Part shown: positions 1-64,000 of the stretch, one piece after another
Numbering within the stretch: position 1 is the first letter of the stretch
How the letters are laid out: every line of letters starts with the position of its first letter
Assembly (NCBI RefSeq): GCF_016859285.1
Contig: NC_053419.1
Coordinates: 13,211,501-13,275,500, forward strand
From: Xiphias gladius
Lineage: Eukaryota; Chordata; Actinopteri; Istiophoriformes; Xiphiidae
DNA: 64,000 bases
Reading direction: 5' to 3'
Notes under the pieces: model-generated
What the model was told of the DNA's origin: nothing
The model's database searches: none
What the model saw: only the letters and a program-made list of their open reading frames with translations
Made by a program: the position numbers and the translations under genes

Positions 1-2289
1 AAGTCAAGCGTCTGTAGATCTGCTTGTGAGAGGGCGTGAAGCCAATGAACCACTCTGAAAATCAGTCTTGACCACCGACTCTTAAATAAGGCAGTTGTTT
101 TTCCTAAAAACTGTCACTAACATATGGTTTCAGTCACAAAGCATTAACTTCCTTTTCCAAACTGTGAGGCACCCTCTGAGGACCTTTGACCTAGGGCCTC
201 TATGTAAACACAGCTCTACATATATAAACATACACCTCACACCATTTAGACAAGCCATTGGTAGTTAACAGGCTAAAAAATAATGTTTTTATTCAACCGG
301 AGAGCATTTCATATTTTGAAAAGTTTGTCATTTCTAGAGAGATCTCTAAAAAAAAAAAAAACACAAAATACTATTCATACAGAAATAGCTTTTTGTCTAA
401 AAATGTCATATACCTAGAGCTGCACTAAGCAATATTTTTTATATAAACAATGGATTAAATGACTATATCTAATGTGAATGGTATTGTATCCAGATGCGGC
501 AGGCAGCTATTTTCAGAAAAAAAATAAAGAAAAAAAGAACAAACACTTAAAAAACCCTCCGTACACTACCTGCACAGCACTAAACAGCAGACAGACAAAG
601 CTAGCACCTAGCTGGTGAACATAGCGGAGCAAATTTAAGCAAAGAGCCATATTGGACTTAACATTCATAAGGTGGCCAGAAACACCACTCTAGATAAATG
701 CTGATGTTGCTCTGTAGATGTGTAAACATAAAAAGTAAAGGAAGGAAGTAAAAAGGATTCATATATGCAAAATTTGATGATATCTAAGTAACAGCCCTAA
801 AATAGCTCCAATCGTCGTGTCTCTAGACCATTTTGACTGAGTTGAAGTTTGGTCAGACTTTTTGTTGTTTGTCAAGGAATCACTGGTTTAGTCTTTTCTT
901 TTGCGGCGCTGTTGGAAGGCGTCAACGTGGCCATCAGCCATGGATTTTAGGGGTCGCACCACGAGTGGCCAATCAGATTTCCACACCACACCTAGTCAAT
1001 CCCCAGACATGCCCCAGGGGTTCAGAGATATTCAGACATATTCAGAAGGGTACAGCAATTGATGTCCTCATTAAATTTTAATAAATCAATTGAATACATG
1101 ATGATGGAAAAATTCAATGAGCACTCCTGGGTGCTCTTCTGACCCTCATTTGACCCTCACAGGGTGCAAGAAGAAATGAGTTACATCACTTTTTTTTTTC
1201 GTGAAGACTCACGATGAATATTTAATCAGGATGCCAGGGAATTCTCAAAATTGCTGTTAATGACAAAGCGTGCCATCTGCCACAGCAACAGGTAATTTAA
1301 GGAGTCCATTGTAATCTGTTGTCGCAGACGTGAACCGAGAATGACACAGTAACAGTGCAGACAGGCTGCAGATAATACCCAAATGTCTGGTTGTCTGTTT
1401 TCTACCAACAAGCAATAAGTTTATTTTCTGTGCTCAAGATGTTGCAGTCTGGTCTGATGTCTCCCAGCACTATTGAGTGAAAAAGGCATGAATAATACAT
1501 TCACGAACTGCATATTTTCATCACATTTTAATTGAACATGCGTTACAGCATCCTGACATCTTAACCCTCATCAATAAGGGGCCAGTGCGTCAGACCCTTT
1601 GTTAACGTATGAACTGGTGCGTGGTACAGCCCGACCCAACCAAGGACCAGTTGGTGTCAGGGACGTTGACCGAGCCAGAGCAGGTTCTCATGGTGAATGT
1701 GAAATGGAATAAAGCATTTTATTATCAAATATTCATGAAGCACCGTGCATTACAGCCCATGATGTGCACCACTGTTTAATTGCCAATTACACCTGTAGCT
1801 CACAGAGCACGAGGGTGAAAATGATAGTGAGTACAACAGTATAACAGAAACTGGTCAAATTCAACTAATAGGTCATTTCTTAATTCCTTTCTCATTTAAT
1901 AAATCTAATACCAGACAAATAATAAACATCTTAATAAACATGTTTCGAAGTACATTGCATTATCTCCGTTGTTGGAAGAACTACAGGAAGGTGACCTCAA
2001 GATAAATTTAATAGAGAGCACCACATCCATCCAGAAAAACACCAGCAGTGGAGATTAAGAGATGTGACATCTGTACTGACATCTTAACAGCCTGATTTAT
2101 GGTGGTGAAACAAGAAAAACACACATCCTTTCCTTTCAGTGGGTCCCTATTTAATGTGTGTATCCATGGTTGTCTTTGGATGGCGACGATATAATAAAAC
2201 ATACAGTTTGTGGGATTCAAGAGCAGGATGTCATTATTCCTTCATTATCTCCATACAGTTTTTTTCTGCATGTATGACATCTGCATGTT

Positions 2290-2425
2290 CAAGAGGGATT
2301 CCTCCTCTGTTGCTCTTCTTGAGGTCTCTCCCTTTTTCCCTGTGAAGGGGTTATTGTGGAGTTTTTTCCTTGTTCGACTTTGTGATTTTGGGCTTTTTAC
2401 TGTAAATAAAATTCACTTGACTAAA
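2290..2425 (+). repeat. Fragment of a dispersed teleost repeat
   Basis: The stretch runs from a pyrimidine-rich block through a motif ending in a short AATAAA-containing tail followed by ACTTGACT. I recognise this as the 3' end of a repeat that is very common in teleost genomes, but I cannot name the family. The AATAAA near 2405 is therefore probably part of the repeat and not a gene's polyadenylation signal. Confidence 0.5.
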
Positions 2426-3116
2426 TTCTCCAATGACTGGTAGCTCATTCACAGATGTATCATTTGATTATCCGGAGCACTTTATGTGCCAAGCCTCCAA
2501 CAAAAGTAAAAAGGGGAAAAAACAATAGATAAATTAAACTTTTCCTTAGTATGTGTTGGACAGCTGTTTCAATTCTGGTCACATAAAAACTGTCTGTGGT
2601 GCGACCTCATAGTTTCTGAAACCAGAGGTTCTTTAGTCAATTACAAAAGCAATCAATAATCCCAAATGAATCTCTGACGGTGAGCTGTTTTGATGGAGGT
2701 GCCATTGATGAGATTTTTGGAACATCTTTCTGCACTGTTAGTTTTATAGATTGCATTTGCCATGCAGGGAAAGGCTGTTCCAGTGTGTTTAGTTAAAAAA
2801 TGACCTGTGTTTCCTTAAGATAAACATGAATCTCATCACAAGGAGCTAGAAATTAGACATCTCCTCAACACTTACAAGTAACTGTGCTGAAAAAATAACA
2901 GAACTTGACCTTGTTGCCTGTTGTATGTTTTTACAACCATGCATGGACCTCATGAGATAAGAGACCAAAGAGATGTCTAACCATGAGATTTGAGCTCCTC
3001 TATGTTTAACAGCTGGGGGCCAGCGTTACAAATATAGACTGGATCAGACTAGTAGTCAGTCTAAAGAGGGACGTTTAAATTCATTCATTGAGCTGTCCAG
3101 TTCTTCTTACAAGACA

Positions 3117-3224
3117 AAAAAAAAAAAAAAACTTCCGGTGACATAAAATCAGTGCAGACATTTAACAATACAAAAAAAAAAAAAAAAAAAAGAAAACTTC
3201 TAGTGACATAAAATCAGTGCAGAC
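3117..3224. repeat. Two-copy local duplication with poly-A
   Basis: An identical 22-bp segment occurs at 3138-3159 and 3203-3224, a 65-bp offset. Each copy is preceded by a poly-A run (about 15 and 20 A) and a near-identical short linker. It looks like a local tandem duplication, or two tails of a poly-A-bearing insertion. Confidence 0.75.
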
Positions 3225-5221
3225 TTGTAGAGGAGCTGAACTGCTGTTGCTTCTTACTGTGGCACCTCTCCTAACTCATCAGTCAGGCTCAGGATATTTT
3301 CTTTAGGGAGGCAAAAACAACCGGCGATGTGTTCACTGCTGTACATTTCCAACAGCTTACTGTCAGAAAACCTGAAATTATGAGACATGTTTTGCTCTTT
3401 TCTGCCTGGATAGCAGGTGTCACTGACTGTTACTATGGAAACATGGCTCTGAGTTAACCCCAGGGAAGGGTGGCTAACTTTTTAGGCTGAAAAATAAGTC
3501 GGTCTTTTATTCTTTTTTGTGAAACTTGCATTAAACTAATCTAAGTGCAGAGTTAAGACTGACCTACAGACGGGTCTAAAGTGTGAAACCTGCCCTAGAA
3601 AACAGACATTTTGGGTTGATTGTAATCTTTGGATTTCTCCAATGAGAAATCAAAAAACAACTTTGGTAAAAAAAAAAAAAAAAAGCTTTTGTTAGCTGAC
3701 TGTAAGATATTTCTCAATGCATATTCTTAAACTGCTGTGAGATGTACCTCTACAGGTACTGTCCACCTTACTGGTCCTGCTAGGTTTGTCCGGCGCTTCG
3801 GTCAGGGCTGAGTGTCGGAGTCTGTCCTTGGAATTTACGAGAGTTTTTTCGCCCAGCCAGTGCTGAATATTTCCAGCCGCGGTTTTGATGTCTCATACCT
3901 CCCTGCTTTCAGGTTCCTTTGCCTCTGTAGACAACCCTCAGCCCACCCTAGGGGCTTAACTTGACGATGATTGGATGGATGTCTGGACTGTGGTGCTCTC
4001 CACCAGTGGAAGCCCCCAGGCTGGGATGAAGGTCCTCTCGGTGATCCCCGCTGAATGACCGACACGGCTCCTTTTGAACCCTAGGATGCATACAATGTAA
4101 TAGCTGTCTACTCTCAGTTACAACTGCACGGCCATCCATTGCAATACACAGGCGACTCGCACACTGCTCCTATCTCATAACATATTCGCTGGTTTGGGTT
4201 TGAGGAGTTTGAGAATGACTGAGCTGTTCACAGAGGCTTTTCAGACTTCTCTAGAGAATAAGAATTTCTTGGCTCAGCATGCTGCATAGATAACAGGACA
4301 GTCTGATTTTTGTTTTTATATTGGTACAGTTTTTACATTTTGTTATGAAGGTTATTGTGTAATGAATTACTGTGCAAATTCAAGAGACTGTGGTGGTTTT
4401 AATGATCCTCTGAGTAATCTATGTTTAATAAAAGCTCTGTGTTGTGTACTCGTTCAAAGATTCATGGTAACAAATACGATTCATGAATGCAGTGTCTGTG
4501 TTGGATATTTGAGAATATTATTCTGTTTCAAACGAGCTGCACAGAAAAGCTTTAGATACAACAAAAGCAAATATTACTTGGAATACAATTACTGCATGTC
4601 TGAACTACTCTCCACCACGTGCTTCCATGTGAAGTTTTAAAGACTGCATGAAAATGATTAAAGTCTCAGAATCTGAGCCACCATATTGCCTCAGAGAAAG
4701 AACAAAGCCTGTTTTCCAGGTTCTAAGAAGTGTGCTTGTAGCAGGAGGCTCAGGTGCAGCGGAAAAAGAGACAATCCCCTTCCCATTCCGAGGGGAATAG
4801 ACTTGTCAGCCCTGTAAACCCTTGAAGAACGAACCAGTGGAACCACCTGTAGCTCTCTCAGCACACCCTGCACTTGTGTAGCTGGCATTCTGCTTCTTTG
4901 TATTTGGGTTTAAATAAATAAAATAAGTGTGCGGCATGTAACCCTCTCTGTGGGATTGCTCATTTTCAGGAAAAGGGGTCTTTGTCATGAGCAAATTCAG
5001 ATTTATCCTGTAAGCCACCGTCAGTTTGAATAAAAAAAACAAAAAACATAAGAGTGTTACACATCCCGTAAAGCTTTGGCCTTCACAGGATTCCTGGAAA
5101 ATAATTGCTTCTTTTGCAAGGGAAATATCTTCAGCCTGCGCTGATGAGCGAGTTGTCCTTCGCTGCAGTCACCTTACTGTCAGTAGCTGAGGTTATTCTA
5201 ATATTGTCGAGTTCCGGCTCT

Positions 5222-5400
5222 GTTGATTAAAGGGATAGTTTGACATTTTGGGAAATATACTTACTGACTTTCTTGTGGCGAGTTAGATGAAGTCTAATGA
5301 TGATGATGTCTGTAGAGTAAATATGAAGCCACAACCTTGACCTTGTCCCGGTAGGCTGATCTTGTCACCCTTGGACAGAGCCAGGCTGCTGGCCTCAGCT
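5222..5400 (+). repeat. Degenerate percomorph dispersed repeat
   Basis: The opening (TTAAAGGGATAGTTTGACAT, then TTTTGGGAAATATAC) and the later GTTAGATGA, AAATATGAAGCCAC and GACAGAGCCAGGCT motifs match, in order, a short repeat very common in percomorph fish. Spacing and sequence are eroded. The family name is not known to me, and recognition is from memory rather than a search. Confidence 0.6.
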
Positions 5401-5756
5401 TCATATTCGTCGTCCAGACATGACACTGGTGTCAAGCTTCTCATTTAACTCTCCGGATCCTGTCTCCTGTGTACATGAGCTTTGATCCCCAGTTCCTCCC
5501 GTACACATGTCAAAGTGTCCTCGGGACAAGACACTGAAACGAAAAGCCGAAGTGCAAAAGAAATTAGTAGCGGGGCTCAAGGGCCTCACTTGTTGCTACC
5601 TCCTCACTTTTGCCAGCCTGTATACTGGTCCAACAGTATTTCTGACTCGTGTTTTCAGTTAACGAACTGAGAGAAGGAAGAAAATTCTCATTGCAGGCGG
5701 ACAGTTTGGAAACGGTCAACAGACTCCGCTGTGACAGAGGCAGCAGTATGGCAGAG

Positions 5757-5758
<2 letters not shown>

Positions 5759-5817
<59 letters not shown>
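5759..5817. repeat. (GT)n microsatellite
   Basis: About 29 uninterrupted GT dinucleotides lie roughly 1 kb upstream of the cabp7 start codon, in the presumed promoter or 5' leader region. The tract explains the long Cys/Val and Thr/His open frames on the two strands, which are not genes. Confidence 0.97.
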
Positions 5818-5820
<3 letters not shown>

Positions 5821-6099
5821 CTCTGTGAGAGACCAAATCAGACTGGAGCAGACAGCTGGAGAGGGAGAAGCTCCACTGCCTCATGCAGCGCGTCCGTGTC
5901 AGATGAGGAGGGGGTCACCCAGGATTCCCTTGAAGCTGCTCTCCAGGAAAAAGAAAACAGAAAAAAATGTTACAAGATTTTGTTTGTACCTGGTTTACTG
6001 GGTAGGATCAGCTCGTCAGCGCTGCTGCTTTATCTTGTACCATCGATTCGTTTTGGGGGTTTTTTTGGTTTCTTTTTCTAAGAAGATGCCAAAACGGGA

Positions 6100-6773
6100 A
6101 AGAAAAGTGAGGTAGACTGTGACGGGAATAGACTGTTGGATAGAAAAAGACGCGTAGGAGGAATCGGTGAAATCGATAGAGAAAAGATCGATTTAGTGCA
6201 AATATTTCTCTCCTTCATTTACACCTCTCATCTTTCATCATTTTTTTTTCCCTAATGCTCTACGTGAGTAGAAGAATGACAAAGTAGCCCGTTTACCTCT
6301 TTGGATCGAGCTAATCAACACCTGAACGGTCGTTTCAGGCTCCAGCGCCGTCGAACACATTCCAGACAGTCTGGCGCTTTGTTCGCCAGGCTACGAAGTA
6401 AAAGTTTTCGGTATGCAGCGTTGCCTGTTTGCCTCAGATTTTGCTCACAGTGGGCTGCCACAGGCTGCGCATTGAAACCCAAGGCGATTTACAAGGTGCA
6501 TTCTCGGTCAAACACGCAGCCCAGTGCAGGGGGACCTTCATTCATATTCTTTTTTTTTTTTTTTTTTGGCACTGTCGAAAATATCAAAAACACGACGAGG
6601 GTTGAACTTTGCGGAGCTGGGGGGGGGGGTGGGGGGGGGGGGGCTTCCAGTGTGATTTGCTTGAGATTTTTCTTTTAAAATATCGAGGACAGTAGCAAGG
6701 GGTCTCTCTTAAAACTCCGGAGAGCTCGGCTATATGAAGATCGCGACACAGTTGTTGGTTTTCCCTCGCAGAA
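6100..6773 (+). promoter_or_regulatory. cabp7 5' leader / promoter-proximal region
   Basis: This CpG-containing, GC-richer stretch lies directly before the cabp7 start codon. It carries a T18 run at 6550-6567 and a G-tract of eleven Gs, one T and thirteen Gs at 6619-6643. The bases immediately before the ATG (TTCCCTCGCAG then AA) look like a 3' splice site, so the 5' UTR may be interrupted by an intron ending two bases before the start codon. No TATA box was identified with confidence. Confidence 0.45.
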
Positions 6774-9700
6774 ATGCCAGTGCGTGCTGTGACCACCAGG
6801 TTCATGTACAAGGGACTTTGCACTATTCCAGATGTCCTTTCCTACCGGACCCCTGTTAACCTGCCTGAGGATGAGGTGGAAGGTGAGTCTTGTCTCCTTG
6901 GTCGGCTGGATTGTGGTTTCAAGTTGGCATTGTAAAAGAGTTGCCGCATCTGAATGCAACGTCTCAGCTGGTGAAAGCAGTTCAGGACCCTGGAGAGATC
7001 CCCGCCGGTGTGCGCTTCCTTTTCCCGATCCTCAAAATCTGAGTGCACGCCAGGCTGTGGGTAAAGAGGTTCAGATACCGCACATCCCGGTGGAGGTTCA
7101 GATGCTCCACAAAATGTGGGACAGGCTATGTGTGTTGTGGTCTCCGTTTTGTCTCTCCACCTGGCTCTATTGTTGCTTCTGATTTTTGGCACAAGGGCAA
7201 TGTGCATGAACGTCTGTACATCAGTTCCAAATTTCACACCATCCCCCAACAATTGCGGTAAATAGCGGGTAATCCTTGTGCTTTTCAGCAGCACACATTT
7301 CACAACACTGCCCAAGTTCGCCATACATGGCACCCTGTCATAAACTCGGGAGTTAAGAGTATAGTTTAACGGGATGCCGTACCTCCTGGTTATGTCCATG
7401 GCACCCGTGAGTATTAAGTGCACCTGATGTCACTTACTGTAGGTCATTTGTGTTATAGACAAGACAAGGCTTAAAATGTGCCCTAAAAAGAGGAGCCTTG
7501 GACAGGGGAAACAGCTGCCATTATTATTCTTAAAATGCCTCTTAAAGAATAATCCATGGCAGATAAAAAGCCATCAATAAGACGGGAGATTGCTTTACTT
7601 CTATTCTTGAATTTCATCCTCTCATCTCCTTTGGGTTTGTTTGATGCATTGCATTTTGTCGTTGGTAAACAACAACGACCATCTACAACACATTGTTGTG
7701 CCTGGACCACATACAAGATCTACCGGGGAATCGAAATCACTGGTACATAGCTGTTAGGAACGGAGGTTTCGTTTTGGCAAATGGTCCTCGCCATGAGAAA
7801 GCACAGCTGGCAGTGATCTGGAGCAAAGCCAGGCAGACTACCACACAGAGACAACTCAGATCAGATTTGATATCACAAAATCTTTTTATGAGAGGGGAAT
7901 TCCATTTCCCCTTCTTCCGTCTGCAGGTTGCCAGGGCCCACAAGTGGCTGCCTGCCCTTGCTTTGAGCCACTCATTTGACATTGAAAAATCCACTATCTG
8001 CAATGACGACATAAATTTAATTAAAAGGTTGGCTATGGATAAGCAAGAATTACAACAACAGCGAAATGACAAGAATGTTTGTTGCAGAAGTTGCTCGGTC
8101 AATGATGATACAGCTTTTCAGGTAATGGAGAAGTCTTTTCAAACTGCAGTTTATTAATTGAGTGGCATTACATATTCAGAACATAGTGTGACAGAGCATT
8201 CAACCGTAAATGTATTTTCCCAGGGAACACTCACCGAGCACATAATGCACTGCACATTAACAGGACCTCACACCTCAGTGGTACCCGGGGTAAACAGTGC
8301 TCTGCCTCTTTGTCCCTGAGCAGCTCCACCAGCACAGATAAAGTGTGTTAAGAAAGAGGTATACAAGTTTCCAAATTCTTCTTACATCTACAGATCCTCA
8401 GCTAGACTGAGGGCTCGAACCAGCAGCCTCCCACACACCTACTACCCTTTACACATCTGCTGCCCCACCTTTAACCCACAGTGTGGGAGCTGCAGTACTG
8501 TCTCAACGAATGTTGTTGGTCTGTGAACAGTGCAGCAGTCCAGTGTGTCAGAGTGAGAATCGTTCCCTTTTACATAGAGGTCTGAAATCAAACTAGAAAT
8601 ATTATTTCATCCACAAAATACTTAATTACTTTGGGGCAGGAGTTCCCTGATTGCTCGACTCATGTAATTACTCTTCCTAATCATATTTATGATAATAGTT
8701 TTGGTGTGTGTGTGTATATATATATATGTACTCCCAGTGTAATCTGACAACTTAGAGCCATCTGAGACTCAACTTAGAAATCCCTTCACTTAACAGCAGT
8801 TGTTAAAAGCGTATCTCTGACTTATCTTCTGTTCATTTAAATGCAGCTTCTCTTATTTCCAAACTTTAGCTAAATGCGAAACAACTGCCAGCCTTCTTCA
8901 GGCCATTGACAATATCAGCAGGTACTTCGATGTTTAAGGAACCAGTGACCACTTTGGTTCCAGTGTTGAAGCCCATGCAGAAGTGCAGTGAGGCAGAGTT
9001 TCTCAAATGATCACTAGAAGCTTGACTGTATTCAACTTACTGAGACATCTCCCATTTACTTTATTGTAGAACAAAGCTGACAACATTTTCTCGACATGCT
9101 GTTTAAATTTCCTGTGATGTCGGTCTTGGTGACATAATGTGGTATATCTTACGTTATAACAAATGGTTTTGCAAGTAGCATTGTCAAATACATTATACTT
9201 AACAAATAAAACATCTTTGTAACAGTCTTTGGAATTCTGCCATCTTAAAATCTTTGCTGTCTTTAATCTGACATTTTATTTGGATTTCAATCAAATCTGA
9301 AGTATTAACTACTGAATATTGACAATATGACCCACGTTGGATATTAACCTGGAACAACTCTATAAATCCCATTAAACCTCAGTGTGGGATACACTGCATG
9401 CGATTCATTCCAAATCTAAAAAATCATACTGATGGTGCAAAAACCTCCTGGTACAATGAGCAATGTATTTGCAGTAGTAACAGTGATGAGGATTAGAGAC
9501 ACTTTCACTGAGTAGAGAGGATTTTATTTATACCGGGTGAGTTTTAGGGAGGCTGATTACGTACTCACTGCTCTTAATGGATCTTCTGCAAGGGAATGTT
9601 TTTTAAACAGATGGTTGCCTAGGTGTGCAGGGTCAGTGGCAAGGCTTCCTGCCCTTTTCTTTGCCCTTGTGTCATGCAGTTGTCATAAATCCTGATATGT

Positions 9701-12700
9701 ATTCAAACCATCACTACTGTAAAAGCAGTAGCTCTCCTACTTCATTTAAAGCACGTGCTTACATATCTGAGCTTTATATATCTCTCATCCAAAACCTGAT
9801 ATATTTAAATTTTAATTATACAGTCTTTCAAATTATTAACCTTGAGCATTGGGTTGTTTAAGTAGTCTTGCCGTTATCCTTCTATGTATCTGTGGAAGGA
9901 ACAGACCGTTAATTCATCATAATTTACATCTACACTTAAGCTCCTTCAGCCATTCAGACTGTTTATGTCGGTGTCATAGCAGTAATGACCATATTATTCA
10001 TGTTCCTAAACACATTAAACATTTATGTGTGTATTCACCCTGTGTGAAAGAGTTACACTCACTGAGCATAATCTGGTAAATGTCTGTATGTGGATCCAAT
10101 GTTATGCCAAGTATCTCCCCGTTTAATGAGCACAATACTAAAACCGAGGTCGGCAGCCAAGTTCAGCCCATTATGCACGAACAACTGGGGGTACCTGAAA
10201 ACCTGTATGATACTTTGACTAATGTACATGGAAATTTCTCCATTACCTTTAAATCATTACAATCTGAAATGTATACATAGTAATGCCTGATCATGTAGTT
10301 ATATGTAAATGTTGTAATGCAGTCAAGATTCTGTGTGGAAGTGTTGAGCAATATTTTGGCACTTTAAGTGTCTTAAAAGGAAATAATCCGTGCTTTTTAT
10401 ATTTGTGTGATTAGACCCAGAGTTATTAAAAAATTACCACGATCAGATATCTCATATTTTTAAGACATTTACCACCAACCCATTTCACGAAAGTACATAT
10501 TTATTTGATCAATATGTCAAATTAAAAAAAAAGGATCCTGTCAACAATACTATTGCAAATGTAAAGCACAGCCCATAACTTGCAGTAAACCGGCAGACAC
10601 TTTAACTGCACACATGCTGACATAGATAAGACTCTTGTTTTATGGCTGAACAGTCATGACTTCCCGGCAGTTACCCTACTGGAGGCCTCTGCGAGCTCGT
10701 ATCACTCCTCGGTGCATCCCAGACAGAGGATGTGAACAGTACTTATAGATCACAACCAGCAGGAAAATCCCCCAGACATCAGGCATTGTAATGGAGTGCA
10801 GACCGTCTTCCACCTTGTATGCAAAGCTGTCTTCCATTGTGCTTACAATTGGAGTCGTTTTTGCAGCACCATTTTTAACAGATAAGAGTGTGTGTGTGTG
10901 CGTGTGTGTGTGTGTGTGTGCACTATATGTATGTGTTACTGTATTGCAGCTGTCGGGGATCTATAACTGTGAATACACTGTTCACCAACAGAGTAATATT
11001 TGTCAGACCAGATTTACAGTGGTTGGAGGTGCTCTCTGTACTCTGACAAATACTGAATAGGTCACTCTTTTCCAGCTGAGATCAGTAAACACAAACAGTG
11101 AACATGTGTGTGATCATCTTTCATTTTGTGGCGAGCAAGGTTAAAAAAACACAGACAAGACACCTGAGGCTCCATTATCTTTGCTGTTGTTTGTTTCATG
11201 TGGCTTCCTCTGTGGTCGAAGACTAATGTCTGTTCATTGCTGTTGTAGCCGTCCAGAGAGACTCACAGTTTCCAACAACATCATCATCAGGATTCAAATA
11301 GCCTCATAATCAGGATTCAAATACTAAAGTCTGAAGGGTCTGGCTTTACCTAATCTCACACAGCCATGCTTCAGTCTCATTAGAGGAGAACTGGACATAT
11401 TCTCAACAGAAAATTTACTATTATTCTATAGTTTAATCAAAATCCCAAGAGATCTGACAAGGAAAAGCAGCTTCAGTAAGGGATATAAAGGTTACAGTTG
11501 ATTATAGTAAAGCAACATAGAGCCACACAAAGCATCAAATAAAAAACAAAGTCAGAAACCAACAAAAGAGATCAGCTGAAGTCAAATCTGCGCTGTGTAT
11601 ATGAGCAATAACTCATCTGAGTTAGGCCTGAAAACTGCAGCAACAATAAAGTCAAGCTGTAATTCTTAATAATTCTCAATAGTTTTCCCAAATAGATCAT
11701 GTCACGTAATTTCAACTCAGCCTGCAAAGAGGTGCAGGTAGTGGGAGTATTTCAAGTACTTTTTGACAGAAGGAGTTGCTTTAGCTGCAGGGCTTGTGCA
11801 GCACATCTTGGCGGTCTCGAGTGACTCCGTGTGTTTGTGTGAATGTAATAAAGTGAAGGCGCCGTAAATCCGGTGCAGCAAAGAAAGGTATAGATGAAGT
11901 GTAAATGTGTGGGAGTTGCGATGATGGGTTGACTTGTGTTTTCCCCCAATGTGTATGTGTTATTATAAGACTCTCCACATGGACAACAAAGCATCATGTC
12001 TTGTCACACCATGGTACATCATATCTTATTTTCATAATGATAATAATAATAATAATAATAATAATAATATCATAATAATTCAGTTCACCTATTAGTGGCA
12101 GACAACAACATGAATATGGCGTCAGCTGTTCGTATCCAGTTTGACCACTGCCACCTCCGACATGCAAGTAATGAACTGCACTGAATGAACAAACCTTTTT
12201 TGTGGTTATTTTTGCGAAAGCCTTGTGTGTGCTCACATTCAATCAATGTGAGTATGAATGGAGTATTCAGTGCAGTATTTAAATAGCACTTTGTCAGCAT
12301 GTAGGAGAGCATAGCAGCTTCTTGAGCTTCAGAGCAATTTCAACTAGAACTGAATTTTAGCTCATTACAAAGCGAGCAGGATACAAACCTATCAATCCCC
12401 ATCAGAATGTCACTATGACAACCCATAGTTGCTTACATATATGTGTATTTTGGGTTTTATACCGAGCCAGAAATATCTGTTGTTTTTCGCAACGAGATGA
12501 TAAGTGTGCTTAGCAGTTGGTGGACAATTTAGCGATATTTCCACAGTCTTTAGTATAATTATTTATTTGTACATTTGCATCATTTTGACAGTATTTGTGT
12601 TCTGCTAAGAGAGCCCTAATGGAGCTCTCTCAGCTGTGCAATGTTTTTATTTTTGGAGCCTCTGGTTCATATTATTCACATGTTTTCCCCCTGTCATTAT

Positions 12701-15700
12701 TAGAAAGAAGGATGTGATGGGTGTCATCATACCATTATTTATTTAGCGAATGGGGGGGGGGGGGGGGCTCTCATTTAATGAAAACAGTTTGATTAATCTC
12801 CCGGTGAATCTTTTTATACTTTTACCAATCTTCTGTAACTACCTAAAAAAGCAGACTTGTGACAAGAAAACTGTTGTATTTAGGACACAAAATCCTTGTT
12901 TTTTTAACTTTTAAGGAGAACATGACAATTACGGACACTCTCAATTCATGAGCTCTTGTCATATTTTGAAATATTTTGTCACCTCTGGACTTTAGGTTGC
13001 TGTACCTAATTTAAGATTATTCATTTCCTTTGAAAAAAGACACACAAATCCATTGCCTTTTTTTTGCATCCCTCTCATCACAGCAACTGGCTACATCTTG
13101 GATTAATACAAAAGGTCCTTTTAGATCCTGTCTAGCCGAGTGCAATTAGTGGGAGGGCTTGAGTCTCCCTTTTTCCAATTCAAATAGATACGCAGATTCT
13201 GAATGTGACTGGGCTGTCTGCTGGATAATGGACCTAAAAAAAATATAAGAGCTAATCTGGATTAGAAAAAACAGCGTTTCACATTTCATATGAGCTTTGA
13301 CAAGGTGGTGACTATTTTGAGACAACGCCTACTGTGAATAATAACAAGTTCTGTTCCTCCACTTACAGTAACTTTGGAGACTGAAGACTGCCAGTTGCTA
13401 TTATTCTCTTCTCTTCTCTTCAGTTCCCGTGGAGTCAAGAGACCTCTTCGTCTACCCCCTGCTGTGTTAACTCTATTACTGTTTCCTGTGCAATGTCATG
13501 ATCATTACTGAAGGTGAAGAGTTGTTTTGCAGTAAACTGGAATATCACAGTAGGGAGCTCTCAGTGGTGGTACATGGTGGATGCCTTACCTCAAGGATAC
13601 GTTGTTTGGTTCCTTGTTCAAAGAACAGCGTGTGTTTCTTCTTAATCGCACGGCAGCCTTTTCTTGTAGCTTCTCCGGTGCACAGAAATACTGGGAGCAT
13701 GGGTTCTCTCAACACGGTCCCTAATATGTGATACTCAATAGAAAAGGAACACGGCAGAAACAATGTGATATTGATGCGACTTGTTGGAGATCATACAGTA
13801 AGCAAGTGCCCAATCAACACAATACTCACTCTGCAGTCTTGAAACAAGCCCCCTCAGCTTGAGAGCTCATGGAAAGGAAACCAAATGTGGCACCAAACAG
13901 TGGCTCTCACGCTAATGTAGCAAGAGGTGTGTTTCAAAAAGTAATTTTAAGACTTGATAGATAAGATTTTACAATACTCACACTGTAAAGTACACAGTTT
14001 AGTCAACAGTTAAGTCTCACACTTACAGATTTCACAGTCAATTTATGCTAAGCATTTTGGCTTTGCTCTTTTAATTGTAACTTGGCCACTTAAAAAAAAA
14101 AAAAGCAGAATAAAACACTTTTAGAATCTATTATCTTCTCTGTTGTTGGTTTTGAATCACCAATGTCTAGATAGCTTCTTTTTGAATACATATGGCATGT
14201 TTAGGATATAAAGGTGTCATCTTTCTCCAGAGGCCACGCTGGTCTCATTCACTCTTCCTCTGGCTCCAAGCCATTATTTGGGATTTTTTCTAAATATTTA
14301 AATGCGAGAACTTCAATGGCCTTTCTGCCACTCACACTTTGCCAATGTGCAGATGTGGGCTTCTTGGCATCAGCCTTCGTCATGGACCGTTTTCATGGAC
14401 GTTTTTAGCTGCACCAACAACCCGCATGAATCAATCTGTCGGTCGGTCAGAAAGGTCAGTTGGATCTGTTGGTTCTCACGTTCTGTTTTATCTCACTGGG
14501 GAGGTCGGCAGACTTGTAAGGCCGGGTTCAGATCTCAGGGTTGGCAAAAATAACTCTTTGATGTTTGAGACAAATCAGTTCCAGCTTATTATGAATTTTA
14601 TACGGGATGCTAAAAGCACATCTTCTCACAGGGGAAAGGATTAGGATGAGGCAACACCTGATTTACTGAAATGATGAATGAAGGACAAAGGCGATAATCT
14701 ACAGCAGCAGTATGTCAAATAACAAACAGCTCCACATTTAAGAATAGATAAACATCAACAGTCCTGTTTGCTCTCTAGAAAACAATTGGCATCGGGATTC
14801 TTTCGGCAGCTGATGGCCTAACCAGCCATGAATTCAGTATTAAGTAGTCAGTAGTCAGTATTTCATTTTGTTCTTGCTTGGCAAAATTTGATGAATTTTT
14901 TCAGTAAACTCCAAAGGCTGTTCAATGTAATATCATTCTAAGTAATTTGTTTCTCCTTTTTGCCTCAAGTCCAGGCCGCTGAAAATTTGTAATAGAGGAA
15001 GCGCTGGAAGGCACCACCCCAATGAATAGGAGGAGTGGCACAGAGTGGTGGCCAGACTACAAACATGTCACCAACCGAAGACATCCTTGTGTGACAAAGT
15101 GAAAAGCAACAAAGACAGAAATATTTCCTCTGCAGTCCCCAGAACCCCTTTCAAGATGATGCAGCACCTGTTCCCAGGACTTAAAGTCTGAATATTATCA
15201 GAAATAAAAAGAGATTATTCACTGGTTCGGACAAAGTCAAAACTCAATGCACATTTGTTTGGACCATCCATTAACCAGTTTTCAATAAACAGTGTTGTCA
15301 AGATCAGATTCATATCTGGCAGGGCCTCAGTTGTTCAGTTATACTGTGGCTAGATTGAATCAAATTTATTTTGCTATGGGAATTTCCCTTGCGTCAATAG
15401 ATGCAGACTTATCACTTGGTCTGGAGAGTATTTTGCCAGCAAAGTGGGTTTTATTCAGTTCTTTTATAGCGAATACTAACAAAAGGGAAGTTGGACATTT
15501 GTTTATAGTTTGGACTTCAATCCATGCTCTTTCTAAACTCTATCCTTTTTTTGTCAGGTGACCCTATAATTATTTTTGTTACTTGTCTGATGATACTGTC
15601 CAGCTGTTTTTAAGTGTAAGCAATTGGGCCCATAAAATGCTGCTTCTGTCATCCCATCAACTTCATCTCTACAATAATGCAGACGGGGACACAGTGCAGG

Positions 15701-18700
15701 GCTTTGTCATAGATGACTTACACACAGCATGTCCAAATATCTGAGCTTGACTAACCTCTGACAAGAATTTGATTTGGATGCATTTAAAGTCAACAGCGAT
15801 AAAATAGTATGTTGCATGCTTCTTTACAGTATGATGCCCCTGCACAAAATAACAGCATGTTCTCTTGTCATATTCGTCATCTTTGCTCAGGATTATTGTT
15901 ATGGTCATAATTTTGATATCCCTGTCAATGACCCTTCTGACACATATACCAAAGAATTTGCTCCAAATCTGTTCAGTCAGCGTACAGCATATTTGTCATT
16001 GTGGACACGCCAATGACCATGTTTTTTATCTTGACTTGACTCTGAAGGCGGATGACGTATTGTGTTTGACTCAGTGTTACAGTCAATGCCATTACCTCAT
16101 CTTTTATGAGCGATGTGCCACAATATTTTAGTCACTGATAATATTTTACAGTAATTTTACAGTCACAGTGTTGACACTGACTTGACCAATAACTTTTTCC
16201 ACAATAATATTAATGTTTTGCTCAAAAGTCTTAAACAAGTTGGTACTTCAGTAAATGCTCTTAAACTGTCCTCCTCCTATCCACTAGTGCAGAATTCCCA
16301 CTAGAAAGTCTAGTCACACAGACCATGATTACTTGCTGCTGCGAGGAAAGTGTTGACATTTTTTTCTTTTTTTCTTTTGAAATTCCTGTGATTACATACA
16401 GTACAAGGATTTTCATGGTCTGGTCCTGACATCAGATAACTGAGCATTTTCACCCTCACAGCTGTGCAAGGTTACTTAGAGTCTCTGATCAAGGACTCAC
16501 AGTAGAACAAAAGCTTGTTGAATGAGTGGTTGAAAGAGTTTGTTGAATGTTTCTAGAAGCCTCTAAAACTTCTCTAAAACCAGTTTGTTTTTCTTACAAC
16601 AGCGGTGGGTGTTCTTTGGTATTATGTGTATTCTCTTTGAACCTATCTGTGTATTTAAGTCTGATTGCATCTGCTTTATGCTCATATGTTTGCAGGCCCG
16701 TGCAATGATCAGTATTTGTTGAGTCTGTATCAGAGGTGCATTTCCAAGGCTGTTGTACTTGTGCTGTGTTGCACCATATGGTGTTAAATCTTAAAACAAA
16801 AAAAGGCAAACATTTACACATCATCTATGTCAAGAATGTAGATGATCACTATTTAATCTTTTAAAACCGGACGATCGATTGTATATGAGATTATAATTAA
16901 CTCTTCCTTTACAGAGAAGTTGTGGTGGTTGCATCTGTACATTTTTTAAATTTTCACTCTTCATGGTGTGAAACAATCAGTAGTCCAGCCACTGCTCAGC
17001 TGGCTCAGTGAATTCATTATTTGTCACTGGAACCAGAGGTCATGACATTCAATCTAGGGTGGTGCTGAATGAAGATAACAAAACTCAGGATGTCCGGCTG
17101 GCTGTAATTTAGACAAATATGTTGTGTCTGATATGTCAAGGTATGGTTCAGACAATGTCACTTGTCCAGAAGGACCTCAATTTATGCACCTCAACAGTTT
17201 CTCCCAGGGCTATAGCTTGTCACTGTGGGCTATCCCTCGTAAACTGCGGTCTCCCAGTCTTTCATGTACACAAGATGGATGGTCAGTGCGTGTCCACTTG
17301 TGGGCTTGCATGCAAATTACAGGTGGTGCTTGCTTAGTTTTCTTCATCGTAGGAGCACTAGGTGCCTGCTTTCGGTGCATAGGACGTTCAAATTAAGTTC
17401 ACACGAGCTCCTCTGTTTAGACGCAGTATTCAAGTAAAACATACAGTTAGTTACATAAGTATTGGGACAGTGACACAATTTTCGTAATTTTGCCACTGTA
17501 CAACACCACAGTGGCTTTGAAAGGAAGCCATAACAATGTGATTGAAGTGTCGACTTTAAGCTTTAATTCGAGGGGTTTAACAAAAATATTGCATTAACCA
17601 TTTAGGAATTACTCCTTCTCTTCCACCTACATACACAGTACAGGGAGGACTGAGTGGTTTTGTTATTTTATTCTGTTAATTCCAGTGTTCATTTACTTTG
17701 GTCTTCTCAACACTTCTCCCCCTCTGCTTCCAGTATAGCAGGCACGCATTGCTCATGTATTGATTTACATCATTTGTACAGGGGTGGACAGATGATACCT
17801 GCTCAGTTGCCTGTCTTGTTTTATCTAACACACATTTTATCAAACATTTCATACAACGTGTGACTACTGAGCAAGCATTGAAGCGTCTTGTACATTTGAG
17901 GATCTACATCAAAAAAGAACCATCCAAGTTGTGCCTTTGATGTGCAACCGCTCTTTTCACCACTTCAAACAGAATGCTGTGAAGCAGGGTGAGGACAGGA
18001 GCCAAATGGCAATGTTTATAGATTATTTACCAAAGGTTGTAGTTAATTAAAAACACATAAACCCGCTCACTGAGGTCTTACACAGCCAATTGTGTTATGG
18101 CTCTGGCAACAAGTATTGGATCTGAAGGTGCCTACTAGTACACGTCTATAGCAAACAAGGAATTTGCACAGTACGATTATTTATCTATTTTACTGCAAAT
18201 CAGGAAAAGGCTACTTCACTGGTACTGAATTGCACATTGTACTATTACATGTACTTACGTATATACAGTCCAGACAGTAAGTATTTGGACAGTTACACAT
18301 TTCTTTTAAGGCTCTGTGCTTCAGCACATTCATTTTGAAATAAAATAATGGAAACTACATTAAAGTGCAGTGCCCGAGCTTTAATTTGAGTAGGTTTGCA
18401 TCAATATATAAAAACCTATGTTGGAGATGTAGCCCCTTTAAGACATAGTGACCAAAGTGTAGGAGTCCAAAAGCAATAGGAGAAATACATCATATTTAAT
18501 ATTTAGTGGAAAATCCTTTTTGGTCAATCGCTGAGGTCTTCGACCCACAGACATCAGCGGACACCTTGTGTCTTCCCTGGTGATGCTCTCCCAGAGCTTC
18601 ACTGCGTTCTCCTTCAGCTCTTGCTTGTTGCGGGGTCTCTCTGCCTTTAGTCTGGCCATCGGCAAGTAGAATACAGCTCAGTTGGACTGGGATCAGGTGA

Positions 18701-21481
18701 CTGTCTCAGCAATTCAAGGATATTCTATCTCTTCACCCTAAGAAGCTCTTTGGCTGTCATGTTTAGGATCGTTGTCCAATGTGTTTTGATGCCCTTGGCT
18801 GAATCTGAGCTCACAGAATGCTCCTGCGTTCCTCGGCATTCATCCTGATGCTTCTGTTCTCTTCTGTCTCATTCTCCATCCATGGGGCCGAAACATTCAA
18901 CTACAGTCATGCTTGTCTCTTTCTGCGGTTTCCTCAAGAATTCAAGCACAGTGTCCGAAATTACTCCCTATTTTCTATGAATTGCAGTATATTTACAGTA
19001 CAACGTTTTATTTGAGGGTCCAAATTCTCAGTGTAAAATTTATGCACTGTATAATGCCCTTTAAAGTTTCTCAGTAGATTGAAAAAGTTGTGTCCGTGGC
19101 ATGTGGACCGCAATGCAATGTATCACATTTAAGCAGATATGAAAATTACACTTGTGAGACACTACACCTGTTAGCGATGATTCAAAATGATGATGATTTG
19201 AAGTCTCACTCTGGCGCTCTTTGAAGAGTCAACTACAGACTGATTGTTATGTGTGGGGAAGTGAATGAGTGAACAAGAGATTGATTTCAGACACAGCCTC
19301 TGTCATCCGACTACGGCGCCTCTGTCTCTATCCATGGTGCTGAAACATTCAACATTCAACTTTGGACTACCTTACCCCGTCTTTTGCTCTCAGTCCCAAG
19401 TCCATTTTTCCCATTGAAGACATAAATCTTTAAAAATGGCAAATGTTACCGAGACAGGAGCAAATGGTTCATTTGTTTGGGACTATTTTCAGTGGCGTTT
19501 TTTTTTGTGCAGTAGTGGGCATTAATGGCAGCAGGGCGGTGTATTTGGGATTTACTCAAAATAAACAGTTTTTTATCATACTGAGGGGTCATGTCACTCA
19601 GTGCAGCGGTGTGGATCACTGATGTGTTTTTGATAGCTTTTAATACACTGAAGGTCTACGGTACAGAGGAACAAACCATAGTTTATCAGGATTTGGCTAC
19701 ACATATAATACTAGAATCAATTTTTTATTGGTTTGGGTCTTTTCATGGGTATTAGTGACAATTAGAAAATACAAAATATCACTAGACTTATCCATTAATG
19801 AATTTTTCAGACTTAATGGGACTCTCATCTGCACTATTTATAAGAAAACGTTTTAAACTGCTCTCGGTCCATCAGTTTTCGCTCTTCAAACACAAAATAT
19901 ACTCAAATATTCAGCCATGCTTCCCCTTCATCAAAAAATAAACATCTAAGAAACAGGGATTAAGCTTTTGGATCAATGAACCAGAGTAACTGTCTAAAAC
20001 CATTTCTAATCTTTAAACTACTTTTAACTCTTACAATAAACACTGCATACACACATACTTCAAATCAGCATGTTCAACTCAGCCAGCTGTTGCTCACAGT
20101 GTGAAAGTGCGAGTGATGAATCTGTATTAATAGGCTTGTTGTTATATACTTCTGTCCTCCCTCTCCCCTCTTAACTCAGTTATTGCCTTCTTTCTTCCAA
20201 CAGAGATTCGTGAGGCTTTCAAAGTATTTGACCGAGATGGGAATGGCTTTATCTCAAAGCAGGAGTTGGGGACGGCCATGCGCTCACTGGGCTACATGCC
20301 CAATGAGGTGGAGCTGGAGGTTATCATCCAAAGACTTGACATGGATGGTATGTCTCTCTCTCTCTCTCTCTCTACTGGTCAGAAGGTTCATGAGTGCACA
20401 GGCGGCTGTGTATAGTCCAGCACACGAGCTATACAGTGACATGTTTCTATTTGTGTCTGTTTCCCCAGGTGATGGTCAGGTTGGCTTTGAAGAATTTGTC
20501 ACATTGCTTGGTCCTAAACTCTCTGCTGCTGGGATGCCTGATAAGTTCCACGGAGCAGACTTTGATTCAGTGTTTTGGAAGGTATATGTTGTTGTCAGTA
20601 TCATCAATCAAGTCTACTCAAGTCTATACCTTCTCCTTTATCAGTGTTCAATCCATTCTCTTTGTTCTTTTGAGTAAGTTGTTCTGAGGGCTTTTCTGTT
20701 GTTTTGGATAGAGAGCCATCTGTTTTTATTAAAATTACAATGTAAAAGTGAGTCACAGCGATTCTAGTATTACTATTATATTATGCATTTTATTCCAAGG
20801 TGCTTCTCTAAAATGGCCTTGACAGGCTACCCCATGCTAATAATTATGTCACATGCAGTACCTTGCCTTGAATTTTGTAGCATTATCAAATTATTTATTT
20901 CACTGTCTGGTTTTAATGAAAATGTGTGCTGTTTTGATGGAATAGCCCACTAGGTAGTCTCACTCTCTGACTAGCATTGATGCCCAGGAGCAACCCGGCA
21001 CAACCACTATTTTTTGCTGACCTGCGTCACTGCGGGGTGTTGAGACTGAAGTTTTTCCTCTGCTAACTAGACCTTTGTCGGGGTTTTCTGTCTTCCCAGT
21101 GCGACATGCAGAAACTGACTGTGGATGAGCTTAAGAGACTGCTATATGATACTTTTCGTGACCACCTCACTATGAAAGACATTGAGAACATCATCATAAC
21201 TGAGGAGAGCCACCTGAACAGTCCAGAGTCCCATGTGGACATTGAAAGTACGTGTCATTCACAGATTTTATTTCACACATTGTTGCTCAGATATTTAAAA
21301 TCTCTGTTAAGGCACTCCGATGTGCTAATTTTTTTTTCTATATTTTTCCACAGCAAGCCCAACACAACAGGAAAAACACACATGTGTGCGTAAAAGCCTG
21401 ATTTGTGCCTTCGCCATTGCATTCATCATCAGTGTGATGCTCATTGCAGCAAATCAAATGCTCCGCAGAGGGATGAAGTAA
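6774..21481 (+). CDS. cabp7: Calcium-binding protein 7 (calneuron-2)
   Basis: Coding exons: 6774-6882, 20204-20347, 20469-20581, 21100-21247 and 21354-21481, giving 213 residues (the human protein is about 215). All junctions are GT-AG and keep frame. Two canonical EF-hand loops are visible: [12 protein letters not shown] at residues 46-57 and [12 protein letters not shown] at 82-93. The central part ([19 protein letters not shown]) separates CaBP7 from its paralogue calneuron-1. The C-terminus has a hydrophobic segment at about 186-208 with a few basic residues after it, a tail anchor. Calneurons sit on Golgi and vesicle membranes and inhibit phosphatidylinositol 4-kinase III-beta at low calcium; this is family knowledge. 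The start was chosen by similarity to the family's MPxxxVT opening. The second EF loop has Gly at position 9, where the human protein has Asp. Intron 1 is 13.3 kb. Confidence 0.96.
10888..10920. repeat. (GT)n microsatellite
   Basis: About 16 GT units with one C interruption, in cabp7 intron 1. Confidence 0.95.
12038..12070. repeat. (ATA)n microsatellite
   Basis: Roughly 11 ATA/TAA trinucleotide units in cabp7 intron 1, flanked on both sides by CATAAT, so the block is nearly symmetrical. Confidence 0.92.
12530..12710. promoter_or_regulatory. Candidate conserved non-coding element A
   Basis: A non-repetitive AT-rich stretch in cabp7 intron 1 with closely packed homeodomain-type motifs: TTTGCAT, a TGACAG Meis-like site, and CTGTCATTATTAG at the far end. 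It also has a short inverted pair, GAGAGCCCTAATGGAGCTCTC. Composition and motif density resemble vertebrate enhancers, but conservation cannot be tested here. Confidence 0.2.
12752..12767. repeat. G16 homopolymer
   Basis: Sixteen consecutive Gs in cabp7 intron 1. The tract could form a G-quadruplex and is prone to length error in assemblies. Confidence 0.95.
13020..13260. promoter_or_regulatory. Candidate conserved non-coding element B
   Basis: A non-repetitive block in cabp7 intron 1 containing GGATTAATAC (paired-type homeodomain half sites), GTGCAATTAGTG, CTTTGAAAA (TCF-like) and TGGATAATGG. It is a candidate enhancer by texture only, with no coding potential and no repeat similarity that I recognise. 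Confidence 0.2.
17446..17870. repeat. Tc1-like element fragment (terminal part)
   Basis: This starts with an ACAGT...AAGTATTGGGACAGTGACAC segment like the end of the second element at 18262 (AAGTATTTGGACAGTTACAC). It continues with the same order of motifs (AGCTTTAATT, GGTTT) before diverging. It is most simply the non-coding end of a related DNA transposon, without usable coding sequence. Confidence 0.55.
18262..18990 (-). mobile_element. Degenerate Tc1-like DNA transposon
   Basis: The right-hand part, read on the minus strand, carries the C-terminal half of a Tc1-type transposase, while the left end resembles the terminal sequence of the fragment at 17446. Boundaries are approximate and no flanking TA duplication could be fixed. 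The element is inactive. Confidence 0.7.
18438..18800 (-). pseudogene. Tc1-like transposase C-terminal remnant
   Basis: The minus strand encodes [18 protein letters not shown] and then a W-x-x-I block followed by a [12 protein letters not shown] stretch, the typical C-terminus of teleost Tc1-like transposases. Upstream, in shifted frames and with at least one stop, are traces of the QSPDLNPIE region (here QSPDPSPTE), which includes the third acidic residue of the DDE triad. Frameshifts and the missing N-terminal DNA-binding half make it a pseudogene. A family search with the three-frame translation would settle the subfamily. Confidence 0.75.
19255..19370. repeat. Small fragment related to the Tc1-like copy
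   Basis: A CATGG.GC.GAAACATTCAAC segment occurs near 19335-19355 and matches the right part of the element around 18880-18900. The similarity is short, so the boundary is uncertain. Confidence 0.4.
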
Positions 21482-22204
21482 ATACATGTTTCCAGCTGAG
21501 TACCACGGGATTTAAGGATGGACGATAAAAAAGCTAACGTTTACCCAAATAGTTTACTGTTTTTGGTTTTGTCCAGTGTTTCCAACAACCACAATGATGC
21601 TATCACAGCTTCTCTCTATAATGAACGAATTGATGTCATGCAGTGGTTCTGTATGACCACTAACCCTAGAATTACCATGGTAAAACAGAAAGATTTCAAG
21701 GGCTGATTAGTACCATAAAACAGTAGCATCTCTGATTCAAAAGACTGATGTTTTCAGTATTTCAGTGTACGGTATGTGCTGTAGTAAAAGCTGTGCTGTG
21801 TCTAATATATCAAAACAATCAGTATTGTTGATGAGAACGCCAAACCCCATTTGGAATGCACCCAATAATGATAGTGCTGGTGATAGTAATAAAGCAATAC
21901 AAAAGTGATGATGGGCTACATATTATGTCGTTTTAAATCACTTCCTAAAAACATAAGGACAAATGACTGTGCACTGCATAATGTGTCTCTTTTAAGTGTT
22001 TATTTCAGTGTGCCAAGATTTCCAGTCCAGAAGAACAACTCACATCCAGTTTAACAGATTTTACTAAACTGGCACCATCTGTGATCTAAATATTAGCAGA
22101 AGAGTAATTCCAAACATAAGATTGGGCTACTTAACACTTAATGACTTCTTGAGTTACAAAAAACCCTCAAGGGTGTGTACAAATCAGTTAAAGGAATATC
22201 ACGG

Positions 22205-22340
22205 CATACTGAAAGCGTGGAATGGCTCTAGGGACGACCTGGCGGCCTGTTGTTTGATCCATCACTTTGGTCCAGTCTGAAATATCTCAGCAACTGTTGA
22301 ATGGATTGCCATATGTTTTTGTTGCTGTTGTTGTTTGTCA

Positions 22341-22376
<36 letters not shown>

Positions 22377-22830
22377 TGTGTGTGTGCAGATATTCATGGC
22401 GGCAAGTGGATTCTATGTGGTTTTCAGTGAAATATCACAACAACTATTGAATGGATTGTTGTGAAATTTGGTTCAGACATTCATAATCCCCTCAGAATGA
22501 ACTGTAATTACTTTGTTGATCCTTAAACCTTTCATCTCGGGCCATCAATATGTCAGATTTTTGGTTTGTCCAATACTTTGGTTTGTGAGGAAATACCTGT
22601 GCAACCAATAACATTCCCCTGTCTGTAGTTTGTGTGTAGTGCTAAGCAGCAGACGTTAGCATGTTATCGCTTAAGTCTGAGATGGTGAGCATTGTAAACA
22701 CTATGACTGCTAAACATCAGCATCTTAGCATTGTCAGTGTAAACATGTTGCCATGCGAGTCTTAGCATGGCAACAACGCACTGCTATGCCCAAGTAAACA
22801 CTCACAGAGCCACCAGCACGTCTGTAGACT
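22205..22830 (+). repeat. Percomorph dispersed repeat, copy A
   Basis: Contains GAAATATCTCAGCAACTGTT, ATGGATTGCCAT, GAAATTTGG.TCAGACATTCAT, CCAATACTTTGGTTTGTG and a GCTAAACATCAGCAT...TTAGCATTGTC block, in the order of a repeat I know to be abundant in percomorph fishes. The AAATATC.CA.CAACT module is present twice, split by a GT microsatellite. A second copy lies at 59345-59800. Confidence 0.75.
22342..22387. repeat. (GT)n microsatellite inside dispersed repeat
   Basis: About 22 GT units with one T interruption, lying between the two modules of the dispersed repeat. Confidence 0.95.
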
Positions 22831-25689
22831 CATAGATAAAATATCGTGAAGTTATATACAGCTTTAGGACTACACACAGGGGCTGTCAAGAAAACAAGCA
22901 TATCTGTCGGTGCACTGATTTGTTAATTTAGTGAGATGCTACAAACATGAACATAAACACTTCGTGTTTTACAAAGCGTCATGCTATCATCCAACAAGTC
23001 CCAGCTCAGCTTAAACATGATATTTAAAAGCAAAGGCATGAAAGGAAGAAAAGTCCATTGCCCAAATTTTCCACCAGGAAAATGAGAAGTACAAAGAACC
23101 CAACAATTGGAATAAACTGGTGAACAAGCACAGGAAAACTCTGGAAAGCATTGCTAAAAAGAGAAGGGTAGGAGACATGAAGACAGATCGTGACCCTCAA
23201 CCACATGTTGTATACTCCAGTCAGCTGTTCTGCAGAAAAAATCCCACTGTCCATTTCTAAAGATGTCACAGTTTTCTAAAAATTATGTGGTTTGTTTTTA
23301 AGCTCAGAGCCAGACTTCTTGGCTTAGCAGAAGCTGGGGATTTCTTTGTAAACAGCTGCTTTCCCAGCTGAAACATGAACAACTGTAGGTTTAAGAATTG
23401 AACTGCTGTGAACTCCAAATTAAAGGCAAGACACCAAAGGAAATCATAAAATCCCTCCAAGAAATATCAGACAAGAGTATGTGCATGGCTGTTTATGCAA
23501 AAAGCCCAGATTCCAAGACAAATGTTGATCTCCTGACCATCAGACAGGTGGTGAAACATGTTTTTACCTGTCTCTGATACATGATGATACATGTGAAACA
23601 TGATACATGATGTGATCCATTAAAACGTTGCTGCATATTTCAAATCTGTGCATCTATAACATGCATCATAACGAGTCATGATGAGTCATAATGAAAGACA
23701 TTTGAGTAGCTGTGTGACCTGAGCTACCAGCTGTGAATAAATTCATCCATTAAAAAAAACTTGGTATTAACTGTAATATTTATGGCAAATGAGTATGGAG
23801 GATATTCAATTCACATGGCACACTTGCATGTACATTAAATTAGAAGTAAATGTGTGTTCTATGTGAGTGACATCAAATTTTGAATTCTGATGTATGTATT
23901 CAAATGATTATGCAATTTGTAAAGTGAACATTGCAAAAAAAAAATCTCAGTATTTGACATTTTCCTGAAAATGTTGAATTTTGTGGATGTGCAAACAATA
24001 TCAAAATACTAAATACTTTGCAGTATGCTGTGAACAATAATTTAACATATCATAAAAATGTTGTTTTCTGGCTTTTACATGGACCACCAAAACAACATAT
24101 TGTTTAAAGTATAACATGGTTATATTTTCTTACTTGGAAAAGTGAAACATTAAATCTATGTGACTTTATTATGAATGTAAGCATAATGTTTTGTAAAAAA
24201 CAAACAAACAAAAATATACAAAAAAAAGAAGAAAAAAAAAAAAGAATCAGTTTTCTGATGTATAATTTCCAGTTTGACTGGACATTCAGATACAAGTTCT
24301 TGTGTGTATTAAGGCCATGCTCTTACATTAATTTTTCTGATTTGTTAAGATTTATTTTTCAGAATGTTTTCTTTAAAAAAATATTTGTCAAATTCGACAA
24401 GTTTTACAAAGTGCTATATATTTTTTCCCGCTCTTTTTATCTTAAAGTTTATCAGAGCTCGACTGCAAGAGGAAAAAGATGAGACAGTGAGAATCATTCG
24501 GCAATAAAAGTGATATTTTATCTCATATATAGTAACTGTTTATCTATGAACTACTTATATGACATCACATAACCTCTCCATGTGAACATATCATGTAAGG
24601 TATGGGTTTTGTGCGGTTGTAAAATATAGTTACTGTGTCAAATCTTGTCTTAAGACATATAAGCAAATATTGTGTCCTATTCTGTATGTTACAGTGTTTT
24701 AATGAGCGGATTTATGTACACTATGTTGATGGATTGTCTTAATTGGTGTTATAAATTTGATTTGAACTGTCGTTGTCTTCTGTTCTGTGCCTTTGTCATT
24801 TGGAGTATTAAAACCTTTCACTCTCATGCCCGGTCTTAAAGTGACTTTAGAAAGACTTTTAGGAAGAGGAGAAATCCATTTGATAAAATCACTTTTGACA
24901 AAAATTAATCCGATGCTTAATGTATTTTTAAATTAAAATGACTCATCAGCAATCTCAATACCAATAATTATCTCTGAATTATGTTTGTCTCTCCTCTGTT
25001 CTTGATAAAAGTTTCTCTAACCTCCAGTTAATACTTGTTGTACCACCCAGCTGTGTGACATTATAGTTTTAATGTCTAGATTGAGATTATCGTTCGCTGT
25101 TTTATTTCTGTAACTCTTACTGCACATGTAGAGGTTACTGCATCAATTATACACTAATGTAAGTGGTGTCTAGATGCATGTAGTCTAATAAAAAAGAAAG
25201 GCATTAAAAAAGAGCCTGCTGGTTGTTTTTCTGTTTACATTTTAAAGGGGGATACGACAAATATTTAAACAGGAACTTTACCGTATACATTCACATCTAG
25301 CAATAGTCATATATAGTTACTAATATCAGTGAAATGAGAGAGTGAAATTCTGACTTCATTACTCATTCAACCCTTTCAGATCAGGAAGGGAGACTATCTG
25401 GATCTGGCGGTGTGGTGGGAAGGAATGTTAATGACTCATTAGTAACAGGGGACAGCACACAGCCTGTCGCAGGAAAGACCATTTCCTTGGACTTATATAG
25501 TGGCGCACTTCATGTAGTGACATGTACACGGGCACCTGAGCTATGGAATAAGAAATTTCGGGTGGCTTAAGAATAGGCCTATAGACTCCGGTTGTGATTC
25601 TTTGTGTCACACAGAAAAGGTAAGTGCACCTGAAAACGAGTTTTCAGTGGAAAAGAACAGGAACTTGCCTTCATTTTTGCAGCCTAACC

Positions 25690-26065
25690 TTATTTGAAGG
25701 CACCTTATGTAGTTTTCTTGAAAACAGACACATCGTATGTTTACATTCAGTGTTTCTCACCAAAATACATTGTGTGGATCTTTGAGATTTAACAAAAGTG
25801 CTGAATGCATTTCCTTCCTCATTTAACATTTGCAAAGCTGATTTTTAAAATATTTTTAAATTATGCAGTTTATATCCACATTTGGTTCCTATCAGTCTAC
25901 TTCTTGGCTCTTTGTTGGTACATTGCTACGTTTGTTGGCGTGTTACCGCTACTAACTGTCGATAAGCAGAATAGCCTGAAACAATGCAAACAAAACAGGG
26001 ACCAACACGCAAAACATATTGCTCCATAGTGCTGCTAGTGGTCAAAAACACAGGGTGTACCTTTA
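25690..26065. repeat. Short dispersed element, about 375 bp
   Basis: It opens with GGCACCTTATGTAG and closes with TCCATAGTGCTGCTAGTGG followed by TCAAAAACACAGGGTGTACC. This arrangement is common in short non-autonomous teleost elements. It contains no transposase. The family is not identified and recognition is from memory. Confidence 0.5.
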
Positions 26066-26863
26066 AGCAGGTAAGTTAAGTTCCATTAAAGTCAGAGTCA
26101 TCTTTTACACAGGAGATCTGAGACAGTAGTATAGGACACAGTATTGACAAAATTAAACTAAACAGACATAAACAAATCGAGCACTTTAATGAGGATTCTG
26201 CTGTAAACATTATATTGTGTATACAACGGATGTGGAAACAGTTCAAAGTATATACATCTCAGCATAACCTCAGTTAAGAGGAATAATCTGATGTCTTTAA
26301 AAGGCCAGTGACAAATATAAATACATTAGTCATAAATCCAATGGATCTGCATGAGGCTCGCTGACATAAATGTATTAACAAACTTTACTATTTAGGAAGT
26401 AAAATGGAGTTTTCCAGTGGCTGGGTTAGAAATAAAATGAAGTCGTGAGATTCCCCCAGTGACGCAGCGCAGGATTAAAATAAAACAAAAAATGATCTCC
26501 ATTTGATCAGCAATCCCACACTCCTTTCGGGACTACGCGACATCTAATGTAACCCCTGATAGGAATTTCAATGTAAAGGACTCTGCTGCTAATGGTGTAG
26601 CCATCAGCAACACACAGTCACACTGACATCGTCAAGATGTCAATTATGAGGATTACTGCCAGTATAAACTGCTAGTCTTAGATTTTGTTTAAAACTTTTT
26701 TTTTAATGTAAATACAAACTTTTACTCATTTTTCAATTGGCTGCTTAAACTTGACATCTTAAATAAAATGTAAGAAATTAATCAGTTCTAAATAAAAAAT
26801 ACATTACTTATACTTAAAAAACTTATAATTATACTTATACAAAAAGAGGACATGATAAAGTAC

Positions 26864-26869
26864 TTTATT
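26864..26869 (-). terminator. Candidate zmat5 polyadenylation signal
   Basis: TTTATT on the plus strand is AATAAA on the minus strand, about 180 bases beyond the zmat5 stop codon. It is the nearest good signal in the right orientation. Confidence 0.5.
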
Positions 26870-27050
26870 CCAGTTTTCAAAATAAGATGGCAACAAACAG
26901 CTTTTTGGTATCAACTGAAAACTTAATTTCAAACCTTCAAATATGCACCTGACACCATCTTTTCCTTAACAACTTTATCTGTATCATTCTCCCTTCTGTT
27001 AATGTCACATATCCATTTAACAGTAATTTGAACCCCAAAGTAATTATCTC

Positions 27051-28245
27051 TCAACCCCATTCAGTGTTCACTTTGACTTTCCATCCGCCTGGAGGAGGAG
27101 GTAGAAGTGATGGTGGAAGGTCAGGAATGGAAAGAAGCTGTTGAAGTATGTGACTTTCTGTTTGGCCCTCTTCACTGTCTTCCTTGTTTTTCAGACCTCT
27201 GTAAAACATAAATAATTGAACAGCTGAATTCGAAATCAACAGGAGCAACCATTAGCCATGCAAACCATGCATGACTAAGTGTTGAAACAAAAATGAACGT
27301 GCATACCCTGTGCTACTGATGGCATTTCGTTTCTTTTCCCTTCTAGAGAGCCATTCTTCTACACTTCGCCCAGGCATAATTCTGTCCCGAGAGTCCTCCC
27401 TCTGCTGTCTTTCATCTGAAAGACAAGAAAAATTTCACTCCTCTCAACATGGACTCATTTACACAATCATTTAGATCACATGTACCTGACAACTTGTACT
27501 ACTTGTATTTGTGTACTTCCAATTTCTTGCAAGAATGATTCAGATAAGTATAATATTTATAGTTGCAAATGCTATATTAAATGTGTGGCATATTAGATCA
27601 GTAATGTATTCATTTTAAAACTTCTCAATCACATGGTAGACAGCACCAGCCTTGAGTTACAGCTCACCTTCCACCTGTCTTTTTAAGTTAAACAGCTCCT
27701 CTTCGGACATGTGAGAAAACCTGCAGTTTGGGCCGAAATCACAAATTCCTAAAAAAGCCCAGGAAATAAAGATGATCACAAACAGGTATTTCAAATAATT
27801 TCCTAGTTAAGAATAAATGTTTAGTTCAACTGTTCTGTCACCTTTTTGGAGAAACTTCCTACAGGGTTTCTTTGTTTGCTCATCATACAGAATGGCTGCG
27901 GAGTCTGTAAAAAGAAAATTGATAGTGGGTGCATCGCTGTTTATATAATCTTCCACTGTAAAATCAACAGGTGGCCAGCCAAGATGGCATGATGAAATGT
28001 AAGCATACTTAATTCTATGTTTATGTATAGGATCACTGTCTAGTTTAATAAAAACTCATTTAGACAAGAGCATCATATGTCCTATCATCTTTGTGTGCAA
28101 ACAAAATGCAAGTCTCACCTCTAAAATGGTCAAACCAGGCCTTTTTAGCTCTGTGATGCTGGACTCCATTCAGATGTTTTTTCCTATTATGCATGTTGTC
28201 CTGAAAGGACCGGTCACAGTAGTCACAGTAATATCTCTTCCCCAT
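27051..28245 (-). CDS. zmat5: Zinc finger matrin-type 5 (U11/U12 snRNP 20 kDa)
   Basis: Coding exons, transcript order: 28245-28119, 27904-27842, 27748-27668, 27415-27307 and 27198-27051, giving 175 residues (human 170). All introns are GT-AG and in frame. The N-terminus [16 protein letters not shown] starts a U1C/matrin-type C2H2 finger (Cys7, Cys10, then two His near 23 and 29). A CCCH finger spans Cys57, Cys66, Cys72 and His76 with C-x8-C-x5-C-x3-H spacing. The C-terminus is proline-rich ([12 protein letters not shown]). The family's product is a component of the U11/U12 di-snRNP that recognises minor-class introns; I saw no U12-type splice sites in this window. A 3' splice site before 28300 implies at least one non-coding 5' exon. 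Confidence 0.95.
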
Positions 28246-28300
28246 GGTGCAGGTTATGTGTTCAAATCAGCACAGTGCAACCTTTAAAACCTCTGAAAGA

Positions 28301-29475
28301 CTGTAAACAGAAACAAAACGATTTTAGATAACTGCTTTGTCAACACATGGTGAGTGAATAGCCTTGCTAATGTAAACAGTTCTTGTGAGATACCATGATA
28401 CCCAGTGTTACACTAGGTAAATGCTGCCATAGACATAAGCTCTCTGATTGATTTTGAAATGTCAAAATTGCTCAGTACGATTTCCTAGATCCCAATGTGA
28501 CACCTTGTCATGTTTTATAAAAACAACACCACAAAAACCCAAAGATTTTTAATTTACAATCATATAAAACAGAGACCTGCATCGACAACGCATTGTCTGT
28601 CAATTGACTAAATAATCGACTGATTCTTTCCTAACTGAAGTGTGCATCACAATATAATAATAATAATTATAATGATTAATTATAAACATCAGTCCTAGGA
28701 CTAGGATTATTCCAAGGACTGATTTTTGACATGTAGGACATTTGCATTCATGTCAGTTAGTTTACTTTTGGAAAAAGGATCTCATTTGTTAATTCATTCT
28801 GCATTCCTGTGAATTAATGTAAAACCCACAAATGTAAAAAAACAGATCTGATCTAAAACACAATCTAGAACCAGCCCAACCCCTAATATCAAGAACAACC
28901 AAAAACATCAGCAGTATCATATATAACAGCTTGTACTGGTTTGACATTCTTTTGCTGCCATCTCCTGGTTTGGTAATGGAGGTGCGTCGATCAAAACAAC
29001 TTTTATGTTGAAGATTCCTTGGTATGACTTCCTGTTCAACCCTGAGGATACAATCCGCCACAAATCTGTATGTACAGCGCTGTTTAGGGATATACTGAAC
29101 ATGTAAACAAATGGCCTGAGGCTCAAACAAACACTTCCCAACGTAGAAACCGTTAGCATCCCCAAGTATCTGCCCGCAGCGTTTGTAAATGGGGATAGTT
29201 AGCTCACATGCGTACAGCCACTCAAATGAACGTTAAACAGCAAAGGGCACAAACCATTGGTGGAGCGCTGGGCTGCTCCTCGGTGATTCTGTTATTGCTT
29301 TAAAAAGACCACGAAAAAAGTACATGCAACTGCGCCGGAAAAGACAAAACAAATCCAACACGTCGCTAACATACGGTGTCCTTGCAGGGTCATTACCGCT
29401 TTCGCCCGAATAACCCCCCTCCTGAGGCGGACGTGTGTTGCCCCAGCATCCGGTCCTGCGCACTCTTCCACCAAC
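28301..29475. promoter_or_regulatory. Divergent zmat5 / uqcr10 interval with shared promoter
   Basis: zmat5 (minus) and uqcr10 (plus) are head to head. The right end (about 29340-29475) is CpG-rich with no TATA box near uqcr10, as expected for a bidirectional housekeeping promoter. The zmat5 5' UTR acceptor at 28301-28302 (CTGTTTACAG on the minus strand) requires an upstream non-coding exon, likely in the CpG-rich part. One possible donor is near 29373. The middle is AT-rich with no coding signal. Confidence 0.5.
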
Positions 29476-29869
29476 ATGGCGCTGGCGAAGTCCGTCTACA
29501 ACCTGCTCTTCAGGAGAACGTCTACTTTCGCTATAACCATCATGGTTGGCGCAGTCTTCTTCGAACGACTGTTTGACCAAGGCGGCGAAGCGATTTTTGA
29601 GCAAATGAATCAAGGGGTAAGTGTGTCCGCTGGTGTTTTTAATGCTTGTTTTTATCCTGACCTTGTAAGCAGAGGGCGAAGTGACGTTCATGTAGCTAAG
29701 CTAGCTTGCCCGTCGAGCCGAGCAGTTGCGTCCTCTTAGCGCCCGTAAACTCAACTCCATATGTCGCTACAGTGTGTTTATATGAAACTAACCTTATCAA
29801 ATCTGCATTTTATTGTAGAAACTATGGAAACACATCAAACACAATTACGAGAACAAAGACGAGGAATAG
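29476..29869 (+). CDS. uqcr10: Cytochrome b-c1 complex subunit 9 (complex III subunit X)
   Basis: Two coding exons, 29476-29616 and 29819-29869, give 63 residues, the usual length. The 202-bp intron is GT-AG, phase 0. The protein opens MALAKSVYNLLFRRTSTF, has one membrane segment (FAITIMVGAVFFERLFDQG) and ends KLWKHIKHNYENKDEE, matching the family. It is a small single-span subunit of mitochondrial complex III in the inner membrane, near cytochrome c1. The start codon has a good context (CCAACATGG) and no longer in-frame start is needed. Confidence 0.97.
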
Positions 29870-30146
29870 GACGCGGCCCCGGGGTCATTTAAGGCTGAAG
29901 TGCAACTGTTGTCACACTTCCATCATCCATTCTTCCTGGACTCCACACCTGAATCAAGCAGCAGTCAACATGGACAATGTGCTTCAAGTTATTCCCAGGC
30001 TGGCAGCGGCTAACGGAGAACCTGTGGGAGCTGGTTGACTGTCCAGACCGCCATGAAGACGGAGCAGTGTTTCCTGCCATGTCGCCCCCCCCTCTCTGTT
30101 GTTAATTGTAATGCCTTCGTTCTCCTCCCATATTGTAAATGGTTAA

Positions 30147-30152
30147 ATTAAA
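30147..30152 (+). terminator. Candidate uqcr10 polyadenylation signal (ATTAAA)
   Basis: ATTAAA lies about 280 bases after the uqcr10 stop, followed by a GT-rich stretch (AAGTGTTAATGTC). The length suits a short mRNA. Confidence 0.5.
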
Positions 30153-30159
30153 CAAGTGT

Positions 30160-32182
30160 TAATGTCTTACAGCCTTTGCAATGTTTTGATTTATCATATC
30201 AAATATAGATTGCATGCCTCATTGCAGTTATTGTCATGAAAAACACATTTGCTGCCCACTCATTTCCAGAGTATGACTATGGAAGTAATGCTTTCCAAAG
30301 AACAGCATATAGGAACTCTGTCTCAGCTTAGAGTTTCTTTTTGTCCAGTGCACCTACAAAAATAGTCATGCATTGTGCAAATTTTCATATGCAAACTTGT
30401 GGGTGTGGCTTATTTTTGTTACAATTATTCTTCATTTTACAGTTGAAAATGGAAAGACCGAAAAAGCGGTAGAAAAGGAAGTTTTACAAGCAGCAAAGGC
30501 TCCAGGGCATTTTTGAGACCAAAATGGCACAACAATGTAAGGAACACTGCCAATTGCTCATTGTCACCATATTTATGAGAAAGCCCTCAAATGACAAAAA
30601 TAAAACTAATACAGTAATAGTAATTACAACTTGTGTTTACATAGCATATTACAAAACAAGTTTACAAGGGGCACCACATTTACAAAATATGAACAATCCC
30701 CAGGCTGGCAGATTGCAGAGTTAAATCAGTAACTACTTTTGTTACAGTATAATCATTGATTAAAGTAAATGATGATTGTCATGATTCTCTCAAAGAACAT
30801 AAGGTCTCTGCAGTTAGCTACCACGTGTCTGCTGTATCAGCTTCAAGCACCTATATAATAAATTATTTTTTACCCAGAGGGTGGATTTGTATATTTCCAT
30901 GCTGCAGGGAAAGAATTATGTCCTTTCTAGATGGATTCTAAAGATGTGCTGCAAATATTGTGATTAAAAGGGAACTAACCAGTTAAACCTAACTTGACAT
31001 AAAAAAAAATTTCAAAAAAATCCAGATTAACCTATTTACTTGTGCAACTATGGTCCTGTGTTGATGTATCTGCTGGCAGTTACCATATTAGACAACTAAA
31101 GTCCACATTACTCATTTAAAGCCCAGTCACCAAATAGCAGCATCTATAAATAGATAGGTGATGTTACTACAGTGACAAAGAAGAATGAGTGGTCATCTCG
31201 TGGTGACAATCTGAGAGAGAAGGTTTGGTAAGAGATGGATGTTGCGCCAAACTAAAAAATCATGTCACCAATGATGGATTATGCCTGAATTGAAGTTAAA
31301 ATGTACACAAAATACATGTTTTCTTTGTTTTTCCATGACATGCGATACCATCATTACTGTTAATGATGAAGACTACATCTTATGTAAACCTTTAGAACAG
31401 GGTCCACAACCGTTCAAATGCATTGTCAAACAACTGCTCTTAAGCGTCAGGCCTTTAGATGGCACACTAACACTTCCTGTCCTCACAAATAATAAGAACT
31501 GTACCTTCAGCAACAATGCAGCTATAACTAATGGCACAGTGGTAGCTGTCACATCTTATTTTGAATCTTGAAGGCTCAAAAAAAAAAATTGGCACCTGAG
31601 CCTACAACAAGTATGATATATCCCTTGAATTTTTTTTTTTTCAGAAACACTTGTACTTGCAGTGAACAATCAAGCAAATAAGCTTTGCACGACAATTCTG
31701 AAACACTGAATATGTAAATCTTACCAAAGAAGTGAGTCTCAAGTTTAGAGTTTTACTGATCTAGGTACAACACAGAGGAACATTACGGTTCACACTTCAA
31801 GCTAGAACCCATTTTAAAAAAGCGTAAACACACAGTTTTAGCATTGTTTTGACATAATGTACAATTTCGAAAGACACGACAAAGAATGAGAAGAAATTAA
31901 CGGCCAGTAGATGATGAGTGGAGGTATCTGAATAACTGTGACCCATCTGTTGGCCCATTTGAGAGTGGTAAGAATTTTCTGAATGTGACACATTCCCTCC
32001 ATCCAAAGAGAATTTCAGCTGCTAGGTGACAAATATGAATTAACATTATGGATGCATCATTCAAAAGAAAACTTCAAAAATGTACTAAAATAAGAGGGAA
32101 ACAGTTGTTACAAGTAGGTATCATACATACATGGCGCAGGATTGCTATTTCTGTATTTTAGTGTTAAATGTTTCAATCCAAG
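30160..32182. other. uqcr10-gal3st1 interval, including gal3st1 3' UTR
   Basis: AT-rich sequence with poly-A and poly-T runs. The only notable open frame (31281-31571, plus, 96 codons) has no recognisable similarity and no convincing splice or start context, so it is not called a gene. The part nearest 32182 is presumably gal3st1 3' UTR, but no polyadenylation signal could be chosen. Confidence 0.55.
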
Positions 32183-33541
32183 TCAAACTGTAAAAACAGC
32201 ATCTTTTAACCAACCCCAGAGTCGAGTAAGCCGTAGGCTTACACCCAAGTCGGATAAGTACTGGATTTCTGGTGTGAGCATTTTTTCGCAAATTGTCCTG
32301 AATTCGGGATCAATATCTTTCTTCATGTTGTACCCCAGGATGGAAGACTCTCCAACTGGCTGCCACGGCAGGAAACGGCTGTTCTGAATCTTTTGAGCTT
32401 CAACTGCATCTCCTCCCTCGATACAGATGGCTTTCATCTCAGCATTTCTTCTCCTTAGCTCATTTACCTCCTGTTGCATTCTCTCTCTCCCGTACGCCTC
32501 TACTCTGGCCCAGAAAGTGGCATTAAAGTGCTGATAGAGTCTCCAGTCAGCCCCGTTCCAATCTAAAGCTTTGGCTCTGAACTCAGGGGTCAGTCGGGAT
32601 ACCGATGAGCTCTTGCGAGCATTTAGCTTAAAATATATAATGTCCTCCATGGTCCAACAGAGTATGTCCTTAAGCAGGACGAGAGACTCCTCAAAATATT
32701 CGGCTATGAGGACCAAAGCAAAATGCTTCGATAAGTTATGAATGTTCTTCATCACATGTGGATCATCAGCTTCGACGTTGTTATCAAACCCAAAGTCAAA
32801 AAAGAGCAGATTTTTAAGGTAGAATGAGTTGTAAGCCTCTGGGCTGTAGAAGGTTTTAGGATTGTTTAGAAACTCTGCCAGTTTGTTTTTCCCATGGATC
32901 CTCCATGTCAGAGGAACTGCTCTGTGATAATAGTGGAAGGACGACTCGAAGAGATCCACAGGGTCACGTAAGATGGTCACGTACACGGCATCTGGAGGCA
33001 GGAGCTTGGCTACTTCTTGGTGGTCGAAGCGCATGTGGTTGCAAACAATATTGAAACAGTCTCCAGGCCTGTAGTCCCTCACCTGGGAGCACTGGAAAGG
33101 CGATGGGTAGAAGAAGTCATTGCGCTCATCAGGTAAGGCGAATTTCAGCTTGTGCTTTTCCCCAAATCTGAAGAGGATGTTGATTATAGTGCTGCTAGCA
33201 GTTTTATGGGTCTTCATGAACATGATATTAACTGCAGGGGAGCACTCTTTTGACTTGGTGCTTTGAGAAGGGGTGCTCACATTTTTCAATAATTTTGCCA
33301 TGCTGAGAGAACAAGTATCCTCCTGCGTGCCCCTATAGATAAAGTGTATGGATAAGTAAACAGGCTTATCTCACTAAAAATATATTTATTCACTAAATAT
33401 ATTTCTTTTAAATATGTACCTGATCGTCACTTGAGTTGGGCTCGTCAGGCAGTAGAGCACCAGCATGACGTTGGTCAATAAAACCCACAGAATCAGCCCT
33501 CGTATTACAGGTGTGCACTTCTTTCCTGTGATGCTTGACAT
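32183..33541 (-). CDS. gal3st1: Galactosylceramide sulfotransferase
   Basis: Two coding exons, 33541-33420 and 33302-32183, give 413 residues (human 423). The split codon (AG|C, Ser41) keeps frame. It is a type II Golgi membrane protein: a short cytosolic N-terminus, a hydrophobic anchor near residues 14-36 (VIRGLILWVLLTNVMLVLYC), then the lumenal catalytic domain. The PAPS-binding loop KTHKTASST starts near residue 71, and the second PAPS region ILRDPVDLFESSFHYY is at about 150-166. The C-terminal LTPEIQYLSDLG block is typical of the GAL3ST family. It transfers sulfate from PAPS to the 3-OH of galactose in galactosylceramide, making sulfatide of myelin and kidney. Overall similarity, including FNIVCNHMRFDH and ILCWTMEDIIYFKLNAR, favours GAL3ST1 over GAL3ST2-4. 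Confidence 0.94.
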
Positions 33542-33563
33542 AGTTGAAAACCGAACCTGAAAC
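33542..33563 (-). other. gal3st1 5' UTR part of first coding exon
   Basis: On the minus strand the sequence before the start codon shows TTTCACTTTCAG, a good 3' splice site ending at 33564, so 33563-33542 is the untranslated start of this exon. A second AG at 33557 is an alternative. A non-coding first exon must lie upstream. Confidence 0.5.
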
Positions 33564-36060
33564 CTGAAAGTGAAACCAGAGCATACATGTATAGAAGAAA
33601 ACATTACAGGGAAAAGACCAATAAGGCTGTGAAGTTTGGATACACATCTTGCTGGATTTTGCTGTGTAACTGTTGTGTTCTCATAGAGCCAATGGGCAGC
33701 TACGTGAACATCGTAAACAGCTGTGATGTCCTACGGCAATTCTTACACACAGGGCAACTAAATTACGACTTACCTCGCCTCATCCCTCTACACAGTAGGG
33801 TAATTATTGTGTATTTACAAAATGGCCTGGCTTCACTTATTTAAATTAAATGTGACCTATAGTATTTATCACTGCTAAAAAGAAGAGGTTAAAACGCAAT
33901 CTATATAATAAACTGTAGAATAAGAGAGGAAGAGATAGAGTACAGATTATACAGATGCACAAGAAAACGGCTGAATCGTTCTTTCCGTCAAATACAACAC
34001 GGGTCCCCCATGTTTACACTTTAAACATGTTTACGGTCCATAGATAGCTCACAGCACACAGCAGAAGTGGAACATTAAAGACAGGGTTTAGGTATAAGCG
34101 TCTTATTAAAGAAACAATGTTCTCTTTAGAAGAAAACTAAATGAAAATGGGTAAATATCAAAGCCTGTTGGCACTGGACAGATGCTTACTTAAACTTCAT
34201 AAAAGAAGCATTCCAGAAAAATTCAACTAGGTCGTGTGATGTGAAAAGGTGTGTCCCTGTGCATAACCGACTACTGACTTCTTATTTTTGACACTGGTAC
34301 TTTGACACGCTGTAGTCCATTTGGTACATTTGATGAGAATACCTATAACGTGCATGTCTCATAGAGTAGCTGTAGTAGTACATAATGAAAGAAATTCAAT
34401 TTGATTAAAGCCTGCACATTTGCAAGATGTCTCAGCTTGAAATAACAATTCTGTAGAACAATTATCCCGATCACTAAAACAGCCAGAGTATAAATGTCAT
34501 GGTAAATCAAGAAGGAGTAAATCAAAGAACAGTACACCTGTGGAAGTATGTGTGGCAGAAATACAAGAAAAAAAGCTTTCTTTACCTGCAGATGACAGCA
34601 TTAGCTGTGTTGGGGGGAAAGATTTTCTACAAGGTCAACCCTCTGTTATTCAGCGTGCTCTGCACACTCTCTGAAGTCATATCTCATTGGCTGCGAGGAC
34701 TGATAGGAGTCAGATGTGAATTCTCCTCCCACAGAGTCTCAACTGGTTTGTAGAATAGGTTACTGTTGGATGGCAACTCTACATGACTGCTCAAACAGAT
34801 TTGTGGTATGACAAATGAGCTTTAAAATATCTAGTAGCTCTGTAAATCAAAGTATACTTAAGTAGGTAATAATTAGACTGCTTTGTATATTCAGAATTGG
34901 TACTTAAGATGCGATACATTGAAGAGCGTATAATAAAATATTTAGTAAGATAAATTTGACTATTATTCAATTATAAAAATATACAAATATATACACACAT
35001 CTTCACTTTGTTTGTGTATAAAGCTGAACGGGACTTATCTCCAATCCAAAATCAGGAGACAGTGAACCCCTCCTCTATTGGTCCAAAAAGTAAAGGTGTG
35101 GTGGTGGATGGGCATCGACTCCCGTCACTTGCCCCCTATTTAACCAAGTACCGGTATTTCCCCTAAAATAAGGCTATTTTCGCTGTATAATACCAGTTTT
35201 TATTTAGTATGACAACGATAGTTCCAAAAACCTTAACTGAGTTGTTTTATTTGCCTACATTGAACCACCGTAACCACCCAGCAGCAGCTCAGAGAACGCA
35301 GATATGGAGGATGCACAGATAAGCAGCTTTTTTTTATTTGTCCAGTCACACTATAGTCATCAACAGTGTGGAGTTACAGTTTATTAAAGTTTGTCTGACA
35401 ATACAAACAATTAAAGACTGGGATCAGATGGATAAATAGATAGTTAGATGGACAGACTTCATTAACAGGGTCCTATGCTTCTGTGCTTCTCATCAGAAAT
35501 GTAGTAAACATCCCAGTGAGCACACCCAGCAGGGTCTGCCTGTCCTCCACCCAGCTGTGTGCTAAGTGGTGTGGCTGGCTGGATGGTTTTCTGTAGTCTC
35601 CAGGTACCGGCTGAGGCAGGTGCTGCCGCTGTTTACTTTGGCTGCATTATCTCTGATTCAGCAGGTCACATCAATTTGGCATAGAGAGCTAACTAGCTCA
35701 GTGTGACGAAGGCCATAGTTATTCGGTGTTATTGATTCCATTGACATCAGAATGCGTCAAATGGGACAATCAGAAAGTCACTACGAGATGAGAGCAGGTT
35801 TGCATCTATCCGGTCTAGGGTTGCCGTAGTCAGGGCTGCCTCACACTGGCAGAAGCTGGAGCTTGGTTAACTTTAAGGCAGCAACTGACTGTCCTAACAT
35901 ACTATGTCAGTCATAATGTGTAACCTTTGAGTTTCTAACTCCATGTATTATCCCCAAACAACTGAGAAAGGTAACAGATGTTTGCATGTCAGTGTGGTTT
36001 AGGACCACTTCCAATATTCACAGTCTCAACAAGAGTAAACACGACTCAGTTTCTTTTTAC
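33564..36060. other. gal3st1-prodh interval
   Basis: No coding exon is supportable. The interval holds the possible gal3st1 first exon. Around 35420-35455 there is a GATGGATAAATAGATAG stretch like the edge of a teleost repeat, with moderately GC-rich unique sequence to about 35850. Confidence 0.5.
34586..34700 (-). promoter_or_regulatory. Candidate gal3st1 non-coding first exon and CCAAT box
   Basis: On the minus strand CATCTGCAG|GTAAAG at 34586 is a strong donor, and about 100 bases upstream there is an inverted CCAAT box (ATTGGC near 34686). Together they would fit a first exon spliced to the acceptor at 33563. This is inference from two short motifs only. Confidence 0.25.
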
Positions 36061-36065
36061 ACCGA

Positions 36066-37876
36066 CTGTATTTTATTGCGTCAAACAATAATTACATATA
36101 TTTTACAATTGTAAAAAATATGGCATATACTGATACAGCAGTTATGGAGAAACCAAATAAAAATGATGTAAAACATCAAAGTAAATGCACCAAATAAAAA
36201 CAAGATCTCAGATCATAAACTTGAAATGTTACTAGGTTAGCAAGACATTAAAAACTGATTTTTTTATGTTTTATGATGCATTGCCAGTAAATTAAAAAGG
36301 ATTTTTGATTTTTTGGGAGTTTTATGTGACTGGTATTTTTCCTTGTTATGATTATTTAACAAAATTTCATGTATATACTACTGTGTTGTAAAATACAAGC
36401 ATTAGAAATGCTGTGACGGTGACACTGTTTTTAAATTAGACATCAACCGCAGTGCAGACCAAATTCATTTAAGACTATTCACTTAACTTTTGTTATGGCC
36501 CCAAAAACACCCCACAACCTTTACAAATGATTAAAAGGCTATGGGCAGCATCGAAACCAGAGACACTGACACAACCCGTCCAGAAATCTTCTCTACAATA
36601 ACAAGTGAAGCAACGGGCAGTTTCTCCTCCCATGCAGCTTATGCAACAGCGCAGGTGTTTTTAAAGTACTTGAGTGTAGTTTTCCTCGAAAAATCACAGC
36701 AGTAACCATGGTATGTTTTTGGAACATTTTGGAGCACAGGGCATAACAGTTTCTGGATTTCTGCTTTGAAGACCTGTTTTCAGTGTTTGATGAGCAGTAG
36801 TTGTTCCCAACTTCAGAAAAAATTGAACACACAAACATACTACTTTTTGTTCAGTGGAGAGTAAAAGGGGATTATTTTGTCAAAAACAAAAAGGTAGTTG
36901 GGTTTCTTGCACAAATCCATAGTGCAGTTTATCTATTCTTTGGCTAAGGGGCATCAATACGTGGGGGTCATGTGGGATCAAAAAGAGGATAATCTGGTTC
37001 TTGAAGCTGCATTTACTTTTAATGCTTTGATGGACAACATGTTATTATTTAAAACCAGACATATGAATATAAATCTAAGCCATTTTTTATGTAATCAAAA
37101 TCAGTATGCTGCACAATAATTAACAAATGACTTGTTAGTGTTGGTTAATGCTATGACACATAATCACAGCATAAACATACTAAAATGATTTACAATCACC
37201 TTGGAGGAGTGTGCAGTAACATCAACAAAACCAAGTTGTACAGTGGCTGACTGCTTCCAGTTAATCCTGTGAAAACCATCATAAGGCACTTTTGAGTACG
37301 TAAAAATACACTTAGCACTGAACAAAACATACAGTGTCTTTCATCATTTTAAAAAGCACATGACAGCTTTTATATACAAATAACCCACCTCCAGTAACCA
37401 TACATACACATATACTTTTCTTAGCCTCCGCTGAAGAATTCCATGCGGTATATCAGAAAGGATAAATGTTCCATGGCATAAACATTTCCACAAGTTCTTT
37501 CAAAGTGAGCAAGTTTTTATTTTTTTATTCTGAGGATTACCAGGTCCATTTTAACTTAAATTAACTGATGCTGATTTCGAGACAAATATCAATCATCACT
37601 TCTTAATGGAGCCCCACATGGGTCACAACAGCATATCATCAGAGCAATGTCCTAAACACTTTGTTATTAAATATACTGCTAAGAACAAAATAAATCCCTA
37701 TCACAAACCACATTCAAAATACCTGTAGTTAAAACTTTCTTCAACACAGTGCAGCCTCACAAGCAAAGGAAAGACATTCATCTTCTTCTACTAAGAGCAG
37801 TTAGCAGGCAGAGGCACAGTTAAGACGGAGGAATGCTTACAGAAATACCCCAGTTTGTATGTGGTGGTCTTGTGAC
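36066..37876 (-). other. Probable prodh 3' UTR
   Basis: AT-rich sequence follows the prodh stop without any other gene signal. Minus-strand AATAAA signals (plus-strand TTTATT) occur near 36071 and 37524. The far one would give a 1.8 kb 3' UTR and the near one about 350 bases. Which is used cannot be decided here. Confidence 0.45.
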
Positions 37877-40800
37877 TCAGTAGACAGGCTGGTAGAAAAT
37901 CTGGCCACCCAGCACCCTGCGTTTCAGCTCCTTCCACAGCAGGCTGCGCTCTCTCTGGGATCCCTTCATGAAACCACGGTTCTCTTGAGCACGACGAGAC
38001 AAATATGGAATGACCTCGTTGACTGGGCCATAGGGAACGTACTTGTAGACTGGGAAGCCTGCTTGACCTGTTTTTAACACAGAGCAAGAAAAAACAAGTT
38101 TTAAAACAGTACCCACACATTAGGCACATTAAATAAGTTTCCTTAATATATTCATACATATATATATCTATATTAAACTGACAACAGCTCATTAAGTTAC
38201 CGTATAACTTTGCTACAAGTTTTTGCAAGCAAGTTTTTGTGAAAAAAAGCTGTTAAAAAATGGCGCAGTAGATTAAAGCATGATCTTTATCTATTCAAAA
38301 TGAATTCATGACGAATAAATATTGGATCAAGGAAACACTGATATGTAAAGATAGGGTTTTGATATTAGGTAACAAGTGATATGACAAGGTCAATCCAGCC
38401 CCTATGTCTTGCTAGTGGAAGAAAGGTCAGGTCTGCTACAGCATTAACCATCACTACTCATCTGTCATAAACCTCTCCGCTGATCACCAGATGATTGCAT
38501 CATTATTTAAACAAAACACAGTTTTAGTATATAAAGTTCAGTGCCCTCTACATTAGGATGATGTTGAAGTTGTGTGTCAGTTACTAGTGTTCTGTCATTT
38601 GCAAGACACAGCTCCTGTTGGGCTCTCACATTAGATCCAAGAATAATCTGGCTAGCCAACTGGTTTCACCTCAAAGAAAATCATAGGATCTGACTATTGT
38701 TTCATGCTCTATAACATATACCATATACACTGCTATGTCTACTAACTGTCGAACCGTATTGGGTGGTGATATATTTATGTTTAGACTGATAGCGTGCGTC
38801 TCTGCTGAACCAAACTGACATAACATTTGGTGATAGAACAGTTAGGATGTTGAAAAACAGATTGGATGGATCCTTTCTAAAGGTCAGTGGCTTCCACAGT
38901 ATTGAAAAGCTTACGTCTGCAGGGACTATGTGTCAGTGGAACCTGAATGGCCACATGACCAAGTGATGTAAGACTCCGAGATTCCATAACTTGCTGTTTA
39001 CTTTTAGTATCCAAGCTGAGCACAACATACCTAGTGGGAAGCTGATCTGGTCACACATGCCCAGCAGCTGTCCAAAGTAAACTTTATTCTCAGTGGGTGA
39101 AAGGCCCATCTCATTCATCCTGAAAAGACAGAAACACGCATATTAAAGGGCTGTTACATAATGAGAGCTGGAGTGTGGTATTTCACCACTGGTGTGGCAA
39201 TTTCTTTCTGTAAATCCAATAATTGCTTTGGAAAGTTGACAAAGAATACATTTACTTGGAGCAATATCCTGAGCATTAGTTTTAACCATTAAGATTAATC
39301 CTGGATGAATGAGAGATTTGAGGCTTTCATATATTTTAAAACTAACTCTGCGCTTAGTACAAGCCGAATGTTCTACCATCTTTGAATTTTTCATGCAGGC
39401 CTGAGACAAAACGTACTTTTCTAGGGTGAATTTCACTGTGTCCTCGTTGTGAGATGCAACCATGATATTTGCTTTCCTGCTGTGTTCAATCTTCTCCAGC
39501 ACGTACTCCAAACACCTGAACAAACAACGAGGCAGATGGTTAGGATGTAGATGTTTTCTAGCTGATCTTCAAAAGGCCTTGATAATAATTCAAGACTTAC
39601 TTGTGATACATCCTGTTAGTGGCCTCATAGTCTGGGTTTATTGGGTCTTCGTAGCCAATCTCCTTAGCCCTTGCTCTCTCTTGGTACATGTAAGCTCCAC
39701 GGACCAGTTTGGCACCAAAGTACCAGCCCTCCCGCTGTGACAGCTCAACATCCACAGTTACATTGTCATAGGCCTCCTAAAAGCATGGAATTGTTAAAAA
39801 AACACACACTCACAAAAAGATATGACAGTTTATTACACAACTCTGGCTACATTTTGGTTTGACATTTGAGATAAAAAAGAAGGAACTGCAGATTTAAATA
39901 ATCTGTGGTGAAAACTGTCATAATAAGCTCTCATGAGGGAAGTATAGTCTCACCTTAAGGTAACACTGGTAAGTGTTGAAAATGATTGGCTTTTCTCTGT
40001 TGAATTTCCTCTGCATTTCCAGGGTCAAGCGACTAATAGCTGGTTGGAAGTATGTCTGCTCGGCATCCACCATTAGCCTTACCCCATTCTCCATAGCATG
40101 CTGGAGCACACAAAGAGTATTCACAGTATTTACAGTTTAAATGGTTCTATACATTTAAGTGAAACTCATCAACGCGCACAGGACAAATCAGCAAAACAAT
40201 TCATTTCTGAACCAGGCCTAAGATTACACTAAATTTGTATAGTGTTCTGTATTTCCTCTTACAATTATTTGCTAAATGCACATATAATTGTTTTGGTTTC
40301 ATTACCTTGGCCAGAACATCCACTCTCTGCAGCATTCTCTTCATCTGTCTCTCCTCCTCAGCTGTAAACTTCTTCAACAAAGATTCCAGGTGGCCTGTCT
40401 GCACATAAAACACACAAAACATTTCATAATTTGGCATTTGCTTTCTTTATGATCAGAGTAAATTCGCAGACTTTATCTGCATGTGACAGACACGGCAGAA
40501 GTTGGGTTGGCAGGGCGGCAGTGAGAGCAAGATGACTGTCTCTGCCATTTTGCCCCCCATCTGTCTTCAAACTGGAACCAAACCAAAAGACAGAGTTTCT
40601 AAACTGCGCTAACTGCCAGCGGCTACATTAACATGTGCACTTAAACTATATCTTATATCAAAACTGCAAAAATACTGCAAACCACTGTAGATTGAAACAT
40701 AAAAAGATTTTATGTTTTACCTCAACAGTACAAACTGTTAATTTTTGTGAAAATGATTATTATCTTGTGGAAAGAAGATCCTTTTTGTAGTGCCAACATG

Positions 40801-43800
40801 GCCTCTAATAACTTATTCCCACAATATGGCAAAGAAGTCGGAGTTCTGATGGGGCAACAAACACTGTTGTCTTGCCCACAGCCATTTTTCTAATTTATCG
40901 TTTACAACACTATCTGTTTATGAGACCACTAACTGTCTAATTACATTTATCTGTAAAATGTAGGGGTCTGACATGTAATGTTCAGGAAGTATGTTGCATG
41001 TTTTCACTTTAAACTGGAAAATGATCAGCAGGAAATGGGAAGCTGCTATCAGTGCTGTATCACTTCTGGAAAAAAAGTCCCTTTGAAGATTATTTAGGGG
41101 TCTTTTGTGTTTTATTGCAGAGCTCACAGTTTACACGAGAAATGTCCAACCTATTGAGCTAACACAAGTAGTCCAGAATTGTTCCCTTGGCTCCTTTCAG
41201 AGTCTGGGCACTCCACTAAATATTTACATTACAACGACTCACCTTGAGATTTGGCACCATAAGCAGATTGGAGATTTTTGTTGTATCATCAATTAAACTG
41301 TTCCAGTCCAGCAGATCTATTGTTCTGGAAATAAAATGTGAGAAAATGTATATTAAATTATGTAAAATTCGAGTAAAACATACTTTAAATTAAATGCCTT
41401 CAGAATATTTTAGTTGCAGAATAATTAGTGCTAGTTTAGCTAGAAGTCTAAACCACAGGTCATTTGATACTTGGCTGTGTCTAATTAGCATTTCAAGATA
41501 AACTCACACTGTTTCCCTACTGATTTAAGTAAAAGTATTAATATGTATTGTTGTTATTATTGCACTAATGAGTGAATATCTTACCCTGACAGACCCAGCT
41601 TCTCTCCGGTAAACCAGTTCTCAATATCATCCTTGGCTCCAACACCCATCTCAGTCAAACTTTCCTACAAAGAAACATTTCAGTAATTAAACATATATAA
41701 TGCATGATATAGGACTAAAATTAGTGAGGGCTTAAACGCAACTAAAGTGCATCTTGGAAACAACTAAATATGATTTGAGGACAGCAGTTAAGCATGAGCA
41801 TGCACGGACCCACTTTAGACTTTGCTGAAGCCTAGACACACCTTGAGTTGTTCCAGCTCCAGTTTTTGTTCCAAAACCATCATTTCAGATTTACCCTGCT
41901 GAGCTGCGAGGAAGTTGAAGAACTGTCTCCATTTTACTAGGACTTCTGAAAACTGGAGCTGTTCAAACACAGAACAATTCAGTAATGATCAAGTTATAAT
42001 ACTGCAAATAATACCCCACATCGCACTTTGTGATTCAGGGTATTAGCTGTACACATAAGTATTTTATTCACAGAAGAATCACACCCCTTGCTTACTGTCT
42101 ATTGGCACATCATTTTCATTTTTCTCTGAAAAAGTTAAAACTGAAAAACTGGGGCGTGAATCCACCATCTGACACAGGGAATGTGACTATCCTTAAACCT
42201 GACAATTTCCCTCTAGTAATATTAGAATTTCAGGGATTAAAACTGGGTTTGTACACAGTATTGTGAATCTAAGATTGTACTAATCTATTGGCATGGACTC
42301 AAAACCATAAAGAGGTAGATAAATGGCTAATGTTTTATTTCCCCATTAGTCTGTAATGGTGATCTTGTGCCAACACGCAGTTTTTTTAGTGTTGGATCAG
42401 GCAGCACTGTTGTTGCCAAATTAATGCAAATCATAACTTTATCTAAATTCTGTAACATTAACTTTTTGATAATAATGAAGTTAAACTTACAAGGAACTGT
42501 GGGCGTCCCAGAGCTGTCATTTTGATGGCAGAAAATCCGTCAGTGGAGGCTCCACCTGAAAATGAAAACAAATTTTATGTCACTTGGTGCTGCATAATTC
42601 TCCATCCATTTTCATTTTTAAATTCAATTTTTTTTTTTTTTTTTTTAACAACGGTGTTAGTATTTGTATAATCATTATATATTAACCAAACTCTAACTAA
42701 CATATCATGTTTCTTATTTGCTTCCACAGAAACCTTACTACTTACTACTTACCAGAGGCTTTAATGCAGTTTATGAATGTCTCCATTTGGTTGTCACATT
42801 TGGCCTCATCTGCATAGAAATAGGTGCGAGCACTGATGACCCCCCCGCGCCTGTCCCCAAACTGACGATGAGCCTTATATTTCTTCTCACGATGAGCAGC
42901 ATCTGGAGTGAAAAATGATAGCTGCTTCACATGGCAAAAAAGACTTCATTTTGTGATTTGATGAACAACTATTAACTGGGAGCTCACTGGACGTTTAATG
43001 TCTGGTCCCATTTTTATGAATCAGACAGCATTTAAGCCAACAATACTCAGAAATTATACTAAAAATAGAATACATTTCAGAGACACTATTCAAATTTAAA
43101 CGTTATTAACAGTAGTTTCTCTTTATTCTACAACGACTGTAAAGTCAAGTTGTACAATAAATAATAAGTGAGTGCAGTACATTTATTTATTTATGCCACA
43201 ATAAATGTATCACAAGCAAACATGGCTTATGGGAATTTTCACATTTTATTAATCATTCCTTTATTGGCAATGAATAGCCATCCTCAAAATAATATTAAAT
43301 TTCTGTCTAAACTCATCATGAATGACATAGTAGCACCACTACCGTTACTAATATAACTGTAAGACACAGTAATACTTAGAAAAAGTATTAAGGAATTAGA
43401 TTTGTTATTGTTAAATTAACATTCATTATCACATAAGATTTAGAAACAGGACCAGAGAAAGCACTAGCAGGTGAATGATACAACTGAGTCTCAAATATCA
43501 ACCCTGTAACACAAAGTTTCTTCTCACTGTAAACACTGGACAGGACATTTCAGAGCCCACTAGATCCAGGTGCCAGAACTATCCAGGCTTGACCACATGG
43601 CTACATAACTAGACATAGAGCTCCTGACAGTTGACATAGAGTCGTGTTGCATTCAGGCCAAGCTGAAGCAACTGAATATCGAAGCAAACCAGTCAGTTCA
43701 GTCTTGCCACTGCACTTAATACAAAACAAAGTTATTTTCTACTGACATACACACCTGGACTTTCTTTCTCTGCTTCAGAAACACATGAGCTGAAAAAGAA

Positions 43801-45933
43801 GGAGAGATTAGCTTTACAGCAGAAAAAATTACTCTCATTGCATCCACCCAAAACACTTCACCTTTGGATGCAACAAATGGAAAATAGATTATACTGTCTA
43901 TAGTGCTAGTTTTAGAGACCTTTTCATGAAATTATGATGACATATTTTCCTAGACATGTGACATGAGAGACATATCAGGAAACAAACAAAACTACTGTAT
44001 CCAATGTGTTGTCTCCTCTATGGAGATAGCAGTCTTTCCCTTCTGTGGATTCAAAAGGAGTCTTGATAATGATAACTGGAGTTCAAATCAAAAAATGTGG
44101 TTGGATTTTGTTCAGCATGTGTATGTTCATGCTTAGTGAGATAATCCTCAGGTAAAAAAATAAGCTTATTTCCTCCTCGGGGCATTGCATAACACTCCCA
44201 TGTATGTGTGTGCGTGCCCTACGAAGGGATCCAGTACATTACTCTAAAAGGCTGGCAGCGTTTCCATGAGGTACATCCCCCTGCAGAATGACCAGCTCAA
44301 CCAATCAGAGGAAAGGGGACTGTCCCAGCTGACCAATAGAAGACAAGCAATGTTTTGCGTCCAGAGATGAAAAAAAACACGTTAGGTTTTGATAACTGTC
44401 CATTCATGGGGAGGAAAGATATTATGGTATTATATGACTCATGTGAATTTGATAAGACCTGTAACAGAAGCCAGACCTTGTGATAAGATAAGAATAAACT
44501 GGTATTGATGTATAAGTATAGGTCAGTGGAACGTTTTAGACACTATGTTCTGTTTGTAAATAAAGGAGACAAAGTAGAATTTACAGAGGGAGAACATATA
44601 ATGCTGACATGGGTGAAAGAATAAATAAATATCTCATGTTCACAAACAGAGTAGTAAACTAAAGTGGTTTGCCCAAACCTTTAACCCGCGTTTCAAATAT
44701 CAGTGCTGTATGGTTTGAGCAGTGAATTTCCCGTTGCCAGCATATTCTATTAACTGGTATCAGGGTTGGTTCAGAAGGACCGAGGGCAAAATGAGCTGTG
44801 GGGCCCCTCCAATATGTGCTCAACAGTCACCGAAGCCCGGTGACCTTTAATGTTCATAAATGCTTTGGTTGTAAAGGCAATGACTCAAATTCAGTCTAAT
44901 AGTTATACTTACCTCATTCACTATCAAATAACTCGCCACAATAGACGTGGACTCAAACTTCATCAGTCCTTCATTGGACTTTAATAATAGCATTGCTATA
45001 AAGCTATTATGAAAGCTATATATATTAAAGTTGAAATACTGATTAATTGTGCTTTGGTTTAAAACTTCCATACAACATTTCGTAATGTGTGAACCACCGA
45101 CCAATAATGAGAAAATAGCCTACATTGTTGTAACCAAACTCCTACTCTGTCAGATGCAGATCATACTCACTCCATTTCCTTCCTCTCTGCCTCCTCTTGT
45201 GTCAAGTCCTCTTCAACGCTGTAGTCCAAAACTGACCCCACGCCAAAGGCCTGATTCTTTCGGATTAAAGGTTTGATGGAGTTGTGGTCTTCCCCTGCCA
45301 CAAACTGGCCATAGAAGGTCATCTTCATGAGCCTTTCAAACATCCACTGACCAAGCAGCTTCCTGGTCAGCTCCATCAACTGATAACAAAGCAGGGAACA
45401 CGAAGTTGTTCTACCTCTGTAGCTCAGTGCGATTGAAATAGCCTTAGTTCATTAGATACTAGAACTGAATCTTATTCACTGAAATTAAGCTGTTACACTA
45501 CTTCAAGTGTGACTCGTCAAAAGTTGAGAAACCCTTTTTTTTTTTTTTTTTTTTAAGAACGAGAGCAAACAGGTTAGCTTTTCAAACAGCTCACCTCTTT
45601 GTTCTTTTCAACGAGCAGGTCAATCGTGCAAAGCTTGAAGACCAGCAGACTTCGGAGCAGTTCCACGTTACCCTTGCTTTTGTAGGCTTCCTGGGTGTTC
45701 TCGAAGTCAACGTGGATTTTGTTCAACTGCGCATTTGTACCGTCTTTGGTCTGGCTGATGAGTTCGACCGGCACTGCTTCCACCACGGGGCACCCGTCCA
45801 TCTGTTGTTCTCGCTCCTCCTGGCCCTTGGTGGATGCCACTGTCGACCGACATCGTCCAGGTGAAATGCGTATTTTTCCGACACTGGCCGGGTTGGCTCT
45901 AACAAGTGCGGCGACGAACTTGGCGTACGACAT
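37877..45933 (-). CDS. prodh: Proline dehydrogenase 1, mitochondrial
   Basis: Fourteen coding exons, transcript order: 45933-45595, 45379-45171, 43789-43755, 42902-42753, 42555-42491, 41958-41842, 41664-41585, 41324-41243, 40398-40306, 40100-39954, 39776-39601, 39515-39417, 39119-39031 and 38067-37877; 623 residues, all junctions in phase. The N-terminus is rich in Arg, Lys and Ser and lacks acidic residues for about 35 residues ([20 protein letters not shown]), as expected of a mitochondrial presequence. The FAD-binding barrel shows [86 protein letters not shown] and [17 protein letters not shown]. The C-terminal YLSRRAQEN carries the paired Arg that binds the proline carboxylate. The enzyme oxidises proline to pyrroline-5-carboxylate and passes electrons to the respiratory chain. 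Similarity favours PRODH over hydroxyproline dehydrogenase. Exon 3 is only 35 nt. Confidence 0.96.
44295..44345. promoter_or_regulatory. Paired CCAAT motifs in prodh intron 2
   Basis: Two CCAAT boxes (CAACCAATCAG near 44298 and GACCAATAG near 44331) lie about 32 bases apart in unique sequence within intron 2. They read on the plus strand, antisense to prodh. CCAAT boxes can act in either orientation, so an internal or antisense promoter is possible but unproven. Confidence 0.2.
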
Positions 45934-46080
45934 GGTTTCCTTTCCCTCCCCTCACTTTCTGAACGCGACACTTTTAAAGTCGCCTCGCGCTGGGGGGCGG
46001 TGCCGCACTTGTTACGTAGCGCTGCCTTGCATCACGCGCGAACACACACGCGCGCACACACACACACACAAGCACATGCG
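45934..46080 (-). promoter_or_regulatory. prodh promoter-proximal region
   Basis: A short GC- and CpG-rich stretch sits directly upstream of the prodh start codon (context AAACCATGT on the minus strand). It includes a GCGCGC patch and a CA-rich run at 46045-46071. No TATA box is evident. Confidence 0.5.
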
Positions 46081-46177
46081 ACGGACTTCATGGCTCCTTT
46101 TACTCAAATTGCTGTCTTCGCAGACACCCCTGTCAGGTTTCAGCTCTCAACCTCTTAACACACAAATGTCCCCGTAT

Positions 46178-46350
46178 GGATAGATAGATAGACAGACAGA
46201 TGGCGTACTATTAATCCCGAAAGGGAAATCGCAGTGTTGCAGACGCCACTTCACATAAATCACAAAAACAATGAGGGAGGTAGCAAACGATGCAATTAAA
46301 GGAAATATTACATACTATAAAAAAAAGACCAAATAAAGTATAAAATATAA
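46178..46350. repeat. Teleost dispersed repeat end (GATA-rich edge)
   Basis: The pattern GGATAGATAGATAGACAGACAGA followed by ACTATTAATCCCGAAAGG and AAATCGCAGTGTTGCAG matches the edge of a repeat found very widely in teleosts. The remainder is AT-rich and eroded. I cannot assign the family. Confidence 0.6.
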
Positions 46351-48847
46351 AAATACTATAAATAATAGAAAAAAATTAAGAGAGACTTAAGAGAGAATCA
46401 TAGCTATACTATGTGCATACTGTATTGCTCCTTAAATGGCTTTACAGTTGCAATAATCATCTTTAACAATAAGCACACAAGGTAGGAAGTAAAACTGTAT
46501 TTATATTGTACATTTTTCTTTATATGGCAATTTCACGCATGGGGAGCTACAGCATGTATCAAATCCTGCACCAGCTTGTTCCCTGCTTTTCAATGAAGCT
46601 ATGTAATGTTTACAGTGAAATACTCAAACCCAAAACTCCATGTTTTAATGGCTGCACTGTACCAACCAAACATGCAATGTCCCATCAAATGAAAATATTC
46701 TAGATGTTTTGTGAAGCGTTTCGTACACATTTACCCAAAATTCAGCCTGGCATATTAGGTATGTTTGGAAACTTTGGGATGTCCACCAGAATATTAAATG
46801 AAACCTCTAGGTTTGAAACAAATTTTTCTGGTTGGTATTTTGTCTCTCCTATAGAACCTAGACCCTTTCAATAAAATCATTACATCTTTCACACAGGTAG
46901 AATTATTGCGGGGCCAATTGCATTGTATTGGAGTACTTCTACTCTATATTTTATTTGTACAGTCTACAGTATTTTACCACATTTTGTTCATCTTATCCAA
47001 CAGGTTGGTCTTTTTATTTGCAGCATCTTTTCTTGAACTTGCAGAGTATTTTCCCCTGCCTTCTGAATTCATAATTTTGTATATTATGATATTATGATCA
47101 GTTACACTTTCCTGCTTTCCTGCTTCAATCTAGTTGTATATTGTCAGCATTAAGTATCCTCTTTCTTGTACTCTTTTCTTTTTTATCAGAGTGGCTTACT
47201 ATATTGCTAGACCTGTATATCAATCCAGCAATGTAACAATTACAGTAAATATAGTTTTTATTAATAACTGCCTATATGAATAATATGTTTCTTAATCAGG
47301 GAACAATTTTTTTCCTTATCAAAACATATCTAATACTCACACAAATAAAAATGGATAAACTGTGACAAACCCCTCAAGACAGTAATATATAATTGGTTGC
47401 GTAACAAGCCATCCAGGGACCCAACACAGAGGCCAAGTGAGGGGCAGAGAAGTCTGTGCAATAGACAAGAAGGCAAGGGCATCAAGCCTCCTGTGTTTTA
47501 AGTGCAGAAGAAGCAGCATGAATAAATAAAGTCATGCTGCCAAGCTGCACTGAATGATAGAGACACTACTCCAGATATACTACAGAGGCGAACAGGATAT
47601 CCAGTCTATTTTTGAAACTATTTTTGGATACATATAAGCTAGTAGGAAAAAAAAAAAGGACTTGTTTACAGCATTATGAGGAGTACGGACAGGGATCGAA
47701 GCCAGGAACAAGGGGGGGGTTTGATACAATGTCTGCATATAAAGAACTTTGTTCTTTTTCTGCCCTGCGGGAGGCAGCGAAGGACTACCCAACACTACGG
47801 TGTGCCGGAAATGTGAAATAGAAGAAGACACCGAGCTGCTTGCTAATGTTGCTAACTAACACGGAACTAGCACAGCGTGCTAATCGGTAGCAATAAATCT
47901 ACAAAAAGGCGCCCTTACTTGCTTTGAAAGGTAATTGCACATTTTTAAAATTTGAGTGTTATTTACTGCATGCATTTAACGTACATTTGCCAATTAGTGG
48001 TATCTTCGACTATGAGAAATATAAGTGCATTTTAGCCGAAACAGACGCTCGTTAGCACGACTAGCTGACCTTACATTATCAACAAAGAGATTGAACTGGT
48101 ATCGTGATGGCTGGAGTGCACAGCATGGTCTTAAGTTGGCGTTCACTTTTAAGGCGCAAATGTCAAGCTGAATCGTCCGGATAAATTGTTTTCTGTTGCA
48201 TGGCGGATTACCAAAGATGTACGTTATAGAAACCGCTTGTAAAGAAAGCAATCCATCGTAAATTATCGACGGTAGCTAACGCTAGCTGGGCCGCTACGGG
48301 CTAGCTTAGCCGTGGGCTACGGTAAAAGGTGAATGCTTCGGAATAAACTACATTTGCTACAAGTGTTCAGAAAAATAATGCAACATGTGATGCAATTCAG
48401 TAAAGGAGCCCTGCCATAAATGCTGTGTTTGTTAAACTTAAAATGTTTATTTGTCGGGGACATTATCAGAGATGTGTTGATTAAAATCAAAGGTAACATT
48501 TAAGGCTGTTTTTTGTAATTGTATTGTATTTTACTTCATTCTACATTTTGTAAATTATATGAACAAGTTAAAATAATGAATTATAACACCTTTCTTTATA
48601 TGGTTAATAGTCTTGTATTTGTCTTAAATTTACCTTCGTAAATGCAGTAAGATTTTTAAGTAAACATACACAGGTGACAAATTAAAGGATAAACTTAAAG
48701 TAATGAGCGGGGTGCCACATGAAATGCAAATTTAGGGTAAACGGATAAATTAGCTGGGTCAGATGCTCCCAAACAAGGCACAAGAGGTCACCAGGTCTCC
48801 ACCCAAATAAACACCAAAGGTGGTTTATGGAGACCCATCAATAAATG

Positions 48848-48911
<64 letters not shown>

Positions 48912-49371
48912 ATATCTATATCTCCTTTAATTTGTCACTCATCTATACATGTGTCTTCACAAACAAATGTAGATGGAAGCGGTGTATATCTAAGCAGGTG
49001 TATCACTCAGGGTTTATTTTCCAGTAGATTTTCTTCAGATGATGTTTATAACTTCATGCACTATAATCCTGTAACAATTTATTAAGGTTTTTGGACATTC
49101 ATTACCCTGTGTTTTGAAGTTTTCAGGCTTGGATCCGAGGTCCTCTGCCATTTGTCTTGAACTCATCAATTACTACTATGATGGCTGCATCCTGGGTTTA
49201 GAGTTGTATTTTTGACTAAATTAGGAAATTGGAGGCGTATGGACTAAGTTGTGGATTGGGACTAGGATTAGGATAAGGACCACTTCCACCGCTATATGTG
49301 AAAACAAGAAGTGATCTTAAAGTCTGCAGGTGCCCCCATTCTGTGTCAGCAGTGCCACTCAATCAACCACC
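46351..49371. other. prodh-srsf9 interval and srsf9 5' region
   Basis: The left part is AT-rich and holds no gene. A CpG-containing block at about 47760-48330 is the best promoter candidate for srsf9. It includes CGGTGTGCCGGAAATG, an ETS-like site, and ends with TAAAAGGTGAAT, a possible donor. If so, srsf9 has a non-coding first exon spliced to an acceptor just before 49372. Between the two lies a long TA microsatellite. Confidence 0.4.
48853..48909. repeat. (TA)n microsatellite
   Basis: About 28 TA units followed by TATC-interrupted units, within the presumed srsf9 5' intron or upstream region. Confidence 0.96.
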
Positions 49372-51557
49372 ATGTCAGATGGCCGGATCTATGTGGGGAA
49401 TCTTCCCGTGGATGTCCAGGAGAGAGACATTGAGGATCTCTTCTACAAATATGGAAAAATCCGTGACATTGAATTGAAGAACAATAGAGGCACTATACCT
49501 TTTGCCTTCGTCCGATTCGAAGACCCACGGTGAGTGTTTGGGATGGTCTTTGCCAAGTCGAATCCCATTCCCCTTGTTGGATACCTTAATTTATGTAGTA
49601 TAATATCACCTCCAGTGACTGCCAGCAGGGAATGGATGGAGACACCATTTCCAGGTCAATGTCCGCTAGTGAAACAGGCGTACTTTGGTAAGGAGTTCTT
49701 TGCTCTCTTCTCTTAGGGATGCAGATGATGCTGTCTATGGAAGGAATGGATATGGATATGGAGACTCCAAGCTGCGTGTAGAGTATCCTCGATCTTCTGG
49801 TGCTAAATTTGGTCCTATGGGAGGTGGTGGTGGTGGTGGTGGAGGACCTAGGGGAAGGTTTGGACCCCCAACTCGAAGATCTGAATTCCGCGTCATAGTG
49901 ACTGGTAGGTGGACGTCATGAGTCATAGCCAGTTAATATTTATCTCTCTTTCACTGTGACCTGGAAGTCAACTGGTAGGAAGATGGACTTAAGAGTCGTA
50001 GGCAGATATGTTTCTCTCTCACTCTCATGGCGGATTGGAGGACAAAGGGCCTAGTAGAGGACGTCATGAGTCATAGGCAGATACGTTTCTCTCTCTCTCT
50101 AATGGCGGATTGGAGGACAAAAAGGGACTAGTAGAGGACGTCATGAGTCGTAGGCAGATATGTTTCTCTCTCTCTCTCGTGGTGGATTGGAAGACAAGGG
50201 GACTAGTAGAGGACGTCATGAGTCGTAGGCAGATATGTTTCTCTCTCTCTCTCGTGGTGGATTGGAAGACAAGGGGACTAGTAGAGGACGTCATGAGTCG
50301 TAGGCAGATATGTTTCTCTCTCTCTCGTGGTGGATTGGAAGACAAGGGGACTAGTAGAGGACGTCATGAGTCGTAGGCAGATATGTTTCTCTCTCTCATG
50401 GCGGACTGGAGGTCAAAACTGGAGGGACTAAGTGGATGAGGTCAAGTCAGCTCCTTATGTCATGAAAAACAAAACGGTGAACTGAAACTGGTCATGTTGG
50501 CTGCATAATCCCAAACACCAACTATAGTGACTGGTAGGTGTCATTTTGTCATTTATCATTAATTATTTGTTGTGTGCTACATTTATCTCATGTTTATACA
50601 ATCATGTTTGTACAAGCTGTTAGAACTGGACCACTTATTTAAGACAAACTCCATAAATTCTTAGGTTCATATAGTTGCCTGACTTGACCGGTCATACTAG
50701 AGCAGATTTCTGGAAATACAACACAGTGGGTTGCTGGTCTGAAAATATTGGGGTTCTCAGAAATATTCACCCAACAAGATCATTTAAATTAATTAATGTT
50801 GACTTTTATCTTCAAGGGGTAGATTTCCCTAACTATCTGCCTAATAGTATTGGTAGTATCTATTTACATCTAGCTTTTAAATTTCAGTTGCTGTTAAGCT
50901 CAGACTTCATAGAAATGATTTTAAAAGGTGTTTATCTCAAAAGGGTTTACGCTTTGGACAAAAGATGAAACCTGTCCTTGCAATGATTTTAGGTTTAAAA
51001 TGACAGGCAAATTAAGGCAGGGAAGTAACTCTTTTTTTTCCCCCATCACATTTGTCTTTTTCCCATTTCAGGGTTACCACCATCTGGGAGCTGGCAGGAT
51101 CTGAAAGATCATATGCGCGAGGCAGGCGATGTTTGCTTTGCAGATGTGCAGCGAGATGGAGAGGGTGTGGTGGAATTTCTCCGTAGAGAGGACATGGAGT
51201 ATGCTTTACGCAGACTGGATCGGACCGAGTTCCGTTCACATCAAGTGAGCGGCAGTGATGATGAAATTTAATTGTCGTTCAGCCTTTAAATGGTTAAAGA
51301 AACAAGTGTAATGCTTTTTCCTTTTGTAGGGCGAGACTGCTTACATCCGTGTCTATGAGGAGAGGGGCACTCCCAACTGGGGTCGGTCACGTTCCCGCTC
51401 CAGATCCAGAGGCCGCTATTCACCTCCCTACCATAACAGAGGATCTCCCCCTCCACGCTACCAGTCGCCTCCACGCCATGCTATGTCGCGCCATAGTCCG
51501 CCCCCCAGGAGGCACCCTCCACAGCACCATAGCCCACCGCCGCGTCATTATCGGTAG
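49372..51557 (+). CDS. srsf9: Serine/arginine-rich splicing factor 9
   Basis: Coding exons: 49372-49529, 49717-49904, 51072-51244 and 51330-51557, giving 248 residues (human 221). Junctions are GT-AG and in frame. RRM1 (about residues 4-78) has RNP2 IYVGNL and RNP1 PFAFVRFE. A glycine-rich hinge with nine Gly in a row follows, partly coded by a GGT run at 49823-49849. RRM2 is the pseudo-RRM type with the invariant SWQDLKDHM. The C-terminus has a short [11 protein letters not shown] stretch and then a Pro/His-rich tail ending PPPRHYR, longer than in mammals. The factor binds exonic enhancers and 5' splice-site regions in the nucleus. SRSF1 is the close alternative, but the [19 protein letters not shown] segment and short RS domain favour SRSF9. 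Start: 49372 has context ACCACCATG; an in-frame ATG at 49330 is less likely. Confidence 0.95.
49901..50420 (+). repeat. 75-bp minisatellite beginning at the srsf9 exon 2 donor
   Basis: Seven tandem units can be anchored on the TCATGAGTC-like motif at 49916, 49989, 50064, 50141, 50216, 50291 and 50364 (spacings 73, 75, 77, 75, 75, 73). Each has a GACTAGTAGAGGACGTCATG-like head, a GTAGGCAGATATG segment, a CT-rich run and a GGTGGATTGGAAGACA-like tail. The first unit starts inside the exon: its head is the exon/intron junction GACTG|GTAGGTGGACGTC. Since 75 is a multiple of three, long open frames run through the array on both strands; they are not genes. Confidence 0.93.
50524..50540 (+). repeat. 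Second copy of the srsf9 exon 2/intron junction
   Basis: ATAGTGACTGGTAGGTG at 50524-50540 is identical to the last ten exon bases plus first seven intron bases at 49895-49911. It lies about 100 bases beyond the end of the minisatellite, so the array is bracketed by two copies of the junction. Confidence 0.9.
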
Positions 51558-52275
51558 AAAGGTCCATCATTTATAGAGGAATTGGGGAAAATGTTTTGTA
51601 ATTCTACTTTTAATTTTATTTTTTTTAACCCCGGGCCTCCTCGTAGGATACACCATTGTTACTTCTTGCTACATACATTCCATGGTCAGGATCCCTGAAC
51701 ACCCTGCTCCTTCCCACAGCCTTAAAGATTTTTTTTTTGTTTGTTTGGTTTTTTTTAAACATTTATATGTGTTATCTGGAAGTGGAATTGGTGTTTTGTT
51801 TTTGTTTTTACTTTTCTGTTTTTTTTCTCCCAATTGGCAAAATATCTGTATTTACTCATTGTATAACATTGGAGGTTTCTTTTATAAAGAAATCCTGGGT
51901 TGTGATGTCTGACTTTGACAGGAACCAGTACAAAAACGTAATGTTATATTGTCCAAGACTATTTACACAGTTCTGCAGCTATCAGGCTAAAGGCCATACT
52001 GCTTCTTAAACTCTTGATGAAATTTTCCTTTATATGTGTCACATTTCTGCAGCTTTAACTATGAAGTTTTTGCTGATTTAAGAACCTGTGAAGCTAGTCT
52101 ATATCCACATTCAAATTATTTCAAATTAGTGAGCCTTTTAGACCAGTGACACGTTGATTGTGAGCCTCAGCTGTCAGATTATTTTTTTAAATGATGTGTG
52201 AACCTCTGACCGAGGTGGCCTGTAGGTGGACTATATTTTGTTTGCATCTCTAATGTTTTTTGTTTTTTCTTTACC

Positions 52276-52281
52276 AATAAA
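52276..52281 (+). terminator. srsf9 polyadenylation signal
   Basis: AATAAA followed by a GT/T-rich stretch (GTGATTGTTTC), about 720 bases after the stop codon. The intervening sequence has no other strong signal. Confidence 0.7.
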
Positions 52282-52319
52282 GTGCAAACTTTTACTGTGA
52301 TTGTTTCATTTCTTGTCTT

Positions 52320-53760
52320 AAAACTTGTTTTCTATAGATCATTACCATATTCATCATAGCAAACTTTATAAAAGGTTGAAGCAGATAGTTAACTGGCATG
52401 TTGACTCTGATGCTAAAGGCCCCAAGCTACATTGCTTAGGATACCCCAGTCTACTGTATAACACTACCTTTTAAAGTTAGAATGAGATAATTCATTGCCC
52501 TTTTTCAACCAAATCAATGAACCCTATACTACAATGTTTGACAAGTGTTGTTTACAAATTACAACCGAAGGGAATACCGTAACTAGCGACAACTTGGTCT
52601 AAAAAGTCCCATTCACATTTGAACTTGGCCTAGGAACAGCATAGGGGTTATTAACATTAACAATGACTCCATAGCATTCAAGTGTCCCAGTAAGCATACA
52701 CAATACCAGGGACCTGCTGAAGCAGCTATCATTGGTTTCATTATTTACACCTGTGACATCCTACAGTGGCATGTCAAATTGTTGTCTGTGAAAAAAGCCT
52801 TTTTTTTTTTTTAGAATAGGCAAAGATTTTATTGTCGTTTTGATAGTCTAGGTACAGTATTTTGGCAATAATCTCTCAAATATCCCCCAATAATGGCCAG
52901 TGTATCAGTGTATCCTGAAATTTAGCCTATTCAACATTAATGTGAGATAATGTAGTTGAAATGTAGGTTGTCCAGTGTGTTTAGTTTTCATGGCAGTGGA
53001 TATGGAGCACTGTCTACTGTTAACAGGCCCAGTGGACAGTGAAACTTGAATGCCTCAAGGTCTGACTTGTAATTTGACTAAAAACAGCACTTACATGCCC
53101 ACATGTACCATGAAAAGATTTTTAAGTCCAGCTGAAGCTAGTGTGAGGATAGGAAATTTGTGTTTTGCCAGACAATCTTTCTGAGCTGTGGTGAAGGGAT
53201 AAAAAATGGGAGACTTGAACTTTGGAAAATACCCACTTGACTTTTCTAACACTGACTGGTGAATTCAGAATTTTTTCTTCCATTTCTTCCATTAAAATCA
53301 CATTAGCCCAGTATGGAGAGGAGAAACAAATAGTTGCCACCAAACATGTTTGCAATGTACATGTGGGAATGTGAGTGTTGTTTTTAGATAGACTTAAAAA
53401 ATCTGAACTAATTCTTTGAAGGCCAGATGCACCCAAAGTGTTCAACCAAGGCATTAGTACTAACTACACAAAATATCTGGTCTTTCAAAGATATAATGTA
53501 GGGTACAGAGAATTTCAATACAGTTGTACTGTTGACTTGTTCCTGTTTAACTTGTATTATAATGACTTGTATTCTTACATAGAACTTTTATATGAGATAG
53601 TTTGAAAATTGGTACGTTAATGTATTTTTAGTAACTTAAAAAATTGTCAAGTGCTCAAACATTTTCTGGAAATATACACAAGGCACATGGGATCCAAAAT
53701 ATAATATTTTTAATACACAATAAATTAACCAGGTGACAATTTGAGAAGACAGAAAAAAAT
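52320..53760. other. Interval between convergent srsf9 and sgsm1
   Basis: AT-rich tail-to-tail interval with no supportable gene. The 110-codon minus frame at 53122-53454 has no recognisable similarity. Confidence 0.6.
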
Positions 53761-53769
53761 AAAAATATA

Positions 53770-53775
53770 TTTATT
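53770..53775 (-). terminator. Candidate sgsm1 distal polyadenylation signal
   Basis: TTTATT on the plus strand (AATAAA on minus). If used, the sgsm1 3' UTR is about 2.46 kb. Several other AT-rich signals occur between here and the stop, so this is only the most distal candidate. Confidence 0.35.
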
Positions 53776-56232
53776 TCCAATGGCATACTTTTATCTTTCT
53801 GTTCATAATAATCAGATACAGTCCATATACTGTACAGACGTTGTATTGCATTTAATAAATATGTACTAGCTTAGTTTTTTGTACAATAAGTTAGTTTCTT
53901 TTTAATACATTGTACACAGTAAATCTTCTGACAACAAACACACCAATACACAAACAACAATACTCAGGTATGTTTTTGAAGATCATATGGAGACACATTA
54001 GCAGTGATATCAAAGCACTGGAATTTCAGCCAAACCAAACATGGGTGTGCTTTGGCTATTTTGCAACTGTGAGTGGCACCAATAAAACATTTTTTCTGAC
54101 TTATCTCTGTTGGTGTCTATCCATGTAGATACAGTTGTTGTTTTTATCAGCTGAGATTTTGAAAATATCCATTTCTGAAATTTCTGCCTAACAGATTAGA
54201 TTCATGTTACTGGGATTTCATTGAGATCGCTCCAAAAAAGATCTCAAGTCTCAATATAAAGACTCATTGCAATTAAATGTTGTAAGGAATTTTCAACATT
54301 TGAAATTCCATTCACATCCACTGCATTAGGTCTGAGGCAGAAGATTCAACAGTGTGTATCTCAAAACTTACACAAATAAAACAAAGATTATATCCATGGC
54401 TACATACCACTGAATAGCTATCACTGAACCGCCCCTTTAAATGTAATACTTCTGGTGCTTACAAAGCTGCAAAAACCTGATGAGGGCTTCAGCAAGATCA
54501 CATTTTCCAAGCAGAGAGTTATGACAGTCTGAGCAGCACGGTATACGGAAATAGAACAAACAAAAAGAAACAAAAAGAATAGAAACGATTGAGTGTGGAG
54601 TAAATGTGTTCCCTCAAGCTAAGAGGTGGGCTGTAGTAAATCTGGTGATCATTATTGTCAGGCCAAAAAGTGTGCCCTCCAAGGAAATGGAGGGCACCAG
54701 ATCCAGTTGAGCAGACTGAGAACAACTTGACTGAGAGGTAATCCCATCAGGGTGGAGGGTGCTTTCTAGGTATAAACCCAGTTAGGACATAATATGTAAC
54801 TGAGGAAGGTGTATGAGAAATGGCCAATGTGGACCCGTGAATGTGATACTGGTATCAGCCTCAAACGAAAGGTTAAGTGGTTAGCCAGCAGAGTTCCTTT
54901 TTAACAGGTATAAACATGGAGATATTGAGGTAATAGTGAAGAGAAAATTAAAAATATCAACAATTATTGTGAATGTTGTTGCCAATTGTGGCATATAGAA
55001 GGAACTGACCAGAGTGCGTTAAAGACAAGGCAACCTCGAGCTGCAGGGCAAGACAGAGACAGAAAACTATGAACCTCTTCAGGGGAAAGTGAAAGAGGGT
55101 GCAGAAGTGCAGAGTGCAAAGGAAGCAGGCTGCCTAAATCGCTCACCCCTTTGATAATACCACCAGCTCAAAATTAACCATGAAAAGCAGCTCTCAACAC
55201 GCTGCAAGGAAGCATAACCTGTTAGCACTGTTCTGTCTTGATGTTTTGAGAACCAACAGCTGAATTCTTCAACCTGAGCAGCATTTTGTTGGCCAAGGGA
55301 ACGAAAAATGTACTGAACATCTGCATTTACCATTTTAATGAGTTAATTCCAGAGAAGCACTGGTCTACACAGAAATGAAAGCTAGGATAGGTGGCAAAGA
55401 ATGAAATTAAGCACGCTGAATCACACCTTAACCAATGCACAGAGGGGGATGGAGATAAAAGAAGCACACAGTATGAGAACTTGGGGAACAGGGGAAATGG
55501 TGATACTGTATATGCAAACTGTGTGCAATCATGCTAGACTGCACAGAGTTTACAGGTTCAGTCTGGATATCTTGCTAGCTTGTGTGCATGGGAGGAAAAT
55601 GCAAGAAAAAGGGTCCTCAAGCCTCAGAAACGCCACTGAGTGGTCCTCAGAATGGCTGTTGAGAGGCAAACAAGTGACCACACATGCTACTTGGACACAA
55701 CCTAGCACTTACCAACCAAGCTGTGGTTGGTAGTACCTCTAATGTTTACAAAACCAAATCATCTAATAACGCCAGATATTATTACTGAAAATATATTCAA
55801 GTGTATCATAAGATGTGTAAGTATGGTAGGTATAACTTAACAAAATTAACCTTTAAGAATAACTATACAGTGAAAAATATGGTTGCTGTATCCCTGAAAA
55901 AATAGCTAAGTTTAAGGCAAAAGAAATGACATCCTGAAGCAGTTTCAACAAGGGTACATTCACTAGGTGAACAATAACACTTGAAAAATAAATGTAATGG
56001 CAATACTTGCATCTCCTGAATATATAAATGGGCAAGTGAAGATAAGTTGTTTTACTATCTTAGAATAATGAGCAATTTGAATAACAAATTTTCTTTTCAG
56101 AACCTACCAATCACCGCATTTATTTTACATTGATTCCTTTCCTCTTTAATACGTGACTATTATGTGGTTGTGTCAGTATCATGAAACAATTTAGCGCAAA
56201 GAATCGCGTGAGCTGAACAGCAGCATCGTGTA
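53776..56232 (-). other. Probable sgsm1 3' UTR
   Basis: Non-coding sequence follows the sgsm1 stop on the minus strand. No repeats that I recognise and no coding exons are present. The extent is set only by the candidate signal near 53770. Confidence 0.45.
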
Positions 56233-57230
56233 TCATTTGTTTTCTATGAGAGTCTGCACTTTGTTGACCAAGTCTCGAGCCATCATCAGGACCTGGGGGA
56301 CATTATGTCTCTCTGCCATTTCTGAGAAGAGAATTTGAAAATCATTGTGACTTCCAAGAAGTAAATACAGTAATGGCACTGATAATATTTAATCATTTAT
56401 TTTTTCCTTAATACTGGGTAAATTAAGGCATTTAACAAGAAAATGTTATGTAAAAAAATTCCTTTTGTAGAAGTTTGGATTTCTATTTTTAAATGTCACT
56501 ACATTATCATAGCTGAAATATCATTTTAACCAACTGGTTTACTTTGCTTCAGCTGATTATTAGAATTGTACATAAATCTAGCTCTGGTAATTGTTTTTTA
56601 GTACTACTTCCATTATTTGTACCATTTTTATTTATCTTATCTCTTCTTACCATTGAAGAACTTGATGATGTCTGTGAAGTCCATGTTATTTTCTAAGATG
56701 ATGTCTCTATACATCTCCACAAGTGCCAGAGCAATGAAAAGCACAAAGTGCTCCGAGGAGGTGTGCTTGGCTGCCCAGATTGTTTCCCACACGGAGAACA
56801 CATCATCATATACCATTTCTGTTTGAAAAAACAACAATAAATCAGATTACATGCATTATCATGCTATGTGAAATGCTAAGTTAACTTCAATGACTAGCTC
56901 AAGCTAAAAACCACGATGCCCGCATTTCACATCACCTCTTTTGAAGTCCAGTAGAAACCAACGATAGGAGAAGTAGAAGTGGGTATAGTCTCCATTCTGC
57001 TGCATCAGTTCAAAAAGCTCAGAGTCCAGGATCTACAAGTATAAAAACAATAGGCCATAAATACCCTACAGCTTGTTTGAATATGGTTGTATGCGTCTTT
57101 GCACATACATACACATACCTGGATGAGAGAACGCATATTGGCAAAGTGAGAGTCCATGGCACCTCCATGAGGAAAATTCTGGTTCATCCTCTTCATCAGT
57201 TCAGTGAAGCAGCTAAATGCCATGACCTCT

Positions 57231-57261
<31 letters not shown>

Positions 57262-60200
57262 CTTTAACAAGTCGTTCATTTAGCCATCCATGCGCACTTT
57301 TGCAAAGCTGATATTGACAGAGTTTGCACTAAGAAGTTTCACTGACCATCATCCAGAATAACTAGTAGGGGAGCCAGTAGATCACACATGCCTTGGACGT
57401 AACCTGTATCCAGATGCTGCCATACATAACTATGAAGACAACCAGATTTTTATCACAGTGTTGATTTGTCTCACCTTTTGGGTTGAGACAAACCTCAGAT
57501 ATATTTCGCCTGGCGACACATTTACCTGCACATGATGTTACGCAGTTTCTCAAGGTTCTCAGGAGTAAAGTACCAGTATGTTCTGTCACAACGTCTGACA
57601 TCTTTGTCAATGCGATGTAAGTTGATTAAGTACATGTCCAGTGTTTCTTGCTACAAAAATAACAGTGAATTCAGTTAGTATATGTTGATGATTAAAGGAA
57701 TATATGTGTCTGTAGGTCGTGTGTCATGCTTACAGAATAGGTTTGTTCTTCTGAGGATTCATCGTGTTTGGTGTCTCCTCCCACCTCTGCAGATTCTGGT
57801 TCAGTGAGCACATTGTCCATCTCAGGTTCCTCTTCAGAAAGGCCCAGGTCTGTGCCCTCAGGACTGGTGTTACAAGCTGTGTCCAGATGGTGATCCAGGA
57901 CAAGGCCCTCAGGTGCCATTTTCTCTCTTTGTGCCAGAGAGATAGGTGGTGCAGCAAGGCCTGCCAAAGGCCTGGCCTTAATATCCTCGGAAGTCACATA
58001 TGTTATCCCTGAAGGAATGTCCTCCATTTCCAGTGCAGAAGGAGAGTCATCTGAATCTGCTGTGTCTGGAGACTGCCGAGAGTGGGACGATAGTGTAAGG
58101 CTCCCCCTTGACGCTGACTGAAGAGCATTCAGTACTTGTCTGACTGGTGAATTTGAACCAGGTTTCTCAAATGGAATTTCTGCAACTTTGTCCCTTTTGG
58201 TTTCAGCTAAGTCACAAACTGTTGCTTCAGCTTCCTTTCTTTCTGGCTCAGAGGCACAGGTTTTGAGCATCTGTGATGGGTTTTTTTCAGAAGGTGTTTC
58301 AGGTTTGTCAGAAATCCCTGGCTTTTTTTCAATTTGGTAATCAGTATCTTTTCCTGCTGTAGGCGGACATAATGGCACCACTTCTAGAGCTTTGCTCTTG
58401 CGTGCTTGAGAAGTCAAGGTAACCCCAAGTGGAGGTGCTTGGAAATATTCATTATGAATCTCTGTTTCTAGCTTTAGAACATTAGTATTCTCTGGAGCAG
58501 ATCTTATATTCATATTTGTGTCTACTGCTTTTAAATCATTAGATTGTTCATTTGTTGTTATATCTTTTCCTTGTACTTCAGGTTTTTCTTCAGCTTCAGA
58601 TGTCTCTTTTGACTTGCTGATTCCGGTGTCCACAACTACGTCACTTTCTGAAAGTTTCTCCATCTTTTCAATCTCTGAAATCTTGTCCTTGGCTGCTGGG
58701 TCCATATCATTTGTCTCTCCTCCAGTTGTGATTTCCTCATTTAAGACTTCAGCTGATGGTTTAGAAGTTGTAGATCCAACAGCTGACTCTGGTACAAGAA
58801 GCTTGTTTTCCAAACCTGGACGCTGATTTGACAGACCTGGAGAGGAGGGGTTGAAGGAGGGAAGTTGTGAAGAGTCTGCAGTTCCATTTGTGATGTCCTT
58901 CACTGGACTACTGTGCTGTACTTCTCCTTTCTCAGGCCTGGGCTCAGACTCAATCTGATCCACTGCCTCAACTGATCCAAATACCTGGTAACCAAAGAAG
59001 AGTGGTGAAGTTGCAATACATTTTGGATTCAACAGCACTGAGATGGACTAATGTTGAAGGATTACAGCAATTGTTTTGTATGTTTGAGCCCATTAGTTAC
59101 AAATCACACATACTTTAAATTACTGCTGAAAAATTCCCAAGGCATAAAGTAAGTTCCAACCATCCAGGCAGCCTATGGATTCCATTCACTTAATTACCAG
59201 ATGAAAATTACTTTGAGATTTGAAACATGCATAGGATGTAATATGTAATCTATCACAATTAACAGTTTTTTTTGTTTTTTTTTACATTTTAACATCTAGG
59301 TAAATTCAAGGACGCATCCAAGATTTAAGAGTTGGCTGCCAAAGAGGAAACTCTTAAGCCATGCTAGCGGACTGGCTCTAGAGGTGGCAATGTCGGATGG
59401 TTGGTAGGTCAGTCTGCCACTTTGGTCAACGTTTTTACCTACTTTGAGAAATATCTCATCATTAACTTGATGGATTGGCAGGAAAGTTTGTGTAGATATT
59501 CATGGTTCCACAACAATGTATCCAAAATCATTTGGTGATCCTCTGACTTTTCCTCTAGCGCCACCGTGATGTTAACATTTGAGGATTTGAGTGAAATACA
59601 ACAACTATTGGATGGATTGCCATAAAATATGGTACACACATTCATGTCCCCCTATGAATGGTAATCACTTCAGTGATCCTCTGACTTTCATCTAGCACCT
59701 TTATTGTGTCAAAATTCCAGTTTGTTCAATATTGACTATTTAACAATTCCCAGCAAGTATCCCTGGATCAATTTTAATGACATTTTGAAATTAATGGAGG
59801 CCAGTGGTTGTCACTCTAAAACGTTAAAGCATGCTGTGGAAAATGGAACTTGTTGACTGCAAATAAATTGTTACAATTGGGCTAAAACACACAAAAACAC
59901 TGGACTGATCTATTATTAGAGATAAAGGAAGTGTTTTTGTGATGTTCATGCTTATGAAAAAACTACCTGTACGCTACTGCTGGAATCACTCTGTGAGTGG
60001 GAATTCTGTTGATCTGAGCTGCTACTTAGAGACGACTGGAGTGGAAAAAGCATCACACAAGAGACAAATAGCAGAACTGTCAGCCAAGTTACTTAAAAAT
60101 TTAATCATAATACTATAAAATGTTCCCTTTCATGTTGTGTATGTTGCAATAATTGTTACATAATGCAGCACATTTTTATTCTAAAACATCAAACTTGCAT

Positions 60201-63200
60201 CTGTGCTGATGGTGGAGTCCCGCTGCACTGGTCCTTTTTCCACACTGGCTCCAGATGAACATCTGGCGAGGGCCTCAGCATGTTTCTCTCTCTCCCTCTG
60301 ACGGACAATGGCCTCACAACCCTGCCACTCTTTCATAGTCTGCTCATACATGATCCGCATCTGCTCATCAATCTGAAACAGAAATTTTGTGTAAACATAT
60401 GACATAACAAAGGCTGTATACCTGTCTCTTACACACTAAGATACTTTGACGGTCTGAAAGGATACAGAAATACCTCCAGCCTGCTTTTCTCAGTCATGGT
60501 GAAATGGTAGTGTCCCAACAGGAAGGGCCAGACCTCTTTGCGTAGTGAAGGGGCCACACCACCAAAATACACAAGCCTGTGTATCTCCTTCTCTTCATAG
60601 GCCTGAACAAGAGAAGTTTGTTATTTATTAATGCACTCTGAAATCACACACTAAATAAGAACGATTTAATATGGCAATGAATTATAAAAAAATATATATT
60701 TTATGGCCTGTTGCTCAGGTGTGATTCATACAGAGCTGTCCTTGAGGAACCTGGCCCAGACCTCCACTGAGAGGCCTCCTCGGGCATCACAGGGCACATC
60801 AGGGTCAACTATAGTGGTGTTCACCAGAGCAGAAAGGTGGGTACGAACTGTTGACAGATGACGGCAGTATGCAAGCCCTGGAGAGGAGACATAAAAGTTT
60901 TCATATTGATAAGAACTATTCTTTCACCAAGAACAATCAGTTTGAATGTAATTATTTCCAAATGAATCAAAGTTAACCCTGAGCGGTTTGTACTCACATC
61001 CATAGAAAGCACGGGAGATTATCTGGTACTTCATGGTGTCACAAAGGAGCTTTAAAGGAGCCCTGGTGGAATGGGAAAATGGCAACCTTAGTCAAGTGGA
61101 ATAATCTGAATATAGATTTGAACCTGTTCCTGTGAAATTAATACCTTTCTTGATTACAGCCATTAGGCAGAGAGCCATCAGAAGAGCCATTTTGTGAGCA
61201 GGAGGAGCATGAGGACTTTCTGGGGGTTGGTTGCCACATGTTCACACCCTGGTCCATCAGCTCTAGAGCCACTGGACAGCATAACAGCCCTTATCATTAC
61301 TGTTGCTACCATCAGCATCATAATAACAGATGAATTTCCAGCTGGACATAAAAGTTCATGTCTGAAAATAATGAGAAAATTAAAAAAAAAAAAAAACATG
61401 GAAAAAGTAAACCAAGTCAGAGGATGGAGATGGAGATGTGGCACACAAATTACTTTATGTCCATGCAAAGTCCCCTGATTGTCGACAGGACTATAATGTG
61501 AAATGGACACACAGGCTGTAAATGGGCAGGAAAAAGATAAGAAATGTAGCAGTTTAACATCAGGGAGAAATTAATTAGAAAGGTCTACATTGAATATATG
61601 CCGAGGGAAAAAAGATTTATCTAAACTGAAGTTGTCTAATTTGTAAATCGGTATTGTATTCACAGATGTAATCTCTGATGATTCCTAATTAGATTAGCTC
61701 AGGGAGGCAGAATAGGAAGATTAAAGACACTTACTGAACTCCATCTGATTGCCAGGAAAGAGGATCCGAAACACATAATCGGTTGCTTCATCATCTTCCT
61801 TATCTGATACAGAATCACATGAGCCTTGTGGACTCCTCTTTCGCAATTTGGGGAAAACTTTTCCCTGGGAATGGAAAGCCACTGTATCTTAGGCAAGCAT
61901 AGCTAGCTCTGAATAGTATATGAAGTAGAAAAATTGTTAACAAAGATCATAGTGGTAGGTAAATGAAGCGTCCGTGCATTAGTTGTTGAAAATAAAAGGC
62001 TAAGGAAGTATTTCATTGTCCACTGTTCATGCTGACCTTTCCTCTCTGATTCCAGAGTGGTGGGTCCAGCTGTCCATGAGGTAGCAGGCCGGTCTCCAGG
62101 CAGGTGAGAAACTGGAGGAGGTGGCCTCCTTTGGGGAAATGTAGAGGAGGTCTCTGGATCCCATCCTGGCTCACCAAAACTACTGTCCCACCACTATTGA
62201 CTGAAGAGATTAGCGCAGTGGGGAACAAGATAAATAACCCTTCAAAATCCTACTTTAGGTACATAAATATAAGGACGCATTACTGTACCTTGCTGGTGAC
62301 AGTGGAGATACACAATCTCTTCCAAACGAATAGTCATAGCATAATCCCAATAAACACTGAAGGAAAAATGAGTGAATGGGAGTCATTGAGTCAACTTTAT
62401 AAAAACAAGATCTTACTCTTATTAGATTGGAGTTCTATAAGTCTAACTAACCTTTTCTCAGAATCAAGCTCCCCCACATTGCCATTCATCAGCTGATTGG
62501 GTGTCCATTTCAGTGTCATGAGATCTGCAGTTTGATGTAGAGAAAGGTAGCCTGGGATGGCCTCCATGTCATCTCTCTGCAGACACAAATAAGAGCTTTA
62601 AAATCACAACATGTCTGATTGCAATACTGTTTAGATAACTTGTGTTTAAATCAATTAACAGATGCACAAAGTTTCCCAGAATGGGAACAACGCTCTTTTA
62701 ATATTTCGTCAGCTACTACAATTGTATTATTATTCTATTAAATAGGAAAGAAATACATGTACCGGCTGCACAAGGACATTGTTTTTTCCAAACAGAAGTG
62801 TGGCTCTGGAGTTTTGGTGGAGAGATTCAACATATTCCCTCACCCACATGAGAGGGCGATCATCCATGCTACCACTGGACTGTCTCTTCTGGATCTGATA
62901 CAGGTTAAGAATTATTACACATCGGATATTACATACGGTAGTTTATAGCTGATCAGTGAAATCAATTAAGTCCTTGACTGTCTAACCAGGGCAGGTCGTC
63001 TGGAGGGCGAATCCTGCCGACAGTGGCCGCTGTGGATGCGATGTCGCTGTACAAGCTCATCAGCAGATGGGTCGGTCCAGAAATGATCTGCAGTCTTAAC
63101 TTTGGTGTACTCCAAAGCACAAGGGCCAACTGCAAAACAAGGTTAACCAGTTTCAATTAACACAGATATTTGTACATTCTGAATCACTGATTGTATAAAC

Positions 63201-63895
63201 CGAAAGTTAGTATAGTGAGGCAAAGTAAAGGGTTTAGCTGTTATAGCGTGGTCATACCATGTTCAGATTAGTGAGGTTTATAAATACCCAATAGAGATGC
63301 AAGAATTGGTCCATCCACAGGATCCATCAGCATAGCTTCTTTCTCGTAGAAGGCACTGCAGGAAACAATATTGAGAAAACTTTATATTTTAGAATTTTAA
63401 AATTAAACCTGACTTCCTGTTCCCATGTCATAGCTGCCGTAGAGATCTGTTTAATAATCACATTGTATATATAAATAATTGACATACTGTAAAGTGTTAG
63501 TAATAGAACACGTGGAAAAATAAAATGTTAGACATCTTCAGTTTTTTTCTGATATCTGTAAAATAATAATTTGTTACAGAGAACTGCTTAAGGCAAAATG
63601 ATGGTATTTAAAGGAGGAAATAATGTTCAAAAGCCAGACACATGTATATATACACACCATACAGCCACAACATTAAAACCAGTAACTGGTGTTAATAGTG
63701 ACTGATCGGTGTATACATGCATTAAATGATGTGTAACAATACCTGCTGTTCTCTACCAAGTACAGAACAATCTTGTCCAAGAGCTTCTCCATCAGTGCAG
63801 TTCGGATCCACAGGTGTTTGAGTGCCTGAGGAGGGAGATTTGCCAACTTAGATTGCCGACTGCGGTCATTACTCAGCGAGGAATTGTTCTGCTTG
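56233..63895 (-). CDS. sgsm1: Small G protein signaling modulator 1 (3' part)
   Basis: Twenty-one coding exons, transcript order: 63895-63743, 63355-63288, 63129-62987, 62894-62763, 62576-62452, 62356-62289, 62200-62037, 61864-61735, 61271-61145, 61062-60998, 60877-60732, 60602-60474, 60372-60199, 60035-59967, 58984-57734, 57650-57526, 57429-57347, 57228-57119, 57032-56936, 56818-56651 and 56321-56233; 1,204 residues to the stop, all in phase. The 5' end lies outside the window. The first exon ends the N-terminal RUN domain ([20 protein letters not shown]). Next come the family's middle segment and a TBC domain split by a long acidic linker. The two catalytic fingers lie after the linker: IDKDVRR (IxxDxxR) and YVQGM (YxQ). 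It ends [13 protein letters not shown]1 (RUTBC2) is a Rab GAP that binds Rab9 and acts on Rab36. The paralogue SGSM2 is the alternative; sequence and linkage to prodh favour SGSM1. One intron is GC-AG. Confidence 0.93.
57234..57261 (-). repeat. (GT)14 tract at an sgsm1 3' splice site
   Basis: Fourteen AC units on the plus strand, so GT in the transcript sense. Only CCC separates the tract from the AG that precedes the exon at 57228-57119, and it occupies the place of the pyrimidine tract. Confidence 0.95.
59039..59966 (-). other. sgsm1 intron holding a dispersed repeat
   Basis: Non-coding intron between the exons ending at 59967 and starting at 58984. The short frames here (for example 59439-59645) are read through the dispersed repeat and are not genes. 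Confidence 0.8.
59345..59800 (+). repeat. Percomorph dispersed repeat, copy B
   Basis: Same family as 22205-22830. Diagnostic pieces are GAAATATCTCATCATTAACTT, TTTGGTGATCCTCTGACTTT, CCTCTAGCGCCACC and, in a second module about 140 bases on, CAACAACTATTGGATGGATT with AGTGATCCTCTGACTTTC. The two modules show that the repeat is itself built from tandem subunits. Confidence 0.75.
63640..63715. repeat. Fragment of a common teleost repeat
   Basis: The ATATATACACACCATACAGC and CACAACATTAAAACCAGTAA sequences are the signature end of a repeat found in very many fish genomes. Only about 75 bases are present, within the second-most-upstream visible sgsm1 intron. Confidence 0.6.
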
Positions 63896-64000
63896 CTGAA
63901 AAAGAGAAGAGAAACCTGACATAATGGCATGTCCATATAGGTTGTTAGAATGGAACAGACACATAGGATAGCAAGGCATTAGGATGGAATATGGCACATA

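Follow-up and report, generated by a model that had tools for sequence, protein, structure and literature searches.

A donor-bearing 75-bp minisatellite between two exact copies of a splice junction in an SRSF1/SRSF9-type gene

How did a splicing-factor gene come to carry a minisatellite that begins in one of its own splice donors, and does the array affect which donor is used? The gene, apparently from a fish, lies on the plus strand of a 64-kb stretch of DNA (the window, meaning the whole of the sequence analysed).

49372..49529, plus strand: coding part of exon 1 of the SRSF1/SRSF9-type gene, from an intact spliced open reading frame
49717..49904, plus strand: exon 2 of the spliced frame, ending in GTGACTG
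51072..51244, plus strand: exon 3 of the spliced frame
51330..51557, plus strand: coding part of exon 4 of the spliced frame, including the stop codon

The four exons join into an intact frame of 248 amino acids. The introns are all GT/AG and measure 187, 1,167 and 85 bp, which makes intron 2 the longest. The product has two RRM stretches, and its closest solved structures in PDB are SRSF1 entries. An earlier note on this DNA had named the gene srsf9, a label that fits known features of the SRSF9 sequence; on the present evidence the gene is of the SRSF1/SRSF9 type. Upstream of it there is a TA dinucleotide run of 34.5 copies (48853-48921). The minus strand of the window has a 395-aa open frame at 32186-33370 matching Galactose-3-O-sulfotransferase (PF06990, E 5.1e-142) and a 451-codon open frame at 57695-59047 without a Pfam match at E 0.001. 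An Rfam and tRNA scan of the 64-kb window gave no match.

The array and the exon 2 donor

The array occupies the beginning of intron 2.

49900..50444, plus strand: 75-bp minisatellite that starts in the donor and has seven units; an eighth, decayed head is doubtful
50051..50060, plus strand: first of five CTAGTAGAGG heads, which are weak donors; the others start at 50128, 50203, 50278 and 50351

Tandem Repeats Finder places the 75-bp array at 49993-50397, with 5.4 copies and 94% matches. In two of three scoring schemes, wraparound alignment of the 75-bp consensus starts at 49900 and so takes in the final 5 bp of exon 2; these alignments end at 50444 or 50397. Under the third scheme, which has the cheapest gaps, the alignment extends back to 49688, and we read that extension as spurious. 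Outside the array, none of the stretches tested aligned to the consensus better than its 60 shuffles. The stretch 49500-49911 scored 12 against a shuffle maximum of 16. The decayed head at 50424-50444 also scored 12, which is not above its shuffle maximum of 12 or 18 (depending on the stretch taken), and the eighth unit is therefore doubtful.

Cut at their heads, the seven units measure 70, 79, 77, 75, 75, 73 and 77 bp. Counting aligned bases only and leaving gaps aside, units 4 and 5 are identical, unit 6 is the same but for a 2-nt gap, and identity to units 4-6 is 93% for unit 7, 89-90% for units 2 and 3 and about 80% for unit 1. The middle of the array looks young and its left end old, and the near-identity of units 4, 5 and 6 only suggests a recent turnover. 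CTAGTAGAGG is present five times in the array, and pyrimidine runs, seven in all and 10-16 bases long, lie at intervals across the units. The exact unit patterns had 0 matches in viral contigs and prokaryote contigs, as expected.

The earlier note had proposed that the unit heads resemble the exon 2/intron junction. For units 2 and 4 this resemblance is beyond chance, and the two schemes that start at 49900 give the best alignment the same register. Unit 2 opens with ACTGGTAGG, nine bases exactly shared with the junction. The heads of units 4-7 read GACTAGTAG where the junction reads GACTGGTAG, with unit 4 agreeing at 8/9. When about 20,000 random 17-mers of the window were compared, a fraction of 0.00065 matched unit 2 as well as the junction does, 0.0072 matched unit 4 as well, and 0 matched both equally well. 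Aligned locally to the junction, the head region of unit 2 gave P 0.0032 against 5,000 random places, in an alignment that takes in bases of the unit body; for units 3-7, gap-penalised anchored alignment of each head by itself is marginal (P 0.017-0.055). On balance, the repeat unit appears to include the splice donor. The array abuts the exon 2 donor, and the donor is in register with the unit, as in a splice-donor minisatellite. The further proposal that the array grew from the donor holds up insofar as the unit includes the donor, but simple growth in place is an incomplete account, given an exact 17-bp copy of the junction beyond the array.

A second copy of the junction and the origin of the segment between

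That copy, and the segment that it delimits, are as follows (a slash marks the splice point).

49895..49911, plus strand: proximal 17-bp junction copy, ATAGTGACTG/GTAGGTG, with the GT of the true donor at 49905
50524..50540, plus strand: distal, exact 17-bp junction copy, with the GT of an alternative donor at 50534
49912..50523, plus strand: putative 612-bp insert, array plus tail, between junction copies with unrelated flanks; matched in the genome by this locus only
50445..50523, plus strand: non-repetitive tail of the putative insert

The 17 bp across the true junction, ATAGTGACTGGTAGGTG, recur without change 629 bp downstream, past the array, and both copies consist of ten exon and seven intron bases. 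The distal copy is the main feature that the earlier note lacked; the good donor in unit 2, described below, was likewise absent from it. The window contains 1,378 pairs of exact 17-mers no more than 2 kb apart, of which 993 were dropped as low-complexity. Among the 385 that were left, the only places listed that do not stem from the array itself are 3138/3203 and 49895/50524. The former is an exact 17-bp direct repeat, its copies 65 bp apart, that passes the complexity filter.

The left flanks of the two junction copies show no likeness (alignment score 0), and their right flanks are no more alike than chance in two tests (P 0.13 and 0.41). The ten exon bases of the distal copy stand without exon sequence preceding them. 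Since the edges are sharp, these exon bases have no exon before them and 612 bp lie between the copies, the anatomy argues for an insertion with target duplication. It looks as though a 612-bp segment entered exactly at the exon 2 donor, duplicating 17 bp of the junction and leaving a complete donor on each side, and as though the array then grew from the near copy. A tandem duplication starting inside that copy would have founded the 75-bp array; unit 2 has kept a good donor, and units 3-7 would since have lost theirs. The present state of the units is read directly, and the order of these events is what we infer.

It is unlikely, in our estimate, that there was no insertion, the array having grown in situ from the donor and the far 17 bp being a later short templated copy or the last remnant of the array. 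The homology of the unit heads to the junction is what such growth would leave, and so is a genome in which no second copy of the insert was found. It accounts poorly for the stranded exon bases of the distal copy, for a right flank there that is unlike unit 1 (P 0.41; 0.13), and for the state of the junction bases, of whose 17 the unit-2 head keeps 10 and the distal copy 17. The distal copy was also considered as an old end of the array; comparison of the array start with the intron after the distal copy gave P 0.41, 0.49 and 0.13, and this candidate was set aside as unsupported. The insertion that we prefer and growth in situ imply different ancestors. If there was an insertion, the ancestral intron 2 would have begun with GTAGGTGTCATTTTG directly after exon 2, and under in-situ growth the older start would be GTAGGTGGACGTCATGAG.

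The perfection of the distal copy hints at youth or constraint. If it dates back to the divergence of unit 1 from unit 2, which are 24% different, survival of 17/17 bases has a probability of about 0.11 with one copy free to change and 0.009 with both. At 11% divergence the corresponding values are 0.38 and 0.14. Because survival ranges from 0.009 to 0.38 over these levels, the perfect match proves neither.

Short exact direct repeats flanked by unrelated sequence are also what a transposable element copy would leave, with the 17 bp as its target-site duplication. We consider this improbable. The genome searched comprises 690,834,319 bases in 1,298 contigs, and the search passes over very common words. 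At the sensitivity used, queries with the entire insert, with one unit, and with the tail plus the distal junction each matched only their own locus in these 690.8 Mb; further copies, as expected of a transposon, were not among the matches, and with no second copy found there is no known mobile source. Against the rest of the 64-kb window the insert gave only short, weak matches, the best of them (E 0.009) on CT runs. No inverted repeat pairs were reported in 49700-50600, the insert has no poly-A end, and the absence of Rfam and tRNA matches in the window also weighs against an element.

Donor choice and its possible consequences

The earlier note had pointed to five decayed donor look-alikes in the array, CTA/GTAGAG, as pseudo-donors that could influence which donor is chosen, or autoregulation. 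We scored donors with a donor matrix and took percentiles among all plus-strand GTs of the window.

49972..49980, plus strand: candidate donor of unit 2, CTG/GTAGGA, with its GT at 49975; second best alternative donor of the intron by the matrix
49919..49921, plus strand: in-frame TGA, read from donors 49975 and 50534 (computed) or from any other beyond 49921

By this matrix, the true donor at 49905 scores 4.06. The best of the 81 later GTs in intron 2 is 50534, which scores the same 4.06, and the second best is 49975 in unit 2, at 2.45. The five CTA/GTAGAG sites score -4.28 (percentile 56.5) against these values, and on such poor scores they were dropped as donors of importance. If the intron does sway donor choice or autoregulation, 50534 and 49975 would be the better candidates.

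Donor 49905 must be the main splicing route: the reading frame shows that it yields the intact 248-aa protein, which the two good alternatives fail to do. Some use of those alternatives would be ordinary, since the far donor repeats the true one exactly, through ten exon bases and seven of the intron, and the unit-2 donor is good. A minority of transcripts would probably be spliced from 50534, lengthening the exon by 629 nt, or from 49975, lengthening it by 70 nt. Either product would carry the TGA at 49919, which then precedes the exon 3/4 junction by 788 nt (donor 50534) or 229 nt (donor 49975); a donor before 49919 gives a product without that stop. A stop well upstream of a later exon junction is expected to lead to nonsense-mediated decay, and both alternative products should undergo it. 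A predicted early stop with an exon junction still to follow is the pattern of unproductive splicing in SR genes. We put the probability of the whole reading at roughly 0.5, meaning insertion with duplication of the donor, growth of the array, minority use of the far or unit-2 donor, and decay.

A tenable reading that we lean slightly against has the same origin with no function: all splicing goes from donor 49905, and the array is a neutral repeat within the intron. In its favour, the proximal donor is the first in order and follows the coding exon, the five donor-like sites of the array are poor, and stronger pairing is predicted at the distal donor. Use of the repeat donors in ABCA7 was minor as well (PMC5954066). 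An inert array has more difficulty with a far donor identical in every letter to the true one, and with a unit-2 donor that is also good. Our estimates for the several readings are not all exclusive of one another, since the inert one shares its origin with the preferred explanation; in-situ growth and a transposable element differ from it in origin.

If the alternative donors are used as the preferred explanation has it, the content of the insert may bear on how often. Pyrimidine runs such as the seven in the array are of a kind to which PTB binds. The sense strand of the insert has 29 GGA triplets, a count inflated by repetition, the repeat copies not being independent. In 3,107 overlapping 612-bp plus-strand intervals off the array the mean is 7.6 and the maximum 27, the latter in an interval at 49241 that overlaps exons 1 and 2 of the same gene; the highest count in minus-strand intervals of this length is 20. 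Over a dinucleotide-matched model, which averages 18.5, the excess in the insert is modest (P 0.010). GGA triplets are bound by both SRSF1 and SRSF9, according to a review (PMC9022966). The insert has few of the SRSF9 motifs that this review lists (GGAGGA 2, CTGGATT 0, GACGAC 0), and TGGATT occurs three times. With 29 GGA triplets and seven pyrimidine runs in the insert, a switch to unproductive splicing driven by SR proteins is possible.

An HIV study describes intron-bound SR proteins as inhibitory and, citing Erkelenz 2013, an SR-motif-rich insert by which the upstream donor was suppressed and a downstream cryptic donor activated (PMC8227319). The array between its two identical donors has the same geometry as the insert modelled there. 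Because the GGA- and CU-rich array follows the near donor and precedes the far one, a push toward the far donor is expected, and GGA-binding SR proteins, possibly including the gene's own product, would thereby lower output. Taken to its full extent, a young insertion would have given the gene a self-limiting switch: an array of variable length would silence the productive donor as intron and enhance the unproductive one as exon, and the strength of the negative feedback would depend on copy number. We regard this as a long shot; the rarity of SRSF9 motifs in the insert, a distal donor predicted to be more paired than the proximal one, and the low, size-independent level of the one-unit-retention isoform in ABCA7 (described below) count against it.

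RNA structure was rejected as a driver. Shuffled versions of the 681-nt region fold better than the region itself (z +3.80, with 20/20 shuffles folding at least as well), and the proximal and distal donors are both more paired than the regional average: the predicted mean unpaired value is 0.12 for the distal donor and 0.26-0.28 for the proximal one, where the region averages 0.40-0.43. The unit-2 donor is predicted at 0.34 to 0.62. Separately, the end of exon 2 (49886-49901) has an imperfect inverted copy in unit 1 (49951-49966), matched at 13/16 positions, which by chance is expected at about 0.002 per start position (6,000 starts). The hairpin predicted from these two segments has z -2.78 against 300 single-base shuffles. 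The true donor may lie in this hairpin, which we note as a minor lead.

Comparison with known systems

Our searches of the open-licence literature found no paper joining a tandem repeat or minisatellite, an intron and splicing-factor autoregulation, and none on srsf9, zebrafish and a minisatellite together. Nor did they, though not worded exactly so, find an array bracketed by two exact whole-junction copies in a splicing-factor gene.

Related systems share single features with this locus. IFI6 (6-16) has a splice-donor minisatellite, reportedly described by Turri et al. in 1995. The unit of the IFI6 minisatellite is 12 bp. Two of its downstream repeat units serve as donors (PMC4526556). Both genes have a repeat at an exon's donor. 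The present array differs from that of IFI6 in its 75-bp unit, in that most units lack a donor, in the junction copy beyond the array, and in that donor use here is predicted.

The VNTR in intron 18 of ABCA7 is likewise an intronic repeat with the donor in its unit. According to the report on it (PMC5954066), the 25-bp unit begins with a donor, retention of one unit is out of frame, and the authors point out SRp30c (SRSF9) motifs in the unit. The isoform retaining one unit amounts to 2 +/- 1%, independent of VNTR size; copy number was genotyped, and skipping of exon 19 rose with it. The present case differs from ABCA7 in that the host gene itself is an SR-type splicing factor and a second copy of the junction stands on the far side.

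Introners offer a parallel, being insertions with splice-site sequence in their target duplication. They take splice sites from target-site duplications, create new introns and occur in several to thousands of copies (PMC9860276). Here there is one segment, inside an existing intron 2, at one locus, which sets it apart from introners as described there. SR protein genes are known for unproductive splicing coupled to decay, and the cases named in one account of it involve ultraconserved elements (PMC4379411). The likeness lies in an alternative splice choice in an SR gene with an early stop read, here predicted. The difference from those named cases is that a repeat, likely young, stands in the place of an ultraconserved element.

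Two identical donors split by a natural repeat of possibly variable length would offer a clean test of how SR-site position and copy number act in 5' splice site competition, and the product of the tested gene would itself be such an SR protein. The locus also suggests that duplication of a splice donor is a way for a gene to survive an insertion placed exactly on it. Minisatellites that bear a donor are known from IFI6 and ABCA7; what appears to be new here is an array lying between two exact copies of the junction, in the gene of a splicing factor.
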